Both the position numbers and the translations under genes were made by a program. The notes under the pieces are model-generated. The model was given only the letters and a program-made list of their open reading frames with translations, was not told the DNA's origin and searched no databases. A stretch of DNA of 64,000 bases. Source: Mycobacterium sherrisii (lineage in GTDB: Bacteria > Actinomycetota > Actinomycetes > Mycobacteriales > Mycobacteriaceae). Location: NCBI RefSeq assembly GCF_002102355.1, contig NZ_LQPT01000051.1:1-64000 (forward strand), in the 5' to 3' direction. Each line of letters opens with the position of its first letter. Position 1 is the stretch's first letter. Positions 1 to 64,000 of this stretch are shown here, one piece after another.

Positions 1-48
1 CAACGCGTCAAAGTCCGCCTGGATACCCTCGCGATCTGTCGAACGCAT
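1..48 (-). CDS. DUF222/13E12-type HNH endonuclease family protein, N-terminal 16 codons only
   Basis: Sixteen open codons run from an ATG at 48-46 off the left edge, reading MRSTDREGIQADFDAL. This resembles the N-terminus of the mycobacterial 13E12 repeat (DUF222 plus HNH nuclease) family, whose members often start with a short charged stretch leading into an FDAL-like motif. The assignment rests on only 16 residues plus the promoter: a perfect mycobacterial LexA site surrounds the start codon, and 13E12 family genes are known SOS-regulated genes in M. tuberculosis. A -10 like TATCAT ends six bases before the ATG, so the mRNA is probably leaderless. Everything past the window edge is unknown, so the family call is an inference. 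Confidence 0.5.
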   Translation of the reverse strand, partial: MRSTDREGIQADFDAL

Positions 49-54
49 GTTCGA
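39..54 (-). promoter_or_regulatory. LexA-binding SOS box overlapping a start codon
   Basis: TCGAAC, four bases, GTTCGA: a perfect match to the mycobacterial SOS box TCGAAC-N4-GTTCGA. The four central bases on the minus strand are ATGC and contain the start codon of the gene running off the left edge, so LexA bound here would cover both the transcription start and the initiation codon. Confidence 0.85.
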
Positions 55-60
55 ATGATA
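55..60 (-). promoter_or_regulatory. -10 element of the SOS-controlled gene
   Basis: TATCAT on the minus strand, with six bases between it and the A of the ATG at 48. That distance puts the predicted transcription start at or next to the start codon, which fits a leaderless transcript, common in mycobacteria. No convincing -35 was seen. Bases 61-137 hold no gene. Confidence 0.5.
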
Positions 61-137
61 ACGCGGACCACCGACACAAAAGGCCATGCCGTTACAGTTG
101 AAACTAAAGTGGCACAAGTGATTTCAACGCTACATGG

Positions 138-143
138 GCTAGG
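138..143. repeat. Target-site duplication, left copy (GCTAGG)
   Basis: GCTAGG directly precedes the left terminal repeat of the insertion sequence and is repeated exactly at 1236-1241. It fits the NCTAGN target and 6-bp duplication described for IS481-type elements. Confidence 0.85.
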
Positions 144-153
144 TGTACTGACC
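144..153 (+). repeat. IS481-family left terminal inverted repeat
   Basis: TGTACTGACC, matching the inverted right end at 1226-1235 over 10 of 10 bases; similarity inward of this is weak. Confidence 0.8.
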
Positions 154-188
154 ACGAAAGTTAGAGACGGCGTGGCGTGGTGACATAA

Positions 189-251
189 CGAAGACCTCCG
201 AGTGAAGTGCGAGCTGTCGAGGAACACACCAACTCACTTCGGAGGTCTTCG
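189..251 (+). promoter_or_regulatory. Hairpin that can sequester the transposase ribosome binding site
   Basis: Bases 189-200 (CGAAGACCTCCG) are the exact reverse complement of 240-251. The right arm contains the Shine-Dalgarno GGAGG (241-245) and the first base of the GTG start at 251. In a transcript reading in from upstream the 12-bp stem would hide the ribosome binding site. Such sequestration of transposase initiation is a known way for insertion sequences to limit activation by external transcription. A transcript starting inside the loop would escape it. Confidence 0.55.
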
Positions 252-1240
252 TGTCTCACCGTAATGCCCCTTTGTCGGAAACCGGGCGTCTGCGTCTTGC
301 GCGTTGCATCGTTGAGGACGGCTGGCCGCTACGCCGGGCTGCCGAGCGGTTCCAGGTCTCGGTTGGCACCGCTGCTCGCTGGGCCGGGCGCTACCGTGAA
401 CTCGGTCGAGCCGGCATGGCCGATCGCAGCTCACGGCCCCACCGCAGCCCCAACAGGACACCCGCACGCGTGGAACGGCGCATCATCAACGTCCGGGTGA
501 TCCGGCGCTGGGGGCCAGCGCGGATCGGTTATCTGCTGGGGTTGCATCCCTCGACTGTGCATCGGGTGCTGACTCGGTATGGCCTGGCCAAATTGCGTTG
601 GCTCGATCGCCCCACGGGACGGGTGATCCGGCGGATGGAATCGGCGGCCTGTGGTGATCTGGTGCACGTCGATGTCAAGAAACTGGGCACGATTCCCGCC
701 GGGGGCGGCTGGCGGATGCTGGGCAGAACCGCCGGCAAACGCAACAGCCAAGCCGACAAGAGTTCAGGGCAGATCAGCAAGTGCCACAATCCAGTGCGCG
801 GATATCACTTTCTTCACACCGCGATCGACGCCCACTCGAGACTGGCCTACAGCGAGCTGCTGGCCGACAAGCGCAAGGAAACCGCGGCGGCGTTCTGGTG
901 TCGCGCCAACGCGTGGTTCAACGAATGCGGCTTTTCAGTGCGACATGTCTTGACCGACAACGGATCTTGCTACCGATCCCACGCCTTCGGCGACGCCCTC
1001 GGCAACATCAAACACCGCCGGACCCGACCCTACCGCCCGCAGACCAACGGCAAGGTGGAGAGATTTCACCGCACCCTGGCCGACGAGTGGGCATACGCCC
1101 GGCTCTACCGCAGCGATACCGAACGATGCGAAGAATTCAACCGGTGGCTGCACACCTACAATCACCACCGCGGCCACACCGCACTCGGCGGACAACCACC
1201 TGCCAGCCGCGTACTCAACCTCTCAGGTCAGTACAGCTAG
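251..1240 (+). CDS. IS481-family DDE transposase
   Basis: A 329-residue transposase that would catalyse cut-and-paste or copy movement of the surrounding element. The N-terminal third has helix-turn-helix character (LRRAAERFQVSVGTAARWAG near residues 27-46). The rve-type integrase core follows with the acidic triad at about D141 (HVDVKKLG), D236 (LTDNGSCYRS) and E270 (RPQTNGKVERF), all typical IS481-family motifs. Start: GTG at 251, six bases after GGAGG. The stop TAG at 1238-1240 lies outside the element, in the target duplication, so the insertion site supplies it. The frame is intact and the triad present, so the enzyme is probably functional. Confidence 0.93.
   Translation: MSHRNAPLSETGRLRLARCIVEDGWPLRRAAERFQVSVGTAARWAGRYRELGRAGMADRSSRPHRSPNRTPARVERRIINVRVIRRWGPARIGYLLGLHPSTVHRVLTRYGLAKLRWLDRPTGRVIRRMESAACGDLVHVDVKKLGTIPAGGGWRMLGRTAGKRNSQADKSSGQISKCHNPVRGYHFLHTAIDAHSRLAYSELLADKRKETAAAFWCRANAWFNECGFSVRHVLTDNGSCYRSHAFGDALGNIKHRRTRPYRPQTNGKVERFHRTLADEWAYARLYRSDTERCEEFNRWLHTYNHHRGHTALGGQPPASRVLNLSGQYS
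1226..1235 (-). repeat. IS481-family right terminal inverted repeat
   Basis: GGTCAGTACA, the exact reverse complement of 144-153. It is translated as the last codons of the transposase. Confidence 0.8.
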
Positions 1241-1241
1241 G
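1236..1241. repeat. Target-site duplication, right copy (GCTAGG)
   Basis: Second copy of GCTAGG. It contains the transposase stop codon on the plus strand (TAG, 1238-1240) and the stop of the monoamine oxidase gene on the minus strand (complement of 1237-1239). Confidence 0.85.
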
Positions 1242-2601
1242 CCACCGCCACGGCTTCGGCCGCGATCGCCTCGGCCGCCGCGCGCTCCCCGGACCGGACG
1301 GCGCCGTCGATCCATCCGCACATGACGGCCGAGCTTTCGGTGCCCGCCCAGTGGATGCGGCCGCATGGCTCGCGCAACGTGTAGCCGTATTCGGTCAGCA
1401 CACCCGTGGGAGTGTGCCCGATCATTCCGCCGCCGGAATAGCGATCCACCGTCCAGTTCTGCTCGTGGAATTCGCGCGCTGCCTTGGCTTTGCTACCGAA
1501 CCGGTCCACGAGTTCGCCCATCACCAGTGCCCTGCGCTCGGCCTCGTCGAGCCGGGTCAGCCGGCGTGCCGCAGGGCCCTCGCTGATGACGCACATGATG
1601 CCCGGGTTCCCGGTGTCGGTGCAGGCATCGATGGTCAGGGTGGCGGGGGAGTTCGGCGCCGCGGACTGGCCGGACAATCCGTCGGCACGCCAGAACGGCT
1701 CGTCGTAGCAGATCGACGTCTTGATGACGGCGCCGCTCGGCATGCGCTGGTGCAGAAATGCGCGATCGACCGGCAGTAGCGGCTCGTACTGGATCGAGGT
1801 GGCGATCGCCAGCGGGATCGCCACGATGGCCCGACGTGCCCGCACCGTCAGGCCGGCCGCGCTGACCGTCACCCCGTCGGCGTCCTGGTCGATGTGCCGC
1901 ACCGGCTGCGACAGGTGCAGCGAGTCGCCGAGTGCGGCCGCCATCGGGCGGTGAATGGCGCCCATGCCGCCGACCGGGCGGGCATCCTGAGAGCCGCCCT
2001 TGCCCGAGATTGCGAAGGTGAGCCCGCCGGCGGAGGCGGTTTGCAGCAGTCCCCACAGCAACGACGTCTCCGATGCCGCCGAGGTGTAGAGGCCGGCGAA
2101 GGCCATGTCCAGCATCTCGGCGGCTTCCTTGGACATCGAATTCTTTTCGATCCATTGCCCGATGCTGATGCGGTCCCACTGCTGTGCCTTCTTCGCTTCC
2201 CACGGGGCTTCGCGCGGGATCGCCTTGCACATTTTGTCGATGGCGGCCAGTCCCATGGCGAGGTTGGCGACCACCCACGGGCTCACGGTCCACGGGATGC
2301 TGCCGCCGTAGCGGTGCTTCTTGCCGCCGACCACCATCATCGCGTCGCCGTCGTTGTGCTGCTTGTACTCCGGGATGCCGAACTCGCTCATCAGCGCATA
2401 GATCCGGTCCTGGCCGGGCCCGATCCAGGCACCGCCACGATCGATCCACACCCCGTCGTCGCGGGTGACGGTAAACGTGCGACCACCCACTCGGTCGCGC
2501 GCTTCCAGCAAGGCCACCGAGTGCCCGGCCCGGTGCAACCGGTAGGCGGCCGTCAAGCCCGCGAAACCCGCGCCGACCACGCAATAATCGACGTCCGCCA
2601 T
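1237..2601 (-). CDS. Flavin monoamine oxidase family protein
   Basis: A 454-residue FAD amine oxidase, expected to oxidise a primary or polyamine to the aldehyde, releasing H2O2 and ammonia. The N-terminus has the dinucleotide fold VVGAGFAGLTAAYRL followed by LLEARDRVGGRTF, the classic amine-oxidase opening. The C-terminus has the FAD-contacting IHWAGTESSAVMCGWIDGA. Mammalian MAO binds FAD covalently through Cys in SGGCY; here that stretch reads YSGGGMI, so the flavin should be non-covalent, as in bacterial putrescine oxidase-like enzymes. The substrate cannot be told. The gene ends inside the IS target duplication but keeps its stop codon. The ATG start at 2601 lies in the amino-oxidase consensus spacing. 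Divergent bases 2602-2744 up to prpR's stop hold no gene. Confidence 0.85.
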   Translation of the reverse strand: MADVDYCVVGAGFAGLTAAYRLHRAGHSVALLEARDRVGGRTFTVTRDDGVWIDRGGAWIGPGQDRIYALMSEFGIPEYKQHNDGDAMMVVGGKKHRYGGSIPWTVSPWVVANLAMGLAAIDKMCKAIPREAPWEAKKAQQWDRISIGQWIEKNSMSKEAAEMLDMAFAGLYTSAASETSLLWGLLQTASAGGLTFAISGKGGSQDARPVGGMGAIHRPMAAALGDSLHLSQPVRHIDQDADGVTVSAAGLTVRARRAIVAIPLAIATSIQYEPLLPVDRAFLHQRMPSGAVIKTSICYDEPFWRADGLSGQSAAPNSPATLTIDACTDTGNPGIMCVISEGPAARRLTRLDEAERRALVMGELVDRFGSKAKAAREFHEQNWTVDRYSGGGMIGHTPTGVLTEYGYTLREPCGRIHWAGTESSAVMCGWIDGAVRSGERAAAEAIAAEAVAVA

Positions 2602-2744
2602 GACGGGCTCCTCGTCTGCAGGTGTGTTCCAACAGCAAACTACTCCGAATACGTGGTGGTAACACCGGTTCGGCCGGATTTGATGACCAACACCTGCCGC
2701 TGTTGACCGTCCTGCAGATTAAAACCGTTGGGGCACCGTGGTTT

Positions 2745-4199
2745 TCACCGCTGCTCTGGGCCGATGGCGGGCGGGTAGGGCAGATCGGTACTGGAATGCG
2801 GGTCCAGCCGCACCGCACAGCCCAGATACGGAAAGGCGCGCTGCCGGCAGGCCGGGCGATCGCAGATCTTGCAGCCGGCACCGATCGGCACAATGGCCTC
2901 CGCGTCGTGCACGTCGATTCCCGCCGAGTAGATCAACTTTTCGGCGTGGGCGATGTCGCAGCCCAGTCCGATGGCAAAGCTCTTGGCCGGTCCCAGATAG
3001 CGACCGGCCTGGGTCGTCGTGGTCCGCGCGACCCAGAAATACGTTCGCCCGTCCGGCATTTGAGCGATCTGGGTGAGGAACTGGCCGGGTCGGGAGAAAG
3101 CATGGTGGACCACCCACAGCGGGCAGTTGCCACCGACTCGGGAGAAGTGAAATGCGGTGGCGGACTGACGTTTAGAAATATTTCCGGCGCTGTCGGCGCG
3201 GACGAAGATGAACGGGATGCCGCGCGTGCCGGGACGCTGCAAAGTGGACAGTCGATGGCAGACGGTTTCAAATCCGACCTCGAAATGCCTTGCCAAATAG
3301 TCGATGTCGTAGCGCGCGGTCTCGGCGGTCGCCAGGAAGCTCCGGTAGGGCAACAACAGGGCACCGGCGAAATAGTTGGCCAGCCCGATTCGCGCCACGG
3401 CGCGCGCCTCGTCGCTGAGCTGATCGTCGCCGGCAAGGATGCCGTTGATCAGCTCGGCCTGGGTGAGCAGCGCGATTTGGGTTGCCAACTGAAACGCACG
3501 TTGGCCGGCATGCAGCCAGCGGGCCAAGTGCAGCGTCTTGGACTCGGCGTCGAAAACACGTTTTGCATTGGCGGACAACATATTCCCGTCGTCGATCAGC
3601 ACCCGCACGCCGAGGCGCCCGTCGAGCAGGTCGGCCAGCTGGCGATCCAGTCCACCCGTCCGCAGGCGGCTCTCGTCGAACATCGCTTCGGCCGCCAGAT
3701 CCAGCTCGCCGACGTAGTTCTTGCGGTCGTAGAAAAAGTCACGGACCTCCTCGAAGGGCATCGGTCGGGGCGGCGGCGCGTTGATGTCGGCGTTGGCCCG
3801 GTCGTGCAGTGCCTCGAGATCGGCCGTGGCGTCGTGCAGCCGCCGGTGCAGGTTGACCAGCGTTTGGCCGATCTCGGGCATTCTGGCGACGAGTTCCTCG
3901 ATCTGTCCCGTGGTCGCGGGCCCGTCGGCGAAGATCTCGCGTAGGTCCGCAACCAGCCGGGCGTCGGAATCCGGTGCGAAGTACTGGGTCGGCAGGTCGA
4001 AGCGCTCCGTGAGTGACAGCAGCACCGGCACGGTGATCGGGCGCTGATCGTTCTCCAGCTGATTGACGTAACTGGTGGACAGGTTCAGGGCGCGCGCGAG
4101 GGCGACTTGCGTGAGCCCATGCTCCTCACGCAGTCGTCGTAGCCGTGCCCCGGCGAACGTCTTCGCCACCTGCACTACCGTACGCCCGGCGACTTTCAC
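2745..4199 (-). CDS. prpR: PrpR, short-chain acyl-CoA-responsive regulator of the methylcitrate cycle
   Basis: Regulator of about 484 residues divergent from prpDBC; in M. tuberculosis PrpR activates propionate catabolism genes and senses short-chain acyl-CoA. An N-terminal XRE-type helix-turn-helix is visible ([21 protein letters not shown] then [20 protein letters not shown]), followed by an ImmA/IrrE-like middle region and a DUF2083-type C-terminal domain. Near the C-terminus CKIC, CR and GC give four cysteines (pattern C-x2-C-x4-C-x9-C), matching the 4Fe-4S site reported for PrpR. The start is uncertain: TTG at 4232, GTG at 4199 (used here) and GTG at 4169 are all in frame, and none has a strong Shine-Dalgarno. 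The paralogue RamB has the same architecture, but the neighbours favour PrpR. Confidence 0.85.
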
Positions 4200-4288
4200 A
4201 AGATCCGCAAACCTGCCCGGATGAGGACACAAAATTACGCGTGTTTAGGGCATTTATCCCATTGTCGGCGCTGCGTACCGTGCGTGTT

Positions 4289-5794
4289 ATGCGCATCATC
4301 GAGGTTCGGACCCGGCGCAGCGCCGACGACTTCCCCCGCAGTGAGCAGCTGGCCGCCAAGATCGCCGAGGTCGCCACCGACCCGGTCCCGATCGATCCCG
4401 ACACCGCGGAGATGGTGCGCAACCGGATCATCGACAACGCCGCCGTGAGTGCCGCGGCGGTGACTCGGCGGCCCGTCACCACGGCTCGTGCGCAGGCGCT
4501 GGCGCATCCGGTACCGCGGGGCGCGCGGGTTTTCGGGGTGCCCGGGTGCTATTCGGCGGAGTGGGCGGCCTGGGCCAACGGTGTCGCGGTGCGCGAACTC
4601 GATTACCACGACACGTTTTTGGCGGCGGAGTACGCGCACCCCGGCGACAACATCCCGCCGCTCGTCGCGGTCGCCCAGCACCTTCAGATACCGGGCGCCC
4701 AACTGATCCGCGGCCTCGCCACGGCATACGAGATCCACATCGATTTGGCTAAGGGAATCTGCCTGCACGAGCACAAGATCGACCACGTCGCCCACCTGGG
4801 CCCGTCGGTGGCCGCCGGCCTGGGGACGATGCTGGGGCTGGACGCGGACACCATTTACCAGGCCGTCGGGCAGGCCCTGCACCTGACCACCAGCACCCGC
4901 CAATCCCGCAAGGGCCTGATCTCGAGTTGGAAGGCGTTCGCACCCGCTTTCGCAGGCAAGGTCGCGATCGAGGCCGTCGACCGCGCGATGCGCGGCGAGG
5001 GTGCGCCGGCGCCGATTTGGGAGGGCGAGGACGGCGTCATCGCCTGGCTCCTCGGCGGGCCGGATCGCACCTACCGGGTGCCGTTGCCGGCGCCCGGCGA
5101 ACCCAAGCGCGCCATCCTGGACAGCTACACCAAGGAGCATTCGGCCGAATATCAAAGCCAGGCGCCGATCGACCTGGCGCGGCGGTTGCGCGGTCGGATC
5201 GGTGATCTAAAGCAGATCGCCACGATCGTGCTGCACACCAGCCACCACACCCACGTGGTGATAGGCACGGGGTCGGGTGATCCGCAGAAGTTCGACCCCG
5301 ACGCCTCCCGGGAGACCCTGGATCATTCGCTGCCGTACATCTTCGCGGTCGCGCTGCAGGACGGCTGTTGGCACCACGAGCGATCGTATGCCCCCGAGCG
5401 GGCGCACCGGAAAGACACCATCGAATTGTGGCGGAAGATCTGCACCGTCGAGGATCCGGAATGGACCCGTCGCTACCACTCGAATGACCCGGCCGAGCAG
5501 GCATTCGGGGCGCGCGCGGAGGTGACGCTCAAAAGTGGCGAGGTGATCTCCGAGCAACTGGCGGTGGCCGATGCGCATCCGTTGGGAGCGCGTCCGTTCG
5601 CCCGCGACCAATACGTGCGCAAGTTCACCGAGCTCGCCGCGGACATCGTGGAACCCGCCGAGCAGCAACGGTTCCTGGGTGCCGTCGACGTCCTCGCCGA
5701 CCTCGAGGGCGGCACCCTCGGGGAGCTGAACGTCTTGGTCGATCCGCGGGTGCTGGACAAGGCGCCGGTGATCCCGTCCGGGATCTTCGGATGA
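4289..5794 (+). CDS. prpD: 2-methylcitrate dehydratase PrpD
   Basis: Dehydrates 2-methylcitrate to 2-methyl-cis-aconitate in the methylcitrate cycle, which detoxifies propionyl-CoA from odd-chain fatty acids and sterols. The 501 residues belong to the MmgE/PrpD family: conserved stretches include [48 protein letters not shown] and [22 protein letters not shown] at 4289 is chosen because homology begins there ([19 protein letters not shown]); GTG at 4280 is three codons upstream in frame. It is first in a tight operon and overlaps prpB by four bases. The roughly 90-bp divergent region to prpR should carry the PrpR site; only a single GCAAA half-site-like stretch near 4208 was seen. Confidence 0.93.
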
Positions 5795-6648
5795 CCGGCG
5801 CGGCCGACAAGCGGGCGAGGCTGCGCGCCGGCCTGAATTCCGGTTGCCTGCAGCGCTTTCCGGGCGCGTTCTCGCCGCTGGTGGCCAAGTCCGTCGCGCG
5901 GGCGGGCTTCGAGGGCGTCTATGTGTCCGGTGCCGCGCTGTCCGCCGACCTCGGATTGCCCGACATCGGGCTGACGACGCTGACCGAGGTGGCCGACCGG
6001 GGCGCACGGATCGCCGCCGCGACGGAGCTGCCGACGCTGATCGACGCGGACACGGGATTCGGGGCACCGGTCAACGCGGCACGCACGGTGACGGTGCTGG
6101 AAGACGCCGGGTTGGCCGGCTGTCATCTCGAGGACCAGGTCAACCCGAAGCGGTGCGGCCATCTCGACGGCAAGGCCGTCGTTTCGGCCGCCGAGATGGT
6201 GCAACGGTTACGCGCGGCGGTGTCCGCCCGCCGCGACCCGGATTTCGTGATCTGCGCCCGCACCGATGCCGCCGGAATCGAAGGGCTGCCCGCCGCGATC
6301 GACCGTGCTCGCGCCTACGCCGACGCCGGGGCGGACATGATTTTCACCGAAGCCCTCAGGGCGGTGGCCGATTTCGAGGCGTTCCGGGCCGCCATCGACA
6401 TTCCGCTGCTGGCCAACATGACCGAGTTCGGTAAGTCGCCGTTGCTGAGCGCGCGCCAACTCGCCGACCTCGGCTACAACGTCGTGATCTACCCGGTCAC
6501 CACGTTGCGGCTGGCCATGTTCGCCGTCGAGGCCGGCCTACGCGAAATCAACACGACAGGAACACAATTCGGTCTTCTCGATCGGATGCAGCAGCGCAGC
6601 CGGCTCTACGAGCTGCTCGGCTACGACGCCTGGGAGGCAACACCATGA
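5791..6648 (+). CDS. prpB: 2-methylisocitrate lyase PrpB
   Basis: Cleaves 2-methylisocitrate to pyruvate and succinate, the last step of the methylcitrate cycle. The 285-residue protein is in the isocitrate lyase/PEP mutase superfamily. It has the metal-binding LIDADTGFG (D85, D87), the signature KRCGH with catalytic Cys122, and the glutamate-containing LEDQVNPK just before it. M. tuberculosis is usually described as lacking prpB and relying on isocitrate lyase for this step, so its presence between prpD and prpC makes the pathway complete here. ATGA overlaps link it to both neighbours, so translation is probably coupled. Confidence 0.93.
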
Positions 6649-7772
6649 CCGCACCGACCACTGAAATCCGCAAGGGGCTGGCCGGGGTGGTGGTGGACAC
6701 CACCGCCATTTCGAAGGTGGTGCCGGAGACCAATTCGCTGACCTATCGCGGATATCCGGTACAGGACCTGGCCGCCCACTGCAACTTCGAGCAGGTCGCG
6801 TTTCTGCTCTGGCGCGGTGAGCTACCGACCGATTCCGAACTCGCCCTGTTCAGTCAGCGCGAGCGGGCGAGCCGACGGGTGGACCGGTCGATGCTCTCGC
6901 TGCTCACCAAGCTTCCGGACAACTGCCACTCGATGGACGTGGTTCGCACGGCGATCAGCTTCCTGGGGGCCGAGGATCCCGACGAGGACGTCGACGCCGC
7001 GAATCGTGCCACATCGCTGCGCCTGCTCGCGGTGCTGCCCACCATCGTCGCCATCGACATGCGCCGGCGGCGCGGTCTCGAACCGATCCCGCCGGACAGC
7101 AGCCTGGGATACGCCGAGAATTTTCTGCGGATGTGCTTCGGCGAGGTGCCCGAACCCGAGGTGGTCTCGGCCTTCGAACAATCGATGATCCTGTACGCCG
7201 AACACGGGTTCAACGCGTCAACCTTCGCCGCGCGGGTGGTGACCTCGACGCAGTCCGACATCTACAGCGCCGTCACCGCCGCCGTCGGCGCGCTCAAGGG
7301 CACGCTGCACGGCGGTGCCAACGAGGCGGTGATGCGCGACATGATCGAGATCGGCGACCCGCTCAACGCGCGGGACTGGTTGCGCGGCAAGCTTGCTCGC
7401 AAAGAGAAGGTCATGGGATTCGGGCATCGGGTCTACAAGAACGGTGACTCCCGCGTGCCCACGATGAAGGCCGCGCTGACCCGCGTCGCCGCCGTCCGCG
7501 ACGGCCAGCGCTGGCTGGACATGTACAACATCCTGGAAGCCGAGATGTTCGCGGCCACCGCCATCAAGCCCAATCTGGACTTTCCGACCGGTCCGGCCTA
7601 CCACCTGATGGGATTCGACATCGCCTGCTTCACCCCGATTTTTGTGATGAGCCGGATCACCGGGTGGACCGCCCACATCATGGAGCAAGCGGCATCGAAC
7701 GCGTTGATCCGGCCGCTGAGTGCCTATTCCGGACGTGCGCAGCGGAAGCTGACGCCCCGCCGCATCAGCTAG
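6645..7772 (+). CDS. prpC: 2-methylcitrate synthase PrpC (citrate synthase family)
   Basis: Condenses propionyl-CoA with oxaloacetate to 2-methylcitrate, the entry step of the cycle. The 375-residue protein carries citrate synthase signatures: LKGTLHGGANEAVM (active-site His), VMGFGHRVYKNGDSR (second His) and the acidic NLDFPTGPAYHLMG region. The small single-domain length and operon context favour PrpC over the housekeeping GltA; such enzymes often keep some citrate synthase activity. The start ATG at 6645 overlaps the prpB stop by four bases. The stop codon abuts the convergent small secreted protein gene, whose stop overlaps it at 7769-7772. Confidence 0.92.
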   Translation: MTAPTTEIRKGLAGVVVDTTAISKVVPETNSLTYRGYPVQDLAAHCNFEQVAFLLWRGELPTDSELALFSQRERASRRVDRSMLSLLTKLPDNCHSMDVVRTAISFLGAEDPDEDVDAANRATSLRLLAVLPTIVAIDMRRRRGLEPIPPDSSLGYAENFLRMCFGEVPEPEVVSAFEQSMILYAEHGFNASTFAARVVTSTQSDIYSAVTAAVGALKGTLHGGANEAVMRDMIEIGDPLNARDWLRGKLARKEKVMGFGHRVYKNGDSRVPTMKAALTRVAAVRDGQRWLDMYNILEAEMFAATAIKPNLDFPTGPAYHLMGFDIACFTPIFVMSRITGWTAHIMEQAASNALIRPLSAYSGRAQRKLTPRRIS

Positions 7773-7987
7773 TCCGCGGGTCCGCCGTACTGCCAGACCA
7801 GGCTGTGGTCGCCGGTCATGGTCGGGTTGCACCACAGGGTCCGGCCGTTGGCGTCCTGGGCGGTGGCATGCAGGATGGTGCAGGAGTCGCCCGGCCCCGG
7901 AGTATCGCCATACGCGATTGCGGCGCCCAGCCAGCCGGCGGCCACGGTCAGCGCGACGGCGCAGCCGAGGGGCCAGCGTCTGCTCAT
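7769..7987 (-). CDS. Small secreted hypothetical protein
   Basis: A 72-residue protein of unknown function. Residues 1-27 form a good Sec signal peptide: basic MSRRW, a hydrophobic core LGCAVALTVAAGWLGAAIA, and a likely cleavage just before or after YGD. The mature part is about 45 residues with two cysteines (DSCTIL and LWCNP), which could make one disulphide outside the cell. It is convergent with prpC, overlapping its stop, and divergent from the DUF3556 gene. The ATG start is the first residue of the signal peptide. The reading frame, codon use and signal sequence make it a credible gene. Confidence 0.7.
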   Translation of the reverse strand: MSRRWPLGCAVALTVAAGWLGAAIAYGDTPGPGDSCTILHATAQDANGRTLWCNPTMTGDHSLVWQYGGPAD

Positions 7988-8081
7988 GGTGACGTCTCCT
8001 CAAGCAGGTACCGAAAGATCACGCTATCCGGCCGGGGAACTGCGAGCAAAGGATGTCAATTGGGATCCTGGCGGCGTTGCC

Positions 8082-8097
8082 CTAGAACGCGTTCTAG
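8082..8097. promoter_or_regulatory. KstR-like operator (perfect 16-bp palindrome)
   Basis: CTAGAACGCGTTCTAG is a perfect palindrome. Its inner 14 bases fit the KstR consensus TnnAACnnGTTnnA exactly; KstR is the TetR repressor of mycobacterial cholesterol catabolism. It ends 11 bases before the DUF3556 gene's ATG, where a bound repressor would block transcription or initiation. Confidence 0.65.
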
Positions 8098-8108
8098 TCT
8101 GTGGAACC

Positions 8109-9893
8109 ATGGGATTCCTCCAACCCGAACTGCCGCAAGTCGACATCGACGAGTGGAGCAAGCTGTCCCGCAGCGAAAAAATCCGGCCGATGGCTCGGCA
8201 CTGGGCGGAGGTCGGCTTCGGAACGCCGGTCGTGCTGCACCTGTTCTACGTCGGCAAGGTTCTGCTCTACATCCTGTTCGCCTGGGTGTTGGCCGTAGCG
8301 ACCACCCGCGGCCTGGCCTTCACCCACGTCACGTCGTGGTACTGCGAGCCGATCGTGCTCGAGAAGGTGGTGCTGTACACGATGCTGTTCGAGGTGGTCG
8401 GGCTGGGGTGCGGCTTCGGGCCGCTGAACAACCGGATCAGCCCGCCGCTGGGTTCGATCCTGTATTGGCTGCGGCCGGACACCATCCGGTTGCCGCCGTG
8501 GCCTAATCGCGTGCCGGGGACCAGGGGCACCGCCCGCACCCTGCTCGACTGCGCGCTCTACGGGCTGCTGCTGTTGTTGCTCTTCCTGACGCTGTTCGCC
8601 GACGGCACCGGCCCGGTGCCCGAGCTGGGGACCGAAGTCGGGTTGATCCCCACCTGGCGGATCGTGCTGATCCTGGTCGTGCTCGGGCTGCTCGGGTTGC
8701 GGGACAAGGTGATCTTCCTGGCCGCCCGGGGGGAGGTGTACGCGTCGCTGGCGGTGACGTTCCTGTTCGGCGGGGTCGACACGGTCATCGCGGCCAAGCT
8801 GGTGTTTCTGGTCATCTGGATTGGTGCGGCGACATCCAAACTGAATAAACACTTTCCGTTCGTGATGTCGACGATGATGTCCAACAACCCCGTCTTTCGC
8901 CCCCGGTTCATCAAGCGCCTGTTCTTCGAGAAGTTTCCCGACGATCTGCGGCCGGGACGGTTGTCGCGGTTGTTCGCCCATGTCAGCACCTTCGTCGAAA
9001 TGTGGGTGCCCATCGCGTTATTCGTCGCGCACGGAGGCTGGCCGACGGCGGTTGCCGCGACCCTCATGGTGATCTTCCACCTGGGCATCCTGACGGCCAT
9101 CCCGATGGGCGTGCCGCTGGAGTGGAACGTGTTCATGATCTTCGGGGTGTTCGCGCTGTTCGTCGGCCACGCGCACACCGGGCTGGCGGAGCTGAAACAC
9201 CCTGTGCCGGTGGCGATTTTCATCGCGTTCCTCGCCGGGATCGTGATTCTGGGCAACCTGTTTCCGCGCAAGATCTCGTTTCTGCCCGGCATGCGCTATT
9301 ACGCCGGCAACTGGGATACCTCGCTGTGGTGCATCAAGCCGTCCGCGGACAAAAAGATCAACCACAACATCGTCTCGATCGCCAGCATGCCCGCGGCGCA
9401 GCTGGAAAAGGTCTACGGCAAGGAACGCGCGCAGATCCCGATGTATCTCGGATATGCGTTCCGTGCCATGAACACGCACGGCCGGGCGCTGTTCACGCTG
9501 GCGCATCGGGCGATGGCCGGGCAGAACGAGGACGATTACGTCATCACCGACGGAGAGCGAATCTGCAGCACCGCCGTCGGATGGAACTTCGGTGACGGCC
9601 ACCTGCACAACGAGCAGCTGATCGCGGCGATGCAGCAGCGCTGCGGCTTTCTGCCGGGCGAGGTGCGGGTGGTGTTGCTCGACGCGCAACCGATCCACAA
9701 GCAGACCCAGACCTACCGGCTGGTGGACGCCGCGACGGGCGAATTCGAGCGCGGCGTCGTCAAGGTCGCCGACATGGTCACCCGGCAGCCGTGGGCCGAC
9801 GACGTGCCGGTCCAGGTGCTGTCCCAGCCCCAGCCCGAGCCCAAGCCCGAGGACGAGCCCGAGCCCCAGCCCGAGGACCAGCCGCGAGCGTAA
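8109..9893 (+). CDS. DUF3556 family multi-pass membrane protein
   Basis: An integral membrane protein of 594 residues, of unknown function, apparently the DUF3556 family conserved in mycobacteria (syntenic with Rv1132). Several hydrophobic segments are clear: VVLHLFYVGKVLLYILFAWV, LLDCALYGLLLLLLFLTLF, IVLILVVLGLLGL, SLAVTFLFGGVDTVIAAKLV, WVPIALFVAHGG, and VFMIFGVFALFVG followed by AIFIAFLAGIVILGNLF. A soluble C-terminal part follows and ends in a Pro/Glu repeat (QPQPEPKPEDEPEPQPEDQ). ATG at 8109 is the only sensible start, since the frame further upstream would cross the KstR-like operator. That operator suggests control with sterol or lipid catabolism. Confidence 0.8.
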   Translation: MGFLQPELPQVDIDEWSKLSRSEKIRPMARHWAEVGFGTPVVLHLFYVGKVLLYILFAWVLAVATTRGLAFTHVTSWYCEPIVLEKVVLYTMLFEVVGLGCGFGPLNNRISPPLGSILYWLRPDTIRLPPWPNRVPGTRGTARTLLDCALYGLLLLLLFLTLFADGTGPVPELGTEVGLIPTWRIVLILVVLGLLGLRDKVIFLAARGEVYASLAVTFLFGGVDTVIAAKLVFLVIWIGAATSKLNKHFPFVMSTMMSNNPVFRPRFIKRLFFEKFPDDLRPGRLSRLFAHVSTFVEMWVPIALFVAHGGWPTAVAATLMVIFHLGILTAIPMGVPLEWNVFMIFGVFALFVGHAHTGLAELKHPVPVAIFIAFLAGIVILGNLFPRKISFLPGMRYYAGNWDTSLWCIKPSADKKINHNIVSIASMPAAQLEKVYGKERAQIPMYLGYAFRAMNTHGRALFTLAHRAMAGQNEDDYVITDGERICSTAVGWNFGDGHLHNEQLIAAMQQRCGFLPGEVRVVLLDAQPIHKQTQTYRLVDAATGEFERGVVKVADMVTRQPWADDVPVQVLSQPQPEPKPEDEPEPQPEDQPRA

Positions 9894-9948
9894 CGCCAGC
9901 ACGGGGTAAGTCCGCCCGAATAAGACCTGGCGCTAGGCTCGGCGCAAC

Positions 9949-12228
9949 CTAGACCCCCGCGCGGACCTCCTGCGCCGCGGCGACCATGTTGTGCAGCGAC
10001 GCCGTCACCTCGTCGGTGTTGCGGGTCTTCAGCCCGCAGTCGGGGTTGACCCACAGCCGTTCGGCGGGCACCGCCCGCAGCGCGGCGCGCAACGAGTCGG
10101 CCATCTCCGCGGTGCTGGGCACCCGCGGGGAGTGAATGTCATAGACACCCGGACCCACGCTGTTGGCGAAGCCGACCGCGTTCAGATCGTCCAGCACCTC
10201 CATGTGCGAGCGGGCCGCCTCGATGGACGTCACATCGGCATCCAGGTCGGCAATCGCGCCGATCACCTCGCCGAATTCCGAGTAGCACAGGTGCGTGTGG
10301 ATTTGTGTGGCGTCCGCGACGCCGGAGGTGGCCAACCGGAAAGACCCGACGGCCCAACGCAAATACTTTTCCTGGTCGGCCCGACGCAGCGGTAGCAATT
10401 CGCGCAGCGCCGGCTCATCGACCTGGATGACCGCGATGCCGGCGGCCTCCAAATCCACCGTCTCGTCACGAATCGCCAGGGCCACCTGATGCGCGGTGTC
10501 CGCCAGGGGCTGGTCGTCGCGGACGAACGACCACGCCAAGATCGTCACCGGTCCGGTCAGCATGCCCTTCACCGGCTTGTCGGTCAGCGACTGCGCGTAC
10601 TGGGCCCACCGCACCGTCATCGGATGCGTGCGAATCACGTCGCCGTACAGCACCGGCGGGCGCACGCAACGGGTGCCGTAGGACTGCACCCAGCCGTTCT
10701 TGGTCGCGAAGAAGCCGTCCAACTGCTCGGCGAAGTACTGCACCATGTCGTTGCGTTCGGGTTCCCCGTGCACCAGCACGTCCAGGCCGAGCTCCTCTTG
10801 CAGCCTGACCACGTCGGCGATCTCCTGCTGCATCCTGCGGTCGTACTCGGTTTGGTCGATGTCGCCGGCGACCAGAGCGGCGCGGGCTTTGCGGATCTCG
10901 ACGGTTTGTGGGAAGGACCCGATGGTGGTGGTGGGCAGCGGCGGCAGGTGCAGTCGCTCGTCCTGGCTGGCGCGGCGCCGGGCCGCGTTGCCGCGGTGCG
11001 TGCCCGAGGCGAGGATGGTGCCGATGCGGGCCCGCAGCTCCTCGTTGTGCAGCCGCGGGTCCTTTCTGCGCGCGGCGACCGCCGCATTGGAGGCCGCGAT
11101 CTCGTCGGCCACCACCTCGCGGCCCTCGTACAGCGCCCGGGCCAGCGTCACCACCTCGCCGACCTTCTCCTGGCCGAACGCCAGCCAGCTGCGCAGCGCG
11201 TCGTCGAGCCCGGTCTCCGGCTGCAGCGAGTACGGCACATGCAGCGTCGAGCACGACGTCGACACCGCAACCGCGGCAACCGAATCCTGCAGTGCCGTCA
11301 GCTTTGTCAGCGCCGCCTGCAGATCGGTACGCCAGATGTTGCGCCCGTCGACGACACCGGCCACCAGCGTCTTGCCGGCGAGCTCGGGTATCCCCGCGAC
11401 CGCGGTCTGCGCTCCGTAGACCAGGTCGACACCGATCGCCTCGACGGGGGTGCGGGCCAGCGCCCCCAACGACTCGCCTGGATCGCCGAAGTAGGTGGCG
11501 ACGTAGATGGCGGGCCGGTTGTTCACCTTTCCCAGCGCGTTGTAGACGGCCTCGGCCAGCGCCGGCGCCTCGGGTGACATATCGGTGACCAGGGCCGGCT
11601 CGTCGATCTGCACCCACTGCGCACCGTTGTCGGCCAGCAGGCTCAGCAGCTCGGAATAGGTCCCCACCAGCTCCTGCAGGCGTTCGATCGGCGCGCCGCC
11701 CCCATGGACACTGTTGACTGCCTTGCTCAGCAACAGGAACGTGATCGGCCCGATCACGACCGGACGTGCCGGAATCCCAAGCCCCTGAGCCTCTTTCAGT
11801 TCGGAGAGCACCTTGTCGGGGTGCAACGCGAACTTCGTCGCCGGTTCGATCTCGGGAACGATGTAGTGGTAGTTGGTGTCGAACCATTTGGTCATTTCCA
11901 GCGGCGCGACGTCTTGGTTGCCGCGCGCGGCGGCAAAGTAGCGATCCAGATCGTCGGACACCTGCGCGGCCCGGGCCGGCAACGCGCCCAGCATGACCGC
12001 GGTGTCGAGTACCTGGTCGTAATAGGAGAATGTGTTGACCGGCACCGAGTCGAGGCCGGCGTCGGCCAGCCCCTTCCAGGTGTCGCGGCGCAGCGTCGCG
12101 GCCACGTTTTCCAGGTCGGCCCGACTGGTGCGTCCGGCCCAATACCCTTCGGTCGCGCGTTTGAGTTCGCGTTTCGGCCCAATGCGCGGGGAGCCGACGA
12201 CCGTGGCGGTGAATGCTTGAGCGGTCAC
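9949..12228 (-). CDS. metE: Cobalamin-independent methionine synthase MetE
   Basis: Transfers a methyl group from 5-methyltetrahydropteroyl-polyglutamate to homocysteine without B12. The 759-residue length is standard. The N-terminal half begins with [18 protein letters not shown]; the C-terminal catalytic half has the zinc ligands in [10 protein letters not shown] (His, Cys) and NPDCGLKTR (Cys). Translation starts at GTG 12228 after an AAGGA-type Shine-Dalgarno. The gene lies behind a cobalamin riboswitch, so it should be shut off when B12 is available and MetH can work. This arrangement is documented for mycobacterial metE. The 55-bp convergent gap to the DUF3556 gene has nothing notable. 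Confidence 0.95.
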
Positions 12229-12367
12229 GATATTCGTCCTTCGATCGGCGTGGTGGTCACCGCCGGCGGACGTGCAGCTGATCCGGTAGCGGAACGCACC
12301 CTATCTTCGCAGAGGTACTAACCCGCCAACCGATGCAGCAAACGCCCATTCCTCGAGGCGATGAGCC

Positions 12368-12388
12368 GCCGGGCGCGGCGCGCCCGGC
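12368..12388 (-). promoter_or_regulatory. GC-rich hairpin directly after the riboswitch
   Basis: Nine-base arms GCCGGGCGC and GCGCCCGGC flank a 3-base loop two bases downstream of the riboswitch's last conserved block. No U-tract follows. It could be the expression platform (a terminator or Rho-related structure) deciding metE read-through. Confidence 0.45.
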
Positions 12389-12390
12389 AC

Positions 12391-12550
12391 AACTGGCAGG
12401 TCTCCGGACTCGCAGGCGCGCACCCGTGGTGCTCCTACTGGCCGTCGCTTCCCAGTCATCCTGACCAGTGCGTGTGACGGCGGTCGTTCCTGCATACCGT
12501 TGCGGGACAGTCCCGGATTCTCACCGGGTTCCCTCTCACGAAGCTTGACT
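12391..12550 (-). promoter_or_regulatory. Cobalamin (B12) riboswitch controlling metE
   Basis: Read on the minus strand, the leader contains the ordered conserved blocks of the adenosylcobalamin riboswitch: GGGAAcCCGGTGaGAATCCGGG, then GACTGTCCCGCAACGG, then GTCAGGATGACTGGGAAGCG with CGGCCAGTAGG, and finally GAGTCCGGAGACCTGCC at the 3' end. The metE start is about 160 bases downstream. Binding of cobalamin should switch metE off. Boundaries are approximate by 10 bases. The remainder of 12229-12620 is leader and promoter DNA with no gene. Confidence 0.95.
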
Positions 12551-12620
12551 AGCGCTCGCTTCGCTCGATGCCCACGCCGCGGGTGCGGCGCGTGCAGACC
12601 AGCTGCGAGATGCAGCTTAG

Positions 12621-13262
12621 TCAGCCCGCCAGCGCCTGCGCGATCGGGATGTCGCCGTTGTTGAATTCGATGGTCCGCCGGATCGTCGTGTCGTCGGCCA
12701 GCGCGGCGGCGGCAACCAGCGCGACATCGGCGCGGGACACCTCACCCTTACCTTCGCTGAGCGTGATCTTGCCCGTCGGCGGTTGCAGCGTCAGCCGGCC
12801 GGGACCCAAAATCGTCCAGTCCAGGTTGCTGTCGCGCAGGTGAGCGTCGGCTGCGGCCTTGGCCTCGGCGTAGGGGAAGAACGAATTCTCTTGCGGTACG
12901 CCATGATCCAGGCCGGCACCGAAGTAGGACACCATGACAAACCGCGGGACGCCCGCCTGGGCGGCGGCATCGATCACCCGGATCGCGGCGTCCCGGTCGA
13001 CGGCGTAGGTGCGCGCCGGGTTGCCGCCACCGGCGCCGGCCGAGAAGACAACCGCGTCGTGCCCGGCCACCAGGTCGGCCAGCGCGTCGGTGTCCAGCCG
13101 CTCGATGTCACCCACCACCGGTTGCGCACCGGTGACGGCGACGTCGTCGGAGTGGTCGGGATTGCGGAAGACCGAGGTCACCTGGTCGTCACGCTCGGTC
13201 AGGATGCGGGCCAGCTGCAGTGCGACCTTGCCGTGCCCGCCGAAGATGACAATGCGTGCCAT
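12621..13262 (-). CDS. NAD(P)H-binding SDR-like (NmrA/YwnB type) protein
   Basis: A 213-residue Rossmann-fold protein starting MARIVIFGGHGKVALQLARIL, with the atypical-SDR nucleotide motif GGHGKVA. Family members are NAD(P)H-dependent reductases or redox-sensing regulators. The centre has VVFSAGAGGG and VMVSYFGA; PYAEAKAAAD resembles the YxxxK motif of the family. No substrate can be named. The gene is the last of a same-strand run with the TetR regulator (28-bp gap). Upstream toward 12.6 kb is the metE leader. Confidence 0.75.
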   Translation of the reverse strand: MARIVIFGGHGKVALQLARILTERDDQVTSVFRNPDHSDDVAVTGAQPVVGDIERLDTDALADLVAGHDAVVFSAGAGGGNPARTYAVDRDAAIRVIDAAAQAGVPRFVMVSYFGAGLDHGVPQENSFFPYAEAKAAADAHLRDSNLDWTILGPGRLTLQPPTGKITLSEGKGEVSRADVALVAAAALADDTTIRRTIEFNNGDIPIAQALAG

Positions 13263-13290
13263 GCCACCGACGTTACGCGGCCCGGGCAGC

Positions 13291-13851
13291 TCAACTAGCG
13301 CGCAGGCCGTCGATGGCGAGCTCCATAATTCGTTTGGCTTGCCGCTTCCCCTCGGTGCCTTCGGCCAGCCGCCACAGAAAGCTCATCAGCAGCAGGACAT
13401 CAGCGGGGTCGAGATCCGGCCGCAGCGAGCCGTCGGTCTTGCAGGCATCGAGCAGCTGACCGACCGCGGTGACGACGGGTGCGTATGTTTCGTCGATCGC
13501 ATGCTGTAGTGCCGCACTGTTGAGGGCGTCGCCCAGACCGTGTTTGAGGCGGACATAGTCGGCGAGTTTGAGGAACCACACGCGGAACGCTTCTAATGGC
13601 GCGCGGGTCTGCAGCAGTTTGGGGACCGATCCCACGAGTCGCTGGACGTCGTGCCGGTATACCGCGAGGACCAACGCTTCGCGGGTGGGGAAGTGGCGGT
13701 AAAGGGTTCCCGCACCGACGCCTGCGCGTTTGGCGATCTCGTTGAGCGAGGTCGCTCCCGACTCGGTGAAGGCGTCGTGCGCCACTTGAATGATGTGCTC
13801 TCGGTTACGCAGGGCGTCGGCGCGGATGCGCGTGTCGGCCTCGTCCGCCAC
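13291..13851 (-). CDS. TetR family transcriptional regulator
   Basis: A one-component repressor of 186 residues. The N-terminal helix-turn-helix is standard: NREHIIQVAHDAFTESGATSLNEIAKRAGVGAGTLYRHFPTREAL. The rest is a helical ligand-binding domain with no recognisable specificity. GTG at 13851 is preferred because AGGAGG lies nine bases upstream; an in-frame ATG at 13917 would place 22 low-complexity residues before the domain. It sits in a same-strand series with the aldo/keto reductase and the broken trpB2-like gene. Its target may be the paired CGGAGA/TCTCCG operators upstream of the reductase, which is inference from proximity. Confidence 0.85.
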   Translation of the reverse strand: MADEADTRIRADALRNREHIIQVAHDAFTESGATSLNEIAKRAGVGAGTLYRHFPTREALVLAVYRHDVQRLVGSVPKLLQTRAPLEAFRVWFLKLADYVRLKHGLGDALNSAALQHAIDETYAPVVTAVGQLLDACKTDGSLRPDLDPADVLLLMSFLWRLAEGTEGKRQAKRIMELAIDGLRAS

Positions 13852-13953
13852 GGGTCGGCACCTCCTCTGCTCACCGGAAGTCGCTGCGCTGCCGTGTCGA
13901 GCATAAGTGGAGACCATTCCGGTTCGACCGTCATGCTTGCCGGCGGCGTGCCA

Positions 13954-15251
13954 TCATTCGTCGGGCAGACGGTCGTGAAAGTAGTCGTCGTAGGCGGCCA
14001 AGTCGAGTAGGCCATGGCCGGAATAGTTGAACAGGATGAGGGTCTGCTGCTGCGTACGTCGCGCGGCCAGCGCGGTGTCGATTACGCCCCGAATAGCATG
14101 CGCGGTCTCTGGTGCCGGGATCATGCCTTCGGCGCGTGCGAACCGCACGGCCGCCTCGAGGACGGAGGCTTGCGGGTAGGCAACCGCTTCAATCCAATGG
14201 TGTTGCACAAGATTGGACACGATTGGCGCGGCACCGTGGTAGCGCAAGCCTCCGGCGTGGGTGGCCGGCGGAATGAAGTCACGTCCGATCGTGTACATCC
14301 ACAGTCGCGGCGTGAGACCGGCGATGTCACCGGAGTCGTAGCGCAACATGCCTTCTGTCAGCGACGGACAGGACTGCGGTTCGACCGCTATTAGGCGAGG
14401 CCTGTTCGCTTCGCGCGCGTGCGGTTGCAGAAACGGTAGGGCGAGGCCGGCGAAATTCGAACCCCCGCCGCACGCCGCGATGATGACATCCGGATCCGTC
14501 TCACCCGCGAGCTGCAGTTGCTGCTTGGCCTCCAGCCCAATGACCGTCTGGTGCAACAGCACGTGGTTCAGCACGGATCCGAGCGCATAGTGCGTATCCG
14601 AATGTAGTAACGCCTCTTCGACGGCTTCACTGATCGCGATCCCCAGGGAACCGGGGCTGTCCGGATGCTCTTGCCTGACCGCGCGTCCTGCGTCCTTGGT
14701 TGCCGACGGACTTGCAATCACCTCGGCGCCCCATGTCTCCATCAGGATGCGGCGGTACGGCTTCTGCCGGTGTGATGCGGCGACCATGAAGACGTACAAT
14801 CCAAGCCGAGCATTTGGCACGCCATCGACAGGGCGCTGCCCCACTGCCCGGCACCGGTCTCGGTGGTGATCTGCCGAATGCCTTCCGCCTTGTTGTAGTA
14901 GGCCTGGGCGACGGCAGTATTCGACTTGTGCGAGCCGGTGGGCGATACCGACTCGTCCTTGAAGTAGATCCGGGCCGGCGTGTCCAGACACCGTTCGAGG
15001 TGTCTGGCTCGCACCAATGGTGTTGGACGCCATAGCCTTAAGATGTCGAGTACCGGACCCGGTATGTCTATCCAGCTTTCGGCGGACATCTCTTGGTCGA
15101 TCAGGGCGGCGGGAAACAACTCAGCGAGATCCGCGGGGTCGACTTCACGTTCGAGGATCGGATGCCGCGGTGCTGCGAGCGGCGCAGGCAGGCAGGGCAG
15201 GACATTGAACCATGCGGAGGGCATCTGTTCAGGTTTCAACACATAACGCAA
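13954..15251 (-). pseudogene. TrpB2-type tryptophan synthase beta chain-like gene, frameshifted
   Basis: Two overlapping frames together make one PLP enzyme of the TrpB2 type. The upstream part starts at TTG 15251 behind GAGGAG and gives [30 protein letters not shown], the PLP-lysine motif [11 protein letters not shown], and [22 protein letters not shown]. The downstream frame continues with [30 protein letters not shown] and the phosphate-binding [15 protein letters not shown]. The switch is near 14793: restoring one base after ACG gives C-T-V-F-M-V, the family sequence. All catalytic motifs survive, so this is a recent inactivation or a sequencing error. TrpB2 enzymes use serine and indole, often without TrpA. 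Confidence 0.8.
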
Positions 15252-15456
15252 CGAGTTGTCTCCTCTCGAGTGAATGCGTGAGAGCGCAGCTGGTCGGGGC
15301 TTGGAATCACTCGACGGATCACCAACCGGACCGAACGTATTCCGCAACGTGGTGCGGACCGGTCTCGACGCCGGGCCGTTAACCAACGTGAGCTGCGCGG
15401 CGTGTCGGGTGCGTAGTTTCCCTGTCCGGTGCCGTGGTTCGGACGGTTGCGAATCG

Positions 15457-16506
15457 TCAACCGGCTACCGATAACTGGGGTATTCGCGCGATAATCTGTT
15501 GCAGCTGCGCATCATCCGAAATGCCCTGGAAGTCGTAACGTGGCGTGTACGCGGCTTCCAGCGCCTGCACTTCGGTGTCGGTGAGGCCGATCTCGAGGGA
15601 GGCGACAGCCTGGTCGATTTGCCCGACGCTGCTTGCTCCGACAATGGGTGCTGTCACAACGGGTTTGCTGTGCAGCCAGGCGAGTGCCACTTGGGCCCGG
15701 CTTACACCACGCGCCGCGGCAACCGCGCCGACCGCGTCGATGATGGCTTTGTCGGACGACTCGTCGGCCGTGCGATAGAGCATGTCGGCGAATCCGTCAT
15801 TGGACGATCGCGGGGTGGCCTTGGCGTCTTCCCAGGATCGCCCCAGCCTGCCGCGCGCCAACGGACTCCAGACAATCGTCCCGACGCCCTCATCGAGGCA
15901 CAGCGGGATCATCTCCCGTTCCTCCTCGCGAGCGAGCAGATTGTAGTGATCCTGCATCGAGATAAATCTCGCCCAGTTGTGGGTGTGCTGCAGATGAAGA
16001 GCCTTGGCGAACTCCCAGGCCGGCATGGACGAGCCGCCGAGGTAGCGAACCTTGCCGACCTTCACCAGGTCGTGAAGTGCTTCGAGAGTCTCCTCCAATG
16101 GGGTGGCGTGATCGTTGCGGTGTATCTGGTAAAGATCGACGTAGTCGGTGCCGAGCCGGCGTAGCGAATGATCGATCTCGGTCATAATCGCCTTGCGGCT
16201 CAACCCCTTCCCATTCGGTCCCGGGCGCATCGGGTGCCGCAGTTTCGTCGCGATCACCACCTCGTCACGGTCGGCGAAATCGTGCAGGGCGCGTCCGAGA
16301 ATTTCTTCGCTGCTGCCGTGCGAGTACATGTTCGCGGTGTCGAAGAAGTTGATTCCGGATTCGAGGGCATGTCTGATCAGTGGACGAGATTGGTCTTCGG
16401 GCAACGACCAGATGGGGTGGCCACGGTGAGGATCGCCGTAAGTCATGGCACCAATCGCGATGGGGGACACATCCAGCCCGGAACTGCCCAATTTGCGGTA
16501 TTGCAT
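15457..16506 (-). CDS. Aldo/keto reductase
   Basis: A 349-residue NADPH-dependent carbonyl reductase with the AKR (beta/alpha)8 barrel. The tetrad is visible: Asp and Tyr in FFDTANMYSHG, Lys in VIATKLRH, His in LYQIHRND. The N-terminus is MQYRKLGSSGLDVSPIAIGAM, a typical AKR start, and the coenzyme end has APIVGASSVGQIDQA. Closest general type is the YghZ/potassium-channel-beta-like AKR group; the substrate is unknown. Two palindromic operators lie 27-75 bp upstream of the ATG at 16506. Downstream the trpB2-like pseudogene begins after 205 bp (15252-15456) that hold no gene. Confidence 0.85.
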   Translation of the reverse strand: MQYRKLGSSGLDVSPIAIGAMTYGDPHRGHPIWSLPEDQSRPLIRHALESGINFFDTANMYSHGSSEEILGRALHDFADRDEVVIATKLRHPMRPGPNGKGLSRKAIMTEIDHSLRRLGTDYVDLYQIHRNDHATPLEETLEALHDLVKVGKVRYLGGSSMPAWEFAKALHLQHTHNWARFISMQDHYNLLAREEEREMIPLCLDEGVGTIVWSPLARGRLGRSWEDAKATPRSSNDGFADMLYRTADESSDKAIIDAVGAVAAARGVSRAQVALAWLHSKPVVTAPIVGASSVGQIDQAVASLEIGLTDTEVQALEAAYTPRYDFQGISDDAQLQQIIARIPQLSVAG

Positions 16507-16532
16507 AGTCCAGTTCCTCCCGATTGCATTAG

Positions 16533-16581
16533 CGGAGAGTTCTCCGAATCGTTTGGAGGCAAGTTACCGGAGAATTCTCCG
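16533..16581. promoter_or_regulatory. Paired palindromic operators CGGAGA-NN-TCTCCG
   Basis: CGGAGAGTTCTCCG at 16533-16546 and CGGAGAATTCTCCG at 16568-16581 have identical 6-base arms and centres 35 bp apart. They lie just upstream of the aldo/keto reductase, in its promoter region. Two copies of such a palindrome suggest cooperative binding by a dimeric repressor such as a TetR protein. Confidence 0.7.
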
Positions 16582-16639
16582 ATTATCAAGGCGGGGGTGG
16601 GTTGGTGGGTACTGCACGTGTGGCATCGGTGCCGGCCTC

Positions 16640-17005
16640 ATGTCCGATTCAGCGGACCTCACGGCGGCGGTCGCCGGTATCAAACTGTGCCGCGACATCG
16701 GCAATTCCGCCGCCCTTCACCCCTTTCGCGAGCGGGAAGTCATGCCGGGCAATCTCGACGACGCCGAAATGCGGTGCTACATCCGCAACGACGTCACGAC
16801 GTACCACCACCAGACGGGCACGGCGAAGATGGGCGTTGACACCACGTCGGTGGTCGACGGATCGCTCAAAGTCTATGGGGTACAGGGCCTTCGGATCGCC
16901 GACGGCTCGATCATGCCGCGGGTCACCACGGGAAACACCATGGCCCCGTGTGTGGTTATCGGAGAGCGCGCCGGCCGGATACTGCGCCACGAGCACGCCC
17001 TCTAA
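16640..17005 (+). pseudogene. GMC oxidoreductase, C-terminal remnant
   Basis: About 121 residues match only the C-terminal substrate/FAD domain of GMC (glucose-methanol-choline) oxidoreductases: DLTAAVAGIKLCRDIGNS, the active-site TYHHQTGTAKMG, and GLRIADGSIMPRVTTGNTMAP. Full members have more than 500 residues; the FAD-binding N-terminal 400 or so are missing. Upstream DNA is the aldo/keto reductase operator region, so the loss is at the DNA level. The frame is open into the operator region but the homology starts near the ATG at 16640. It is convergent with the SDR at 17035. A translated fragment could not bind FAD and is unlikely to be an enzyme. Confidence 0.75.
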
Positions 17006-17034
17006 GGGCAGGGATTCGGACCTTTGCCGGCGAC

Positions 17035-17877
17035 CTAGAGCTTCACCTTGCCCATGATGATGTCGATGATCGGCTTTCCCGGCGGGTAGGCGTTGGTGAC
17101 CGACGCCATCGTGTGGCCGTAGTCGACCAGCAGCGTGATCCCGTTGATGCCGAAGGCGGCGGCGCTGTTGAGGAACGCCATCACGTCGCCCATCTGCTCC
17201 GGCGTGTGCACCTTGGAGCCGGTCTCGTCGCGATAGTCCTGGGCGAAGGTCAGCCACAGGTCGGCGTTGGACTGGGCCAGCGGGGTGTCGGTGGGACCCG
17301 GGCAGATCGCGTTGATCCGGACGCCCCTCTTGAGCAGGGGATAGCCCTGGGTTGCCACGTAGGCGTTGACGACCTTCTTGGAGAAGCCGTAGTGGATGAT
17401 GCCTTCGGCCTCGTGCGCCTTGACCCATTCCTGGGCCGACGCGAAGTCCGGCGTAGCCAGGAATTCGTTCAGCAAGTCGAGGTCGTTCTCCCAGCCCATA
17501 CCGGCGACCGAGGAGATGAAACAGATCGCCGATCCCGAGGGCAGCTGATTCTTCTCCAAAAGTCGCTCGATCAGGTGCCGGTGGCCGAGGAAGTTGATCG
17601 CCATCAGGTCGGTGGTGCCGTCGGCGATGCCGGCCGCCGAGAACACGGCGTGTACCGGACCGCCCAGCTGCTCGATGGCCGCGTCGATCGATGCGGTGTC
17701 GCGCAGGTCGACCTGAATTGCTTTGGCGACGTCATAGGTCACCGGCGCGTAGTCCATCACGATGACTTCGGCGCCGAGCTCGGCCGCCGACTTGGCCGCG
17801 GCGGCGCCCATGCCTGTCGCGCCACCGACGACGACAGCGCGCTTGCCGTCGTAACGCAACCGATCGACAACGGTCAT
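17035..17877 (-). CDS. Short-chain dehydrogenase/reductase
   Basis: A classical-type SDR of 280 residues. Nucleotide binding is VVVGGATGMGAAAAKSAAE; the catalytic residues are Ser in CFISSVAGM and Tyr/Lys in HYGFSKK; INAICPGPTDTPLAQ follows as usual. The larger insert between Ser and Tyr and the IHYGFSKK form resemble 3-alpha-hydroxysteroid dehydrogenase-like SDRs, which would fit the acyl-CoA dehydrogenases upstream, but the substrate is not proven. The ATG at 17877 follows AAGGGGA. A 14-bp palindrome lies 29 bases upstream. Confidence 0.85.
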   Translation of the reverse strand: MTVVDRLRYDGKRAVVVGGATGMGAAAAKSAAELGAEVIVMDYAPVTYDVAKAIQVDLRDTASIDAAIEQLGGPVHAVFSAAGIADGTTDLMAINFLGHRHLIERLLEKNQLPSGSAICFISSVAGMGWENDLDLLNEFLATPDFASAQEWVKAHEAEGIIHYGFSKKVVNAYVATQGYPLLKRGVRINAICPGPTDTPLAQSNADLWLTFAQDYRDETGSKVHTPEQMGDVMAFLNSAAAFGINGITLLVDYGHTMASVTNAYPPGKPIIDIIMGKVKL

Positions 17878-17905
17878 GGAAATCCCCTTCTCGGATAATG
17901 CTAAC

Positions 17906-17919
17906 GCGGTTCTAACCGC
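17906..17919. promoter_or_regulatory. Palindrome upstream of the SDR gene
   Basis: GCGGTTCTAACCGC: 6-base arms around CT. A second inverted repeat (AACTGT at 17922-17927 with ACAGTT at 17935-17940) follows. Either could be the operator for the SDR gene. The 2-base centre and sequence do not match KstR or LexA sites. Confidence 0.4.
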
Positions 17920-17947
17920 TCAACTGTATGGGTAACAGTTATTTGGT

Positions 17948-18162
17948 TCAATACCCGGGGCCGGTGAGTGGGGTTTGCTTGCCGCGGATGGCGGCGCCGG
18001 CGACCTGGTCGGCGGCCGGTCGCGAATCGGCGCCGCCCAGCAGCGCTGTGGCCTTCTGCTCGACGAGGTCCGGACCGTCCTGATAGCGGCGGATCAGTTG
18101 GACTAAGATCGCTTGCTTGGATTTGAAATGCTGCTCAGCCGCGCACCGAGTTCGGTCAGATA
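17948..18162 (-). pseudogene. Unidentified gene remnant (C-terminal coding fragment)
   Basis: A minus-strand frame reads CAAEQHFKSKQAILVQLIRR, then YQDGPDLVEQKATALLGG and ends AAIRGKQTPLTGPGY with a stop at 17948. The composition looks like real protein, but there is no ATG, GTG or TTG in the open part and its upstream end overlaps the acyl-CoA dehydrogenase gene in another frame. Beyond 18103 nothing else explains this stretch. It looks like the 3' end of a lost gene next to which the dehydrogenase terminates. I do not recognise the family. Confidence 0.35.
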
Positions 18163-19209
18163 CCGGTCCGGCCCGCCGAGCAATTCACACCAGCCCAGCA
18201 GGCGCTTGAGGTAGAGGTGGGCATCGTGTTCCCAGGTGTAGCCGATGCCACCGAACACCTGGATCGCCGTGTCACCCACGGTGGCCAGTCGCCCCGAGAA
18301 CGCCTTGGTCCGCAGCGCCGCCAGATGCCGCTCGCCGGCGTCCAGCTCGGCGTCGGCCGCCCAGAGGGCATGGATCACGCCGCCGCGGGCCAGCTCGACC
18401 GTCTCGTACATGTCGACGCACAGATGCTGGATCGCCTGGAACGACCCGATGGCCCGGCCGAATTGCCTTCGGAACTTTGCGTATTCGACGGCGAGGTCCA
18501 TTACGGCCCGGGCCGCACCCAGCGCGTCGGCGGCCGTGGCGATCAGGACGTCATCGATCACCGCCCCGACGTCTACCGGTCCGGCCCCGGTCAGCCGCTG
18601 CGCGGGCGTGCCGTTGAGCGAGACGCGAAACCGTTTGCGGGTCTTGTCGATCCCGCCTTGCGGCCGAGCGGTGAAACCCGGGGCGTCGGTGTACACGGCA
18701 TACAACGCCGCGGGGTCCGCGCCGAGGACCAGCAGAACTGCGGCCACCGCCGCATCGGGCACCCCGTCGAGTTCCCCGTGCAGCACGACGGCGTCGCCGG
18801 CGGCCTCGGCGCTGACGGTCCCGCCATCCAGGAACCCGACGGTGGCGATCGTCGTCCCGTCCGCTATGCCCGCCAAAATTGGTGCAGCAAGACCCTTTTC
18901 GCAAAGCCGGGTCAGTGCCCGCGGCGCGGCGACCGCGGTGGACAACCAGGGTCCGGGATGCAGCGCGGCGCCGAGTTCCTCGGCGACGACGCCGGCTTCC
19001 ACCATCGTCATCCCGGCGCCGCCGTGTTCTTCGGGCACCAGCAGCCCGGTGGTGCCGAGATCGGCCAAACCGCGCCAAACCGTGTCCTCGACGCCGACGG
19101 GGTCGTCGAGCAGGGCGCGGACGTGGCCGGCGAGCGGTGCCTTGTCGGCCAGAAAGCGCCGCGTGGTGTCGCGCAGGGCGAGCTGTTCGTCGCTGAGTTC
19201 GAGGTTCAT
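18103..19209 (-). CDS. Acyl-CoA dehydrogenase, small/partner subunit type
   Basis: A FAD-dependent acyl-CoA dehydrogenase of 368 residues. It starts MNLELSDEQLALRDTTRRFL; the middle keeps GLLVPEEHGGAGMTMVEAG; the C-terminal helical domain keeps FRRQFGRAIGSFQAIQHLCVDM and VFGGIGYTWEHDAHLYLKRL. The usual catalytic/FAD sequence in the beta domain (M-E-P-G-S-D-like) is missing, which fits a partner subunit in the alpha2beta2 heteromeric enzymes that mycobacteria use on sterol side chains. Its ATG overlaps the stop of the upstream dehydrogenase gene (ATGA), which supports a complex. The C-terminal residues SISNPSKRS look non-conserved and run into the adjacent remnant. Confidence 0.85.
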   Translation of the reverse strand: MNLELSDEQLALRDTTRRFLADKAPLAGHVRALLDDPVGVEDTVWRGLADLGTTGLLVPEEHGGAGMTMVEAGVVAEELGAALHPGPWLSTAVAAPRALTRLCEKGLAAPILAGIADGTTIATVGFLDGGTVSAEAAGDAVVLHGELDGVPDAAVAAVLLVLGADPAALYAVYTDAPGFTARPQGGIDKTRKRFRVSLNGTPAQRLTGAGPVDVGAVIDDVLIATAADALGAARAVMDLAVEYAKFRRQFGRAIGSFQAIQHLCVDMYETVELARGGVIHALWAADAELDAGERHLAALRTKAFSGRLATVGDTAIQVFGGIGYTWEHDAHLYLKRLLGWCELLGGPDRYLTELGARLSSISNPSKRS

Positions 19210-20360
19210 CCGCGCGGCAATCCGAGTACCCGTTGGGCGGTGATGTTCTTGTTGATCTGCGTGGTGCCGCCTGCGATGGTCAGCGACCGTGACGTCAGGC
19301 GGTAGTTTGCCCAGGCGCCGTTGCCGCCGCGGGTGCCGAGCACGTCGAAGGCCAGGGCGGCCAGGTCCTGTCCGATCTCGCCCCAGACCGTCTTGGCCAG
19401 GCTGGCCGATGCGAACGCCGCGCTTTGCGAGCCTCCGTGCAGCGTCGCCGAGATCGACCGCTGGCACAGCACCTCGAGATATTTGATACGCAAGGCGATT
19501 TCACCGAGGCGACGCAGCGTCACCGGATCGGCGAGTGCGTCGGTGTGGGTGGCGAGGTCGTCCACCAGTTCATCGAGCCGCACCTGCATTTCGGCGTATA
19601 GCCTTGCGGCCCCGGCGCGTTCGTGGCCCAGCGTGGTGGTGGCCACCTGCCAACCGCCGTTGTACGGACCGAGCAGCGCGTCGGCCGGCACCCGCACATC
19701 GTGAAAGAACACCTCGGCGAAATCGGTGTCTCCGTTGAGCGTGACGAGCGGACGAACCTCGATGCCGGGCGATGCCATGTCGACGATCAGACAGGAGATG
19801 CCCTTGTGCTTGGGGGCGTCGGGATCGGTGCGCACGTACAACTGGCACCAGTGCGCTCGGTGCCCCAGCGAGGTCCAGATCTTCTGGCCGTTGACGACGA
19901 AGCCGTCTGCATCCCGCACCGCCCGGGTGCGCAGCGCCGCGAGATCGGATCCTGCCTCCGGCTCCGACATGCCCTGGCACCAGATGTCGTCGGCGCGCAT
20001 CATTCGGGGGAGCAGCGTCTTCTTCTGGTCTTCGGTGCCGTACTGCATGATCGCGGGGGCGATGTTGTTCATGCCAATCACGTTCAGTGGCACGGGGGCT
20101 CGGGCCCGGGTGGTCTCCTCGGTGTACACCAGCTGTTCAAGGACGGTCGCTCCGCGGCCGCCGTATTCGCGGGGCCAGGAGACGGCGGCCCAGCCGGCGT
20201 CGGACATGGTCCGGCTCCACGCGCGGAGCATCTCGAAGGTGGCGTCGTCGCGGCCGGAGGTCCGGCGGGCGGCCACCAGTTCGTCGGTCAGGTTGGCGGA
20301 CAGCCATTCGCTCAGTTCGGCGCGGAACTGTTTGGCTTCCGCCGGATAGGAGAAGTCCAC
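19206..20360 (-). CDS. Acyl-CoA dehydrogenase (FadE type)
   Basis: A 384-residue acyl-CoA dehydrogenase with full motifs: N-terminal MDFSYPAEAKQFRAELSEWL, the beta-domain GMSEPEAGSDLAALRTRA with FAD contact, KIWTSLGHRAHW, and the C-terminal LTIAGGTTQINKNITAQRVLGLPRG. This is the catalytic-type partner of the downstream dehydrogenase, with a 4-base overlap. Paired FadE proteins of this kind act on CoA esters of sterol side chains in mycobacteria, so a sterol or branched substrate is plausible, though not shown. It is transcribed divergently from the aldehyde dehydrogenase. Confidence 0.9.
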   Translation of the reverse strand: MDFSYPAEAKQFRAELSEWLSANLTDELVAARRTSGRDDATFEMLRAWSRTMSDAGWAAVSWPREYGGRGATVLEQLVYTEETTRARAPVPLNVIGMNNIAPAIMQYGTEDQKKTLLPRMMRADDIWCQGMSEPEAGSDLAALRTRAVRDADGFVVNGQKIWTSLGHRAHWCQLYVRTDPDAPKHKGISCLIVDMASPGIEVRPLVTLNGDTDFAEVFFHDVRVPADALLGPYNGGWQVATTTLGHERAGAARLYAEMQVRLDELVDDLATHTDALADPVTLRRLGEIALRIKYLEVLCQRSISATLHGGSQSAAFASASLAKTVWGEIGQDLAALAFDVLGTRGGNGAWANYRLTSRSLTIAGGTTQINKNITAQRVLGLPRG

Positions 20361-20722
20361 TTTTCCTTGCTCTGATGGTCACCGACTGCGGATTAGCCGG
20401 ACTCTACGGTGAGGGATTTTGCCGGTCAACAACCTCAGCCGGGAAGCGGTTGGGGCCCGGTCCGACGTATACCGACCTGGCACCGGCTGGGTCGCCACCG
20501 TCGCGTTGGCGAAGTCCATCGTCGGGCGCGGACTGTACGGGGCAACCGATATTTGGTTAGCAAATCGGAGGTGAGCGTGGCCGACGACGCCCGCGCGGGC
20601 GTGCGGTAATCGCACGTCACGGGCCTGATTGGCGCGGCAGGGTTGTCAATCGGCTAGTTTCCAGTAAGGCTCTCCGCAGGGGCGAGTCACAACAGATCGA
20701 TTGCCAGGAGAGCTGAACAGAT
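20361..20722. other. Divergent intergenic region, no gene seen
   Basis: About 360 bp between the dehydrogenase and aldehyde dehydrogenase starts. It should hold both promoters. An imperfect inverted repeat, CCGATATTTG and CAAATCGG around GTTAG (20545-20567), is the one notable structure. No protein-coding frame is convincing. Confidence 0.5.
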
Positions 20723-22207
20723 ATGGCTGACACTGTAAAGGTCCGGTTCGAGCCGAAGATGATGATCGACGGCAAGCTCGTCGATGGCCAGGCCGGCACC
20801 TTCACCAACATCAACCCGGCCACCGAGGAACCGCTCGGTGAGGTCGCCGACGCGTCCAAGGAGGACATGCACCGCGCGATCGATGCCGCGCGGCGGGCCT
20901 TCGACGAGACCGACTGGTCGACCAACAAGGAACTGCGCAAGCGCTGCCTGCTGCAGCTGCACGACGCGATCGAGGAGGAGAAGGAAGAGCTGCGCGAGGA
21001 GCTGATCCTCGAGGTCGGCTCGCCCAGGGCGATCACCTTCGGCCCCCAACTGGACGCTCCCTTGGAGGATGGCCTGAAATACCCTGCCCGGCTGATCGAC
21101 GAATACGCCTGGGAGACCGACCTGGGCGACAAAGTGGTCAGCCTGACCGGCACGCTGACCACCCGCAAGGTGTGGCGCGAGCCCGTCGGCGTGGTCGGCG
21201 CCATCGTGCCGTGGAACTTCCCGTTCGAAGTCACCCTCAACAAGCTCGGCCAGGCCCTGGGCACCGGCAACACCGTGGTGCTCAAGCCGGCGCCCAACAC
21301 ACCGTTCAATGCGACCCGGCTGGGCCGGCTGATCGCCGAAAAGACCGACATCCCAGCGGGTGTCGTCAACGTCGTCACCGCTTCGGATCACTTCGTGGGT
21401 GAAGAGCTGACGCTGTCGCCGAAGGTTGACCTGATCTCGTTCACCGGCTCGACGGTGGTCGGGAAACGAATCATGGAGAAGGGCGCCGCCACCATGAAGC
21501 GGCTGTTCCTGGAACTCGGCGGTAAATCGGCCACCATCGTGCTCGAGGACGCCGACTTCGGCACCGCCTGCATGGTCGGCATCGCTCCGTGCATGCACGC
21601 CGGGCAGGGCTGCGCGAACCCGACGCGGCTGCTGTTGCCGCGGTCCCGCTACGACGAGGGCGTGGCGATTCTGAAGAACATTTACGAGAACGTCACGTGC
21701 GGCGACCCGCAGGACCCCGCCACGTTGTGCGGCCCGGTCATCTCGCAACGCCAATACGAGCGGGTGATGGGCTACATCAGCAAGGGTGTCGAAGAGGGCG
21801 CCACCGCGCTGGTCGGCGGTCCCGACGCCCCGACCGGTTTCGACAAGGGATATTACGTTCGCCCAACGCTTTTCACCAACGTCGATAACAAGATGACCAT
21901 CGCCCAGGAAGAGATCTTCGGCCCGGTGCTGTCGGTGATTCCGTTCGACGACGAGGAGGACGCGATCCGGATCGCCAACGACAGCGTGTACGGGTTGGCC
22001 GGCAACGTGTTTGCCGGTTCGCTCGAGCGTGCGCTTTCGGTGACCCGGCGGATCAAGGCCGGCTTCATGGGCGTCAACGGCGGTGCCCCGTACGGGGCCG
22101 ACACCCCGTTCGGCGGCTATAAGGAAAGCGGCGTGGGGCGCCAGAACGGCGTCGCCGGATTCGATCAGTACACCGAGGTCAAGTCCGTGGCCTATCCCGC
22201 GGTCTAG
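20723..22207 (+). CDS. Aldehyde dehydrogenase family protein
   Basis: An NAD(P)-dependent aldehyde dehydrogenase of 494 residues that oxidises an aldehyde to the acid. The catalytic Cys297 lies in MHAGQGCANPTRLLL and the general base Glu264 in LFLELGGKSATIVLED; the coenzyme loop SFTGSTVVGKRI and PWNFPFEVTLNKLGQAL are standard, as is the C-terminal EEIFGPVLSVIPF. Closest by look to the mycobacterial AldA/Rv0768 type. The ATG is preceded by CAGGAG 11 bases upstream. The substrate is unknown; the setting (acyl-CoA dehydrogenases, thiolase) suggests a lipid-derived aldehyde. The 270 bp after it (22208-22477) hold no gene. Confidence 0.92.
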   Translation: MADTVKVRFEPKMMIDGKLVDGQAGTFTNINPATEEPLGEVADASKEDMHRAIDAARRAFDETDWSTNKELRKRCLLQLHDAIEEEKEELREELILEVGSPRAITFGPQLDAPLEDGLKYPARLIDEYAWETDLGDKVVSLTGTLTTRKVWREPVGVVGAIVPWNFPFEVTLNKLGQALGTGNTVVLKPAPNTPFNATRLGRLIAEKTDIPAGVVNVVTASDHFVGEELTLSPKVDLISFTGSTVVGKRIMEKGAATMKRLFLELGGKSATIVLEDADFGTACMVGIAPCMHAGQGCANPTRLLLPRSRYDEGVAILKNIYENVTCGDPQDPATLCGPVISQRQYERVMGYISKGVEEGATALVGGPDAPTGFDKGYYVRPTLFTNVDNKMTIAQEEIFGPVLSVIPFDDEEDAIRIANDSVYGLAGNVFAGSLERALSVTRRIKAGFMGVNGGAPYGADTPFGGYKESGVGRQNGVAGFDQYTEVKSVAYPAV

Positions 22208-22477
22208 CCGGACCGTGGCTTCACCTGATGCGTTGCGGCGCAAGGCGATGGCTGCGTGCTGATGCGATCCGCCGATGGGGTTTGCTCCCCGGCGAATGGT
22301 CGTCGAACGCGATATCACCGGGCGAGATCCGACGGATAGCTGCCATACCGGGTCGGCCGGAGCCGGATGTGACCGGCGTGGTTCTGGGGCCTGGCGGCTA
22401 ATGGACCCCCGACCCCCGCCCTGCCAACCTCTTGGTTGACAATCGAACGCAACACCGGAGTCAAAGGAGACATCACC

Positions 22478-23626
22478 ATGCCCGAAGCCGTCATCGTCGA
22501 GGCCGTGCGTTCACCCATCGGCAAGCGCAACGGGGGACTGTCCGGGGTGCACCCCGCGGAACTGTCCGCGCAGGTACTCAACGGGCTGGTCACCCGGACC
22601 GGCATCGATCCCGAAATCGTTGACGACGTCATCTGGGGCTGCGTGATGCAGGCCGGCGAGCAAGCCCTCGACATCGGCCGCACCGCCCTGTTGACCGCGG
22701 GGTGGCCGGAGAGCGTGCCGGGCGTGACCGTCGACCGCCAATGCGGATCCAGCCAGCAGTCCATCCACTTCGCCGCCGCCGGGGTGGTCGCGGGGCACTA
22801 CGACGTCGTCGTCGCGGGGGGCGTCGAGTCGATGTCGCGGACCCCGATGGGCGCGTCGCTGGCCAACGGTGGCCGGCCGTATCCCGAGGCGTTCCTGGAC
22901 CGCTACGACCGCCAGATCCCCAACCAGGGTCTGGGGGCCGAGATGATCGCCGAGCGGTGGGGCTTCGACCGCACCGCGCTCGACCAGTTCTCTCTCGACT
23001 CGCATGAAAAGGCCGCCGCCGCACAAGATTCCGGTGCCTTTGACGACCAGATCGTCGGCATCAAGGATGCCGAGGGCAACGTCATACTCAAGGACGAGGG
23101 AATCCGGCGCGGCACGCCGATGGAAAAGATGGCCTCCCTCAAGCCCGCCTTCAAGGAGGACGGCGTGATCCACGCCGGCAACTCCTCGCAGATTTCCGAC
23201 GGCGCGGCCGCCCTGCTGTTCATGTCCGCGGACAAGGCAAAAGATCTGGGGCTCAAGCCAATCGCCAAGGTGCATACCGCCACCCTGGCCGCCGCCGACC
23301 CGGTCATCATGCTCACCGCCCCGATCCCGGCCACCCAGAAGGTGCTGAAGCGCTCCGGGTTGTCCATCGACGACATCGGCGCCTACGAGGTCAACGAGGC
23401 ATTCGCGCCGGTTCCGCTGGCGTGGCTGAAGGACATCGGCGCAGACGAGGAGAAACTCAACCCCAACGGGGGCGCGATTGCGCTGGGCCATCCGCTCGGC
23501 GGCTCCGGGGCGCGCATCATGACCACCCTGCTGTACCACATGCGGGACAAGGGAATTCGCTACGGCCTGCAGACGATGTGTGAGGGCGGCGGTCAGGCCA
23601 ACGCCACCATCGTGGAGCTGCTGTGA
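22478..23626 (+). CDS. Acetyl-CoA acetyltransferase (thiolase, FadA type)
   Basis: Degradative thiolase, 382 residues: cleaves a 3-ketoacyl-CoA with CoA. The nucleophile Cys89 is in VDRQCGSSQQSIHFAA, the acid/base residues are His338 (GHPLGGSGARIM) and Cys368 (MCEGGGQANATIVELL), and NEAFAPV is conserved. The CGSSQQ form of the active site is that of the FadA5/FadA6-like thiolases used on sterol-derived acyl-CoAs. ATG 22478 is chosen from AAAGGAGA seven bases upstream and the MPEAVIVEAVRSPIGKRNGG homology start. Overlaps the next gene by GTGA, so the two are translationally coupled. Confidence 0.92.
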   Translation: MPEAVIVEAVRSPIGKRNGGLSGVHPAELSAQVLNGLVTRTGIDPEIVDDVIWGCVMQAGEQALDIGRTALLTAGWPESVPGVTVDRQCGSSQQSIHFAAAGVVAGHYDVVVAGGVESMSRTPMGASLANGGRPYPEAFLDRYDRQIPNQGLGAEMIAERWGFDRTALDQFSLDSHEKAAAAQDSGAFDDQIVGIKDAEGNVILKDEGIRRGTPMEKMASLKPAFKEDGVIHAGNSSQISDGAAALLFMSADKAKDLGLKPIAKVHTATLAAADPVIMLTAPIPATQKVLKRSGLSIDDIGAYEVNEAFAPVPLAWLKDIGADEEKLNPNGGAIALGHPLGGSGARIMTTLLYHMRDKGIRYGLQTMCEGGGQANATIVELL

Positions 23627-24426
23627 CCGACGGGAACGGTGCCGCGCCGGCGGTGCTGGTGGAGCGCCGCGGCGACGTAATGGTCATTACCATCAACCGG
23701 CCCGAGGCGCGCAACGCGATCAATGCCGCGGTCAGCATCGGCGTGGGGGATGCGCTCGAACAAGCGCAGCACGAGCCCGACGTGCGGGCGGTCGTGCTCA
23801 CCGGTTCGGGCGACAAGTCGTTCTGCGCCGGAGCCGATCTCAAGGCGATCTCGCGCCGCGAGAACATCTATCATCCCGAGCACGGGGAGTGGGGTTTCGC
23901 CGGATACGTCAGCCACTTCATCGACAAGCCCACGATCGCTGCGGTCAACGGCACCGCGCTCGGCGGCGGCACCGAGCTGGCGTTGGCCAGTGACCTGGTC
24001 GTCGCGCACGAGGCGGCCCAGTTCGGTCTGCCCGAGGTCAAACGCGGACTGATCGCCGCCGCCGGCGGAGTGTTCCGCATCGTCGAGCAACTGCCCCGGA
24101 AGGTGGCCATGGAACTACTGCTGACCGGCGAGCCGATGACGGCGTCCGACGCCTGGGAGTGGGGCCTGGTCAATCAGGTCGTCAAGGAAGGCTCCGTGCT
24201 CGACGCCGCGCTGGCCATGGCGGCGCGCGTCACGGTGAACGCGCCGCTATCGGTGCAGGCCAGCAAGCGCATTGCCGACGGCGTCGACGACGGCGTGCCC
24301 ACCGGCGACCAGGCGGGCTGGCGCCGTACCGCCACCGAGATGAGCGCCCTGATGAGATCCGAGGACGCCAAGGAAGGGCCGTTGGCCTTCGCCGAAAAGC
24401 GGGAACCGGTCTGGAAGGCGCGTTAG
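23623..24426 (+). CDS. Enoyl-CoA hydratase/isomerase (crotonase family)
   Basis: A 267-residue crotonase, the hydration step paired with the thiolase in beta-oxidation. Start is GTG 23623 inside the thiolase stop. The oxyanion-hole segments are SFCAGADLKAISRR and AVNGTALGGGTELALASDLVV; the glutamate-bearing GLPEVKRGLIAAAGG follows, and the C-terminal EGPLAFAEKREPVWKAR is typical of mycobacterial EchA proteins. From memory, M. tuberculosis carries only short fragments of a thiolase and a hydratase at this place in the gene order (Rv1135A-Rv1136), so the pair here appears to be the intact form. Confidence 0.9.
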   Translation: MTDGNGAAPAVLVERRGDVMVITINRPEARNAINAAVSIGVGDALEQAQHEPDVRAVVLTGSGDKSFCAGADLKAISRRENIYHPEHGEWGFAGYVSHFIDKPTIAAVNGTALGGGTELALASDLVVAHEAAQFGLPEVKRGLIAAAGGVFRIVEQLPRKVAMELLLTGEPMTASDAWEWGLVNQVVKEGSVLDAALAMAARVTVNAPLSVQASKRIADGVDDGVPTGDQAGWRRTATEMSALMRSEDAKEGPLAFAEKREPVWKAR

Positions 24427-24483
24427 CGATCGCGAGCCGGCGTGGCCGGGCGCGGCGGGTCGCCACCGTTGGATTCGTGGCGA

Positions 24484-25497
24484 TTAGTGCCCCAGGACGT
24501 TGACTCCGAAGCGGAACAGGGCGGGCACCCGCTGACAGGCCGGCACGATGGCACCCCGCGTGGCCCGTGGGGTGCTGGCCAGCACCACGGCCCGGGTGAG
24601 TAGCCGGTAGTTGCGGGTCACCCGGTGCCACTCCTTCTCGTAGGCCGCCGGCGTTTCGTTGACGATGGCGTCCACCGCCGCGCCTGCCTGCTTGACGGCC
24701 AAGCTGACGCCCTCACCGGTCAGCGCATCCTCGTAGCCCGCCGCGTCACCGACCAGCAGCACCCGTCCGGCAACTCGGCGCGAGACCACTTGGCGCAACG
24801 GGCCGCAGCCGCGTGCGTGCCCACGGCCGGCCCCCGCCAGACGCCGGCTCAGCCGCGGGAACCACGCCAGGTCGGGCCGGCCCTGCGACAGGATCGCCAC
24901 CCCCACCAGGTCGGGTTCCACGGGCGTCACGTATGCCTCACCCAACCGCGACCAATAGACCTCGACGAACTCCGACCACGGCGGCACTGTGAAATGCCAA
25001 CGCACGCCGTAGCGTCGCGGCGTCCCGGCGGTCACCTTGATGCCGACGGCGCGCCGGACCACCGAGTGCAGTCCGTCGGCGCCCACCAGGTACCTCGCGC
25101 GCACTCCGGCGGCGGTGACACCGTGTGCGTCCTGCTTCACGTCGGCTACCTTGGCCCGAATCCATTCGGTGTCTTGCTCTTTGGCGCGGGCCTGCATCGC
25201 CGCGTGCAGGGTGGTGCGACGCACCCCGCGGCCCGGCCCGGCGCGAAACAGCGCCTCGGCGCGGCGCTGCTCGCTGACATAGGCGATACCGCGGAACGGC
25301 ATGCCGACCGGATCGACGCCCAGCGAGGTGAGCTCGGCCAGACCGCCGGGCATCAGCCCCTCTCCGCACGCCTTGTCGATGGGATCTGCGCGCGGCTCGA
25401 CCACGATGACCGACAGCCCGTGCCGGCGGGCCTGCAGCGCGGTGGCCAAACCACCGGGGCCGCCGCCCACGGTCAACAGGTCGGCGTCATAGGACAT
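24484..25497 (-). CDS. FAD-dependent oxidoreductase (geranylgeranyl-reductase/hydroxylase-like) of the type III PKS operon
   Basis: A 337-residue flavoprotein. N-terminal FAD fold TVGGGPGGLATALQARRHG; then KACGEGLMPGGLAEL as in the geranylgeranyl reductase group; VGADGLHSVVRRAVGI; and C-terminal RVLLVGDAAGYEDALTGEGVSLA, the second FAD motif. It is third in the minus-strand run after the type III PKS and the methyltransferase-like membrane protein. In Streptomyces phenolic-lipid clusters (srsABC) a flavoprotein in this position hydroxylates the alkylresorcinol to a quinone, which is a reasonable working model here. It corresponds by order and size to Rv1138c. AGGAGGAG precedes the ATG. Confidence 0.82.
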   Translation of the reverse strand: MSYDADLLTVGGGPGGLATALQARRHGLSVIVVEPRADPIDKACGEGLMPGGLAELTSLGVDPVGMPFRGIAYVSEQRRAEALFRAGPGRGVRRTTLHAAMQARAKEQDTEWIRAKVADVKQDAHGVTAAGVRARYLVGADGLHSVVRRAVGIKVTAGTPRRYGVRWHFTVPPWSEFVEVYWSRLGEAYVTPVEPDLVGVAILSQGRPDLAWFPRLSRRLAGAGRGHARGCGPLRQVVSRRVAGRVLLVGDAAGYEDALTGEGVSLAVKQAGAAVDAIVNETPAAYEKEWHRVTRNYRLLTRAVVLASTPRATRGAIVPACQRVPALFRFGVNVLGH

Positions 25498-25548
25498 CAG
25501 CGCCGCTCCTCCTCATCGCTGCGATCTGCATCGTCGACGGCGCGCCGC

Positions 25549-26049
25549 TCATGTGTAACCCAATGCCGAATTCTCCACCCGGATGCGCACACTGAGCAGG
25601 ATCGCGTTGGCGACGGTGAACGTGGCCGCCGTCAGCCAGGCGGTGTGGATCAGCGGTAATGCGAACCCTTCGGCCACCACCGCAACATAGTTCGGGTGGT
25701 GAAGAAACCGGTAGGGCCCCCGCCGCACCAGGGGCGCCTCCGGCAACACGATCACGCGGGTGTTCCACCGCCGGCCCAGCGTGCCGATGCACCACCAGCG
25801 CAGCACCTGGCTCAGCGCCGCGACCGCCAGCATCGGCCAGCCCAGCCACGGCAGGAACGGCCGGTGCAGCGCCAGCGGTTCGACCACACAGCCGACCAGC
25901 AGGGCAGAGTGGATGACGACCATCACCACGTAGTGCGGTCGACCAAACTCCTTGGCGCCCTGGGCAAAAGACCACTGCGCGTTGCGGTTGGACAGCACCA
26001 GTTCGACGATGCGCTCCAGCCCGACCGCCAGGATCAGCAGGTAGTACAT
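25549..26049 (-). CDS. Isoprenylcysteine carboxyl methyltransferase-family membrane protein
   Basis: A 166-residue integral membrane protein with four or five hydrophobic segments: MYYLLILAVGLERIVELVL, VMVVIHSALLVGCVV, GWPMLAVAALSQVLRWWCIG and FTVANAILL. The family signature is the C-terminal RRGPYRFLHHPNYVAVVAEGF, the SAM-binding region of ICMT-like enzymes (BpsB/SrsB types). Such proteins O-methylate polyketide phenols made by the neighbouring type III PKS. The start ATG 26049 lies 20 bases after the PKS stop. Same length and position as Rv1139c by memory. An additional frame upstream of the ATG overlaps the PKS and is not needed. Confidence 0.85.
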   Translation of the reverse strand: MYYLLILAVGLERIVELVLSNRNAQWSFAQGAKEFGRPHYVVMVVIHSALLVGCVVEPLALHRPFLPWLGWPMLAVAALSQVLRWWCIGTLGRRWNTRVIVLPEAPLVRRGPYRFLHHPNYVAVVAEGFALPLIHTAWLTAATFTVANAILLSVRIRVENSALGYT

Positions 26050-26069
26050 GTCTACAGTCTGTACCAGTG

Positions 26070-27167
26070 CTACCACTTCAACAGCACGAGTTCGGAGCAG
26101 AAACCCGGACCCATCGCGATCATCAGGCCGAGCGAGCCCGGCACCGGCGGCTGGGCCAGGTTGGCCCGAAGCACGTCGATAACCGAAACCGATGACAGAT
26201 TTCCGTTGAGCCGCAACGAGTTTCGCGTGTGATCCAGAGCGTCGGCCGGCAACTCCAGTTCTTCTTCGACCGCCTCGATGACCGCGGGACCGCCCGGGTG
26301 GCACACCCACGTCGAGATGTCCGAGGGCGCCAAGCCGTGGTCGGCCAAAAACTTGCGGACGTCGTCACCCAGGTACTGCTTGGCGACGTTGACGACGTCG
26401 GCGGACAACACGATCTTGAAGCCGTCGGTGCCGATGTCCCAGCCCATCACGCCCTGGGTGTCCGGATACATCCGGCTGCGCGTGTCGAGCACCCGCGGGC
26501 CGGTCTCGGTTTCCGAGAAATTGGCGCCCTTGACGACAACCGCGCCCGCGCCGTCGCCGAACAGGCTGGTGGCGACCGTGTTGGCCACCGAATGGTCGTT
26601 ACGTTGAATGGTCAGCGTGCACAGTTCGACCGCCAGCAACACCGCGACGTGGTCGGGGAACGCTCGCAGGTAGTCATGCACCCGCGCGACCCCGGCCGCG
26701 CCGGCAACACATCCCAGACCGAACATCGGGATGCGTTTGACGTCCTGGCGCAGCCCCACTCGGTGCGCCAGCCGTGCCTCCAGCGACGGCACGGCGAGCC
26801 CGGTGACCGTCGTCGAAAACACGATGTCCACCTCTTCGGGCCGGACCTTGGCCTGCTCGAGCGCTGCGCGCAGAGCCCGCTCACCCAATTCCAGAGCGAC
26901 CTCGACGTAGGCTTCGTTCGCCTCGGTGAAACCGCTCAGCTGCTCCATCCGGTCCATCGAGATCGCCAGATGCCGGTGCTCCACGCCGGCCGATAGCGCA
27001 AAGCGCCGGAAGTGTTCCCCCATAACGCCACTGAGCCGGTCGATCAGTTCTTCCTGCGGATGATAGTGCTGCGGAAACTGCACAGACACCGCAGCAATTG
27101 TCGGATCCTCGCTGGCCGTGGTTGTAAAGCCCACGCGCGTGGCATTTCCCCCTGTTTTTTCGTTCAT
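26070..27167 (-). CDS. Type III polyketide synthase
   Basis: A 365-residue chalcone/stilbene-synthase-like enzyme that extends an acyl-CoA starter with malonyl-CoA and cyclises the product into an alkylpyrone or alkylresorcinol. The catalytic triad is Cys153 (MFGLGCVAGAAG), His290 (WVCHPGGPAVIE) and Asn323 (RLNGNLSSVS). FSTTVTGLAVPSLEARL and GDGAGAVVV are also family sequences. Likely uses long-chain acyl starters like other mycobacterial Pks10/11/18 types, but which is not readable. First gene of the operon with the methyltransferase and flavoprotein. ATG 27167 is 81 bp from the divergent SDR gene. Confidence 0.95.
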   Translation of the reverse strand: MNEKTGGNATRVGFTTTASEDPTIAAVSVQFPQHYHPQEELIDRLSGVMGEHFRRFALSAGVEHRHLAISMDRMEQLSGFTEANEAYVEVALELGERALRAALEQAKVRPEEVDIVFSTTVTGLAVPSLEARLAHRVGLRQDVKRIPMFGLGCVAGAAGVARVHDYLRAFPDHVAVLLAVELCTLTIQRNDHSVANTVATSLFGDGAGAVVVKGANFSETETGPRVLDTRSRMYPDTQGVMGWDIGTDGFKIVLSADVVNVAKQYLGDDVRKFLADHGLAPSDISTWVCHPGGPAVIEAVEEELELPADALDHTRNSLRLNGNLSSVSVIDVLRANLAQPPVPGSLGLMIAMGPGFCSELVLLKW

Positions 27168-27168
27168 G

Positions 27169-27209
27169 AACTTAGTTACGGTGGCCTAACTTAGTTGGTT
27201 CAACCCAAC
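27169..27209. promoter_or_regulatory. Repeats in the PKS/SDR divergent promoter
   Basis: AACTTAGTT occurs twice, at 27169-27177 and 27188-27196, 19 bases apart, and a near-perfect inverted repeat GTTGGTT-CA-ACCCAAC spans 27194-27209 (one mismatch). They sit immediately upstream of the PKS start and between the two divergent genes, so a regulator binding here could control both. Confidence 0.5.
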
Positions 27210-27248
27210 CCGGTTTAGGTATGCCTTCCGCGGGATAGGGTCAAATGC

Positions 27249-28397
27249 ATGCGGATTTTGGTGACCGGTGCGACCGGCTATGTGGGCTCCCGACTGGTCA
27301 CGGAACTGCTGGAAAACCACCACCAGGTGGTGGCGGCAAGCCGAAACCCGAAGCAGCTCAAGCGGTTCGGGTGGTTTGACGATGTCGCGCCGGTGCGTCT
27401 GAACGCATCGGATCCGGCGTCGGCGCAGGCGGCGATGGACGCCGCCGACCCCGTCGACGTCCTGTATTACCTGGTCCACGCCATCGGCCAGCCCGACTTC
27501 AGGGATGCCGATCGGACCGCGGCCGCCAATGTCGCCGCGGCTGCCCGCGACGCCGGGGTGCGCCGCATCGTCTACCTGGGCGGGTTCGTGCCCGCCGACG
27601 AGGCACTGTCCGAGCACTTGACCAGCCGCGCCGAGGTCGCCGAGGCGCTGACCATCCCCGAAGGCCCGGAGCTGGTGTGGCTGGGCGCGGCCGTCATCAT
27701 CGGTGCGGGTTCGACGTCGTTCGAGATGATGCGCTACGTCGGCGACCGATTCCCGCTGATCCCCGCCCCGAGCTGGATGGACAACCCGATCGACCCGATC
27801 TCCATCCGCGACGTGCTGCACTATTTGGTGGCCGCCGCGGATCCCGAGCTCGTCCCGCCCGGCGCGTACGACATCGCCGGTCCGGACACCACTACCTACC
27901 GGGACCTGCTCAAGGCGTATGCGCGAGCCTCGGGACGCTGGCACGCCGCGCTGCCGGTCGGTCGCGTCGACACCTCGTTGGCGTCGCTGATCACCGGGCT
28001 CGCCCTGCCGGTGCCGCCCGGCTTGGCCGGCGACCTGGTGGAGTCGCTCGATCATCCGATGCTCGCGTCGGCCAGCGGGCTGCGCGGACGGGTGCCCGAC
28101 CCGCCCGGCGGCCTGCTGGGCGTCGAGGACGCCATCTCGCTGGCCCTGGCGGGTGCGGCGCGGGGCAAGCCGCGGCCGGTCAACGAGCTGGCCGACCCGC
28201 ACGACCTCGCCGACACCGACCCCGCCTGGGCGGGCGGGGACGCGCTGCGGATCCGCCGGCTGGCCAGGGCCATCACCCCGCCCATTGCCCGGCCCACCCT
28301 GAAGCTGGTCAACAATGTCCCGGGCCCGGTCGCCGGAGCCGTGCGCACCGGCCTGGACATTCTGCTCAGCCTGACCCCGAAGGTCCGTCCGGCATGA
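27249..28397 (+). CDS. NAD(P)-binding atypical SDR (NmrA/epimerase-like)
   Basis: A 382-residue extended Rossmann protein. Starts MRILVTGATGYVGSRLVTELL (GxxGxxG motif), then DVLYYLVHAIGQ, RRIVYLGGFVP and VIIGAGSTSFEMMRYVGDR. Its function is not known; family members reduce or sense quinones or epimerise sugars. It is clearly paralogous to the protein at 29113-30453, sharing SFEM, RDVLHYL and PPGG landmarks in the same order, but lacks that protein's C-terminal DUF2867 part. It diverges from the PKS operon and overlaps the CPBP protease gene by ATGA, so the two form an operon. Confidence 0.8.
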   Translation: MRILVTGATGYVGSRLVTELLENHHQVVAASRNPKQLKRFGWFDDVAPVRLNASDPASAQAAMDAADPVDVLYYLVHAIGQPDFRDADRTAAANVAAAARDAGVRRIVYLGGFVPADEALSEHLTSRAEVAEALTIPEGPELVWLGAAVIIGAGSTSFEMMRYVGDRFPLIPAPSWMDNPIDPISIRDVLHYLVAAADPELVPPGAYDIAGPDTTTYRDLLKAYARASGRWHAALPVGRVDTSLASLITGLALPVPPGLAGDLVESLDHPMLASASGLRGRVPDPPGGLLGVEDAISLALAGAARGKPRPVNELADPHDLADTDPAWAGGDALRIRRLARAITPPIARPTLKLVNNVPGPVAGAVRTGLDILLSLTPKVRPA

Positions 28398-29116
28398 GCC
28401 AGCAGGCCAGCCCGTACCACGCCAGTGTGTTCTCCGAGCTGCGTCAGGCCGTCACCAATGTTGCTGTACCACACCATGAACCGCCGTCGCTGGTGCGGCG
28501 GCGCCGCGTCGTGGTCGCGGTCACCTTGGTGGTCGGCGCGGCGGTGCTCGGCTACTCGCTGCGCCGCCCGCCCGGCGAATCGAGCTTCTACTGGCTGACC
28601 CTGGTGCTGGCCGCGGTGTGGGTCGTCGGCGCGTCCTGCTCCGGCCCGCTGCATTTGGGCGGCATCTGCTGGCGTGGCCGCAATCAGCGGCCGGTGATCA
28701 GCGGCACGCTGGTCGGGCTGGGTCTGGGCGGGGTCTTCATCGTCGGCGGACTGTTCGCCCGCGAGATTCCCGCCGTTGCGGCACTGATCAGCCGGGTGCT
28801 GCAATACGCACACCACGGATCGTTCTGGCTGGTCGTGCTGATCACCCTGATCAACGGCGTCGCCGAGGAGATGTTCTTCCGCGGCGCCCTCTACACCGCG
28901 CTGGGGCGGTTCGCCCCGTTGACGATCTCGACCGTGCTGTACCTCGGCGTCACGCTGGCCAGCGGCAACCCGATGCTCGGGTTCGCCGCGCTCATCCTCG
29001 GCACCGTCTGCGCCCTGGAGCGCCGCGCCAGCGGCGGCGTCCTGGCGCCCGTGCTGACCCACTTCTTCTGGGGCTTGATCATGGTGCTGGTGTTGCCGCC
29101 GATGTTCGGCGTTTAG
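28394..29116 (+). CDS. CPBP family intramembrane metalloprotease (CAAX protease-like)
   Basis: A 240-residue membrane protein. After a 40-residue basic N-terminal region there are about six hydrophobic segments. The catalytic motifs of the CPBP (Abi) family are present: EExxxR in LINGVAEEMFFRGALYT, and the His motif in LAPVLTHFFWGLIMVL; the remaining FxxxH element is not obvious. The family includes CAAX prenyl proteases and bacteriocin-immunity proteins; the substrate is unknown. Start ATG 28394 overlaps the stop of the upstream SDR; the 3' end overlaps the convergent DUF2867 gene by four bases. Confidence 0.82.
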   Translation: MSQQASPYHASVFSELRQAVTNVAVPHHEPPSLVRRRRVVVAVTLVVGAAVLGYSLRRPPGESSFYWLTLVLAAVWVVGASCSGPLHLGGICWRGRNQRPVISGTLVGLGLGGVFIVGGLFAREIPAVAALISRVLQYAHHGSFWLVVLITLINGVAEEMFFRGALYTALGRFAPLTISTVLYLGVTLASGNPMLGFAALILGTVCALERRASGGVLAPVLTHFFWGLIMVLVLPPMFGV

Positions 29117-30453
29117 CCGTCCGCCGCCTCGACGACGTTGCGCACCAGGGCCGCCAGCGCGACGGTGTGCAGCGGTCGGGCGGCAAGCCAGTAGAGCCGC
29201 CCGCGTACGCCGGCCGGGACGAAGACCGCCCGCTGCGTGTATCTGCTGCCGCCGCCGTCCCGCGGCGCGACGGTCATTTCCAACCAGGCGGTCCCGCGGG
29301 TGCGGAATCGGGAGCGCAGCCGCAACCAGGTGCCGGGTTCCCGCTCGGCCACGGTCCAGCGGCCGTTGCTAGTCGCGGCGTTTTCGGCTGCGGCCCAAAC
29401 ATCCTCGGGCTTGGCGGCGGTTGCTGCCGTCCGCACGTCGGTGTAGCTGACTTCGCCCGCCCAGGCCGGGTCGCTGGGCAGCGGCTCGGCCGGCTCGGTG
29501 TGCGACGACGCCCAGCTGGCGTCGGGCAACCCGCGCGCCGCCCGATTCAGCGACAGCGCGATCGCTCGCCGGTAGGGGGTGAGGCCGCCCGGCGGCGGCG
29601 CGATGATGGTGTCGACGTCCGAATTGCCCATCACCGCATCGCATTCCAGCGCTTCGATCAGCGGCCGCGCCAAGCCGGACGGGATCGGCGTCACCGTCCC
29701 CACCCACAGGCTGGCGATGGACGGCGTCAGAAACGGCAGCACGAACAGGTAGCGCCGGTGCAGGCCCGCCACGTCGGCGTAGACGCGCATCATGTCGCCG
29801 TACTCCAGCACGTCGGGGCCGCCGATATCCCAGGCCCGCGACGAGGGCACCTGAGCCGTTGCCGCGGCGATTAGGTAGTGGAGCACGTCGCGCACCGCGA
29901 TGGGCTGGATCCGGTTGTGCACCCACTTCGGTGTGGTCATCACCGGCAGCCGGTCGGTCAGGTGGCGGATCATTTCGAACGACGCCGATCCGGACCCGAT
30001 GACCACACCGGCCTGCAGCACGACCGTCTCGATTCCCGACTCGACGAGCGCCTCGCCCACCGCCTTGCGCGACGCCAGATGGGGCGACAGATCCCGGTCC
30101 GGGGGATGCAGCCCGCTCAGGTACACGATCCGCCGGACCCCGGTGCGCTGCGCGGCCGTCACGACGTTGCGGACCGAGCGGCGTTCCTCCTCGGCGAAAT
30201 CCTTCGACGTCCCCATCGAATGGACCAGGTAGTAGACGACATCCATGCCGTCGAAGGCCTCGATGAGAGAGTCGACGTCGCCGAGGTCGCCGCGTGCGAC
30301 CTCCATTTGCTCGCGCCACGGTACTTCCGCCAGCTTGTCCGGCGTGCGGGCCAGCGCTCGCACGCGGTGGCCTTCGTCGAGCAGCCGCGGCACCAGGCGG
30401 GCACCGATGTAACCGGTCGCCCCGGTCACCAGGCAGCGCAGCGGTTCGTCCAT
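29113..30453 (-). CDS. SDR-DUF2867 fusion protein
   Basis: A 446-residue protein. Residues 1-300 are an NmrA-like NAD(P)-binding domain (CLVTGATGYIGARLVPRLLD, VVYYLVHSMG, RIVYLSGLHPP, GSASFEMIRHLTDR), and from about residue 315 a DUF2867 domain follows (YTDVRTAATAAKPEDVWAAA, GTWLRLRSRFRTRGTAWLEM, RGRLYWLAARPLHTVAL). This fusion is common in actinobacteria but uncharacterised. The N-terminal part is a paralogue of the protein at 27249; the two converge on the protease gene. ATG 30453 follows AGGGAGGA. Between it and the enoyl-CoA hydratase (30454-30510) is only spacer. Confidence 0.82.
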   Translation of the reverse strand: MDEPLRCLVTGATGYIGARLVPRLLDEGHRVRALARTPDKLAEVPWREQMEVARGDLGDVDSLIEAFDGMDVVYYLVHSMGTSKDFAEEERRSVRNVVTAAQRTGVRRIVYLSGLHPPDRDLSPHLASRKAVGEALVESGIETVVLQAGVVIGSGSASFEMIRHLTDRLPVMTTPKWVHNRIQPIAVRDVLHYLIAAATAQVPSSRAWDIGGPDVLEYGDMMRVYADVAGLHRRYLFVLPFLTPSIASLWVGTVTPIPSGLARPLIEALECDAVMGNSDVDTIIAPPPGGLTPYRRAIALSLNRAARGLPDASWASSHTEPAEPLPSDPAWAGEVSYTDVRTAATAAKPEDVWAAAENAATSNGRWTVAEREPGTWLRLRSRFRTRGTAWLEMTVAPRDGGGSRYTQRAVFVPAGVRGRLYWLAARPLHTVALAALVRNVVEAADG

Positions 30454-30510
30454 CGTGTCCTCCCTTGACTGACGTCGGGAAGGATTGCCGCTCCGGCGGC
30501 GACTAAGCGT

Positions 30511-31323
30511 CTAGCGGTCGGTGAAGTTCGGCGCGCGGCGCTCCTGGAACGCCGTTGCGCCTTCCCGTAAGTCGGCTGAGCGCAACAAGATCGACTGCCC
30601 CCGGTACTCACGGTCCAGCGTGGCATCCAGCTCGGCCAGGGTGGCCGCGTTGATCGCGTCCTTGGTTTTGGCGTACGCCACGACCGGGCCACGCAGCAAC
30701 GTCGAAATCACCTTGGCCACTTCGGCGTCGAAGTCCTCGGCCGGATAGACCGCGGTAACCAGGCCCGCGTCGAACGCGTCGGCTGCCGACAACCGTTCGG
30801 CCAGCAGCGCCATCCGCATGGCGCGGATCCGGCCGATCGCCGCCGCGACCAACGCCGAGGCGCCGCCGTCGGGCATCAGCCCGATCTTGGTGAAGGCGAG
30901 CATGAAAAACGCTGTCTCAGAAGCCAATACGATGTCGCAGGCCAGGGCGATGGAAACGCCGACGCCGGCGGCCGGGCCCTGCACGACGGCGACCACCGGA
31001 TGCGGCAGCGCGGTGATGGCGCGGATCAGCCGGTTGACCGCCAAGATGATCTCGTCCGGCGGAACGCCGCCGCTGTCGGACATGTCGTCGGCGCTGATGC
31101 CGGCTCCAGAGCAGAAGCCGCGGCCGGCGCCGCCCAGTCGCACCACCTGCACGCGCGGATCGGTGGCCGCGCTTTCCATCGTGTCGGCAAGCGCGGCGAT
31201 CACCGGGGTGGTCAGCGAGTTGAGGCTGTCCGGGCGATTGATGGTCACCGACAACACGCCGTCGGACAGGTCGACCGCGAGGTCGGCGGTGGAAGTCTGA
31301 AAGTCGAGCGTGGATTCCGGCAT
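30511..31323 (-). CDS. Enoyl-CoA hydratase/isomerase
   Basis: Crotonase-family enzyme, 270 residues. Has VTINRPDSLNSL, the CoA-binding GRGFCSGAGISADDM and the oxyanion-hole VVQGPAAGVGVSIALACDIVL; the region FTKIGLMPDGGAS carries an Asp/Gly where the dehydrating Glu is often found, so isomerase-type chemistry is also possible. It is divergent from mcr, about 110 bp apart. By order it corresponds to echA10/echA11 (Rv1142c/Rv1141c from memory); only one copy is present here. Its role beside alpha-methylacyl-CoA racemase would be in breakdown of methyl-branched acyl-CoAs. Confidence 0.88.
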   Translation of the reverse strand: MPESTLDFQTSTADLAVDLSDGVLSVTINRPDSLNSLTTPVIAALADTMESAATDPRVQVVRLGGAGRGFCSGAGISADDMSDSGGVPPDEIILAVNRLIRAITALPHPVVAVVQGPAAGVGVSIALACDIVLASETAFFMLAFTKIGLMPDGGASALVAAAIGRIRAMRMALLAERLSAADAFDAGLVTAVYPAEDFDAEVAKVISTLLRGPVVAYAKTKDAINAATLAELDATLDREYRGQSILLRSADLREGATAFQERRAPNFTDR

Positions 31324-31435
31324 GGGCTCACCCTAACCACCGGTTGGGTGACCGGGCTGCGCGGCCGCGGAGCGCGGCTGCGAAGATGCCAACGGGTTCG
31401 CACGCGTCAGCGCAGACGGAAGGTTGGTGGACATC

Positions 31436-32527
31436 ATGGCGGGACCGCTCAAGGGACTTCGGGTCGTGGAGCTGGCCGGCATTGGGCCGGGTCCGCACGC
31501 CGCGATGATTCTGGGAGATCTGGGTGCGGACGTGGTGCGCATCGATCGCCCGGCCAAAGGCCCTGGGGGCCCCGGCGGTGCCACGAAGGACGCCATGATG
31601 CGCAACCGGCGGGTGGTGACTGCTGACCTGAAGTCCGACGCAGGGCGCGAGCTTGTCCTGAAGCTGATCGCCAAGGCCGACGTGCTGATCGAGGGCTACC
31701 GCCCCGGCGTCACCGAACGGCTCGGCCTGGGCCCCGAGGACTGCGCCAAGGTCAACGACCGGTTGGTCTACGCGCGGATGACCGGCTGGGGCCAGACCGG
31801 TCCGCGCAGCCAGCAGGCGGGCCACGACATCAACTACATCTCGCTGAACGGCATCCTGCACGCCATCGGCCGGGTGAACGAACGTCCCGTTCCGCCGCTG
31901 AACCTGGTCGGCGATTTCGGCGGCGGCTCAATGTTCCTGCTGCTCGGCATCCTCTCGGCACTGTGGGAACGGCAGAGCTCCGGCAAGGGGCAAGTCGTCG
32001 ACGCCGCGATGGTCGACGGCTCGAGCGTGCTGGTCCAGATGATGTGGCAGATGCGGGCCTCCGGATTGTGGACGGACGCGCGGGGCACCAACCTGCTCGA
32101 CGGCGGCGCGCCCTACTACGACACCTATGAGTGCGCCGACGGACGCTATGTCGCGGTCGGGGCCATCGAGCCGCAGTTCTACGCGGCCATGCTGGCCGGG
32201 CTGGGTCTGGACGGGGCCGACCTGCCCGGGCAGAACGACGTCAACCGCTGGCCCGAACTGCGCGCCGCGCTGACCGAGAAATTCGCCAGCGCCGACCGCG
32301 ACCACTGGGCCAAGGTGTTCGCCGACTCCGACGCGTGCGTGACCCCGGTGCTGGCGTTCGGCGAGGTCCAGACCGAGCCGCACATCACCGAGCGCGACAC
32401 CTTCTACGAAGTGAACGGGGGCCTGCAGCCGCGACCGGCACCGCGGTTCTCCCGCACCCCGCCGGACACACCGCGGCCCGCGGCGGTGCTCGCCGACGTC
32501 GCGGACGTCCTCAACGACTGGGTATAG
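31436..32527 (+). CDS. mcr: Alpha-methylacyl-CoA racemase Mcr
   Basis: Interconverts 2R and 2S methyl-branched acyl-CoAs so that they can enter beta-oxidation; family III CoA-transferase fold. The residues established for the M. tuberculosis enzyme are all present: His130 in [12 protein letters not shown], Asp160 in [10 protein letters not shown] and Glu245 in [11 protein letters not shown] (four later than the tuberculosis numbering owing to a short insertion [11 protein letters not shown]). Start ATG 31436 gives 363 residues; TTG 31424 and GTG 31427 would add only a few residues. Methyl-branched sterol side chains are a probable source of substrate. Confidence 0.95.
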
Positions 32528-32530
32528 TTC

Positions 32531-32550
32531 CCAACCAACAAGTTGGTTGG
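32531..32550. promoter_or_regulatory. Long perfect-arm palindrome between mcr and SDR
   Basis: CCAACCAACAAGTTGGTTGG: 9-base arms around AA, starting four bases after the mcr stop and ending 22 bases before the SDR start. A plausible TetR-type operator giving the SDR its own regulated promoter. The core AACnnGTT resembles KstR sites, but the flanking T/A at the outer positions is missing. Confidence 0.55.
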
Positions 32551-32572
32551 CACGATCACGAAAGGACTCTCA

Positions 32573-33337
32573 ATGGAGATCAAAGACGCCGTCGCCGTCG
32601 TCACCGGGGGTGCGTCCGGGCTGGGGTTGGCCACCACCAAACGCCTGCTCGATCGCGGCGCCCAGGTGGTGGTGATCGACCTGCGCGGCGAGGACGCGGT
32701 CCGCGAGCTCGGCGACCGTGCCCGCTTCGTCGAGGCCGACGTCACCGACGAGGCCGCCGTCGGCAAGGCCCTGGACACGGCGGAGTCGATGGGCACGCTG
32801 CGGATCAATGTCAACTGCGCCGGCATCGGCAACGCCATCAAGACGCTGTCCAAGGACGGCCCATTCCCATTGGACGCCTTCAAGAAGGTCATCAACGTCA
32901 ACCTGATCGGCACCTTCAACGTGCTGCGGTTGGCCGCCGAGCGGATCGCCAAGAGCGAACCGATCGGTCCGGAAACGAGTCCGGAGCGCGGCGTCATCAT
33001 CAACACCGCCTCGGTGGCCGCCTTCGAGGGGCAGATCGGCCAGGCCGCCTATTCCGCCTCCAAGGGTGGCGTCGTCGGCATGACGCTGCCGATCGCCCGC
33101 GACCTGTCCCGCGAACTGATCCGCGTGGTGACGATCGCGCCCGGATTGTTCAAGACGCCGCTGCTGGGCTCGCTGCCCGAGGAGGCGCAGGCGTCGCTGG
33201 GCAAGCAGGTGCCGCACCCGGCTCGGCTGGGCGACCCCGACGAGTACGGCGCCCTGGCCGTGCACATCGTGGAGAATGCCATGCTCAACGGCGAGGTGAT
33301 CCGTCTCGACGGCGCCATTCGCATGGCGCCCCGCTGA
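32573..33337 (+). CDS. SDR, 3-hydroxyacyl-CoA dehydrogenase type 2-like
   Basis: A 254-residue classical SDR resembling 17-beta-HSD10/HADH2. Nucleotide motif [32 protein letters not shown], catalytic Ser in [12 protein letters not shown] and Tyr-Lys in [13 protein letters not shown], and [13 protein letters not shown]. Members oxidise 3-hydroxyacyl-CoAs or hydroxysteroids with NAD. Beside mcr and an enoyl-CoA hydratase it would provide the dehydrogenation step for branched acyl-CoA. ATG 32573 has GAAAGGA eight bases upstream. Followed by a strong terminator. Confidence 0.9.
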
Positions 33338-33377
33338 CGGGCCGATCACCGACGCAAAACGAAAGCGCCGAGCACGC

Positions 33378-33405
33378 AAAAACCCCCGCCGTGGCGGGGG
33401 TTTTT
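33378..33405 (+). terminator. Intrinsic terminator
   Basis: AAAAACCCCCGCC and GGCGGGGGTTTTT form an 8-bp GC stem extended by A-U pairs with a run of five T: a textbook Rho-independent terminator, rare in mycobacteria. It ends the SDR (and mcr) transcript and, being symmetrical with an A-run upstream, could also stop transcription from the opposite side. Confidence 0.9.
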
Positions 33406-33492
33406 GTTGGCAGCAAGATCAGTGCGATCGACGGAACCAACGGGAGACTGAGGGTTCGGCCATCAGAAGCCGAGCGAGCAAGCTCATGATGA

Positions 33493-33624
33493 TCAGCTCG
33501 CGTTGGGAAGCGGGTGCCAGTCTTCAAGCTGCTCGGAGGTCTCGCCTTCCACCAGCACGTCGCCGTGGTAGAGGGCCTCGAAGTCAACCTTGATGACATC
33601 TGCGCTGAAGTCGTCGATCCACAT
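33493..33624 (-). CDS. Predicted acidic 43-residue microprotein
   Basis: A short open frame from ATG 33624 to TGA 33493 that would encode MWIDDFSADVIKVDFEALYH then GDVLVEGETSEQLEDWHPLP and NAS. It is strongly acidic with two Trp and no Cys, and has GC-rich third positions like its neighbours. No signal peptide or known domain was recognised. The Shine-Dalgarno is weak. It sits alone in the 590-bp gap between the terminated SDR gene and mmpL13, on the opposite strand, and the terminator at 33378 could end its transcript. It might be a real conserved small protein or chance; the non-random amino acid pattern favours a gene. Confidence 0.5.
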   Translation of the reverse strand: MWIDDFSADVIKVDFEALYHGDVLVEGETSEQLEDWHPLPNAS

Positions 33625-33844
33625 GACACTGAGCCTAAAAGCAACCATTAAGGATTCTTTGAGTCACGATTCGGAAAATTGTGGCAATTTACTCGCGAGT
33701 AGGGTTCGTCGCGGTCCGGCCGGGTTTTTGGTCCGTGAGCAGCTCATTTGGGGCTTGATTTTCTAGCCGGACTCTTAGTCTTCACGGGTTTGAAACCCGG
33801 TCGAACCAGACGAGGTCCTGTGCCGTACCACCAGCAGGAGTTGT

Positions 33845-33874
33845 TTGACACCTGTCACTTACCCGGTCTAGGTT
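33845..33874 (+). promoter_or_regulatory. Sigma70-type promoter for mmpL13
   Basis: TTGACA (33845-33850) and TAGGTT (33869-33874) with an 18-base spacer, about 55 bases ahead of the mmpL13 start. The -35 is perfect and the -10 moderate. Confidence 0.5.
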
Positions 33875-33928
33875 ACCGCGCATATGGTGCGCGCCCCCGC
33901 GGGACCGCGACCCTGGGAGGAAGCACAG

Positions 33929-36253
33929 ATGCTGCCACGGATCGCTCGGTTGGCCATCGCCGCGCCACGCCGCATCATCGCGATCGGGGTCCTGGTGTTC
34001 ATCGCCGCCGCGGTCTTCGGGCTTCCGGTCGCCCAGCGGCTGGCACCCGGGGGCTTCCAAGATCCCAACTCGGAATCCGCGCGGGCCATCGCGGTGCTGA
34101 CCGACAAATTCGGCCAGAGCGGGCAGCAGATGCTGATCCTGGTGACCGCGCCCCAAGGCGCCCGCAGCGACCAGGCCCGTGCAGTGGGCGCCGACCTCGT
34201 CGACGATCTGACGCATTCGCCGTTGGTCTACAACGTGTCCTCGCCGTGGACCGCGCCACCGCAAGCCGCCGCCGATTTGATCAGCAAGGACGGCAAGTCG
34301 GGCCTGATCGTGGTCAACCTCAAGGGCGGGGAGACCAACGCCCAGAACAACGCGCAAACACTGGCGGATCACTTCGTCCACGACCGCGACGGCGTGACGG
34401 TTCGCGCCGGCGGTTCGGCGATGCAATACGCCCAGATCAACACCCAGAACCAGGCCGACCTGCTGGTAATGGAGATGATCGCGCTGCCGCTGAGCTTCCT
34501 GGTGCTCATCTGGGTGTTCGGCGGGCTGGTGGCCGCCGCGTTGCCGATGGCCCTCGGCGCGCTCGCCGTCGTCGGGTCGATGTCGGTGCTGCGGCTGGTC
34601 ACCTACACCGCCGAGGTGTCGATCTTCGCGCTCAACCTGAGCACCGCGATGGGTCTGGCGCTGGCGATCGACTACACGTTGCTGATCGTCAGCCGCTACC
34701 GCGACGAGTTGGCGGAGGGCAGCGACCGGGAGGAGGCGCTGGTCCGGACCATGGCGACCTCCGGGCGCACCGTGCTGTTCTCCGCCGTCACGGTCGCGCT
34801 GTCGATGTCGGCGACGGTGCTGTTCCCGATGTACTTCCTCAAGTCGTTCGCCTACGCCGGCGTCGCGACCGTCGCGTTCGTCGCGGTTGCGTCGATCGTG
34901 ATCACCCCGGCCGCGATCGTGCTGTTGGGGCCGCGGCTGGACTCGCTGGATGCGCGCAAGCTGGCGCGGCGCATCCTGCGCCGCCCGCAGCCCGGCCACC
35001 GGCCGGTCGAGCAGCTGTTCTGGTATCGGTCCAGCAAATACGTCATGCGACGCTGGCTGCCGATCGGAATGGCCGTCATCGCCCTACTGTTGCTGCTCGG
35101 CGCTCCGTTCCTCCGAGTGACCTGGGGCTTCCCCGACGATCGGGTGCTGCCACGGTCGGCGTCCGCACATCAGGTCGGCGACCAGCTGCGCACCAACTTC
35201 GCGCACGATTCGGCCACCTCGGTGCCGATCGTCATCCCCGACGCGACCGGCGTCAGCCCCGCGGACCTCGACACCTACGCCGCCGGGTTGTCGCGGGTGC
35301 CCGACGTGTCGGCGGTCTCGGCGCCGAGCGGAACGTTCGTCAACGGCAACCGGGTCGGGCCGCCCGCGGCCGCCGCCGGTTTGGCCGACGGCAGCGCGTT
35401 TCTGACCGTCAGCAGTTCGGCGCCCCTGTTCTCCCGGGCGTCCGACACCCAGCTCAAGCGGCTGCACCAGGTACCGGGGCCCGCGGGTCGCCCGGTTGAG
35501 ATGGCCGGCGTCGCGCAGGTCAATCGGGACAGCGTCGACGCGGTGACCGATCGGCTGCCGACCGTGCTGGGCGTGATGGCCGCGATCACCTTCGTGTTGC
35601 TGTTCTTGTTGACCGGCAGCGTGGTGTTGCCCGTGAAGGCTTTGATGTGCAACGTCTTGTCGTTGACGGCGGCATTCGGGGCGCTGGTGTGGATCTTCCA
35701 GGACGGCCATCTCGGCGCACTGGGCACGACGCCCAGCGGCACGCTCGTCGCCAACATGCCGGTGCTGTTGTTCTGCATCGCGTTCGGCCTGTCGATGGAC
35801 TATGAGGTGTTCCTGATCTCCCGGATCCGCGAGTTCTGGCTGCAGTACCGGCCGGCGCGGTCGACGGCCAAGGCGGCGCACGCGGCCAACGACGAAGCGG
35901 TGGCGCACGGTGTGGCCCGCACCGGTCGCGTCATCACCGCGGCCGCGCTGGTGATGTCGATGTCGTTCGCCGCGCTGATCGCCGCGCACGTGTCGTTCAT
36001 GCGGATGTTCGGGCTGGGCCTGACGCTCGCGGTGTTCGCGGACGCCACCCTGGTGCGGATGGTCGTGGTTCCCGCGTTCATGCACGTGATGGGCCGCTGG
36101 AATTGGTGGGCGCCCCGCCCGCTGGTGTGGTTGCACGACCGATTCGGCATCAGCGAGGGGATCGCCGAATCCGCGCCGATCCCCGAGCCGGCCATCTCGC
36201 TTCAGCACAACGGTCACCCGGTCGGCGAATCGGTGACCAAAATCGGGGGTTAA
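33929..36253 (+). CDS. mmpL13: MmpL13-type RND transporter, intact
   Basis: A 774-residue MmpL/RND lipid transporter. Two repeated halves are seen: an N-terminal helix (IIAIGVLVFIAAAVFG), a periplasmic domain, then five or six helices with the signature AIDYTLLIVSRYRDEL; the second half repeats this with SMDYEVFLISRIREFWLQ and GRVITAAALVMSMSFAAL. These Asp-Tyr pairs relay protons in MmpL proteins. In M. tuberculosis H37Rv the counterpart is annotated as two pieces, mmpL13a and mmpL13b, so this is the unbroken form. ATG 33929 follows GGGAGG; an upstream in-frame GTG is possible. The cargo is unknown; neighbours suggest a lipid. Confidence 0.92.
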   Translation: MLPRIARLAIAAPRRIIAIGVLVFIAAAVFGLPVAQRLAPGGFQDPNSESARAIAVLTDKFGQSGQQMLILVTAPQGARSDQARAVGADLVDDLTHSPLVYNVSSPWTAPPQAAADLISKDGKSGLIVVNLKGGETNAQNNAQTLADHFVHDRDGVTVRAGGSAMQYAQINTQNQADLLVMEMIALPLSFLVLIWVFGGLVAAALPMALGALAVVGSMSVLRLVTYTAEVSIFALNLSTAMGLALAIDYTLLIVSRYRDELAEGSDREEALVRTMATSGRTVLFSAVTVALSMSATVLFPMYFLKSFAYAGVATVAFVAVASIVITPAAIVLLGPRLDSLDARKLARRILRRPQPGHRPVEQLFWYRSSKYVMRRWLPIGMAVIALLLLLGAPFLRVTWGFPDDRVLPRSASAHQVGDQLRTNFAHDSATSVPIVIPDATGVSPADLDTYAAGLSRVPDVSAVSAPSGTFVNGNRVGPPAAAAGLADGSAFLTVSSSAPLFSRASDTQLKRLHQVPGPAGRPVEMAGVAQVNRDSVDAVTDRLPTVLGVMAAITFVLLFLLTGSVVLPVKALMCNVLSLTAAFGALVWIFQDGHLGALGTTPSGTLVANMPVLLFCIAFGLSMDYEVFLISRIREFWLQYRPARSTAKAAHAANDEAVAHGVARTGRVITAAALVMSMSFAALIAAHVSFMRMFGLGLTLAVFADATLVRMVVVPAFMHVMGRWNWWAPRPLVWLHDRFGISEGIAESAPIPEPAISLQHNGHPVGESVTKIGG

Positions 36254-36312
36254 AGCGGCTTTGAGGACCGGCTTACGGCCGTATAGTGGGCCCGTTTGAG
36301 TCGGAGGGGCAG

Positions 36313-36951
36313 ATGACGGCAGCGACAGCGACGTTCGACAATCGGTTCTTTGCGCGGGTGTGGCCGATCGTAGCCAGCCACGAGACGGCGGCGGTGCAGG
36401 CGCTGCGCCGCGAGAACCTCGCAGATTTGTCGGGCCGGGTGCTCGAGGTGGGCGCCGGGATCGGCACGAACTTCCCGAACTACCCGTCGTCCGTTCGCCA
36501 GGTGGTGGCGATGGAGCCCGAATCGCGACTGCACGCGCGGGCCCGGGCGGCCGCCGCGACGGCACCGGTCCCGATCGCCCTAACCAATGAGACCGTCGAG
36601 CAGTTCAACGACGGCGAGCCCTTCGATGCGGTCGTCTGCTCGTTGGTGCTGTGCTCGGTGCACGATCCGGTGCAGGTGTTGCGTCATCTGTACGCGTTGC
36701 TGCGCCCGGGTGGACAGTTGCGCTATCTCGAGCACGTGGCCAGCGCCGGTCTGCGGGGCCGGCTGCAGCGGTTCGCCGACGCCACGGTGTGGCCGCGGTT
36801 CCTGGGTAACTGCCATACTCACCGCGACACCGAACGCGCGATCCGCGACGCCGGCTTCGAGGTGCTGACGTCGCGCCGGGAGTGGACGCTGCCGGCCTGG
36901 TCGCCGATGCCGGTATCCGAGCTGTTGCTGGGCCGCGCGCGCAGACCTTAG
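36313..36951 (+). CDS. Class I SAM-dependent methyltransferase
   Basis: A 212-residue methyltransferase of the Methyltransf_11/UbiE-like group. SAM-binding motif I is VLEVGAGIGTNFPNYP, with the acidic VVAMEPESRL following; DAVVCSLVLCSV is motif IV and LLRPGGQLRYLEHVAS is post-I. The acceptor is unknown. It lies 60 bp after mmpL13 on the same strand, so the transporter and methyltransferase may be co-expressed, perhaps for a lipid. ATG 36313 is preceded by CGGAGGGG. Same gene order as Rv1147 by memory. Confidence 0.85.
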   Translation: MTAATATFDNRFFARVWPIVASHETAAVQALRRENLADLSGRVLEVGAGIGTNFPNYPSSVRQVVAMEPESRLHARARAAAATAPVPIALTNETVEQFNDGEPFDAVVCSLVLCSVHDPVQVLRHLYALLRPGGQLRYLEHVASAGLRGRLQRFADATVWPRFLGNCHTHRDTERAIRDAGFEVLTSRREWTLPAWSPMPVSELLLGRARRP

Positions 36952-36966
36952 CGCGACCAGCGACGG

Positions 36967-37683
36967 CTATTTCAGCAAGGCGGGAAGCCGGCGCAGCAGG
37001 CCGGGCAACGCCTGGCTGGCCGATTCGCGGATGCTGATCGTCGCGTTCGCGGACAACGGCGTGGACTCGGGGTTTACCTCGATCACCACCGCGCCGCGCG
37101 ACAGGGCGAGATCGGCCAGGCCGGCAGCCGGGTAGACGATCGCCGAGGTACCGACCACCACCATCACGTCGGCGGCCTCGGTCGCCTTGACCGCCTGGTG
37201 CCACGGCCGCTCGGGCAACTGCTCGCCGAACCACACGATGTCCGGCCGGATCATCCCGCCGCAGCGGGGACACCGTGGCGGCTGCACCTCCAGGGCCGGT
37301 TCGGACATCACGGGCAGCGTCTCGGTGTAGGGCAAATCGCAACTCGCGCAACGGAATTCGAACAGGCTGCCGTGCAAGTGGTGTACCGTGGTACTGCCCG
37401 CCCGCTCGTGCAGGTCGTCGACGTTTTGGGTGATGACGCTGACGTCGGCGTAATCCTCCCAGGCGGCGATGGCCCGGTGGCCGTCGTTTGGCGCGACGTT
37501 GCCGACCAGGTAATGGCGCCACAAATACCAGCCCCACACCCGCTCGGGGTTGTCCCGCCAACCTTGCGTGCTGGACAGTTCGTAGGGGTCGAACCGTGCC
37601 CACAGCCCGTTTTTGTCGTCGCGAAATGTCGGCACTCCGCTTTCCGCGGAGATCCCCGCCCCGCTGAGCACCGCGACTCGCAT
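36967..37683 (-). CDS. Sirtuin NAD-dependent protein deacylase (CobB type)
   Basis: Removes acyl groups from lysines using NAD. A 238-residue sirtuin with [30 protein letters not shown], catalytic His in [12 protein letters not shown] and a four-Cys zinc site (CASC and CPRC). The segment [11 protein letters not shown] contains Y-x-x-R, the residues that in SIRT5 and E. coli CobB bind the acidic acyl group, so desuccinylase activity is likely besides deacetylation. The ATG at 37683 is used because it begins the Rossmann fold and leaves a proper divergent gap (37684-37720) to the GntR gene. Syntenic with Rv1151c. Confidence 0.92.
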
Positions 37684-37720
37684 CTCACCAAGATAGCGGT
37701 GGTGGGGTAATACTGGATAC

Positions 37721-38095
37721 GTGGAGCTGGGCGAATGGCTACGCGTCGACCTCAAGGCCGGCCGTCCATTGTTCGATCAGCTCCGGACACAGGTCATCGA
37801 AGGGGTGCGGGACGGCGCATTGCCGCCCGGTACCCGATTGCCGACGGTCCGCGAGCTGGCCGGTCAACTCGGCGTGGCCGTGAACACCGTCGCGCGCGCC
37901 TACCGTGAGCTGGAAACCGCGGCCATCGTCGAAACCCGGGGCCGCTTCGGCACTTTCATCGCCCGTTACGACCCGACCGACGCCGCGATGGCGGCCGCGG
38001 CCCGCGAGTATGTGCACGTCGCCCATGGCCTCGGCCTCACCAAGGCCGACGCGCTGCGCTACATCGAGGCGGTCCCCGACCCGGACGAGGGCTAG
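37721..38095 (+). CDS. GntR family (YtrA subfamily) transcriptional regulator
   Basis: A 124-residue regulator: winged helix only ([31 protein letters not shown] then [21 protein letters not shown]) followed by about 50 residues, the short YtrA-type arrangement that usually controls nearby transport or stress genes. GTG start at 37721. It is divergent from the sirtuin with a 37-bp gap and probably controls both. Corresponds to Rv1152 in order. No effector domain is seen. Confidence 0.88.
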
Positions 38096-38113
38096 ACCGG
38101 GGCTAGTCGAGGG

Positions 38114-38959
38114 CTAGCTGTGGGCTAACCGAATTCCAGCATGGTCAGGCACGATCGCAGCGGGGCAAGGACGGGCACCCGCGTTCAGCACGCGACCGCG
38201 CCCCGGCGGCAGCCGCAGCTCGTGCACCGCGCGGACACCCGGCACGATGTTAACCAGGTCGGCCGCCTGCGCGGCCGACAGGGCGAACGGCATCGGCGGC
38301 CCCCGGTAGCGCGTCGAGGTCCGCACCCCGGACTTGCTCACCTTGGGCACCCACACCGGGGGCAGATCGAAGACCATCCGCCCACCGGGAAACGCGTTGG
38401 CGCACTGGGCGATCAACGCCAACGACTGCTCGGGTTGCAGATACATCAGCAATCCCTCGGCGGTGACGAACACGCCGCCGCCGGGATCGACCGACTCCGT
38501 CCAGCTGAAGTCCAGCGCCGACTGGGCGCGGACCATCACCCGCGGCGCGGGCGGCAGCAGCCGGGTCCGCACGTCGACGATCTCCGGCAAATCGACTGTC
38601 AGCCAACGAAATCGGCTGTCCGGGAGCGCCGCGTCCAGCCGATAGAAGCTGGTTTGTAGGCCCTCGGCCAGGGCTATCACGGTGGCGGTCGGATGCTCGG
38701 ACAGGTACGACAGCGCCTGGGCGTCGAAGAGGCGCGTGCGCAACGCGATGTCTTGCCGTGGACGGCCGAACTTCGCGAAGTCGTAGTCGATGGCGTCGGC
38801 GAGCCGGATCGCCATCGGGTCTTCGAGGATGCGATCGGGCCGGCGTGCCTCCCGGGCCCGCGAATTCAGCGTCAGCAATGCGGTCTCGGGAACGCCGCCG
38901 AGACAGACCTTCCCCTTGGGCCGGTCGTGGGCAGGGGTCTTCGGGGCCACGCTACCCAC
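38114..38959 (-). CDS. omt: O-methyltransferase Omt (leucine carboxyl methyltransferase type)
   Basis: A 281-residue SAM methyltransferase of the LCMT/PPM-like group that is expanded in mycobacteria. Family landmarks: ETALLTLNSRAREARRPDRIL, ALRTRLFDAQALSYL, ATVIALAEGLQTSFYRLD, TVDLPEIVDVRTRLLP, and FVTAEGLLMYLQ. Syntenic with Rv1153c (omt); acceptor unknown. The start overlaps the upstream DUF1697 gene by eight bases, so the two are cotranscribed. Confidence 0.85.
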   Translation of the reverse strand: MGSVAPKTPAHDRPKGKVCLGGVPETALLTLNSRAREARRPDRILEDPMAIRLADAIDYDFAKFGRPRQDIALRTRLFDAQALSYLSEHPTATVIALAEGLQTSFYRLDAALPDSRFRWLTVDLPEIVDVRTRLLPPAPRVMVRAQSALDFSWTESVDPGGGVFVTAEGLLMYLQPEQSLALIAQCANAFPGGRMVFDLPPVWVPKVSKSGVRTSTRYRGPPMPFALSAAQAADLVNIVPGVRAVHELRLPPGRGRVLNAGARPCPAAIVPDHAGIRLAHS

Positions 38960-39497
38960 CGCCTCGGTCGGCGCTTCGCACGACTTTGCTCAGCGTCCGC
39001 AGGTTCCGGGTCGTCGTGGCCGACTTGTACTTCGGCTTTCCCATCGTCTTGCCGATCGTGCTGGTAAGCGTGGCGCCCTTGGGGACTTGCCAGTAGACGA
39101 CGCCTTCGCCCCGGCCAATCTTCTCCTCGGCGCCGGCGGTGTCGGCCAGACCGCACAGTTCGTCGAGCACGGCGGGGTCGGCGACGAAGGTGACGTAGGA
39201 CTGATGGCCGTCGACCTCGGGCGCGAACGGGTACGCGTCGACGACGGCGCGCACCGTGTCGATGTCGTAGGCCAGCACCCAGGCCTGGTAGCCGAAGCGT
39301 TCCCGTAGGGCGGCTTCGGCTTTCCTGCGCACGACGGCTGCGCTCGCCGACGACTCGAGCAGCACGTTCCCACTGGCCAGGATGGTGCGTACGGCGGTGA
39401 ACCCGGCATCGGTCAGGGCGGTTACCGCGTCGGCCATCTTGATATTGACGCCGCCGACATTGACGCCCCGCAGGAACACCGCGTAACCGGTCATCAT
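38952..39497 (-). CDS. DUF1697 family protein
   Basis: A 181-residue protein of the DUF1697 family, marked by the N-terminal YAVFLRGVNVGGVNIKMADAV and FTAVRTILASGNVLLES. Function unknown; structures of the family show ferredoxin-like folds. First gene of the operon with omt. Two adjacent ATG codons start it at 39497. Divergent from the split-barrel gene with a 42-bp gap. Confidence 0.82.
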   Translation of the reverse strand: MMTGYAVFLRGVNVGGVNIKMADAVTALTDAGFTAVRTILASGNVLLESSASAAVVRRKAEAALRERFGYQAWVLAYDIDTVRAVVDAYPFAPEVDGHQSYVTFVADPAVLDELCGLADTAGAEEKIGRGEGVVYWQVPKGATLTSTIGKTMGKPKYKSATTTRNLRTLSKVVRSADRGGG

Positions 39498-39530
39498 CCG
39501 ATTGGATCAGACCGGTATCGACAGACGTAG

Positions 39531-39983
<453 letters not shown>

Positions 39984-40001
39984 TCGGGCTAAGCTGCCGC
40001 T

Positions 40002-40196
40002 ATGGCCGAGTCGAACTCCAAGCAGGATGCGGTGGGGGCAGAGGACGAGAACAAGCGCAAGTTTCGCGAAGCCCTGGAGCGCAAGATGACCAAGACATCG
40101 GGCGTATCCGAACACAAGGACGGGGGCGGCAAGCAGTCGCGGGCGCACGGCGCGGCCGGCGGCGGCCGGCGGGAGTTCCGCCGTAAGAGCGGCTAA
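40002..40196 (+). CDS. Small DUF5302 protein
   Basis: A 64-residue, highly charged, probably unstructured protein, MAESNSKQDAVGAEDENKRK then FREALERKM..., ending in a basic GGGRREFRRKSG tail. This is the DUF5302 family found across actinobacteria, with no known role. The basic tail and lack of hydrophobic residues suggest binding nucleic acid or ribosomes, but this is a guess. It lies 18 bp after the split-barrel gene and may be cotranscribed. Confidence 0.75.
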   Translation: MAESNSKQDAVGAEDENKRKFREALERKMTKTSGVSEHKDGGGKQSRAHGAAGGGRREFRRKSG

Positions 40197-40232
40197 TCGC
40201 CAAAGATATTGCCAGACAAACGTTTTGGCCGT

Positions 40233-40757
40233 CTAAATTCGGGTGAACAGGCCGGCTGAAGGGTCGTCTCGGCCCGGTCGTCCGCGCAGGCTGCCGCGGG
40301 TGCTGGGGTGGGAGAAGTCCACTTGCGACGGGTCGTTCTGGTAGGCCCAGTCCGCGACGATGGTGCGCCGGTGAAACTTCCAGCGACCGTCGTGCTGGGT
40401 GTACTCGTCGAGGTAGCGGCCGCCGATCAGGACGTCGATGTCGTGTTCGGGACCGGCGAAGGTGTGGAACACCAAACAATAGATTTCGCCGCGGGCGGTC
40501 TCGCCGTGGATCTCGAAGTTGGTCGTGGTGATGTTGTGTTGACAGACACGCACATACGGCTCCGCGGCCCGTAGTTGCGTGATGAATTGCTCGACACCAC
40601 CCGTCGAGAACTCGCCGTGCGCGTCGGTCGCGTCGGGGTGGTAGAGCTCGCGCAGCGCGGCGTAATCGGCGCGGTCGACGGCCCGGCAATAGGCGGTGAC
40701 GAGCGCGTGCAGTTCGTCGCGGGCCAGCATCAGTGCCAATCGGGCCTCATCCACCAC
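40233..40757 (-). CDS. SnoaL-like/NTF2-fold protein
   Basis: A 174-residue protein of the NTF2-like superfamily (SnoaL_4/limonene-hydrolase-like): ALVTAYCRAVDRADYAALRELYHPDATDAHG at the start, FHTFAGPEHDIDVLIGGRYLDEY and GRWKFHRRTIVADWAYQ toward the end. These cone-shaped barrels bind small hydrophobic substrates and act as isomerases, dehydratases or binding proteins. The substrate cannot be read. It converges with the DUF5302 gene and diverges from the HhH gene. Confidence 0.8.
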   Translation of the reverse strand: MVDEARLALMLARDELHALVTAYCRAVDRADYAALRELYHPDATDAHGEFSTGGVEQFITQLRAAEPYVRVCQHNITTTNFEIHGETARGEIYCLVFHTFAGPEHDIDVLIGGRYLDEYTQHDGRWKFHRRTIVADWAYQNDPSQVDFSHPSTRGSLRGRPGRDDPSAGLFTRI

Positions 40758-40835
40758 GCCGTCACGATAACCGGGCCCGTGCTGGTGAGTGCCGGTGAGT
40801 AGTGTGTCGACTCATAGGAAGGGAGGTCCTGGACA

Positions 40836-41420
40836 GTGAACGTGACAGTGAAACTGTGGCTCGCGCAAGAACCCGAGGCCGACGCGCTGCTGTCGAGCGA
40901 CCCGTTGGCCCTGCTCATCGGGATGGTCTTGGATCAGCAGGTCCCGTTTGAGACCGCCTTTTCGGGGCCGAAGAAGATCGCCGACCGGATGGGCAGCTTC
41001 GGCGCGGTCGAGATCGCCGACTACGACCCCGACAAGTTCGCCGCGCTGTGCTCGGAAAAGCCTGCGATTCATCGCTTTCCGGGTTCGATGGCCAAGCGGA
41101 TCCAGACGTTGGCTCAGATCATCGTGGATCGCTACGACGGCGACGCCGCGGGCTTGTGGACCGCCGGGGATCCCGACGGCGAGGAGCTGCTGCGCCGGAT
41201 CAAGGGGCTGCCCGGCTTCGGCGACGTCAAGGCGCAGATCTTTTTGGCGCTGCTGGGCAAGCAGTACGGCGTCACCCCGAAGGGCTGGCGCGCGGCGGCC
41301 GGGCAGTTCGGGAAGGACGGCACCTACATCTCCGTCGCCGACATCGTCGACGCCGAATCAATGGGCCACGTGCGTTCCTACAAAAAGCAGATGAAGGCGG
41401 CCGCCAAAGCGGGAAAGTAG
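40836..41420 (+). CDS. HhH-GPD-type base excision DNA repair protein
   Basis: A 194-residue protein of the endonuclease III-like fold: LLIGMVLDQQVPFETAFSGPKKIADRM, then the helix-hairpin-helix LLRRIKGLPGFGDVKAQIFLAL, ending in KKQMKAAAKAGK. The usual iron-sulphur cysteine loop is absent. It would recognise and excise a damaged base but the specificity is unknown. The GTG start at 40836 begins the homology; syntenic with Rv1156. Confidence 0.85.
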   Translation: MNVTVKLWLAQEPEADALLSSDPLALLIGMVLDQQVPFETAFSGPKKIADRMGSFGAVEIADYDPDKFAALCSEKPAIHRFPGSMAKRIQTLAQIIVDRYDGDAAGLWTAGDPDGEELLRRIKGLPGFGDVKAQIFLALLGKQYGVTPKGWRAAAGQFGKDGTYISVADIVDAESMGHVRSYKKQMKAAAKAGK

Positions 41421-41461
41421 GCGGTTGTGCTCAGTAGTTAGGTCAGAAGGGAAGGGCGGCA

Positions 41462-41608
41462 ATGAAGACACACCTGACCTGTCCGTGCGGAGAAGCCATC
41501 GTCGGCAAAGACGAGGATGAGCTGGTCGAGCTGACCCAGGCTCACCTGGCCAGCGTGCATCCGGGGCTGGAGTACGACCGCGACGCGATCCTGTTCATGG
41601 CCTACTAA
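41462..41608 (+). CDS. Small DUF1059-like protein (48 residues)
   Basis: ATG 41462 to TAA 41608 reads MKTHLTCPCGEAIVGKDEDE followed by LVELTQAHLASVHPGLEYDR and DAILFMAY. CPCG near the N-terminus plus a helix with HLASVHP resembles the DUF1059 family of small, possibly metal-binding proteins (Cys-x-Cys with two His). Shine-Dalgarno AAGGGAAGGG lies just before the start. It follows the HhH gene by 41 bp, probably in one operon, and is ended by a strong hairpin. Confidence 0.75.
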   Translation: MKTHLTCPCGEAIVGKDEDELVELTQAHLASVHPGLEYDRDAILFMAY

Positions 41609-41617
41609 CTCCGCACC

Positions 41618-41658
41618 GGGCGAGCGCGCGTGTCGTGCGGTGACACGCGCGCTCGCCC
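41618..41658. terminator. 17-bp perfect hairpin between convergent genes
   Basis: GGGCGAGCGCGCGTGTC (41618-41634) and its exact reverse complement (41642-41658) with a 7-base loop. No U-tract follows. It lies between the convergent DUF1059-like gene and the Ala/Pro-rich protein gene, so it is probably a bidirectional non-canonical terminator of the kind proposed for mycobacteria. Confidence 0.7.
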
Positions 41659-41680
41659 TGGGGAGGGTGTCGGTTGGCTA

Positions 41681-42760
41681 TTAAGGCACCACGGTCGAGC
41701 CGATGGTGGGCAAAAACTGGCACTGCTTCTCTTTGGTCGTGACCTGACCGAAGATCGTCGACATGATGCTGCCCGAGCCGGTGTCGGCAATCCCGGTCAA
41801 TGTCGTTGGACCGTCGGGGTTGATGTCCGTTCGCGGTTTGAGCGTGACGGTGCCGGACTTGCCGGTGGTCAGGTTCACCCAGGTGACGTTCAGCGGCAGC
41901 TTCTGCTCCGCGGCCGGCCCCGGCGTGCCGACCGCGGTGAACACGTAGGCGGTCTGACCGGGTTTGGGACCGGGCAGCGGAATCGTGGCCGGCCCGGCGA
42001 CCGAGAGGGCGGTGGCAATCGAACTGCTACCGTCCGCAAGGCAATTGCTGCCGATCGAGGGATACATGAAGTCCTGCGTGATCGGGGCGTTAGGGCCGAA
42101 GCCCGGAGCCGCGGCAGGGGCCGCCCCCGGTGCCGGGGCGGGTTCAGGCGCGGGCGCTGGGCCGGGCACCGCTGCGGCCTCCGGTGCGGGTGCGGCGGCC
42201 GGGGCGGCAATGGGAGCGGGGCCGGGAGCGGGACCCGCCGCCGGGCCCGGGGCAGCGCCCGGTGCCGGAGCGTGCGGCGTCCCGGCCGGGGGAGCGGCGA
42301 TCGGCGCCGGGCCCGCGGCGTGGGCCGGGTCGATGCCAGTGGGCAGGTGAGCCTGCGCCCCCGGCACGATGCCGGCACCCGGCACATGCTCGGTGGGCGC
42401 GGCCTGTGGCGCCGGGGCCGCCGCGCCGGGAATCGGGGCGCCGGGTTCCTGCACGAACTGATTGACCGACGCCGCCACGTTCTTCGATTCGGTGGGCGTC
42501 GAGGGGTTGTGGGTGAACGCCTGCGCGGCGGCCATCAACAGCTGCGTTGCTTGGCCGGGGTTACCGGCCGCCTGCTGAATGATGGGGCTCAGCTGTGACA
42601 ACGCGGGCAGGCCCGGAAGTTGCTGAGCGGAGTCGGGTTGTGGCGGTGTCGGCAGCGGCGCCGCCGGGTCGGCTGCCGCGTTCGGGCTCATCCCGAACGC
42701 GGCAGCCGATGCCACGACAACAGCGGCCAAACCTTTGGACAGATTCCAAGTGCTTTCCAC
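41681..42760 (-). CDS. Secreted Ala/Pro-rich protein (Rv1157c type)
   Basis: A 359-residue exported protein. It has a signal peptide (LSKGLAAVVVASAAAFGMSPNAAAD), then a helical region with QLPGLPALSQLSPIIQQAAG, a long low-complexity Ala/Pro/Gly stretch (about residues 110-220), and a folded C-terminal domain of about 130 residues with two Cys (SNCLADG and KQCQFLP), probably a disulphide. It is likely wall-associated; the function is unknown. A paralogous-looking secreted protein lies just upstream on the same strand. Confidence 0.85.
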   Translation of the reverse strand: MESTWNLSKGLAAVVVASAAAFGMSPNAAADPAAPLPTPPQPDSAQQLPGLPALSQLSPIIQQAAGNPGQATQLLMAAAQAFTHNPSTPTESKNVAASVNQFVQEPGAPIPGAAAPAPQAAPTEHVPGAGIVPGAQAHLPTGIDPAHAAGPAPIAAPPAGTPHAPAPGAAPGPAAGPAPGPAPIAAPAAAPAPEAAAVPGPAPAPEPAPAPGAAPAAAPGFGPNAPITQDFMYPSIGSNCLADGSSSIATALSVAGPATIPLPGPKPGQTAYVFTAVGTPGPAAEQKLPLNVTWVNLTTGKSGTVTLKPRTDINPDGPTTLTGIADTGSGSIMSTIFGQVTTKEKQCQFLPTIGSTVVP

Positions 42761-42816
42761 GATGTCCTCGTCCTTCGGTAGCGGGTTAGCCGGTTAGCGG
42801 TGGGTTATCGGACTGC

Positions 42817-43440
42817 TCAGGGCAGGGCGGAGAGCAGCGAGGGCGGTGTCGCGGCCGGTGCGGCAGGTGCGGCCGGGGTCGCGGCGGCCGGTGCCCCCGG
42901 GACGGCACCCGTGGCCAGTGCCGTCAGGTCGCCCGGCAGCGACAGCTTCGGCGGCACGTTCAGCGGCAGGCCGGGCAGCGCCGGCATGTTCACGTTGGCC
43001 ACCTGCGGAGTCGACGCCGGAGCGGCGGGCGCGGCTGCCGCCGGAGTCGACTGGCCCAGTCCGGGAATCGAGCTCAACCCGGGAATGGTCGGGCTGGCCG
43101 CGGTCGGGGCGGTCGGCGTGGTCGGGGCCGGGGTCAGGCCCGGAATCGACGGCACACCCGCGGGGGCGGATGCCGCCGGCGCCTGAGCGGCCGACGTCAT
43201 GCCCGGGAAGGTGATGCCCGGAGCGGCCGGGGCAGCCGGCGGCTGAGCGCCCAGCGCGGTGGCCAGGTTCTGCAGAATCTGCGGCGCGTTGGCCGCCGAA
43301 GCGATCAACTGCTGCGGGATGTTCTGCACGGGGTCGGGAATCGGCGCCGGGTCGGCATGGGCGATTCCACCCGTCAGTAGGGCGGCGGATGAACCGACAA
43401 CGATGGCGGCGGCCTTCGCGAAAGTCCAGATGGTTGGCAT
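42817..43440 (-). CDS. Secreted Ala/Pro-rich protein (Rv1158c type)
   Basis: A 207-residue exported protein with a signal peptide (MPTIWTFAKAAAIVVGSSAA then LLTGGIAHADP) and a low-complexity Ala/Pro/Gly/Thr region containing several IPGL repeats (PSIPGLTP, TIPGLSSIPGL, MPALPGLPLN). No folded domain or Cys is seen. It belongs in an operon with the 41681-42760 gene, 56 bp apart. ATG 43440 is chosen since the signal peptide starts there; a frame open to 43506 is not needed. Bases 43441-43649 hold no gene. Confidence 0.8.
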   Translation of the reverse strand: MPTIWTFAKAAAIVVGSSAALLTGGIAHADPAPIPDPVQNIPQQLIASAANAPQILQNLATALGAQPPAAPAAPGITFPGMTSAAQAPAASAPAGVPSIPGLTPAPTTPTAPTAASPTIPGLSSIPGLGQSTPAAAAPAAPASTPQVANVNMPALPGLPLNVPPKLSLPGDLTALATGAVPGAPAAATPAAPAAPAATPPSLLSALP

Positions 43441-43763
43441 TGCTCCCCCAAGGGATCGACAACAGGTGACGGATCCCGAAGCTACTTTGATGCTGGTGGG
43501 ACTCAAGTGACACGTGTGGCATTTATTTGATCGTTACCGATACGAGCGGTGGCGGTGACCGGGCGTTGCGAAACGCCGAGAAACGACGACGCGGCGGCTT
43601 GCCGCCGGAAAGGCGGCGGTCACCGGCCCACGGGCGTGCCGGCGGATAACGCACGGCCACCGTCGCGGTCGCTAAAGTCGGGCGAATAGACACCACTTCG
43701 GCCGCCGCGGCGGCACCCCTGTCTCGGCGGCTGGCGAGTCTTATCAGCACCGTCGCGCCGGCG

Positions 43764-44954
43764 TTGCTGATCGTGAGTGTCGCTGCCCGGCTTGGCCTGA
43801 CCTACCTGGGACCCAACGGCGCAAACTTCGTCGACCTGCACGTATACCTCGGGGGCGCGGCCGCGCTGGACCATCCCGGCACGCTGTACAGCTACGTGTA
43901 CGCCGAGCACACGCCCGACTTCCCGCTGCCCTTCACCTATCCGCCCTTCGCGGCGATCGTGTTCTACCCGATGCACTGGCTGCCGTTCGACCTCGACGGG
44001 TTCCTCTGGCAGGTCGCGATGATCGCCGCGCTGTACGGGTCGGTGCGTCTCACCCAGTGCCTGCTCGCCGGTAGGAACGGCACCGGCCGGCGTGTCGCGA
44101 TGGCCTGGACGGCGATCACCATCTGGATCGAGCCGCTGCGCAACAACTTCGACTACGGCCAGATCAACGTGTTTCTGATGCTGGCGGTGCTCTGGGCGGT
44201 CTACACCTCGCGTTGGTGGTTATCGGGGTTGCTGGTCGGCGTGGCGTCGGGAATCAAGTTGACCCCCGCGATCGTCGGCGTCTATCTGGTCGGCGTGCGG
44301 CGGTTTGCTGCCGCTGGGTTTTCGGCCGTCGTGTTCCTGTTGACCGTCGGGCTCTCGGCGTTGGTGGTCGGCGATCAGACCCGCTACTACTTCACCGTGC
44401 TGCTCGGGGACGCTCATCGTGTCGGCCCGATCGCCACGTCGATCAATCAATCCTGGCGCGGCGCGATCTCCCGGATCCTCGGTCACGACGCCGGCTTCTC
44501 ACCGCCGGTGCTGGCCGCCGTCGCCGTCACGGCGGCACTGGCCGTACTGGCATGGCGCGCCCTGCGGCCGATGGATCGGCTCGGCAAGTTGCTCGTCGTT
44601 GAGATCTTCGGGTTGCTGATGTCGCCGATTTCGTGGACCCACCACTGGGTGTGGCTGGTGCCATTGCTGCTGTGGCTGGTGCACGGGCCGCTGCGGGAAC
44701 ACCGCGGCGCGCGGATCACGGCCTGGGGTTGGCTGGCGCTTACTCTCGTCGGCGTGCCATGGCTGCTGCTGTTCGCCCAGCCGAGCATCTGGCAGATCGG
44801 CCGGCCCTGGTACTTGGCGTGGGCAGGGCTGGCGTACACGGCGGCAGCAATGGCAACGCTAGTTGTCATCGCCGTCTCGGGAAGGCGTTGTGGCACACCG
44901 GATCCGGTGCCGTCGTGCGGTTCGGACTCTCGCGCCGCCTCGTCGTTGGGCTAG
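43764..44954 (+). CDS. pimE: Polyprenol-phosphomannose-dependent mannosyltransferase PimE
   Basis: GT-C (GT87/DUF2029) enzyme adding the fifth, alpha-1,2 mannose in PIM biosynthesis, periplasmic face of the membrane. Around 10 hydrophobic segments. The catalytic Asp (equivalent to Asp58 of the tuberculosis protein) lies in [18 protein letters not shown]. The start is a problem: TTG 43764 is the first standard start but cuts into the first membrane helix, while the frame is open and similar to PimE back to about 43671 ([10 protein letters not shown] before the helix) with no ATG, GTG or TTG. The true start may use a rare codon there. Syntenic with Rv1159. Confidence 0.9.
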
Positions 44955-45235
44955 CCCCCGACGATCTCGTTGATGTCGCGGGCCATCTCGATGTCGTTTT
45001 TCGTGATACCGCCCTCGGAGTGCGTGACGAGCGCGAAAGTCACTGTACGCCAACGAATATCGATATCGGGGTGATGGTCCTTGCGCTCGGCGTGTTCGCC
45101 CACTCGGCGCACCGCGTCGATGCCGGCCAAGAAGCTGTCGAACTTGATCGAGCGGCGCAACGCGCCGTCGCTGCGCTGCCATCCGGGTAGGCCCGGCAGG
45201 GCGGCGTCCACTTGTTCATCCGTCAGCACGACCAT
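44951..45235 (-). CDS. Pterin-4-alpha-carbinolamine dehydratase (PhhB type)
   Basis: A 94-residue protein of the PCD/DCoH family: [39 protein letters not shown] with the catalytic HH...H pattern, and [15 protein letters not shown]. Recycles 4a-hydroxytetrahydropterin; the role without a known phenylalanine hydroxylase in this window is unclear. ATG 45235 begins the homology. Its stop overlaps that of the convergent pimE. Corresponds to Rv1159A. Confidence 0.9.
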
Positions 45236-45397
45236 GGGTAGCAAACCTTTCTGGACGAGAATTCTGACGCCAGCCACGTTACGCTTGGGCCTAGACGTTC
45301 GACGCCTGCGCATTCGGGGACGGCGCCGTTGAACCATGGGGACGGCCAGCTCGTGGATCACTTGATTGGCCCACAGTTCAGGGAGGCACGAGCCGCC

Positions 45398-46264
45398 ATG
45401 ACCGAGAAGCTGACGCCGCATTTCGAAGACGTACAAGCCCACTATGACTTGTCGGACGACTTCTTTCGGCTGTTCCTCGACCCGACGATGACCTACAGCT
45501 GCGCCTATTTCGACCGGCTGCAGGACATCAGTCTCGAAGAAGCGCAGATCCGCAAGATGGACCTGTCGTTGGGCAAGCTGGGGCTGCGGCCCGGCATGAC
45601 CCTGCTGGACGTCGGCTGCGGCTGGGGCGGCACCTCGCGTCGGGCGATCGAGAAGTACGACGTGAACGTCATCGGCCTGACCTTGTCCGAGCACCAGGCC
45701 GCCCACGTCCAGCGGTTGTTCGACGCGTTGGACACCGCCCGCAGCAGGCGGGTGCTGTTGCAGGGCTGGGAACAATTCGACGAACCCGTCGACCGGATCG
45801 TCTCCATCGGGGCGTTCGAGCACTTCGGCTACGACCGCTACGACGACTTCTTCGCCATGGCCTACCGGAACCTGCCCGATGACGGCGTGATGATGCTGCA
45901 CACGATCACCATGCTGACGGCGCCGCAGATCCTCGAGCGCGGCCTGCCGATGACCGAGGAGCAGACGAGCTTCAACGACTTCATCGCCCGCGAGATCTTC
46001 CCCGGCGGTCAGCTGCCGGCGATCGAGATGGTCGAGTTCCACGCCTCGAAGATGGGCTTCAACCTCGCCCGCCGACAGTCGCTGCGGTTGCACTACGCCC
46101 GGACGCTGGATCTGTGGGCCGAGGCGTTGCAGGCCCGTCGCGACGAGGCCATCAGGATTCAGTCCGACGAGGTCTACGAGCGCTACATGCGGTACCTGAC
46201 CGGTTGTGCCCGGGCGTTCCGCGCCGGTTACATCGACGTCAACCAGTTCACGCTGCGCAAGTAA
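45398..46264 (+). CDS. Mycolic acid SAM-dependent methyltransferase (cyclopropane synthase family)
   Basis: A 288-residue methyltransferase of the CmaA/MmaA/UmaA family that modifies meromycolate chains. [24 protein letters not shown] and [10 protein letters not shown] are the family N-terminus; SAM motif I is [36 protein letters not shown] carries the active-site Glu-His. Which mycolic product (cyclopropane, methoxy or keto) cannot be decided by eye. ATG 45398 is chosen after GGGAGG; upstream in-frame starts are not conserved. It is inserted between the phhB and mutT2 genes relative to the tuberculosis order. Confidence 0.9.
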
Positions 46265-46317
46265 CGACTTCGGCCGTCGGGCCGCGGGCGCGCGGTGCGG
46301 ATCGGTTAACCTGCCGA

Positions 46318-47250
46318 ATGGCCTCGATACAGCTGTCGATGAGTATCCCGTCCTTTTCGGCCGAAGCACGGACCGACTGGGCACATCTGACCCAGTGGGC
46401 ACAACTGCTGGAGCGCTGCGGGTTCGACCGCCTGCTGGTCTCGGAGCACATCGCGTTCGGGATGAACATGGACGCCTATGCCGATCCCCGCCTCGGCGGC
46501 ACGACAGGTGGCCGCCAGCCGACCGGACCGGACGGGCCCTGGCTGGAACCGCTGACGGTGCTGACCTACCTCGCGGCGCGCACCGACCGCATCCGCCTGG
46601 GCACCAACATCCTGCTCGCGGCGTTGCGCCCCGCCGCAATTCTCGCGAAAACCGTTGCCACACTTGATGTTCTGTCCGGCGGCAGGGTAGATCTCGGGGT
46701 CGGTGTCGGGTGGCAGCGCGAAGAGTACGAGGTCGTCGGCCTCGACTTCGACAAGCGCGGCGCCATCTTGGACCAAACGCTGGATGTGTGCAGCCGCCTG
46801 TGGCGGGAGAACGAGGTCAGCTACTTCTCGCCGTCGCTGAGCTTCGAGCGGATCCATCAAATGCCCAAACCGGTCCAACCCGGCGGGGTGCCGATCTGGG
46901 TGAGTGGAACGGTGAACCGCGCCGTCGCCCGCCGGCTCGCGCGGTTCGGAAAGTATTGGATCCCTTGGGGTCAGGATGCCCGCGACCTCGCCGACGGCAT
47001 CGGGCGAATGCGCGCCGCGGTCGAGCGCGCCGGCGGTGACCCGCACGGCTTCGGGGTGACCGGCTCGCTGCGGGTGACCCCCGGCCCGGATGACCGACCC
47101 GACCTGGCCGCCGTCGCCACCGACGCCGCGGCATTGGCGAAGGCCGGTGCGACGGACCTGCGACTGACGCACTGGCCGGCGCGATTCGGGACGGGCGAGC
47201 GCACCCTGTGCGACTTCGTCGACGCGGTACGCGCGGCAGCGGGCGGCTGA
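46318..47250 (+). CDS. LLM-class F420-dependent oxidoreductase
   Basis: A 310-residue luciferase-like monooxygenase-family protein: [70 protein letters not shown], all typical of the F420-dependent subgroup (TIGR036xx types). Substrate unknown. ATG 46318 lies 53 bp after the mycolate methyltransferase. The next gene (mutT2) starts seven bases after its stop, so an operon through mutT2 is likely. Confidence 0.87.
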
Positions 47251-47256
47251 GCCGGC

Positions 47257-47661
47257 GTGCCCACCCAGATCGTCGTCGCCGCAGCCCTGATCGACAACGG
47301 CACATTGCTGGTGGCGCAACGATTGCGTCCGCCGCGGTTGGCCGGCCGCTGGGAGCTTCCCGGCGGGAAGGTCGCTCGCGGAGAGACCGAGCGTGCGGCG
47401 CTGGCCCGCGAGCTGGCCGAGGAGTTGGGCGTCGAGGCCGGCGACGTGTGGGTCGGCGAGCGGCTGGGTGCCGACGTCGCACTGAATGCGGCAATGACGT
47501 TGCGCGCCTACCGGGTTCGGCTGCTGGCCGGCGAACCACACCCGCATGACCATGGGGCGCTGCGGTGGGTCACCGCTGCCGAACTACCCGACCTCGATTG
47601 GGTGCCCGCCGACCGGGAATGGCTGGGCGCGTTGACCGAAGCCCTCACGGCAGACCGCTGA
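47257..47661 (+). CDS. mutT2: Nudix hydrolase MutT2
   Basis: A 134-residue Nudix enzyme that sanitises oxidised nucleotides (8-oxo-dGTP, and 5-methyl-dCTP/CTP in the tuberculosis protein). The Nudix box reads GGKVARGETERAALARELAE then ELGV (G-x5-E-x7-REUxEExGU). GTG start at 47257, six bases after the preceding stop codon. Corresponds to Rv1160. Then 47662-47751 hold no gene. Confidence 0.92.
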   Translation: MPTQIVVAAALIDNGTLLVAQRLRPPRLAGRWELPGGKVARGETERAALARELAEELGVEAGDVWVGERLGADVALNAAMTLRAYRVRLLAGEPHPHDHGALRWVTAAELPDLDWVPADREWLGALTEALTADR

Positions 47662-47751
47662 CCCTGCCTGCCGTCCCGCAGCGGTTGCTCCGACTCATCT
47701 GGCCGCGGCCGATGTCTCGACCCGATTCCCGTGCACGATGCCGCCCGCTAC

Positions 47752-49650
47752 TCATGCCGTCAATAGCTGGGCCAGTGACTCGTAAGTGTATTGAGCCGAC
47801 AGCCTCGCCGCCGAGTTCGCGTGGCCGTAACCGGCGTATCCCCCGATCCGCTGCACGACCTCGAAGAAGATCTCATCGCCGATCACCGGCGTGAAAAAAT
47901 GATAGAACTCGCCGCCGAAGGAGTCGGTGGCATAGAGAACACCGTGGTCGCTCATGACGCCGACCCAAGACGGGTCCACGTCGACGCGTGCCGCGAGGTC
48001 GTCGTAATAGTTCGCGGGAATGGGAAGTGGCTCAAACCCGCGACGCCGCATCTGTTCGGCCGCGCCGACGATATCGTCGGTGCCAAACGCGATGTGCCCG
48101 ACGCCGCCATACCTCTGCGGGCGCGGTGCGCCAGCTGACGAGGTGCTACCCGGGATCGACGTCAGCACCAAGCGCAGGGTCCCGGCCGAGGAACCAAGGG
48201 TGAACGCCTGACTGCGTACCAGACCCAGGGCGTCGATGATGTCCTCGCCTTCTTGCGGTTCCATCCCGAACACCGATCGCAGCAGGAGCGCGACTCCGGC
48301 CATCCTGTCCTCAAAGACCATCAGCGAGACGTGGTCCACTCCGGTGAGAAAATCTGCGGCGGTTAGCATTTCCGCCTGCGGAACCAAATCGAACGGGGCC
48401 GGCCAGGTAGTGGCACACGCGCGCGCCTGCAGGTCGAATGACGCGTCGTCGGTGACCGCGACACGCACGACGTCGACGCCGCCGCCGTCGGGTCCAGTCA
48501 TCGTCACCGCCTCGGCGGGGACACCGAAGGCCGCCGCCCTGGCGTACCATTCCGCGGTCCGTCCGCAATGAATCCCGATGTGGGTGAGTCCGGGTCGGCA
48601 GGCAGACGGGTCCGCCTGGTCGACGATCACCGCCAGCGGGCCGTGGGTGAACAACTGCTGCCCGTGCCGGCTTTGCGCTGCGGCGAGGTCGAATCCGAGG
48701 TGGCGCAGCGTGGTGCCCAGCACCGGCGAGTGGTCCGGCCCGGCCGCCAAGCGCAGGCACACCGGTTCGGCCACCGGCCCGGGTTTGGGCGGTGCGAACA
48801 GCAATCTGTCGGTCGCCCTTGGTGATAACTCGGCAACCTGCGACTGTAGGTACAGCAGCGAGCGGTGCCCTTCGGTCGCGGTGCGCACCGGAGAGGTCCA
48901 TCGGAAGATGTCGTTGAAGATTTCCAACGACCACGGCCCGCGGTATCCGGACTCGAGCAAATGCGCGCAGAACGTCGCCAGATCGAAGTCGCCTTGCCCG
49001 GGAAAGCATCGATGATGGCGACTCCACTGCACCGCGTCCATCGTCAACCACGGTGCATCCGCAAGTTGAACGTAGGCGATCTTTTCCCCGGGAATGTCGG
49101 CGATCTCGGCAGGGTTTTCGCCGCGCGCCAGTATGTGAAAACTGTCCAGGCAGAGTCCCAGCGCAGGGTGGTCGGCCTGCCGCACGACATCCCACGCGTG
49201 CCGGTAACGATTGACGTGAGTGCCCCAGGCGAGGGCCTCATAGGCCAACACGATTCCGCGTCGGTGCGCTTCCTCGGCGGCCGTCCAGAGCTGATCGGCG
49301 AGCATGCCGTCGTCACGGACCGCCGACGGCAGACACGACGAACAGACCAGCAGCGTGCGTGCGCCGAGTTTCTCCATGGTGTCGAACTTGCGAATCGCAC
49401 TGCGCAGTCTGCGCTTGTATTCGTCGGCGTCCGTCGAGTCGAGGTCGCGGTAGGGCTGGTACAGGTCGATGGTCAGACCGGCCTCCGCGACCCGCCGGGA
49501 AATCTGTTGGGGCGACAGCGAACAACCGATCAGGTCGGACTCGAACAACTCCAGGCCATTGAACCCGGCTGCGGCGATCGCGGCTATCTTCTGCTCGAGC
49601 GAGCCGCTGAGGCACACCGTGGCCATCGACGTCTTGATCGGTGACCTCAA
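47752..49650 (-). CDS. Fused 3-dehydroshikimate dehydratase (TIM barrel) and HPPD-like dioxygenase domain
   Basis: A two-domain protein of about 632 residues, with the QuiC-type architecture. The N-terminal TIM barrel (MATVCLSGSLEQKIAAIAAA, GFNGLELFESDLIG) carries metal-ligand positions Glu in LAYEALAWG, Asp in LCLDSFHIL, Gln in YVQLADAP and Glu in SLEIFND; such domains convert 3-dehydroshikimate to protocatechuate. The C-terminal half resembles 4-hydroxyphenylpyruvate dioxygenase with iron ligands His (GVDHVSLMVFED), His (GGVGHIAFGTDD) and Glu (FFEVVQRIGGYAGYG). Start is uncertain: TTG 49650 or ATG 49626, with an open frame to 49791. Downstream of an O-methyltransferase, which may modify the catechol. 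Confidence 0.82.
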   Translation of the reverse strand: MRSPIKTSMATVCLSGSLEQKIAAIAAAGFNGLELFESDLIGCSLSPQQISRRVAEAGLTIDLYQPYRDLDSTDADEYKRRLRSAIRKFDTMEKLGARTLLVCSSCLPSAVRDDGMLADQLWTAAEEAHRRGIVLAYEALAWGTHVNRYRHAWDVVRQADHPALGLCLDSFHILARGENPAEIADIPGEKIAYVQLADAPWLTMDAVQWSRHHRCFPGQGDFDLATFCAHLLESGYRGPWSLEIFNDIFRWTSPVRTATEGHRSLLYLQSQVAELSPRATDRLLFAPPKPGPVAEPVCLRLAAGPDHSPVLGTTLRHLGFDLAAAQSRHGQQLFTHGPLAVIVDQADPSACRPGLTHIGIHCGRTAEWYARAAAFGVPAEAVTMTGPDGGGVDVVRVAVTDDASFDLQARACATTWPAPFDLVPQAEMLTAADFLTGVDHVSLMVFEDRMAGVALLLRSVFGMEPQEGEDIIDALGLVRSQAFTLGSSAGTLRLVLTSIPGSTSSAGAPRPQRYGGVGHIAFGTDDIVGAAEQMRRRGFEPLPIPANYYDDLAARVDVDPSWVGVMSDHGVLYATDSFGGEFYHFFTPVIGDEIFFEVVQRIGGYAGYGHANSAARLSAQYTYESLAQLLTA

Positions 49651-49848
49651 CGGCCACTTCGTGGTCGCACCCGCGTTGCGGTCGACCGATTCACTGTTGC
49701 CTGCATGGAAATCGCCTGCGGCCAGGTCGATTACAGCTTTCACAAACTTCCCCTTATCCCGGCCGCCAATGTCGGCGCAGACTTCGAACATTCCGAGCGT
49801 CGGTCAACCACTAGGTGTACGTGCCGCCGTCACGCGGGGGTAGCTGGG

Positions 49849-50889
49849 TCAAATCGATGTCGGCGGCGTCGACTCGACTTGGTTCTCCACAGATTTCGTG
49901 GCCCGCAACAACTCGAACTCCAGTGGCAGTTGGTGCTGGTGGCGCAGTTGCAAGCCCGCGTCGGCAAGCAAACTGCGGTAGTGATCGACGGTCCGTTCCT
50001 CGCCGCCGACATTGCACAGCATGTGGATGTCCCACGCCGCCGCCAACGACGCCGAGTTACTTTCGGACAGCAACCGCTCGATGACCAGCAGCTCGGCTGT
50101 TGCCGACATCGACTCGGCGCACCGCTTCAGTATTTCCGCGCACCGCTGATCATCCCAGTCGTGCAGGACGCGCGACAGCACATACATGTCGCCGCCGGCG
50201 GGCACACGGGAGGTGAAGTCGCCGGGTACCAGGTCACACCGGCTGAGGTACCTCACCATATTGGCTTTCGCCGAGGCCAACGTATCCGGCCGGTCGAACA
50301 ACACCCCGCGCAGGTGCGGATGCGCCGCCAGAATGTGTTTGAGCAGCTCGCCGTTGCCACCACCGACGTCGACGACGACCCGTGCCCCGGTAAATTCCAC
50401 GACCTCGGTTACTCGTTGCAGCGCGGCGGTGCTGACCGCCATTGCCTGATTGAATTCGAGTTCCGGCCGTTCGGCAAAGAAGTCGAAGTGATGCTGACCG
50501 AAAATGTGCGTGAAAGAGTCCTCGCCCGTGCGCACGGCCCGTCCTAGCGCCGCGAACGATTCGTAGAACGGGCCGCCGTACAGCGATGCCAGAACCCGCA
50601 TCGAGTTAGCCTGGTCGCTGCGCAGCAGCTGGCCGACCTCGGTCAGTTCGAAGCGATCTCCGACTGTGCGCAGAACGCCCAAACTTGCCAGGTAGCGCAT
50701 CAATCGGTGTAGTCCACGCCGGTCGGCACCGACGGTGGCCGCCAGCTCTTCGGTGCTCATCCCCCCGGCCAGGTGATCGGCCAGGCGCATCTCGGCAGTC
50801 ACGGCGAGGGCCTGCGTTGCCCAGGCTCCGCTCATCAGTTCCAGTAGCCGACAGGCCGGTTGGCCCGGGGCCGCTGTCGAGGCAGTCAC
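49849..50889 (-). CDS. O-methyltransferase (Methyltransf_2/acetylserotonin OMT-like)
   Basis: A 346-residue SAM O-methyltransferase. An N-terminal winged-helix dimerisation domain (LADHLAGGMSTEELAATVGA, DRRGLHRLMRYLASLGVL) precedes the catalytic domain: motif I ARVVVDVGGGNGELLKHIL, and the catalytic base His in LSRVLHDWDD. Such enzymes methylate phenolic or polyketide hydroxyls. Stop is followed by about 200 bp (49651-49848) before the dehydratase/dioxygenase start; both are on the minus strand and may be one transcript. Methylated catechol products are a possibility. Confidence 0.87.
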   Translation of the reverse strand: MTASTAAPGQPACRLLELMSGAWATQALAVTAEMRLADHLAGGMSTEELAATVGADRRGLHRLMRYLASLGVLRTVGDRFELTEVGQLLRSDQANSMRVLASLYGGPFYESFAALGRAVRTGEDSFTHIFGQHHFDFFAERPELEFNQAMAVSTAALQRVTEVVEFTGARVVVDVGGGNGELLKHILAAHPHLRGVLFDRPDTLASAKANMVRYLSRCDLVPGDFTSRVPAGGDMYVLSRVLHDWDDQRCAEILKRCAESMSATAELLVIERLLSESNSASLAAAWDIHMLCNVGGEERTVDHYRSLLADAGLQLRHQHQLPLEFELLRATKSVENQVESTPPTSI

Positions 50890-51081
50890 GCGTGATCCCT
50901 CCTGGTCGAACGCCGCCCGTGGTGCGAGACACCGGGTAGGGCGGACCTGCCGGCAAGTCGGCTGGTAAGCATCCGACAGCCTCCTCGCGATTCCGGTGCG
51001 ACGATTTGTTCAACAAAGTTCACCCGCCACTCCCCAAATTGTCGGGCAGCAGGGGTTGTCTAGAAGAATTCGATGCCGCGC

Positions 51082-51101
51082 CTTGGTTTCTTGACACCAA
51101 G
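51082..51101. promoter_or_regulatory. Interrupted 20-bp palindrome
   Basis: CTTGGTTTCTTGACACCAAG: 6-base perfect outer arms (CTTGGT/ACCAAG) with internal TC/GA also paired, so 16 of 20 positions are symmetrical. It overlaps a TTGACA that could be a -35 toward narG. Confidence 0.35.
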
Positions 51102-51717
51102 AATTCGGTCGTTGATGTGCTCGCTCGCAAGGTGATTGGCTACACGCCACGTATCGTGCACCATCCCGCCAATCCGCCGCCACCGGTCGGGCGGTGAGTT
51201 TTCTCACCCGGCCGGCCCCCCGCGTCCAAGGCCTCCGTCAAATAGCTTGGGCCGTAGGGGGACTCGTCCGGACATGGCGATGTCGCCCGATGGTGGTGAT
51301 TGCCGGAGGGTGCCGTTGCCGGTAACCGTCGGAGGTGCGGTCGATGACGTGTGAGCTCTCTGGCACCGGGTGCCGAATGTTGCTGTCGCCAAAGGCCGCT
51401 GGATTGGAAACCATCGCGGCGCGGCAATCCGAGTGCCGGCCGTACAGGCCTTGTGTGACCACCGTGCCGTTGAAATCCGTTGCTAGTCAGCACTTCTGGA
51501 TCCACCGGAACCCGTTCAGTCTCCTTCAGCTGCCGATCGGGAACCGGAACCGTCGATCGTGCCGTCATCCGCGCGCCGGCGCGCCTGCATCGAGAGGACG
51601 GGCCGCCGCCGACCTCCGGTGGGGCCGCCGGTCTCGCCGCGGTCTCACAGCAGGCTGCTGACCTTTCCACAGGCGATCATCAGCCGCTTTACAGGCTCAT
51701 TGAAGGTACACGTTGTC

Positions 51718-51733
51718 ACCTGTTATCACAGGT
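51718..51733. promoter_or_regulatory. Inverted repeat near the narG leader
   Basis: ACCTGT and ACAGGT around TATC, about 90 bases upstream of the narG start. Might be a binding site for a nitrate or redox regulator. The spacing of AC half-sites (8, not 9) does not fit GlnR. Confidence 0.35.
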
Positions 51734-51822
51734 AATACTTGCCGCCGACTCTGACCCGCTGTGTACGCCGGTTGCCAGGCGAACCGCCGGACGCCGCGCA
51801 GACGAGTTAGGAGGAAGACCGC

Positions 51823-54800
51823 TTGACTGGAACCGCACACGTTGGTGGGGCCCTCGAAGAGTTGCTGGAACGCAGCGGACGCTTCTTCACGCCCGGGGAG
51901 TTCTCCGACGATCTGCGCACGGTCACGCGGCATGGCGGCCGCGAAGGCGACATCTTCTACCGCGACCGGTGGAGCCACGACAAGGTGGTCCGGTCCACGC
52001 ACGGCGTCAACTGCACCGGGTCCTGCTCGTGGAAGATCTACGTCAAGGACGGGATCATCACCTGGGAGACCCAGCAGACCGACTACCCCTCCGTCGGGCC
52101 GGACCGGCCTGAATACGAACCGCGCGGGTGTCCGCGGGGCGCGTCGTTCTCCTGGTACAGCTATTCGCCCACCCGCCTGCGATATCCCTACGCCCGCGGC
52201 GTGCTGGTCGAGATGTACCGCGAGGCCAAGGCTCGCCTCGGTGACCCGGTGCTGGCGTGGGCCGACATCCAGACCGACCCGGCGCGCCGCCGCCGCTACC
52301 AGCAGGCCCGCGGCAAGGGCGGCCTGGTGCGGGTGAGTTGGACCGAGGCCTGCGAGATGATCGCCGCGGCGCACGTGCACACCATCAAGACCTACGGTCC
52401 CGACCGGGTGGCCGGGTTCACCCCGATCCCGGCGATGTCGATGGTCAGCCACGCGGCGGGATCACGTTTCGTGTCCCTGCTGGGCGGGGTGATGACGTCG
52501 TTCTACGACTGGTATGCCGATCTCCCGGTCGCCTCGCCGCAGGTGTTCGGCGATCAGACCGATGTTCCCGAATCCGGTGATTGGTGGGACGCGTCGTATC
52601 TGATGATGTGGGGCGCCAACGTCCCCATCACCCGGACCCCGGACGCGCACTGGATGGCCGAGGTGCGCTACCGTGGCACCAAAGTTGTTGTGGTGAGCCC
52701 GGATTACGCCGACAACACCAAGTTCGCCGACGAGTGGATGCGCTGCGCTGCCGGCACCGACGGTGCGCTGGCCATGGCGATGGGGCACGTCATTCTGACC
52801 GAATACTATGTGCGCCGGCAGGTTCCGTTCTTCGCCGATTACGCCCGGCGCTACACCGACTTGCCGTTCTTGATCAAGCTCGAGCAGCGCGGCGACACGC
52901 TGGTGCCGGGGAAGTTTCTCACCGCGGCCGATATCGGCGAGGAGGTCGACAATGCCGCGTTCAAACCGGCGTTGCTCGACGAGGTCACCGACCGCGTCGT
53001 GGTGCCCCACGGATCGCTGGGATTTCGCTACGGCGAGGACGGTGTCGGAAAGTGGAACCTCGCGTTGGGTTCGCTGGTACCCGCGTTGAGCGTCGCCCGT
53101 GGCGATGGCGAGTCCGACGCCGTCGTGGTCGATCTGCCGAGCTTCGACACGATCGACGGCCACGGCGAGATCGCGCGGCGGGGGGTGCCGGTGCGGCGGG
53201 TCGGCGATCATCTGGTGTGCACCGTGTTCGACGTGCTGCTGGCCCACTACGCGGTTCGCCGCGACGGGCTACCCGGGGAATGGCCCACCGGCTACGACGA
53301 CGCCGCCCACCAGAACACCCCGGCCTGGCAGGAACCGATCACCGGGGTGTCGGCCGAGCAAGCGATCCGGGTGGCGAAGGAATTTGCTTGCAACGCGGCC
53401 GAATCCGGCGGTCGATCGATGGTGATCATGGGTGGGGGCATCTGTCACTGGTTCCACGGCGACGTGATCTACCGCTCGGTCCTGGCGCTGCTGATGCTGA
53501 CCGGGTCGATGGGACGCAACGGGGGTGGCTGGGCACACTACGTCGGGCAGGAAAAGGTCCGTCCCCTGACCGGATGGCAGACGATGGCCAACGCCAGCGA
53601 CTGGTCGCGCCCGCCGCGACAGGTCCCGGGCGCCTCCTATTGGTATGCCCACACCGACCAATGGCGATACGACGCCTACGGAGCGGACAAGCTGGCCAGC
53701 CCGCTCGGTACCGGCAAGTTCGAGGGCAAGCACACGATGGACCTGCTGGCGTCGGCGGCGGCGATGGGCTGGAGCCCGTTCTACCCGCAGTTCGACCGCT
53801 CCAGCCTGGACGTCGCGGACGAGGCGGCGGCCTGCGGCCGCGACGCCGGCGACTATGTCGCCGAACAGCTGGCGCGGCGCACGCTGAAACTCTCGGTGAC
53901 CGACCCGGACAACCCGGTCAACTGGCCACGCGTGCTGAGCGTCTGGCGGTCCAACCTGATCGGGTCCTCCGGCAAGGGCGGCGAGTACTTCCTCAAACAC
54001 CTGCTCGGCACCGACTCCAACGTGCAATGCGAGCCTCCCGCCGAGGGGGTACGTCCACAGGAAGTCAACTGGGACAACGAGATTCCCGAAGGGAAGCTCG
54101 ATTTGATGATGTCGATCGACTTCCGCATGACGTCGACGACGCTAGTGTCCGACGTGGTGCTGCCCGCCGCCACCTGGTACGAGAAGTACGACCTGTCCAG
54201 CACCGACATGCACCCCTACGTGCATGCCTTCAGCGCGGCCATCGACCCGCCCTGGGAAACCCGGTCCGATTTCGACGCATTCGCCGCCATCGCGCGTGCC
54301 TTCAGTGCGATGGCCCGCCGGCACCTGGGTACCCGGCGCGACGTCGTGCTGACCGCCCTGCAGCACGACACCCCGGAGGCGATGGCGTATCCCGACGGCG
54401 CGCAGCGCAATTGGTTGAGCAGCGACGAGGTCCCGATCCCCGGCCGGACGATGGGCACGCTGACCGTCGTCGAGCGCGACTACACCGCAATCTACGACAA
54501 GTGGGTGACGTTGGGTCCGCTGCTGGACAGATTCGGGGCGACCGTCAAGGGCTGTACGGTCCATCCCTTCCGCGAGGTCGGCGAGCTTGCCGCGAAGTTC
54601 GGGGTGATGAATTCCGGTGCGGGAGCAGGCCGTCCGGCGATCACCACGGCCGAGCGGATGGCCGACGTGATCTTGGCCCTGTCCGGAACCTGCAACGGCC
54701 GGCTGGCGGTCGAGGGCTTCCTGGAGCTGGAGAAACGCACCGGGCAGCGACTGGCGCAGCTGGCCGAGGGCAGCGAGGAGAGGCGAATCACCTTCGCCGA

Positions 54801-55512
54801 CACCCAGGCCCGGCCTGTCCCGGTGATCACCAGCCCGGAGTGGTCGGGCAGCGAAACCGGGGGCCGGCGCTACGCCCCGTTCACCATCAACATCGAGCAC
54901 CTCAAGCCGTTTCACACCCTCACCGGACGCATGCACTTCTATCTCGCCCACGACTGGGTCGAGGAACTCGGCGAACAGCTGCCCGTGTACCGGCCGCCGC
55001 TGGACATGGCCCGGCTGTTCGAACAGCCGGAGCTGGGCCCCACCAAAGACGGGATCGGTCTGACCGTGCGGTATCTGACACCGCATTCGAAGTGGTCGTT
55101 CCACTCCACCTACCAGGACAACCTGTACATGTTGTCGTTGTCCCGCGGCGGTCCGACGATGTGGATGAGCCCGGCCGACGCCGCGAAAATTCAAGCCCGC
55201 GACAACGATTGGGTGGAGGCAGTCAACGCTAACGGCATCTACGTGTGTCGGGCGATCGTTTCGCACCGGATGCCTGAGGGCGTGGTGTTCGTCTATCACG
55301 TGCAGGAACGCACCGTCGACACGCCGCGCACCGAGACCAACAACAAGCGCGGCGGCAACCACAACGCGCTCACCCGAGTGCGGATCAAACCCAGTCACCT
55401 GGCCGGCGGCTATGCCCAGCATTCGTTCGGATTCAACTACCTGGGCCCCACCGGCAACCAGCGCGACGAGGTCACCATTGTCCGCCGGCGCAGCCAGGAG
55501 GTGACCTACTAG
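51823..55512 (+). CDS. narG: Respiratory nitrate reductase alpha subunit NarG
   Basis: Molybdenum bis-MGD catalytic subunit reducing nitrate to nitrite at the cytoplasmic face. 1229 residues, the usual length. The N-terminal 4Fe-4S (FS0) ligands are His60, Cys64, Cys68 (HGVNCTGSCSW) and Cys103 (PRGCPRGASFSW), same spacing as the E. coli His49/Cys53/Cys57/Cys92. The Mo-coordinating Asp is Asp233 in FYDWYADLPVASPQ. TTG start at 51823 after AGGAGGAAG. There is no twin-arginine signal, as for E. coli NarG. First gene of narGHJI; serves both energy conservation at low oxygen and assimilation in mycobacteria. Confidence 0.97.
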   Translation: MTGTAHVGGALEELLERSGRFFTPGEFSDDLRTVTRHGGREGDIFYRDRWSHDKVVRSTHGVNCTGSCSWKIYVKDGIITWETQQTDYPSVGPDRPEYEPRGCPRGASFSWYSYSPTRLRYPYARGVLVEMYREAKARLGDPVLAWADIQTDPARRRRYQQARGKGGLVRVSWTEACEMIAAAHVHTIKTYGPDRVAGFTPIPAMSMVSHAAGSRFVSLLGGVMTSFYDWYADLPVASPQVFGDQTDVPESGDWWDASYLMMWGANVPITRTPDAHWMAEVRYRGTKVVVVSPDYADNTKFADEWMRCAAGTDGALAMAMGHVILTEYYVRRQVPFFADYARRYTDLPFLIKLEQRGDTLVPGKFLTAADIGEEVDNAAFKPALLDEVTDRVVVPHGSLGFRYGEDGVGKWNLALGSLVPALSVARGDGESDAVVVDLPSFDTIDGHGEIARRGVPVRRVGDHLVCTVFDVLLAHYAVRRDGLPGEWPTGYDDAAHQNTPAWQEPITGVSAEQAIRVAKEFACNAAESGGRSMVIMGGGICHWFHGDVIYRSVLALLMLTGSMGRNGGGWAHYVGQEKVRPLTGWQTMANASDWSRPPRQVPGASYWYAHTDQWRYDAYGADKLASPLGTGKFEGKHTMDLLASAAAMGWSPFYPQFDRSSLDVADEAAACGRDAGDYVAEQLARRTLKLSVTDPDNPVNWPRVLSVWRSNLIGSSGKGGEYFLKHLLGTDSNVQCEPPAEGVRPQEVNWDNEIPEGKLDLMMSIDFRMTSTTLVSDVVLPAATWYEKYDLSSTDMHPYVHAFSAAIDPPWETRSDFDAFAAIARAFSAMARRHLGTRRDVVLTALQHDTPEAMAYPDGAQRNWLSSDEVPIPGRTMGTLTVVERDYTAIYDKWVTLGPLLDRFGATVKGCTVHPFREVGELAAKFGVMNSGAGAGRPAITTAERMADVILALSGTCNGRLAVEGFLELEKRTGQRLAQLAEGSEERRITFADTQARPVPVITSPEWSGSETGGRRYAPFTINIEHLKPFHTLTGRMHFYLAHDWVEELGEQLPVYRPPLDMARLFEQPELGPTKDGIGLTVRYLTPHSKWSFHSTYQDNLYMLSLSRGGPTMWMSPADAAKIQARDNDWVEAVNANGIYVCRAIVSHRMPEGVVFVYHVQERTVDTPRTETNNKRGGNHNALTRVRIKPSHLAGGYAQHSFGFNYLGPTGNQRDEVTIVRRRSQEVTY

Positions 55513-55547
55513 ATGACGGGTCCAAGCGACGCCCGCGGAGCGAGACG

Positions 55548-57212
55548 ATGAAAGTCATGGCGCAGCTGGCGATGGTGATGAACCTCGACAAATGCATTGG
55601 CTGCCATACCTGTTCGGTGACCTGTAAGCAGGCCTGGACCAACCGTGCGGGAACCGAGTACGTGTGGTTCAACAACGTCGAAACCCGCCCGGGTGTGGGG
55701 TATCCGCGCACCTACGAGGACCAGCAGCGCTGGCGCGGTGGCTGGATCCGCGATAGAAAGGGCCGCCTGCGGCTGCGCGACGGTGGGCGATTCGCGAAGT
55801 TGCTGCGGATCTTCGCCAACCCCCGGCTGCCGACCATCGCCGACTATTACGAGCCGTGGACCTACGACTACGAGAACCTGACCCGCGCGCCGGCGGGCGA
55901 CACCTTCCCGACGGCGCCACCACGCAGTCTGATCAGCGGCGCACCGATGAAGGTGTCGTGGGGCTCCAACTGGGACGACAACCTGGCCGGCTCGCCCGAA
56001 ATCCTGCCCGACGACCCGGTGTTGCGCAAGGTCAGCGAGGACATCAAGCTCAAGCTCGAAGAGACCTTCATGTTCTACCTGCCGCGGATCTGCGAGCACT
56101 GCCTGAATCCCTCGTGCGTCGCGTCGTGCCCGTCGGGGGCGATGTACAAGCGCACCGAGGACGGCATCGTGCTCGTCGACCAGGACCGCTGCCGCGGCTG
56201 GCGGATGTGTGTGTCCGGATGTCCTTACAAGAAGGTGTATTTCAACCACAAGACGGGCAAGGCCGAAAAGTGCACCATGTGCTACCCGCGCATCGAGGTC
56301 GGCCTGCCCACGGTGTGCTCGGAAACCTGTGTGGGACGGCTGCGCTACCTGGGATTGGTGTTCTACGATGCCGACCGGGTGCTCGAGGCGGCGTCGGTGC
56401 CACAGGACACCGAGCTGTACGAGGCCCAGCGCCGAATCCTGTTGGACCCCAACGATCCCGAGGTGATCGCCGGTGCGCGGGCGCAGGGCATCGCCGAGGA
56501 GTGGATCGAGGCGGCGCAACGGTCTCCGGTGTACGCCTTGATCAACACCTATCGGGTGGCGCTGCCGCTGCATCCGGAATACCGCACCATGCCGATGGTT
56601 TGGTACATCCCGCCGCTGTCACCGGTCGTCGACGCTGTCAGCCGCGACGGCCACGACGGCGAGGATCTGGGCAATCTGTTCGGCGCGCTGGAGGCGCTGC
56701 GCATCCCGATCCAATACCTGGCCGAACTCTTTACCGCGGGCGACACGGACGCGGTCGCGGGCGTACTCAGGCGGCTGGCCGCGATGCGGTCCTACATGCG
56801 TGACATCAACCTCGGCCGTGAGACCCAACCGCACATCCCGGAGGCGGTCGGCATGACCGAAGAGCAGATCTACGACATGTACCGGCTCTTGGCGATCGCG
56901 AAATACGAAGAGCGCTATGTCATTCCGACGGCATACCCGGCCGATACGCCGGCCGCCGGGCTGGCCGAGGGGTTGGGTTGCTCGTTGTCCTACGACGACG
57001 GACCGGGCATGTATGAACACGGCCCGTTCGGCGGTGGCGGCACGACGCCGGTACCGGTGGCCGTGGAAACCTTTCACGCGCAGCGGCGCCGGCAGGAGGG
57101 CCAGGCGGCGGCCGAAACCGACACCCGTCGCTCCCCGGTGAACCTGCTGAACTGGGACGGCCACAGCGCGCAGACGGGCCTGTTCCCGCAACGAGATCGG
57201 CAACACCGATGA
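55548..57212 (+). CDS. narH: Respiratory nitrate reductase beta subunit NarH
   Basis: Electron-transfer subunit of 554 residues carrying four Fe-S clusters. Four cysteine groups are visible: CIGCHTCSVTCK, CEHCLNPSCVASCPSG, CRGWRMCVSGCP and CTMCYPRIEVGLPTVC...C. In the third group Trp replaces the second Cys, as is usual for the 3Fe-4S cluster. It starts at ATG 55548, 35 bases after narG, and overlaps narJ by ATGA. A Gly-rich C-terminal tail precedes the stop. Confidence 0.96.
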   Translation: MKVMAQLAMVMNLDKCIGCHTCSVTCKQAWTNRAGTEYVWFNNVETRPGVGYPRTYEDQQRWRGGWIRDRKGRLRLRDGGRFAKLLRIFANPRLPTIADYYEPWTYDYENLTRAPAGDTFPTAPPRSLISGAPMKVSWGSNWDDNLAGSPEILPDDPVLRKVSEDIKLKLEETFMFYLPRICEHCLNPSCVASCPSGAMYKRTEDGIVLVDQDRCRGWRMCVSGCPYKKVYFNHKTGKAEKCTMCYPRIEVGLPTVCSETCVGRLRYLGLVFYDADRVLEAASVPQDTELYEAQRRILLDPNDPEVIAGARAQGIAEEWIEAAQRSPVYALINTYRVALPLHPEYRTMPMVWYIPPLSPVVDAVSRDGHDGEDLGNLFGALEALRIPIQYLAELFTAGDTDAVAGVLRRLAAMRSYMRDINLGRETQPHIPEAVGMTEEQIYDMYRLLAIAKYEERYVIPTAYPADTPAAGLAEGLGCSLSYDDGPGMYEHGPFGGGGTTPVPVAVETFHAQRRRQEGQAAAETDTRRSPVNLLNWDGHSAQTGLFPQRDRQHR

Positions 57213-57868
57213 GACTGCCGAGCATTGCCCGGGAACGTCGCGGCACCATGGGAGACCGGCTGGTGTGGCAGGCGGCATCGCTGCTGCTGGCCTATCCGGA
57301 CGACGGCCATGCCGCCCGGTTGGACACCGTCGAGGAGCTGCTCGCGCACCTGAGCGGACCCGCCGCGGAGTTGCTGCGCCGAACGCTTACGGCGCTGCGT
57401 GCGCTGGACCCGATGACCGCGGCGGCCCGCTACGTCGAGACGTTCGACATGCAACGGCGCGCCACGATGTATCTGACCTATTGGACCGCGGGGGACACCC
57501 GCAACCGCGGCAAGGAGATGCTGTCGTTCGCCGACGCCTACCGCGCCGCCGGGGCCCGGCCGCCGTGCGCGGAGGCGCCGGACCATCTGCCGGTGCTGCT
57601 GGAATTCGCCGCTACCGTCAGCCCCGAGATCGGCCGGCGATTGCTGACCGAGCATCGCGTGCCGATCGACGTGGTGGCGCGCGCGCTGTCCGCTGCCGGC
57701 TCGCCCTACGCGCACACCGTCGCGGCGATCGGCACGACATTGCCGGAGCCCAACGACCGGCAGGCGCGCCGGGCCCAGCGGCTTGCCGAGTCCGGCCCTC
57801 CCGTGGAATCCGTTGGGCTGCAGCCGTTTACATTGACCGTGCCGCCCAGGCGTGGCCCGGGAGGTTGA
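57209..57868 (+). CDS. narJ: Nitrate reductase assembly chaperone NarJ
   Basis: A 219-residue chaperone of the TorD/DmsD/NarJ family that holds apo-NarGH for cofactor insertion. LVWQAASLLLAYPDDGHAARLDTVEELL, AARYVETFDMQRRATMYLTYW and RPPCAEAPDHLPVLLEFAA are the expected motifs (including the RR...YL heme-like family signature). ATG 57209 overlaps narH; ATG 57248, the start of the conserved core, is an alternative. The C-terminal tail VPPRRGPGG is basic and variable. Confidence 0.93.
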   Translation: MRLPSIARERRGTMGDRLVWQAASLLLAYPDDGHAARLDTVEELLAHLSGPAAELLRRTLTALRALDPMTAAARYVETFDMQRRATMYLTYWTAGDTRNRGKEMLSFADAYRAAGARPPCAEAPDHLPVLLEFAATVSPEIGRRLLTEHRVPIDVVARALSAAGSPYAHTVAAIGTTLPEPNDRQARRAQRLAESGPPVESVGLQPFTLTVPPRRGPGG

Positions 57869-57873
57869 CGTCC

Positions 57874-58608
57874 GTGCATATGAAATTACTCGAAATCTTC
57901 TGGGACGACGCGCCTTACGTCGTGCTGGCGATCGTCGCCGTCGGCTGCTGGTGGCGGTACCGCTACGACAAATTCGGCTGGACCACCCGTTCGTCGCAGA
58001 TCTACGAATCGAAGCTGCTCTCGATCGGCAGCCCGCTGTTCCACTTCGGCAGCCTGATGGTGATCATGGGCCACGTCGTCGGTTTATTCGTCCCGGAATC
58101 CTGGACCGAATGGTTGGGGGTGAGCGATCACCTCTACCACCTGCAGGCGCTGCTGCTCGGGGTGCCGGCCGGCATCGCCGCCATCACCGGAATCGGATTG
58201 CTGATTTACCGGCGGCGCACCCACCCGCCGGTACTGCGGGCCACCACCCGAAACGACAAACTGATGTACGCCGTGCTGACCTGCGCCCTGGTGGCGGGCA
58301 TGTGTTGCACCGTGGCCGGCGCCACGCATTTCGGCGAGCTGCACGACTATCGGCGGAAAGTGTCGGTGTGGTTCCGCTCGATCTGGATCCTCGACCCGCG
58401 CGGCGATTTGATGGCCCACGCGGCGGTCTACTACCAGATCCACGTCTTCATCGCCCTGGCGTTGTTCGCACTGTGGCCGTTCACCCGCTTGGTGCACGCG
58501 TTCAGCGCTCCGATCGGGTACCTGTTCCGGCCCTACATCGTCTATCGCAGTCGCGACGTGGCCGACCGGCGTCGGCTGGTCGGGTCGGCGTCACGGCGCG
58601 CCTGGTAG
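57874..58608 (+). CDS. narI: Respiratory nitrate reductase gamma subunit NarI (cytochrome b)
   Basis: The di-heme membrane anchor that oxidises menaquinol and passes electrons to NarH. 244 residues with five membrane segments, among them VVLAIVAVGCWWRYRYDKFG, HFGSLMVIMGHVVGLFV, LLLGVPAGIAAITGIGLLIY and HVFIALALFALWPF. Heme-ligand histidines lie in LFHFGSLMVIMGH and in AVYYQIHVFIAL. GTG 57874 is preferred since GGAGG lies nine bases upstream; ATG 57880 is two codons later. Six bases after narJ. Confidence 0.94.
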   Translation: MHMKLLEIFWDDAPYVVLAIVAVGCWWRYRYDKFGWTTRSSQIYESKLLSIGSPLFHFGSLMVIMGHVVGLFVPESWTEWLGVSDHLYHLQALLLGVPAGIAAITGIGLLIYRRRTHPPVLRATTRNDKLMYAVLTCALVAGMCCTVAGATHFGELHDYRRKVSVWFRSIWILDPRGDLMAHAAVYYQIHVFIALALFALWPFTRLVHAFSAPIGYLFRPYIVYRSRDVADRRRLVGSASRRAW

Positions 58609-58677
58609 GCAGTGCCGGCGCCGTCTGGTGAGCTGCCAGTTCGCCAACCAGAGCCCGCCGCTGCCACAATCACCGAC

Positions 58678-60564
58678 GTGCCATTCCGCAATGTCGCCAT
58701 CGTTGCTCACGTCGACCACGGCAAGACGACCCTCGTCGACGCGATGCTCCGCCAGTCCGGAGCCCTACACGAGCGCGGTGAGCTGCAAGAACGCGTGATG
58801 GACAGCGGCGACCTGGAACGCGAAAAGGGCATCACGATCCTGGCCAAGAACACCGCCGTGCACCGCCACCACCCGGACGGCACGGTGACGGTGATCAACG
58901 TCATCGACACCCCCGGCCACGCCGACTTCGGCGGCGAGGTGGAGCGCGGGCTGTCGATGGTCGACGGCGTGCTGCTGTTGGTCGACGCCTCGGAGGGGCC
59001 GTTGCCGCAGACCCGGTTCGTGTTGCGCAAGGCGCTGCAGGCACACCTGCCGGTGATCCTCGTCGTCAACAAGACCGATCGGCCGGACGCGCGCATCGGC
59101 GAGGTCGTCGACGCCAGCCACGATCTGCTGCTCGACGTGGCATCCGACCTCGACGACGAAGCCGCCAAGGCGGCCGAGCACGCGCTGGGCCTGCCGACGC
59201 TGTACGCGTCCGGGCGGGCGGGAATCGCCAGCACCGAGCAGCCCGCCGACGGCGAGATCCCCGCCGGCGACAACCTCGACCCGCTGTTCGACGTGCTGAT
59301 GGAGCACATCCCCGCACCGTCCGGCGACCCCGGGGCCCCGCTGCAGGCGCTGGTGACCAACCTCGACTCGTCGGCGTTCCTCGGCCGGCTCGCCCTGATC
59401 CGGATCTACAACGGCAAGCTGCGCAAGGGGCAGCAGGTGGCGTGGATGCGTGAGGTGGACGGTGTCCCGGTGATCACCAGCGCCAAGATCACGGAGCTGC
59501 TGGCGACCGAAGGCGTCGACCGCCGCCCCACCGACGTCGCGGTGGCCGGGGACATCGTGGCGGTCGCCGGGATTCCGGAGATCATGATCGGCGACACCCT
59601 GGCCGATCCGGAACACGCGCACGCGCTGCCGCGCATCACCGTCGACGAGCCCGCGATCTCCGTCACGGTCGGCACCAACACGTCCCCGCTGGCGGGCAAG
59701 GTGTCCGGCCACAAGCTGACCGCGCGCATGGTCCGCAACCGGCTCGACCAGGAACTGGTGGGCAACGTGTCGATCCGGGTGGTCGACATCGGTCGGCCCG
59801 ACGCCTGGGAGGTGCAGGGCCGCGGCGAGCTCGCCCTGGCCGTGCTGGTCGAACAGATGCGACGGGAGGGCTTCGAGCTCACCGTCGGCAAGCCGCAGGT
59901 GGTCACCAAGACCATCGACGGCAAGCTGCACGAGCCGTTCGAGGCGATGACCATCGACTGCCCGGAGGAGTTCGTCGGCGCCATCACCCAGTTGATGGCC
60001 GGCCGCAAGGGCCGCATGGAGGAGATGGCCAACCATGCCGCCGGCTGGGTGCGGATGGATTTCATCGTGCCCAGCCGCGGCCTGATCGGCTTCCGCACCG
60101 ACTTCCTCACCCTGACCCGCGGCACCGGCATCGCCAACGCCGTGTTCGACGGTTACCGGCCGTGGGCGGGGGAGATCCGGGCCCGCCACACCGGTTCGCT
60201 GGTGTCCGACCGCAGCGGCACCATCACGCCGTTCGCCATGATCCAGCTCGCCGACCGCGGCCAGTTCTTCGTGCAGCCGGGCCAGGACACCTACGAAGGG
60301 ATGGTCGTCGGCATCAACCCGCGCCCGGAGGACCTCGACATCAACGTCACCCGCGAGAAGAAGCTGACCAACATGCGGTCCTCGACCGCCGACGTGATCG
60401 AGACCCTCGCCAAGCCCCTGGAACTCGACCTGGAGGGCGCCATGGAGTTCTGCGCCGCCGACGAATGCGTCGAGGTGACCCCGGAGATCGTCCGGGTCCG
60501 CAAGGTGGAGCTGGACGCCACGGCCCGGGCCCGCAGCAAAGCGAGAGCCAAGGCCCGGGGCTAA
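58678..60564 (+). CDS. typA: Translational GTPase TypA/BipA
   Basis: A 628-residue ribosome-associated GTPase linked to stress and low-temperature growth. G1 motif [18 protein letters not shown], switch [18 protein letters not shown]3 [22 protein letters not shown]4 [13 protein letters not shown]; then EF-Tu-like domain II, EF-G-like domain and the TypA C-terminal ([27 protein letters not shown] region). GTG start at 58678 gives exactly the usual length. Same strand after narI by 69 bp and before lpqW by 61 bp. Confidence 0.97.
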
Positions 60565-60625
60565 CTCCTTGTTGCCCATTGCCCGCAGGATCCACCGAGC
60601 CGCCGGGCAGGCGGTCGATACCCTG

Positions 60626-62527
60626 ATGGTCGTGCTGCACCGGGCCCGCCACCTCGTTCTGGCGGCCGGCGTTTTGCTCACCGTGGCAGGACTGGCCCTG
60701 GCCGCGTGCACCGTCAGCCCGCCGCCGGCGCCGCAGAGCACCGATACCCCGCACAACACGCCGCCGCCGCAGCGGGTCATGCAGATCATCATGGGCATCG
60801 ACTCGATCGGCGCCGGCTTCAACCCGCATCTGCTCTCGGATCTGTCGCCAGTCAACGCCGCGATCAGCGCCCTGGTGTTGCCTAGCGCGTTCCGGCCGGT
60901 GCCCGACCCGACCACGCCGACGGGCTCGCGGTGGGAGATGGACCCGACGCTGCTGGTGTCCGCCGAGGTGACCAACCAGAACCCGTTCACGGTGACCTAC
61001 AAGATCCGGCCCGAGGCGCAGTGGACCGACAACGCACCGATCGGCGCCGACGACTTCTGGTACCTGTGGCACCAGATGGTCACCCAGCCCGGGGTGGTGG
61101 ATCCGGCGGGCTACGACCTGATCACGGGCGTGCAGTCGCTGGAGGGCGGCAAGCAGGCCGTCGTCACCTTCGCTCAGCCGTATCCGGCGTGGAAGGAGCT
61201 GTTCAGCGACCTGCTGCCGGCGCACATCGTCAAGGATGTGCCGGGCGGGTTCGCGGCCGGTCTGGTCCGGTCGCTGACGGTCACCGGCGGGCAATTCCGG
61301 GTGGAGAACATCGACCCGCAGCGCGACGAGATCCTGATCGCGCGCAACGACCGATATTGGGGACCACCCGCCAAGCCGTCCCTCATCCTGTTCCGGCGGG
61401 CCGGGGCGCCGGCGGCGCTGGCGGACTCGGTACGCAACGGCGACACCCAGGTGGCCCAGGTGCACGGCGGCTCGGCGGCGTTCGCTCAGCTGTCGGCGAT
61501 TCCCGAGGTGCGCACGGCCCGCATCATGACACCGCGGGTCATGCAGCTTACGCTGCGCGCCAACCAGCCCAAGCTGAGCGATGCCGGGGTGCGCAAGGGG
61601 ATTCTGGGACTGCTCGACGTCGACCTGCTCGCGGCCGTCGGCGCCGGCAGCGACAACACCATCTCGCTGGACCAGGCCCAGATCCGGTCCCCGAGCGATC
61701 CCGGCTACGAACCGACCGCGCCGCCGGCCATGAGCAAACAGGCCGCGCTGGCGTTGTTCTCGGCGGCCGGCTACCAGATCGAAAGCAGCGCGTCGGCGTC
61801 GCCGACACCCGAGCCCGGCACCCCCAACGGCGGGCCACCGGAGGTGACCCGCGGTCGCATCAGCAAGGACGGCAAGCAGTTGACGCTGATCATCGGGGTG
61901 GCGTCGAACGACCCCACCTCGGTCGCGGTCGCCAACACCGCCGCCGACCAGCTGCGTAACGTCGGCATCGCGGCGTCGGTGTCCGCGCTGGACCCCGTCA
62001 CGCTGTACCGCGACGCGCTGACCAACAACCAGGTCGACGCGATCGTCGGCTGGCATCGGGCCGGCGGCAACCTGGCGACGCTGCTGGCGTCGCGGTTCGG
62101 CTGTCCCGCCCTGCAGGCCACCACCGTCCCAACCACCAGCACGCAGACCACCACCACCGCCGCCGGCTCGACGGCGCCGTCCCCGTCGGCCGCCACGTCG
62201 CTGCCGCCCACGGCCACGCCCACGGCTGCGCCGCCCAGTCGGCCGCCCGACCCCGGCGCGCTGGTGCAGGCGCCGTCGAACCTGACCGGGATCTGCGATC
62301 GCAGCATTCAGTCCAACATCGACGCCGCGCTCAACGGCACAAAAAGCATCAACGAGGTGATCACCGCGGTGGAGCCGCGGTTGTGGAACATGGCGACCGT
62401 GCTGCCGATCCTGCAGGACACCACGATCGTCGGCGCGGGGCCCAGCGTGCAGAACGTCAGCCTGTCCGGTGCGGTGCCGGTCGGCATCGTCGGCGACGCC
62501 GGGCAGTGGGTGAAGACCGGGCCTTAG
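60626..62527 (+). CDS. lpqW: Lipoprotein LpqW
   Basis: A 633-residue lipoprotein of the family 5 solute-binding fold that in mycobacteria regulates the split between polar PIMs and LM/LAM; suppressors of its loss map in pimE, also in this window. The lipobox LALAAC puts the lipidated Cys at residue 28 after a hydrophobic signal. SBP_bac_5 landmarks: [39 protein letters not shown], and [21 protein letters not shown] Thr/Pro/Ser-rich linker lies near residues 500-550. ATG 60626 starts the signal peptide. No ABC permease is adjacent, consistent with a non-transport role. Confidence 0.93.
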
Positions 62528-63150
62528 CTCGCGTCGTCCGGTGTCGCCGGCTGGGGCTGGCGGGGCGGAATGATGGTGTCGACGATCATCGCCAGCTCGC
62601 GGCGGTTCGGCGGTTCACCGGTGAGCAGGAAGTGCTGGTTGATCAGCGCGGGCCCGATGCGCGGGGTCAGCGGGGTCAGCGCGGCCGGATCGACGTCGCC
62701 GGCCTCGACGGCGGCTTGCAGGATCGAATCGATCAGCTTCAGCCGCGGCCCGACCACCGCGTCGGCGAAGATTGCGCGCATCTCGGGTTCGTGCAGCAGC
62801 TGGTGGATGATGTCCAGCCCGGGGAACGCCGTCTTGCCGGCCAGCACGTCGCGGTGCGCGGTGAACACCGTGAGCAAAGCCTCGCGCGGAGACCGGCTGG
62901 ACCGCGGCTCGGGTACCGACGGCAGCGCGAAAACCAGCGCGGCGTGCACCAGATCGTGTTTGCTGCACCAGCGTCGGTACAGCGCCGCCTTACCGGTCTG
63001 GGCGCGCGCCGCGATGCCTTCCATCGTCAGCCCGCCGTAGCCAACCTCGGTCAGCTCGGCCAGGGTGGCCTCGTAGAGCGCGCGTTCGAGGACCTCGCCT
63101 CGCCGGCGGCTCCGCACCGCGCTCGACACTGTCTGGGTGGCTTGCGACAT
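62524..63150 (-). CDS. TetR family transcriptional regulator
   Basis: A 208-residue TetR regulator: [33 protein letters not shown] then [22 protein letters not shown]; a TetR_C_16-like C-terminal domain with [20 protein letters not shown]. Syntenic with Rv1167c. Its stop overlaps that of lpqW (convergent). The target is unknown; a divergent mshB 96 bp away makes that gene a candidate. Confidence 0.88.
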
Positions 63151-63246
63151 TCCTCGATAGTAGCCGTCGCCGTTCCTACTTGGTGCGGCAATCGTCGCAC
63201 CCGGTGACCGAAGGGACGCCGCTTCGGCGCCGGATAGAGTGCGTCC

Positions 63247-64000
63247 ATGCCCGAGACTCCGCGGCTGTTGTTCGTGCATGCGCACCCCGACGACGAAAGC
63301 CTGAGCAACGGCGCCACGATCGCCTACTACGCCGCCCGCGGGGCGCAGGTCAGCGTGGTCACCTGCACGCTCGGCGAAGAGGGGGAGGTGATCGGCGACC
63401 GCTGGGCCGGGCTTGCGGTCGACCACGCCGACCAGCTGGGCGGCTACCGGGTCGGCGAACTGACCGCGGCCCTGCGGGCGTTGGGCGTCGAGGGCCCCCA
63501 TTATCTGGGCGGGGCGGGGCGCTTTCGAGACTCGGGCATGGCCGGCACCGAGCCGCGGCAGCGGTCCGGTGGTCGTCGGCGGTTCATCGACGCCGACGAG
63601 CACGAGGCGGTCGGCGCGCTGGTCGCGATCATCCGGGAGCAACGCCCGCACGTCGTCGTCACCTACGACCCCAACGGCGGATACGGCCACCCCGACCACA
63701 TCCACGCCCACACCATCACCACGGCAGCGGTCGCCGCCGCGGCCGAATCCATCGACTACCCCGGGCGGCCGTGGGCCGTGCCGAAGTTCTACTGGACGGT
63801 GCTGGCCACCGATGCTTTCACGGTCGGCTGGCGGGCTCTGGAGCCCGCCGATCTGCTGCCCCAATGGACGATCCCGCCGCCGGAGGAATTCGACTTCGGC
63901 TATCCCGACGAGAAGATCGATGCCGTCGTAGCAGGGACACCGGAGGCGTTGGCCGCCAAGGTGGCAGCGCTGACCGCGCACGCCACGCAGGTCGTGGTCG
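63247..64000 (+). CDS. mshB: N-acetyl-1-D-myo-inosityl-2-amino-2-deoxy-alpha-D-glucopyranoside deacetylase MshB, 3' truncated by the window
   Basis: Zinc deacetylase of mycothiol biosynthesis (second step). 251 of about 300 residues are in the window. The zinc site is His13 and Asp16 in [22 protein letters not shown] and a His in [15 protein letters not shown] near residue 145; the PIG-L/LmbE fold is clear, including [33 protein letters not shown] 63247 is the first codon of homology. The PPE gene that precedes mshB in M. tuberculosis is absent here. Confidence 0.94.

What the first reader, a model, noticed from the sequence alone, without database searches (positions are those of the whole stretch)
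24484..27210. Type III PKS, ICMT-like methyltransferase and flavoprotein operon: likely alkyl phenol/quinone maker
The gene trio and order equal the Streptomyces srsA-srsB-srsC phenolic-lipid clusters, where the product is an O-methylated alkylresorcinol oxidised to a quinone. Mycobacteria are reported to make polyketide quinones that carry electrons when oxygen is low, so this unit may give this species a lipid quinone. Here the flavoprotein and membrane protein that M. tuberculosis retains as uncharacterised Rv1138c/Rv1139c (from memory) have a clear partner. The divergent promoter carries direct and inverted repeats.
Basis: partly seen in the sequence, partly recalled or inferred. Interest (0 to 1): 0.75.

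Follow-up and report, generated by a model that had tools for sequence, protein, structure and literature searches.

The report
SigL-controlled polyketide-quinone gene trio
This is a three-gene unit that probably makes a fatty, quinone-type lipid in a mycobacterium; the unit is of a known kind, but its stress-type promoter and the many relatives that have dropped the first gene while keeping the other two suggest how species lacking the full set could still make such lipids.

Summary
The trio is real: type III PKS (26070-27167), ICMT-family methyltransferase (25549-26049) and FAD oxygenase-type flavoprotein (24484-25497), all on the minus strand. The PKS keeps the Cys/His/Asn triad and the Trp tied in print to resorcinol formation. 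Most likely role: alkylresorcinol synthesis, O-methylation and ring oxidation to a polyketide quinone. The kind is known (srs/pkq clusters; MMAR_4313; MAP2642-2644).

(1) The promoter repeats overlie a SigL-type promoter, TGAACC-N16-CGT, 10 nt before the PKS start codon. It is in 67 of 77 loci of this type; 16 is the only enriched spacing. It also precedes a second kind of trio (21 of 31), a PKS-ICMT duo (10 of 12) and pks10-like genes (10 of 23). (2) The PKS was lost about 12 separate times in relatives while ICMT and FAD stayed under purifying selection; 17 of 17 loci without a neighbouring PKS keep the motif. (3) M. tuberculosis, reported to have Rv1139c-Rv1138c but no cluster, fits this pattern. 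So SigL may govern polyketide-quinone synthesis genus-wide, with tailoring enzymes serving PKSs elsewhere. No held paper names both. No chemistry was tested.

The parts
26070..27167 (-). type III polyketide synthase, 365 aa; Cys153, His290, Asn323 triad; Trp243 at the resorcinol-determining position
25549..26049 (-). ICMT-family integral-membrane methyltransferase, 166 aa (probable O-methylation of the phenol)
24484..25497 (-). FAD-binding oxygenase-type flavoprotein, 337 aa (probable ring hydroxylation/oxidation)
27178..27202 (-). SigL-type promoter TGAACC-N16-CGT; 10 nt between CGT and the PKS ATG, so a leaderless or nearly leaderless mRNA is predicted
27169..27177 (.). AACTTAGTT direct repeat, copy 1 (not shared by relatives)
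27188..27196 (.). AACTTAGTT direct repeat, copy 2, inside the promoter spacer
27249..28397 (+). divergent NAD(P)-binding SDR-like gene; frequent neighbour, not claimed as part of the pathway

Best explanation
The operon makes an O-methylated long-chain alkyl-benzoquinone (polyketide quinone or close phenolic lipid). The PKS condenses a long-chain acyl-CoA with malonyl/methylmalonyl-CoA to an alkylresorcinol; the membrane methyltransferase O-methylates it; the flavoprotein hydroxylates the ring, which oxidises to the quinone. Transcription is switched on by the ECF sigma factor SigL. Shown here: genes, order, catalytic and Trp residues, conserved promoter motif, purifying selection, repeated PKS loss. 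Inferred: substrates, products, order of steps, SigL dependence in this species, and any electron-carrier role.
For: Families. Triad in 63 of 63 PKS rows of a hand-picked tree set; Trp at column 243 in 50 of 63, the other 13 (12 Tyr, 1 Phe) being the pks10-like rows (rows were sorted into pks10-like and pks11-like partly by this residue, and the tree then made the pks10-like rows one side of a branch, 99). The Trp of Pks11 (PDB 4jao) is chain residue 230 by my count, the number given for MMAR_2474 in PMC5916927 (passages). A three-gene operon of this make-up is credited with the quinones of Streptomyces MNU77, and its PKS rescues the M. smegmatis pkqA deletion (PMC9927152, passages). Motif in 67 of 77 loci against 21 of 7,700 Markov shuffles; spacing 16 in 67, any other spacing from 10 to 24 in at most 2; group controls. 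In-frame start codon 9-10 nt after CGT in 41 of 50 loci. In the own genome the motif also stands before an Mpt53 homologue (1lu4, 5.2e-74), a TPP enzyme and an ABC ATPase; mpt53, an ilvB-annotated and a lolD-annotated gene are among those induced with sigL in M. avium paratuberculosis, as are MAP2642-2644 (first ratio listed 9.00, 7.93, 4.90; column heads not seen) (PMC2806251, passages). P-Rv1139c and P-pks10 are named as characterised SigL promoters of M. tuberculosis (PMC6372665, passages).
Against: No product data for this trio. Its PKS lies in a different clan from Pks11 and the probable M. smegmatis-type PKS and could differ in product. The window promoter has A, not G, right after CGT; by my register that is position -11, where PMC6372665 found specificity strongest (though it says only three of four known SigL promoters have the G). 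The strict motif is missing in 10 of 77 loci and in 12 of 51 intact loci under a narrower window. The own pks10-like gene has only a degenerate motif. SigL control says nothing direct about low oxygen. The best NCBIfam hit of the flavoprotein is the geranylgeranyl-reductase superfamily, under its cut-off, so hydroxylase chemistry is not assured; no structure model could be made (server busy).
Confidence: 0.7

Rival explanations
1. The ICMT-FAD pair has its own substrate unrelated to type III polyketides; the PKS is an optional extra, which is why it is lost so often.
For: About 12 separate PKS losses with the pair kept, the pair still under purifying selection; genome G015 keeps the pair but no type III PKS was found at E 1e-20 (710 contigs, 99% complete).
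Against: The trio also occurs in Rhizocola, Catellatospora and Mycobacteroides LB1, so it is old; 20 of the 21 genomes whose adjacent PKS was missing or broken keep other type III PKSs; in 17 of 17 loci without a neighbouring PKS the pair keeps a SigL-type motif like those of PKS operons.
Confidence: 0.2
2. The trio makes a methylated phenolic lipid or quinone used in the envelope (biofilm, antibiotic tolerance), not as an electron carrier.
For: The srs cluster is tied to antibiotic resistance in S. griseus (PMC5916927 introduction, passage); SigL is described as regulating polyketide-lipid and membrane-protein genes (PMC9469519, passage); induction of the MAP homologues by a rhodanine agent and in THP-1 cells.
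Against: Chemically similar quinones are reported to carry electrons in M. smegmatis (abstract and passages of PMC9927152 and passages of other later papers; the 2015 paper itself was not held).
Confidence: 0.35
3. The PKS mainly makes alkylpyrones and the tailoring enzymes act on these.
For: MMAR_2470 gave methylated alkylpyrones in vitro (PMC5916927, passages).
Against: W243 is present, as in the resorcinol formers named in PMC5916927 and PMC9927152; the pks10-like rows carry Tyr/Phe (that they are pyrone formers is inferred).
Confidence: 0.12

Closest known systems
pkqA-pkqB-pkqC polyketide-quinone cluster of M. smegmatis (MSMEG_0808 ff.) and Streptomyces MNU77
   Same: PKS, methyltransferase, oxidoreductase in the same order; Trp at the resorcinol position; SigL-type motif before 21 of 31 trios of the type I take to be the M. 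smegmatis one
   Different: PKS in another clan; those trios share only 50-56% (PKS), 57-66% (ICMT) and 49-54% (FAD) identity with the window in 28 genomes; that they are the M. smegmatis type is inferred
MAP2642-MAP2644 of M. avium subsp. paratuberculosis; mmar_4313 cluster of M. marinum
   Same: MAP genes listed as chalcone-synthase-like gene, Rv1139c homologue, Rv1138c homologue in one SigL-linked operon; mmar_4313 called orthologous to the polyketide-quinone cluster (PMC2806251, PMC5916927, passages)
   Different: Not fetched here; MAP2642-2644 is likely the same type as the window by gene content, mmar_4313 not placed; no product reported in what I read
srsA-srsB-srsC of Streptomyces griseus
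   Same: PKS, methyltransferase, hydroxylase operon giving an alkyl-benzoquinone (PMC9927152, passage)
   Different: No srs sequence was compared here
Rv1139c-Rv1138c of M. tuberculosis
   Same: Homologous methyltransferase-oxidoreductase pair; P-Rv1139c is a SigL promoter (PMC2806251, PMC6372665, passages)
   Different: No orthologous cluster reported (PMC5916927, passage); the genome itself was not recognised among those searched here

Membership tests
polyketide-quinone (pkq/srs-type) cluster | type III PKS with intact Cys-His-Asn triad | tested here: met
   C153, H290, N323
polyketide-quinone (pkq/srs-type) cluster | Trp at the resorcinol-determining position | tested here: met
   W243 aligned with Pks11 Trp230 (my count); role from PMC5916927 and PMC9927152 passages
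polyketide-quinone (pkq/srs-type) cluster | adjacent methyltransferase and FAD oxygenase in the same order | tested here: met
   layout in relatives
polyketide-quinone (pkq/srs-type) cluster | PKS orthologous to pkqA | tested here: inconclusive
   window type in another clan than Pks11 and the probable pkqA type; M. smegmatis sequence not identified
polyketide-quinone (pkq/srs-type) cluster | makes methoxy-alkylbenzoquinone | not testable with these tools
   needs mass spectrometry
polyketide-quinone (pkq/srs-type) cluster | product carries electrons at low oxygen | not testable with these tools
   needs respiration assays
SigL regulon | SigL-type promoter at conserved spacing upstream | tested here: met
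   caveat: A instead of G after CGT
SigL regulon | expression depends on SigL in this species | not testable with these tools
   co-induction with sigL reported for the MAP homologues (PMC2806251, passages)

The most novel reading that the evidence does not exclude
SigL is the genus-wide switch for polyketide-quinone synthesis. In many slow growers, M. tuberculosis probably among them, the pathway is split: the PKS gene beside the tailoring pair has been lost again and again, and the pair (Rv1139c-Rv1138c type) now methylates and oxidises resorcinols from PKSs elsewhere (pks11 in the pks10 operon, or a PKS-ICMT duo), held together only by the shared sigma factor.
Probability: 0.45. Interest if true: 0.75.

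Novelty: new member of a known kind. Interest (0 to 1): 0.6.

Why it matters
Polyketide quinones were reported from M. tuberculosis biofilms although that species lacks the cluster (PMC5916927, passage), which leaves the methylating and oxidising enzymes unnamed in what I could read. The PKS losses with retained pair and promoter give candidates for both and one regulator for the whole pathway, and tie two literatures, SigL and polyketide quinones, that no held paper joins (0 papers).

Tried and rejected
Association of PKS loss with the PKS-ICMT duo: Fisher p 0.048 (11 of 20 lost rows against 10 of 37 intact rows), but by independent pairs on the tree the median p is 1; rejected. Which intact rows have the duo was read by hand from the capped list. 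Direct/inverted repeats as a conserved operator: not shared by relatives by eye. M. tuberculosis locus: not recognised by size and identity in the listed rows of genus scans of 198 and 396 genomes and a 61-genome relatives scan, nor among the 79 named loci. The stop reported for the G012 PKS was not seen in the matched frame of my copy, so that PKS is counted as intact. The strict motif has 55 hits in the own genome against 25 for the reversed control, so it is a weak predictor on its own. Of the rows I read eight by eye: three gave the named SigL-like genes; L249 has a 163-aa ORF and L265 a 326-aa ORF downstream that match nothing in the MAP list I saw; L265 and L267 look like tRNA stretches by eye; L276 and L291 gave no clear gene. 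Structure models of the flavoprotein and methyltransferase could not be obtained.

Row choices: the 76 type-A loci (L004-L079, 74 genomes) were picked by hand from the capped list (ICMT about 69% identity or more; left out: G112, G070 and G156, whose neighbouring PKS is only 54-56% alike). The loss tree used 57 rows: of L004-L063 and the window, L012, L026, L039 and L057 were dropped for thin coverage; L064-L079 show none of the flanking genes in the fetched stretch. An earlier quick tree with 61 rows gave 13 changes, at least 10 on supported branches. The PKS tree used 63 hand-picked rows, among them 3 of 31 type-C, 13 of 23 pks10-like and 11 of 20 pks11-like. The 28 rapid-grower-like genomes were picked by hand as having one PKS match. 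L188 is the same place as L083 and was counted once.
Full report
What is there. The window holds a minus-strand operon: type III PKS 26070-27167, ICMT-family methyltransferase 25549-26049, FAD flavoprotein 24484-25497. The PKS has Cys153, His290, Asn323 and Trp243. Its best solved relative is M. tuberculosis Pks11 (PDB 4jao, 1.6e-103). The methyltransferase matches solved ICMT only weakly (E 0.005). The flavoprotein matches FAD_binding_3 in Pfam and, below cut-off, the geranylgeranyl-reductase superfamily in NCBIfam; solved relatives are mostly oxygenases and halogenases, with one reductase near the top. The own genome has two more type III PKSs, the ends of a same-strand run: pks10-like, three large ORFs, pks11-like, with gaps of 12, 17, -1 and 55 nt. 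This run was checked in the own genome only.

Promoter. Upstream of the PKS lies TGAACC-N16-CGT (27178-27202, minus), 10 nt before the ATG. In 77 type-A loci (the window plus L004-L079) a TGAAC[CT]-N16-CGT is found in 67, against 21 of 7,700 Markov shuffles; every other spacing from 10 to 24 is found in 0 to 2 loci. With a narrower window (about 300 nt) and one definition for all groups: intact type-A trios 39 of 51, type-A duos 3 of 4, loci without neighbouring PKS 17 of 17, PKS-ICMT duos (type B) 10 of 12, rapid-grower-like trios (type C) 21 of 31, pks10-like 10 of 23, pks11-like 1 of 20, PKS remnants 0 of 5. Controls in the same call: 0 hits in the stretch inside the gene in any group; other strand 3 type-A and 6 type-B regions, none elsewhere; Markov shuffles 19 of 8,150 over all groups. 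In 41 of 50 intact loci with the motif an in-frame start codon follows CGT by 9 or 10 nt, so leaderless or nearly leaderless mRNA is predicted. Of the remnant loci, L009 keeps the motif 438 nt before ICMT and L045 keeps it at the PKS start; in L004, L031 and L040 it was not found. The own pks10-like gene has only a degenerate motif.

Why SigL. P-sigL, P-pks10 and P-Rv1139c are named as characterised SigL promoters in M. tuberculosis (PMC6372665, passages). In M. avium subsp. paratuberculosis MAP2642-2644 (chalcone-synthase-like, Rv1139c and Rv1138c homologues) were induced with sigL, rslA and mpt53 (PMC2806251, passages), and MAP_2642/2643 rose in THP-1 infection together with mpt53, which that paper assigns to the SigL regulon (PMC9469519, passage). 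In the own genome there are 55 strict hits (reversed control 25). Two are in the window; the second, at 45330, lies within open frames. The other 53 were covered by 52 fetched regions and tabulated; most lie in long stop-free spans. Of eight read closely, three stand 36, 37 and 61 nt before the start of an Mpt53 homologue (1lu4, 5.2e-74), a TPP enzyme and an ABC ATPase; the Mpt53 one also lies within a 471-codon stop-free span. ilvB- and lolD-annotated genes are in the MAP list; that they are the same genes as the TPP enzyme and the ATPase is inferred. In the window promoter the base after CGT is A; it is G in 27, A in 15 and C in 8 of 50 loci, and by my register PMC6372665 reports specificity strongest at that position, for G.

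Repeated loss of the PKS. In nearly all slow-grower-type loci the unit sits at one chromosomal site (divergent SDR upstream, enoyl-CoA hydratase and thiolase downstream). There 16 loci lack the PKS, with a median SDR-ICMT gap of 194 nt in the 15 measured (L012 is on a short contig without a seen SDR). Five more hold remnants: fragments in L004, L009 and L040, a broken frame in L031, and an in-frame gap that takes out the active-site Cys region in L045. L075 has the pair alone with a PKS elsewhere. On a tree of 57 rows from five genes (20 without intact PKS) the PKS must have been lost 12 times whatever the root tried, 11 (13 trees) or 12 (287 trees) in 300 of 1,000 bootstrap trees. The reverse at this site, PKS kept and FAD lost, was seen once (L049), with one truncated FAD (L015); 12 against 1 or 2 gives binomial p 0.003 or 0.013, a test chosen after seeing the data. 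Elsewhere in the genome, four type-A duos lack FAD (L076-L079). In a seven-species clade without the PKS, median dN/dS is 0.14 (ICMT) and 0.149 (FAD); two other pairs without PKS gave 0.211 and 0.262 (ICMT) and 0.10 and 0.141 (FAD); medians of four trio clades run 0.085-0.224 and 0.119-0.16. So the pair is under purifying selection, with one ICMT pair somewhat looser. The trio is taken as the older state because it also occurs in Mycobacteroides LB1, Rhizocola and Catellatospora. Of 21 genomes without an intact neighbouring PKS (G016/L075 not included) 20 keep other type III PKSs at E 1e-20, G015 none. A link between PKS loss and the type-B duo was not supported after correction for descent.

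PKS families. A 63-row tree of hand-picked rows gives two clans: pks10-like, pks11-like and type C in one; types A, B and the outside trios in the other. The quick method was used and long branches were flagged. The resorcinol Trp is present in all groups except pks10-like, a group partly defined by that residue.

Mechanism. Most likely: alkylresorcinol by the PKS, O-methylation by the membrane enzyme, ring hydroxylation and oxidation by the flavoprotein, as proposed with product data for the Streptomyces MNU77 and M. smegmatis clusters (PMC9927152, passages). All chemistry for this locus is inference.

Comparison and novelty. The unit is a new member of a known kind. mmar_4313 was already called orthologous to the polyketide-quinone cluster, and M. 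tuberculosis was said to lack an orthologous cluster while making polyketide quinones, with a homologous PKS implicated (PMC5916927, abstract and passages). Rv1139c was annotated from structure as a membrane methyltransferase (PMC8562490, passage). Eight held papers name Rv1138c or Rv1139c; I saw passages of five, and none of the eight is among the 29 listed (of 30) papers holding polyketide quinone or pkq names. No held paper contains both SigL and polyketide quinone; one holds sigma factor, polyketide quinone and mycobacteri, and its passages concern SigE. The 2015 polyketide-quinone paper was not held and the 2005/2006 SigL papers were not looked up. The idea that SigL governs the pathway and that the pair works for PKSs elsewhere is therefore new to the library searched, not proven absent from print.

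Noticed in passing
L042 (G188), L055 (G148), L128: Repeated copies of the unit side by side in a few genomes (two full trios in L042; a second unit without ICMT in L055; a partial second PKS in L128).
   Followed up: no
L072-L074, L076-L079: Some Mycolicibacter-like genomes carry a type-A PKS-ICMT duo without FAD, in two cases (G073, G173) beside a full trio elsewhere.
   Followed up: partly
L051 (G015): ICMT-FAD pair kept with a SigL-type motif though no type III PKS was found in the genome.
   Followed up: partly
upstream of type-B duo PKS genes: The same motif occurs on the other strand in 6 of 12 regions; a divergent SigL-driven gene is possible.
   Followed up: no
L015/L153 (M. interjectum): FAD gene matches only residues 1-262 and the neighbouring enoyl-CoA hydratase is also cut; deletion or assembly fault.
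   Followed up: no
window 27249-28397 and 29113-30453: Two NAD(P)-binding SDR-like genes flank a putative membrane-protein ORF (label CPBP recalled, not tested) next to the operon; function unknown.
   Followed up: no
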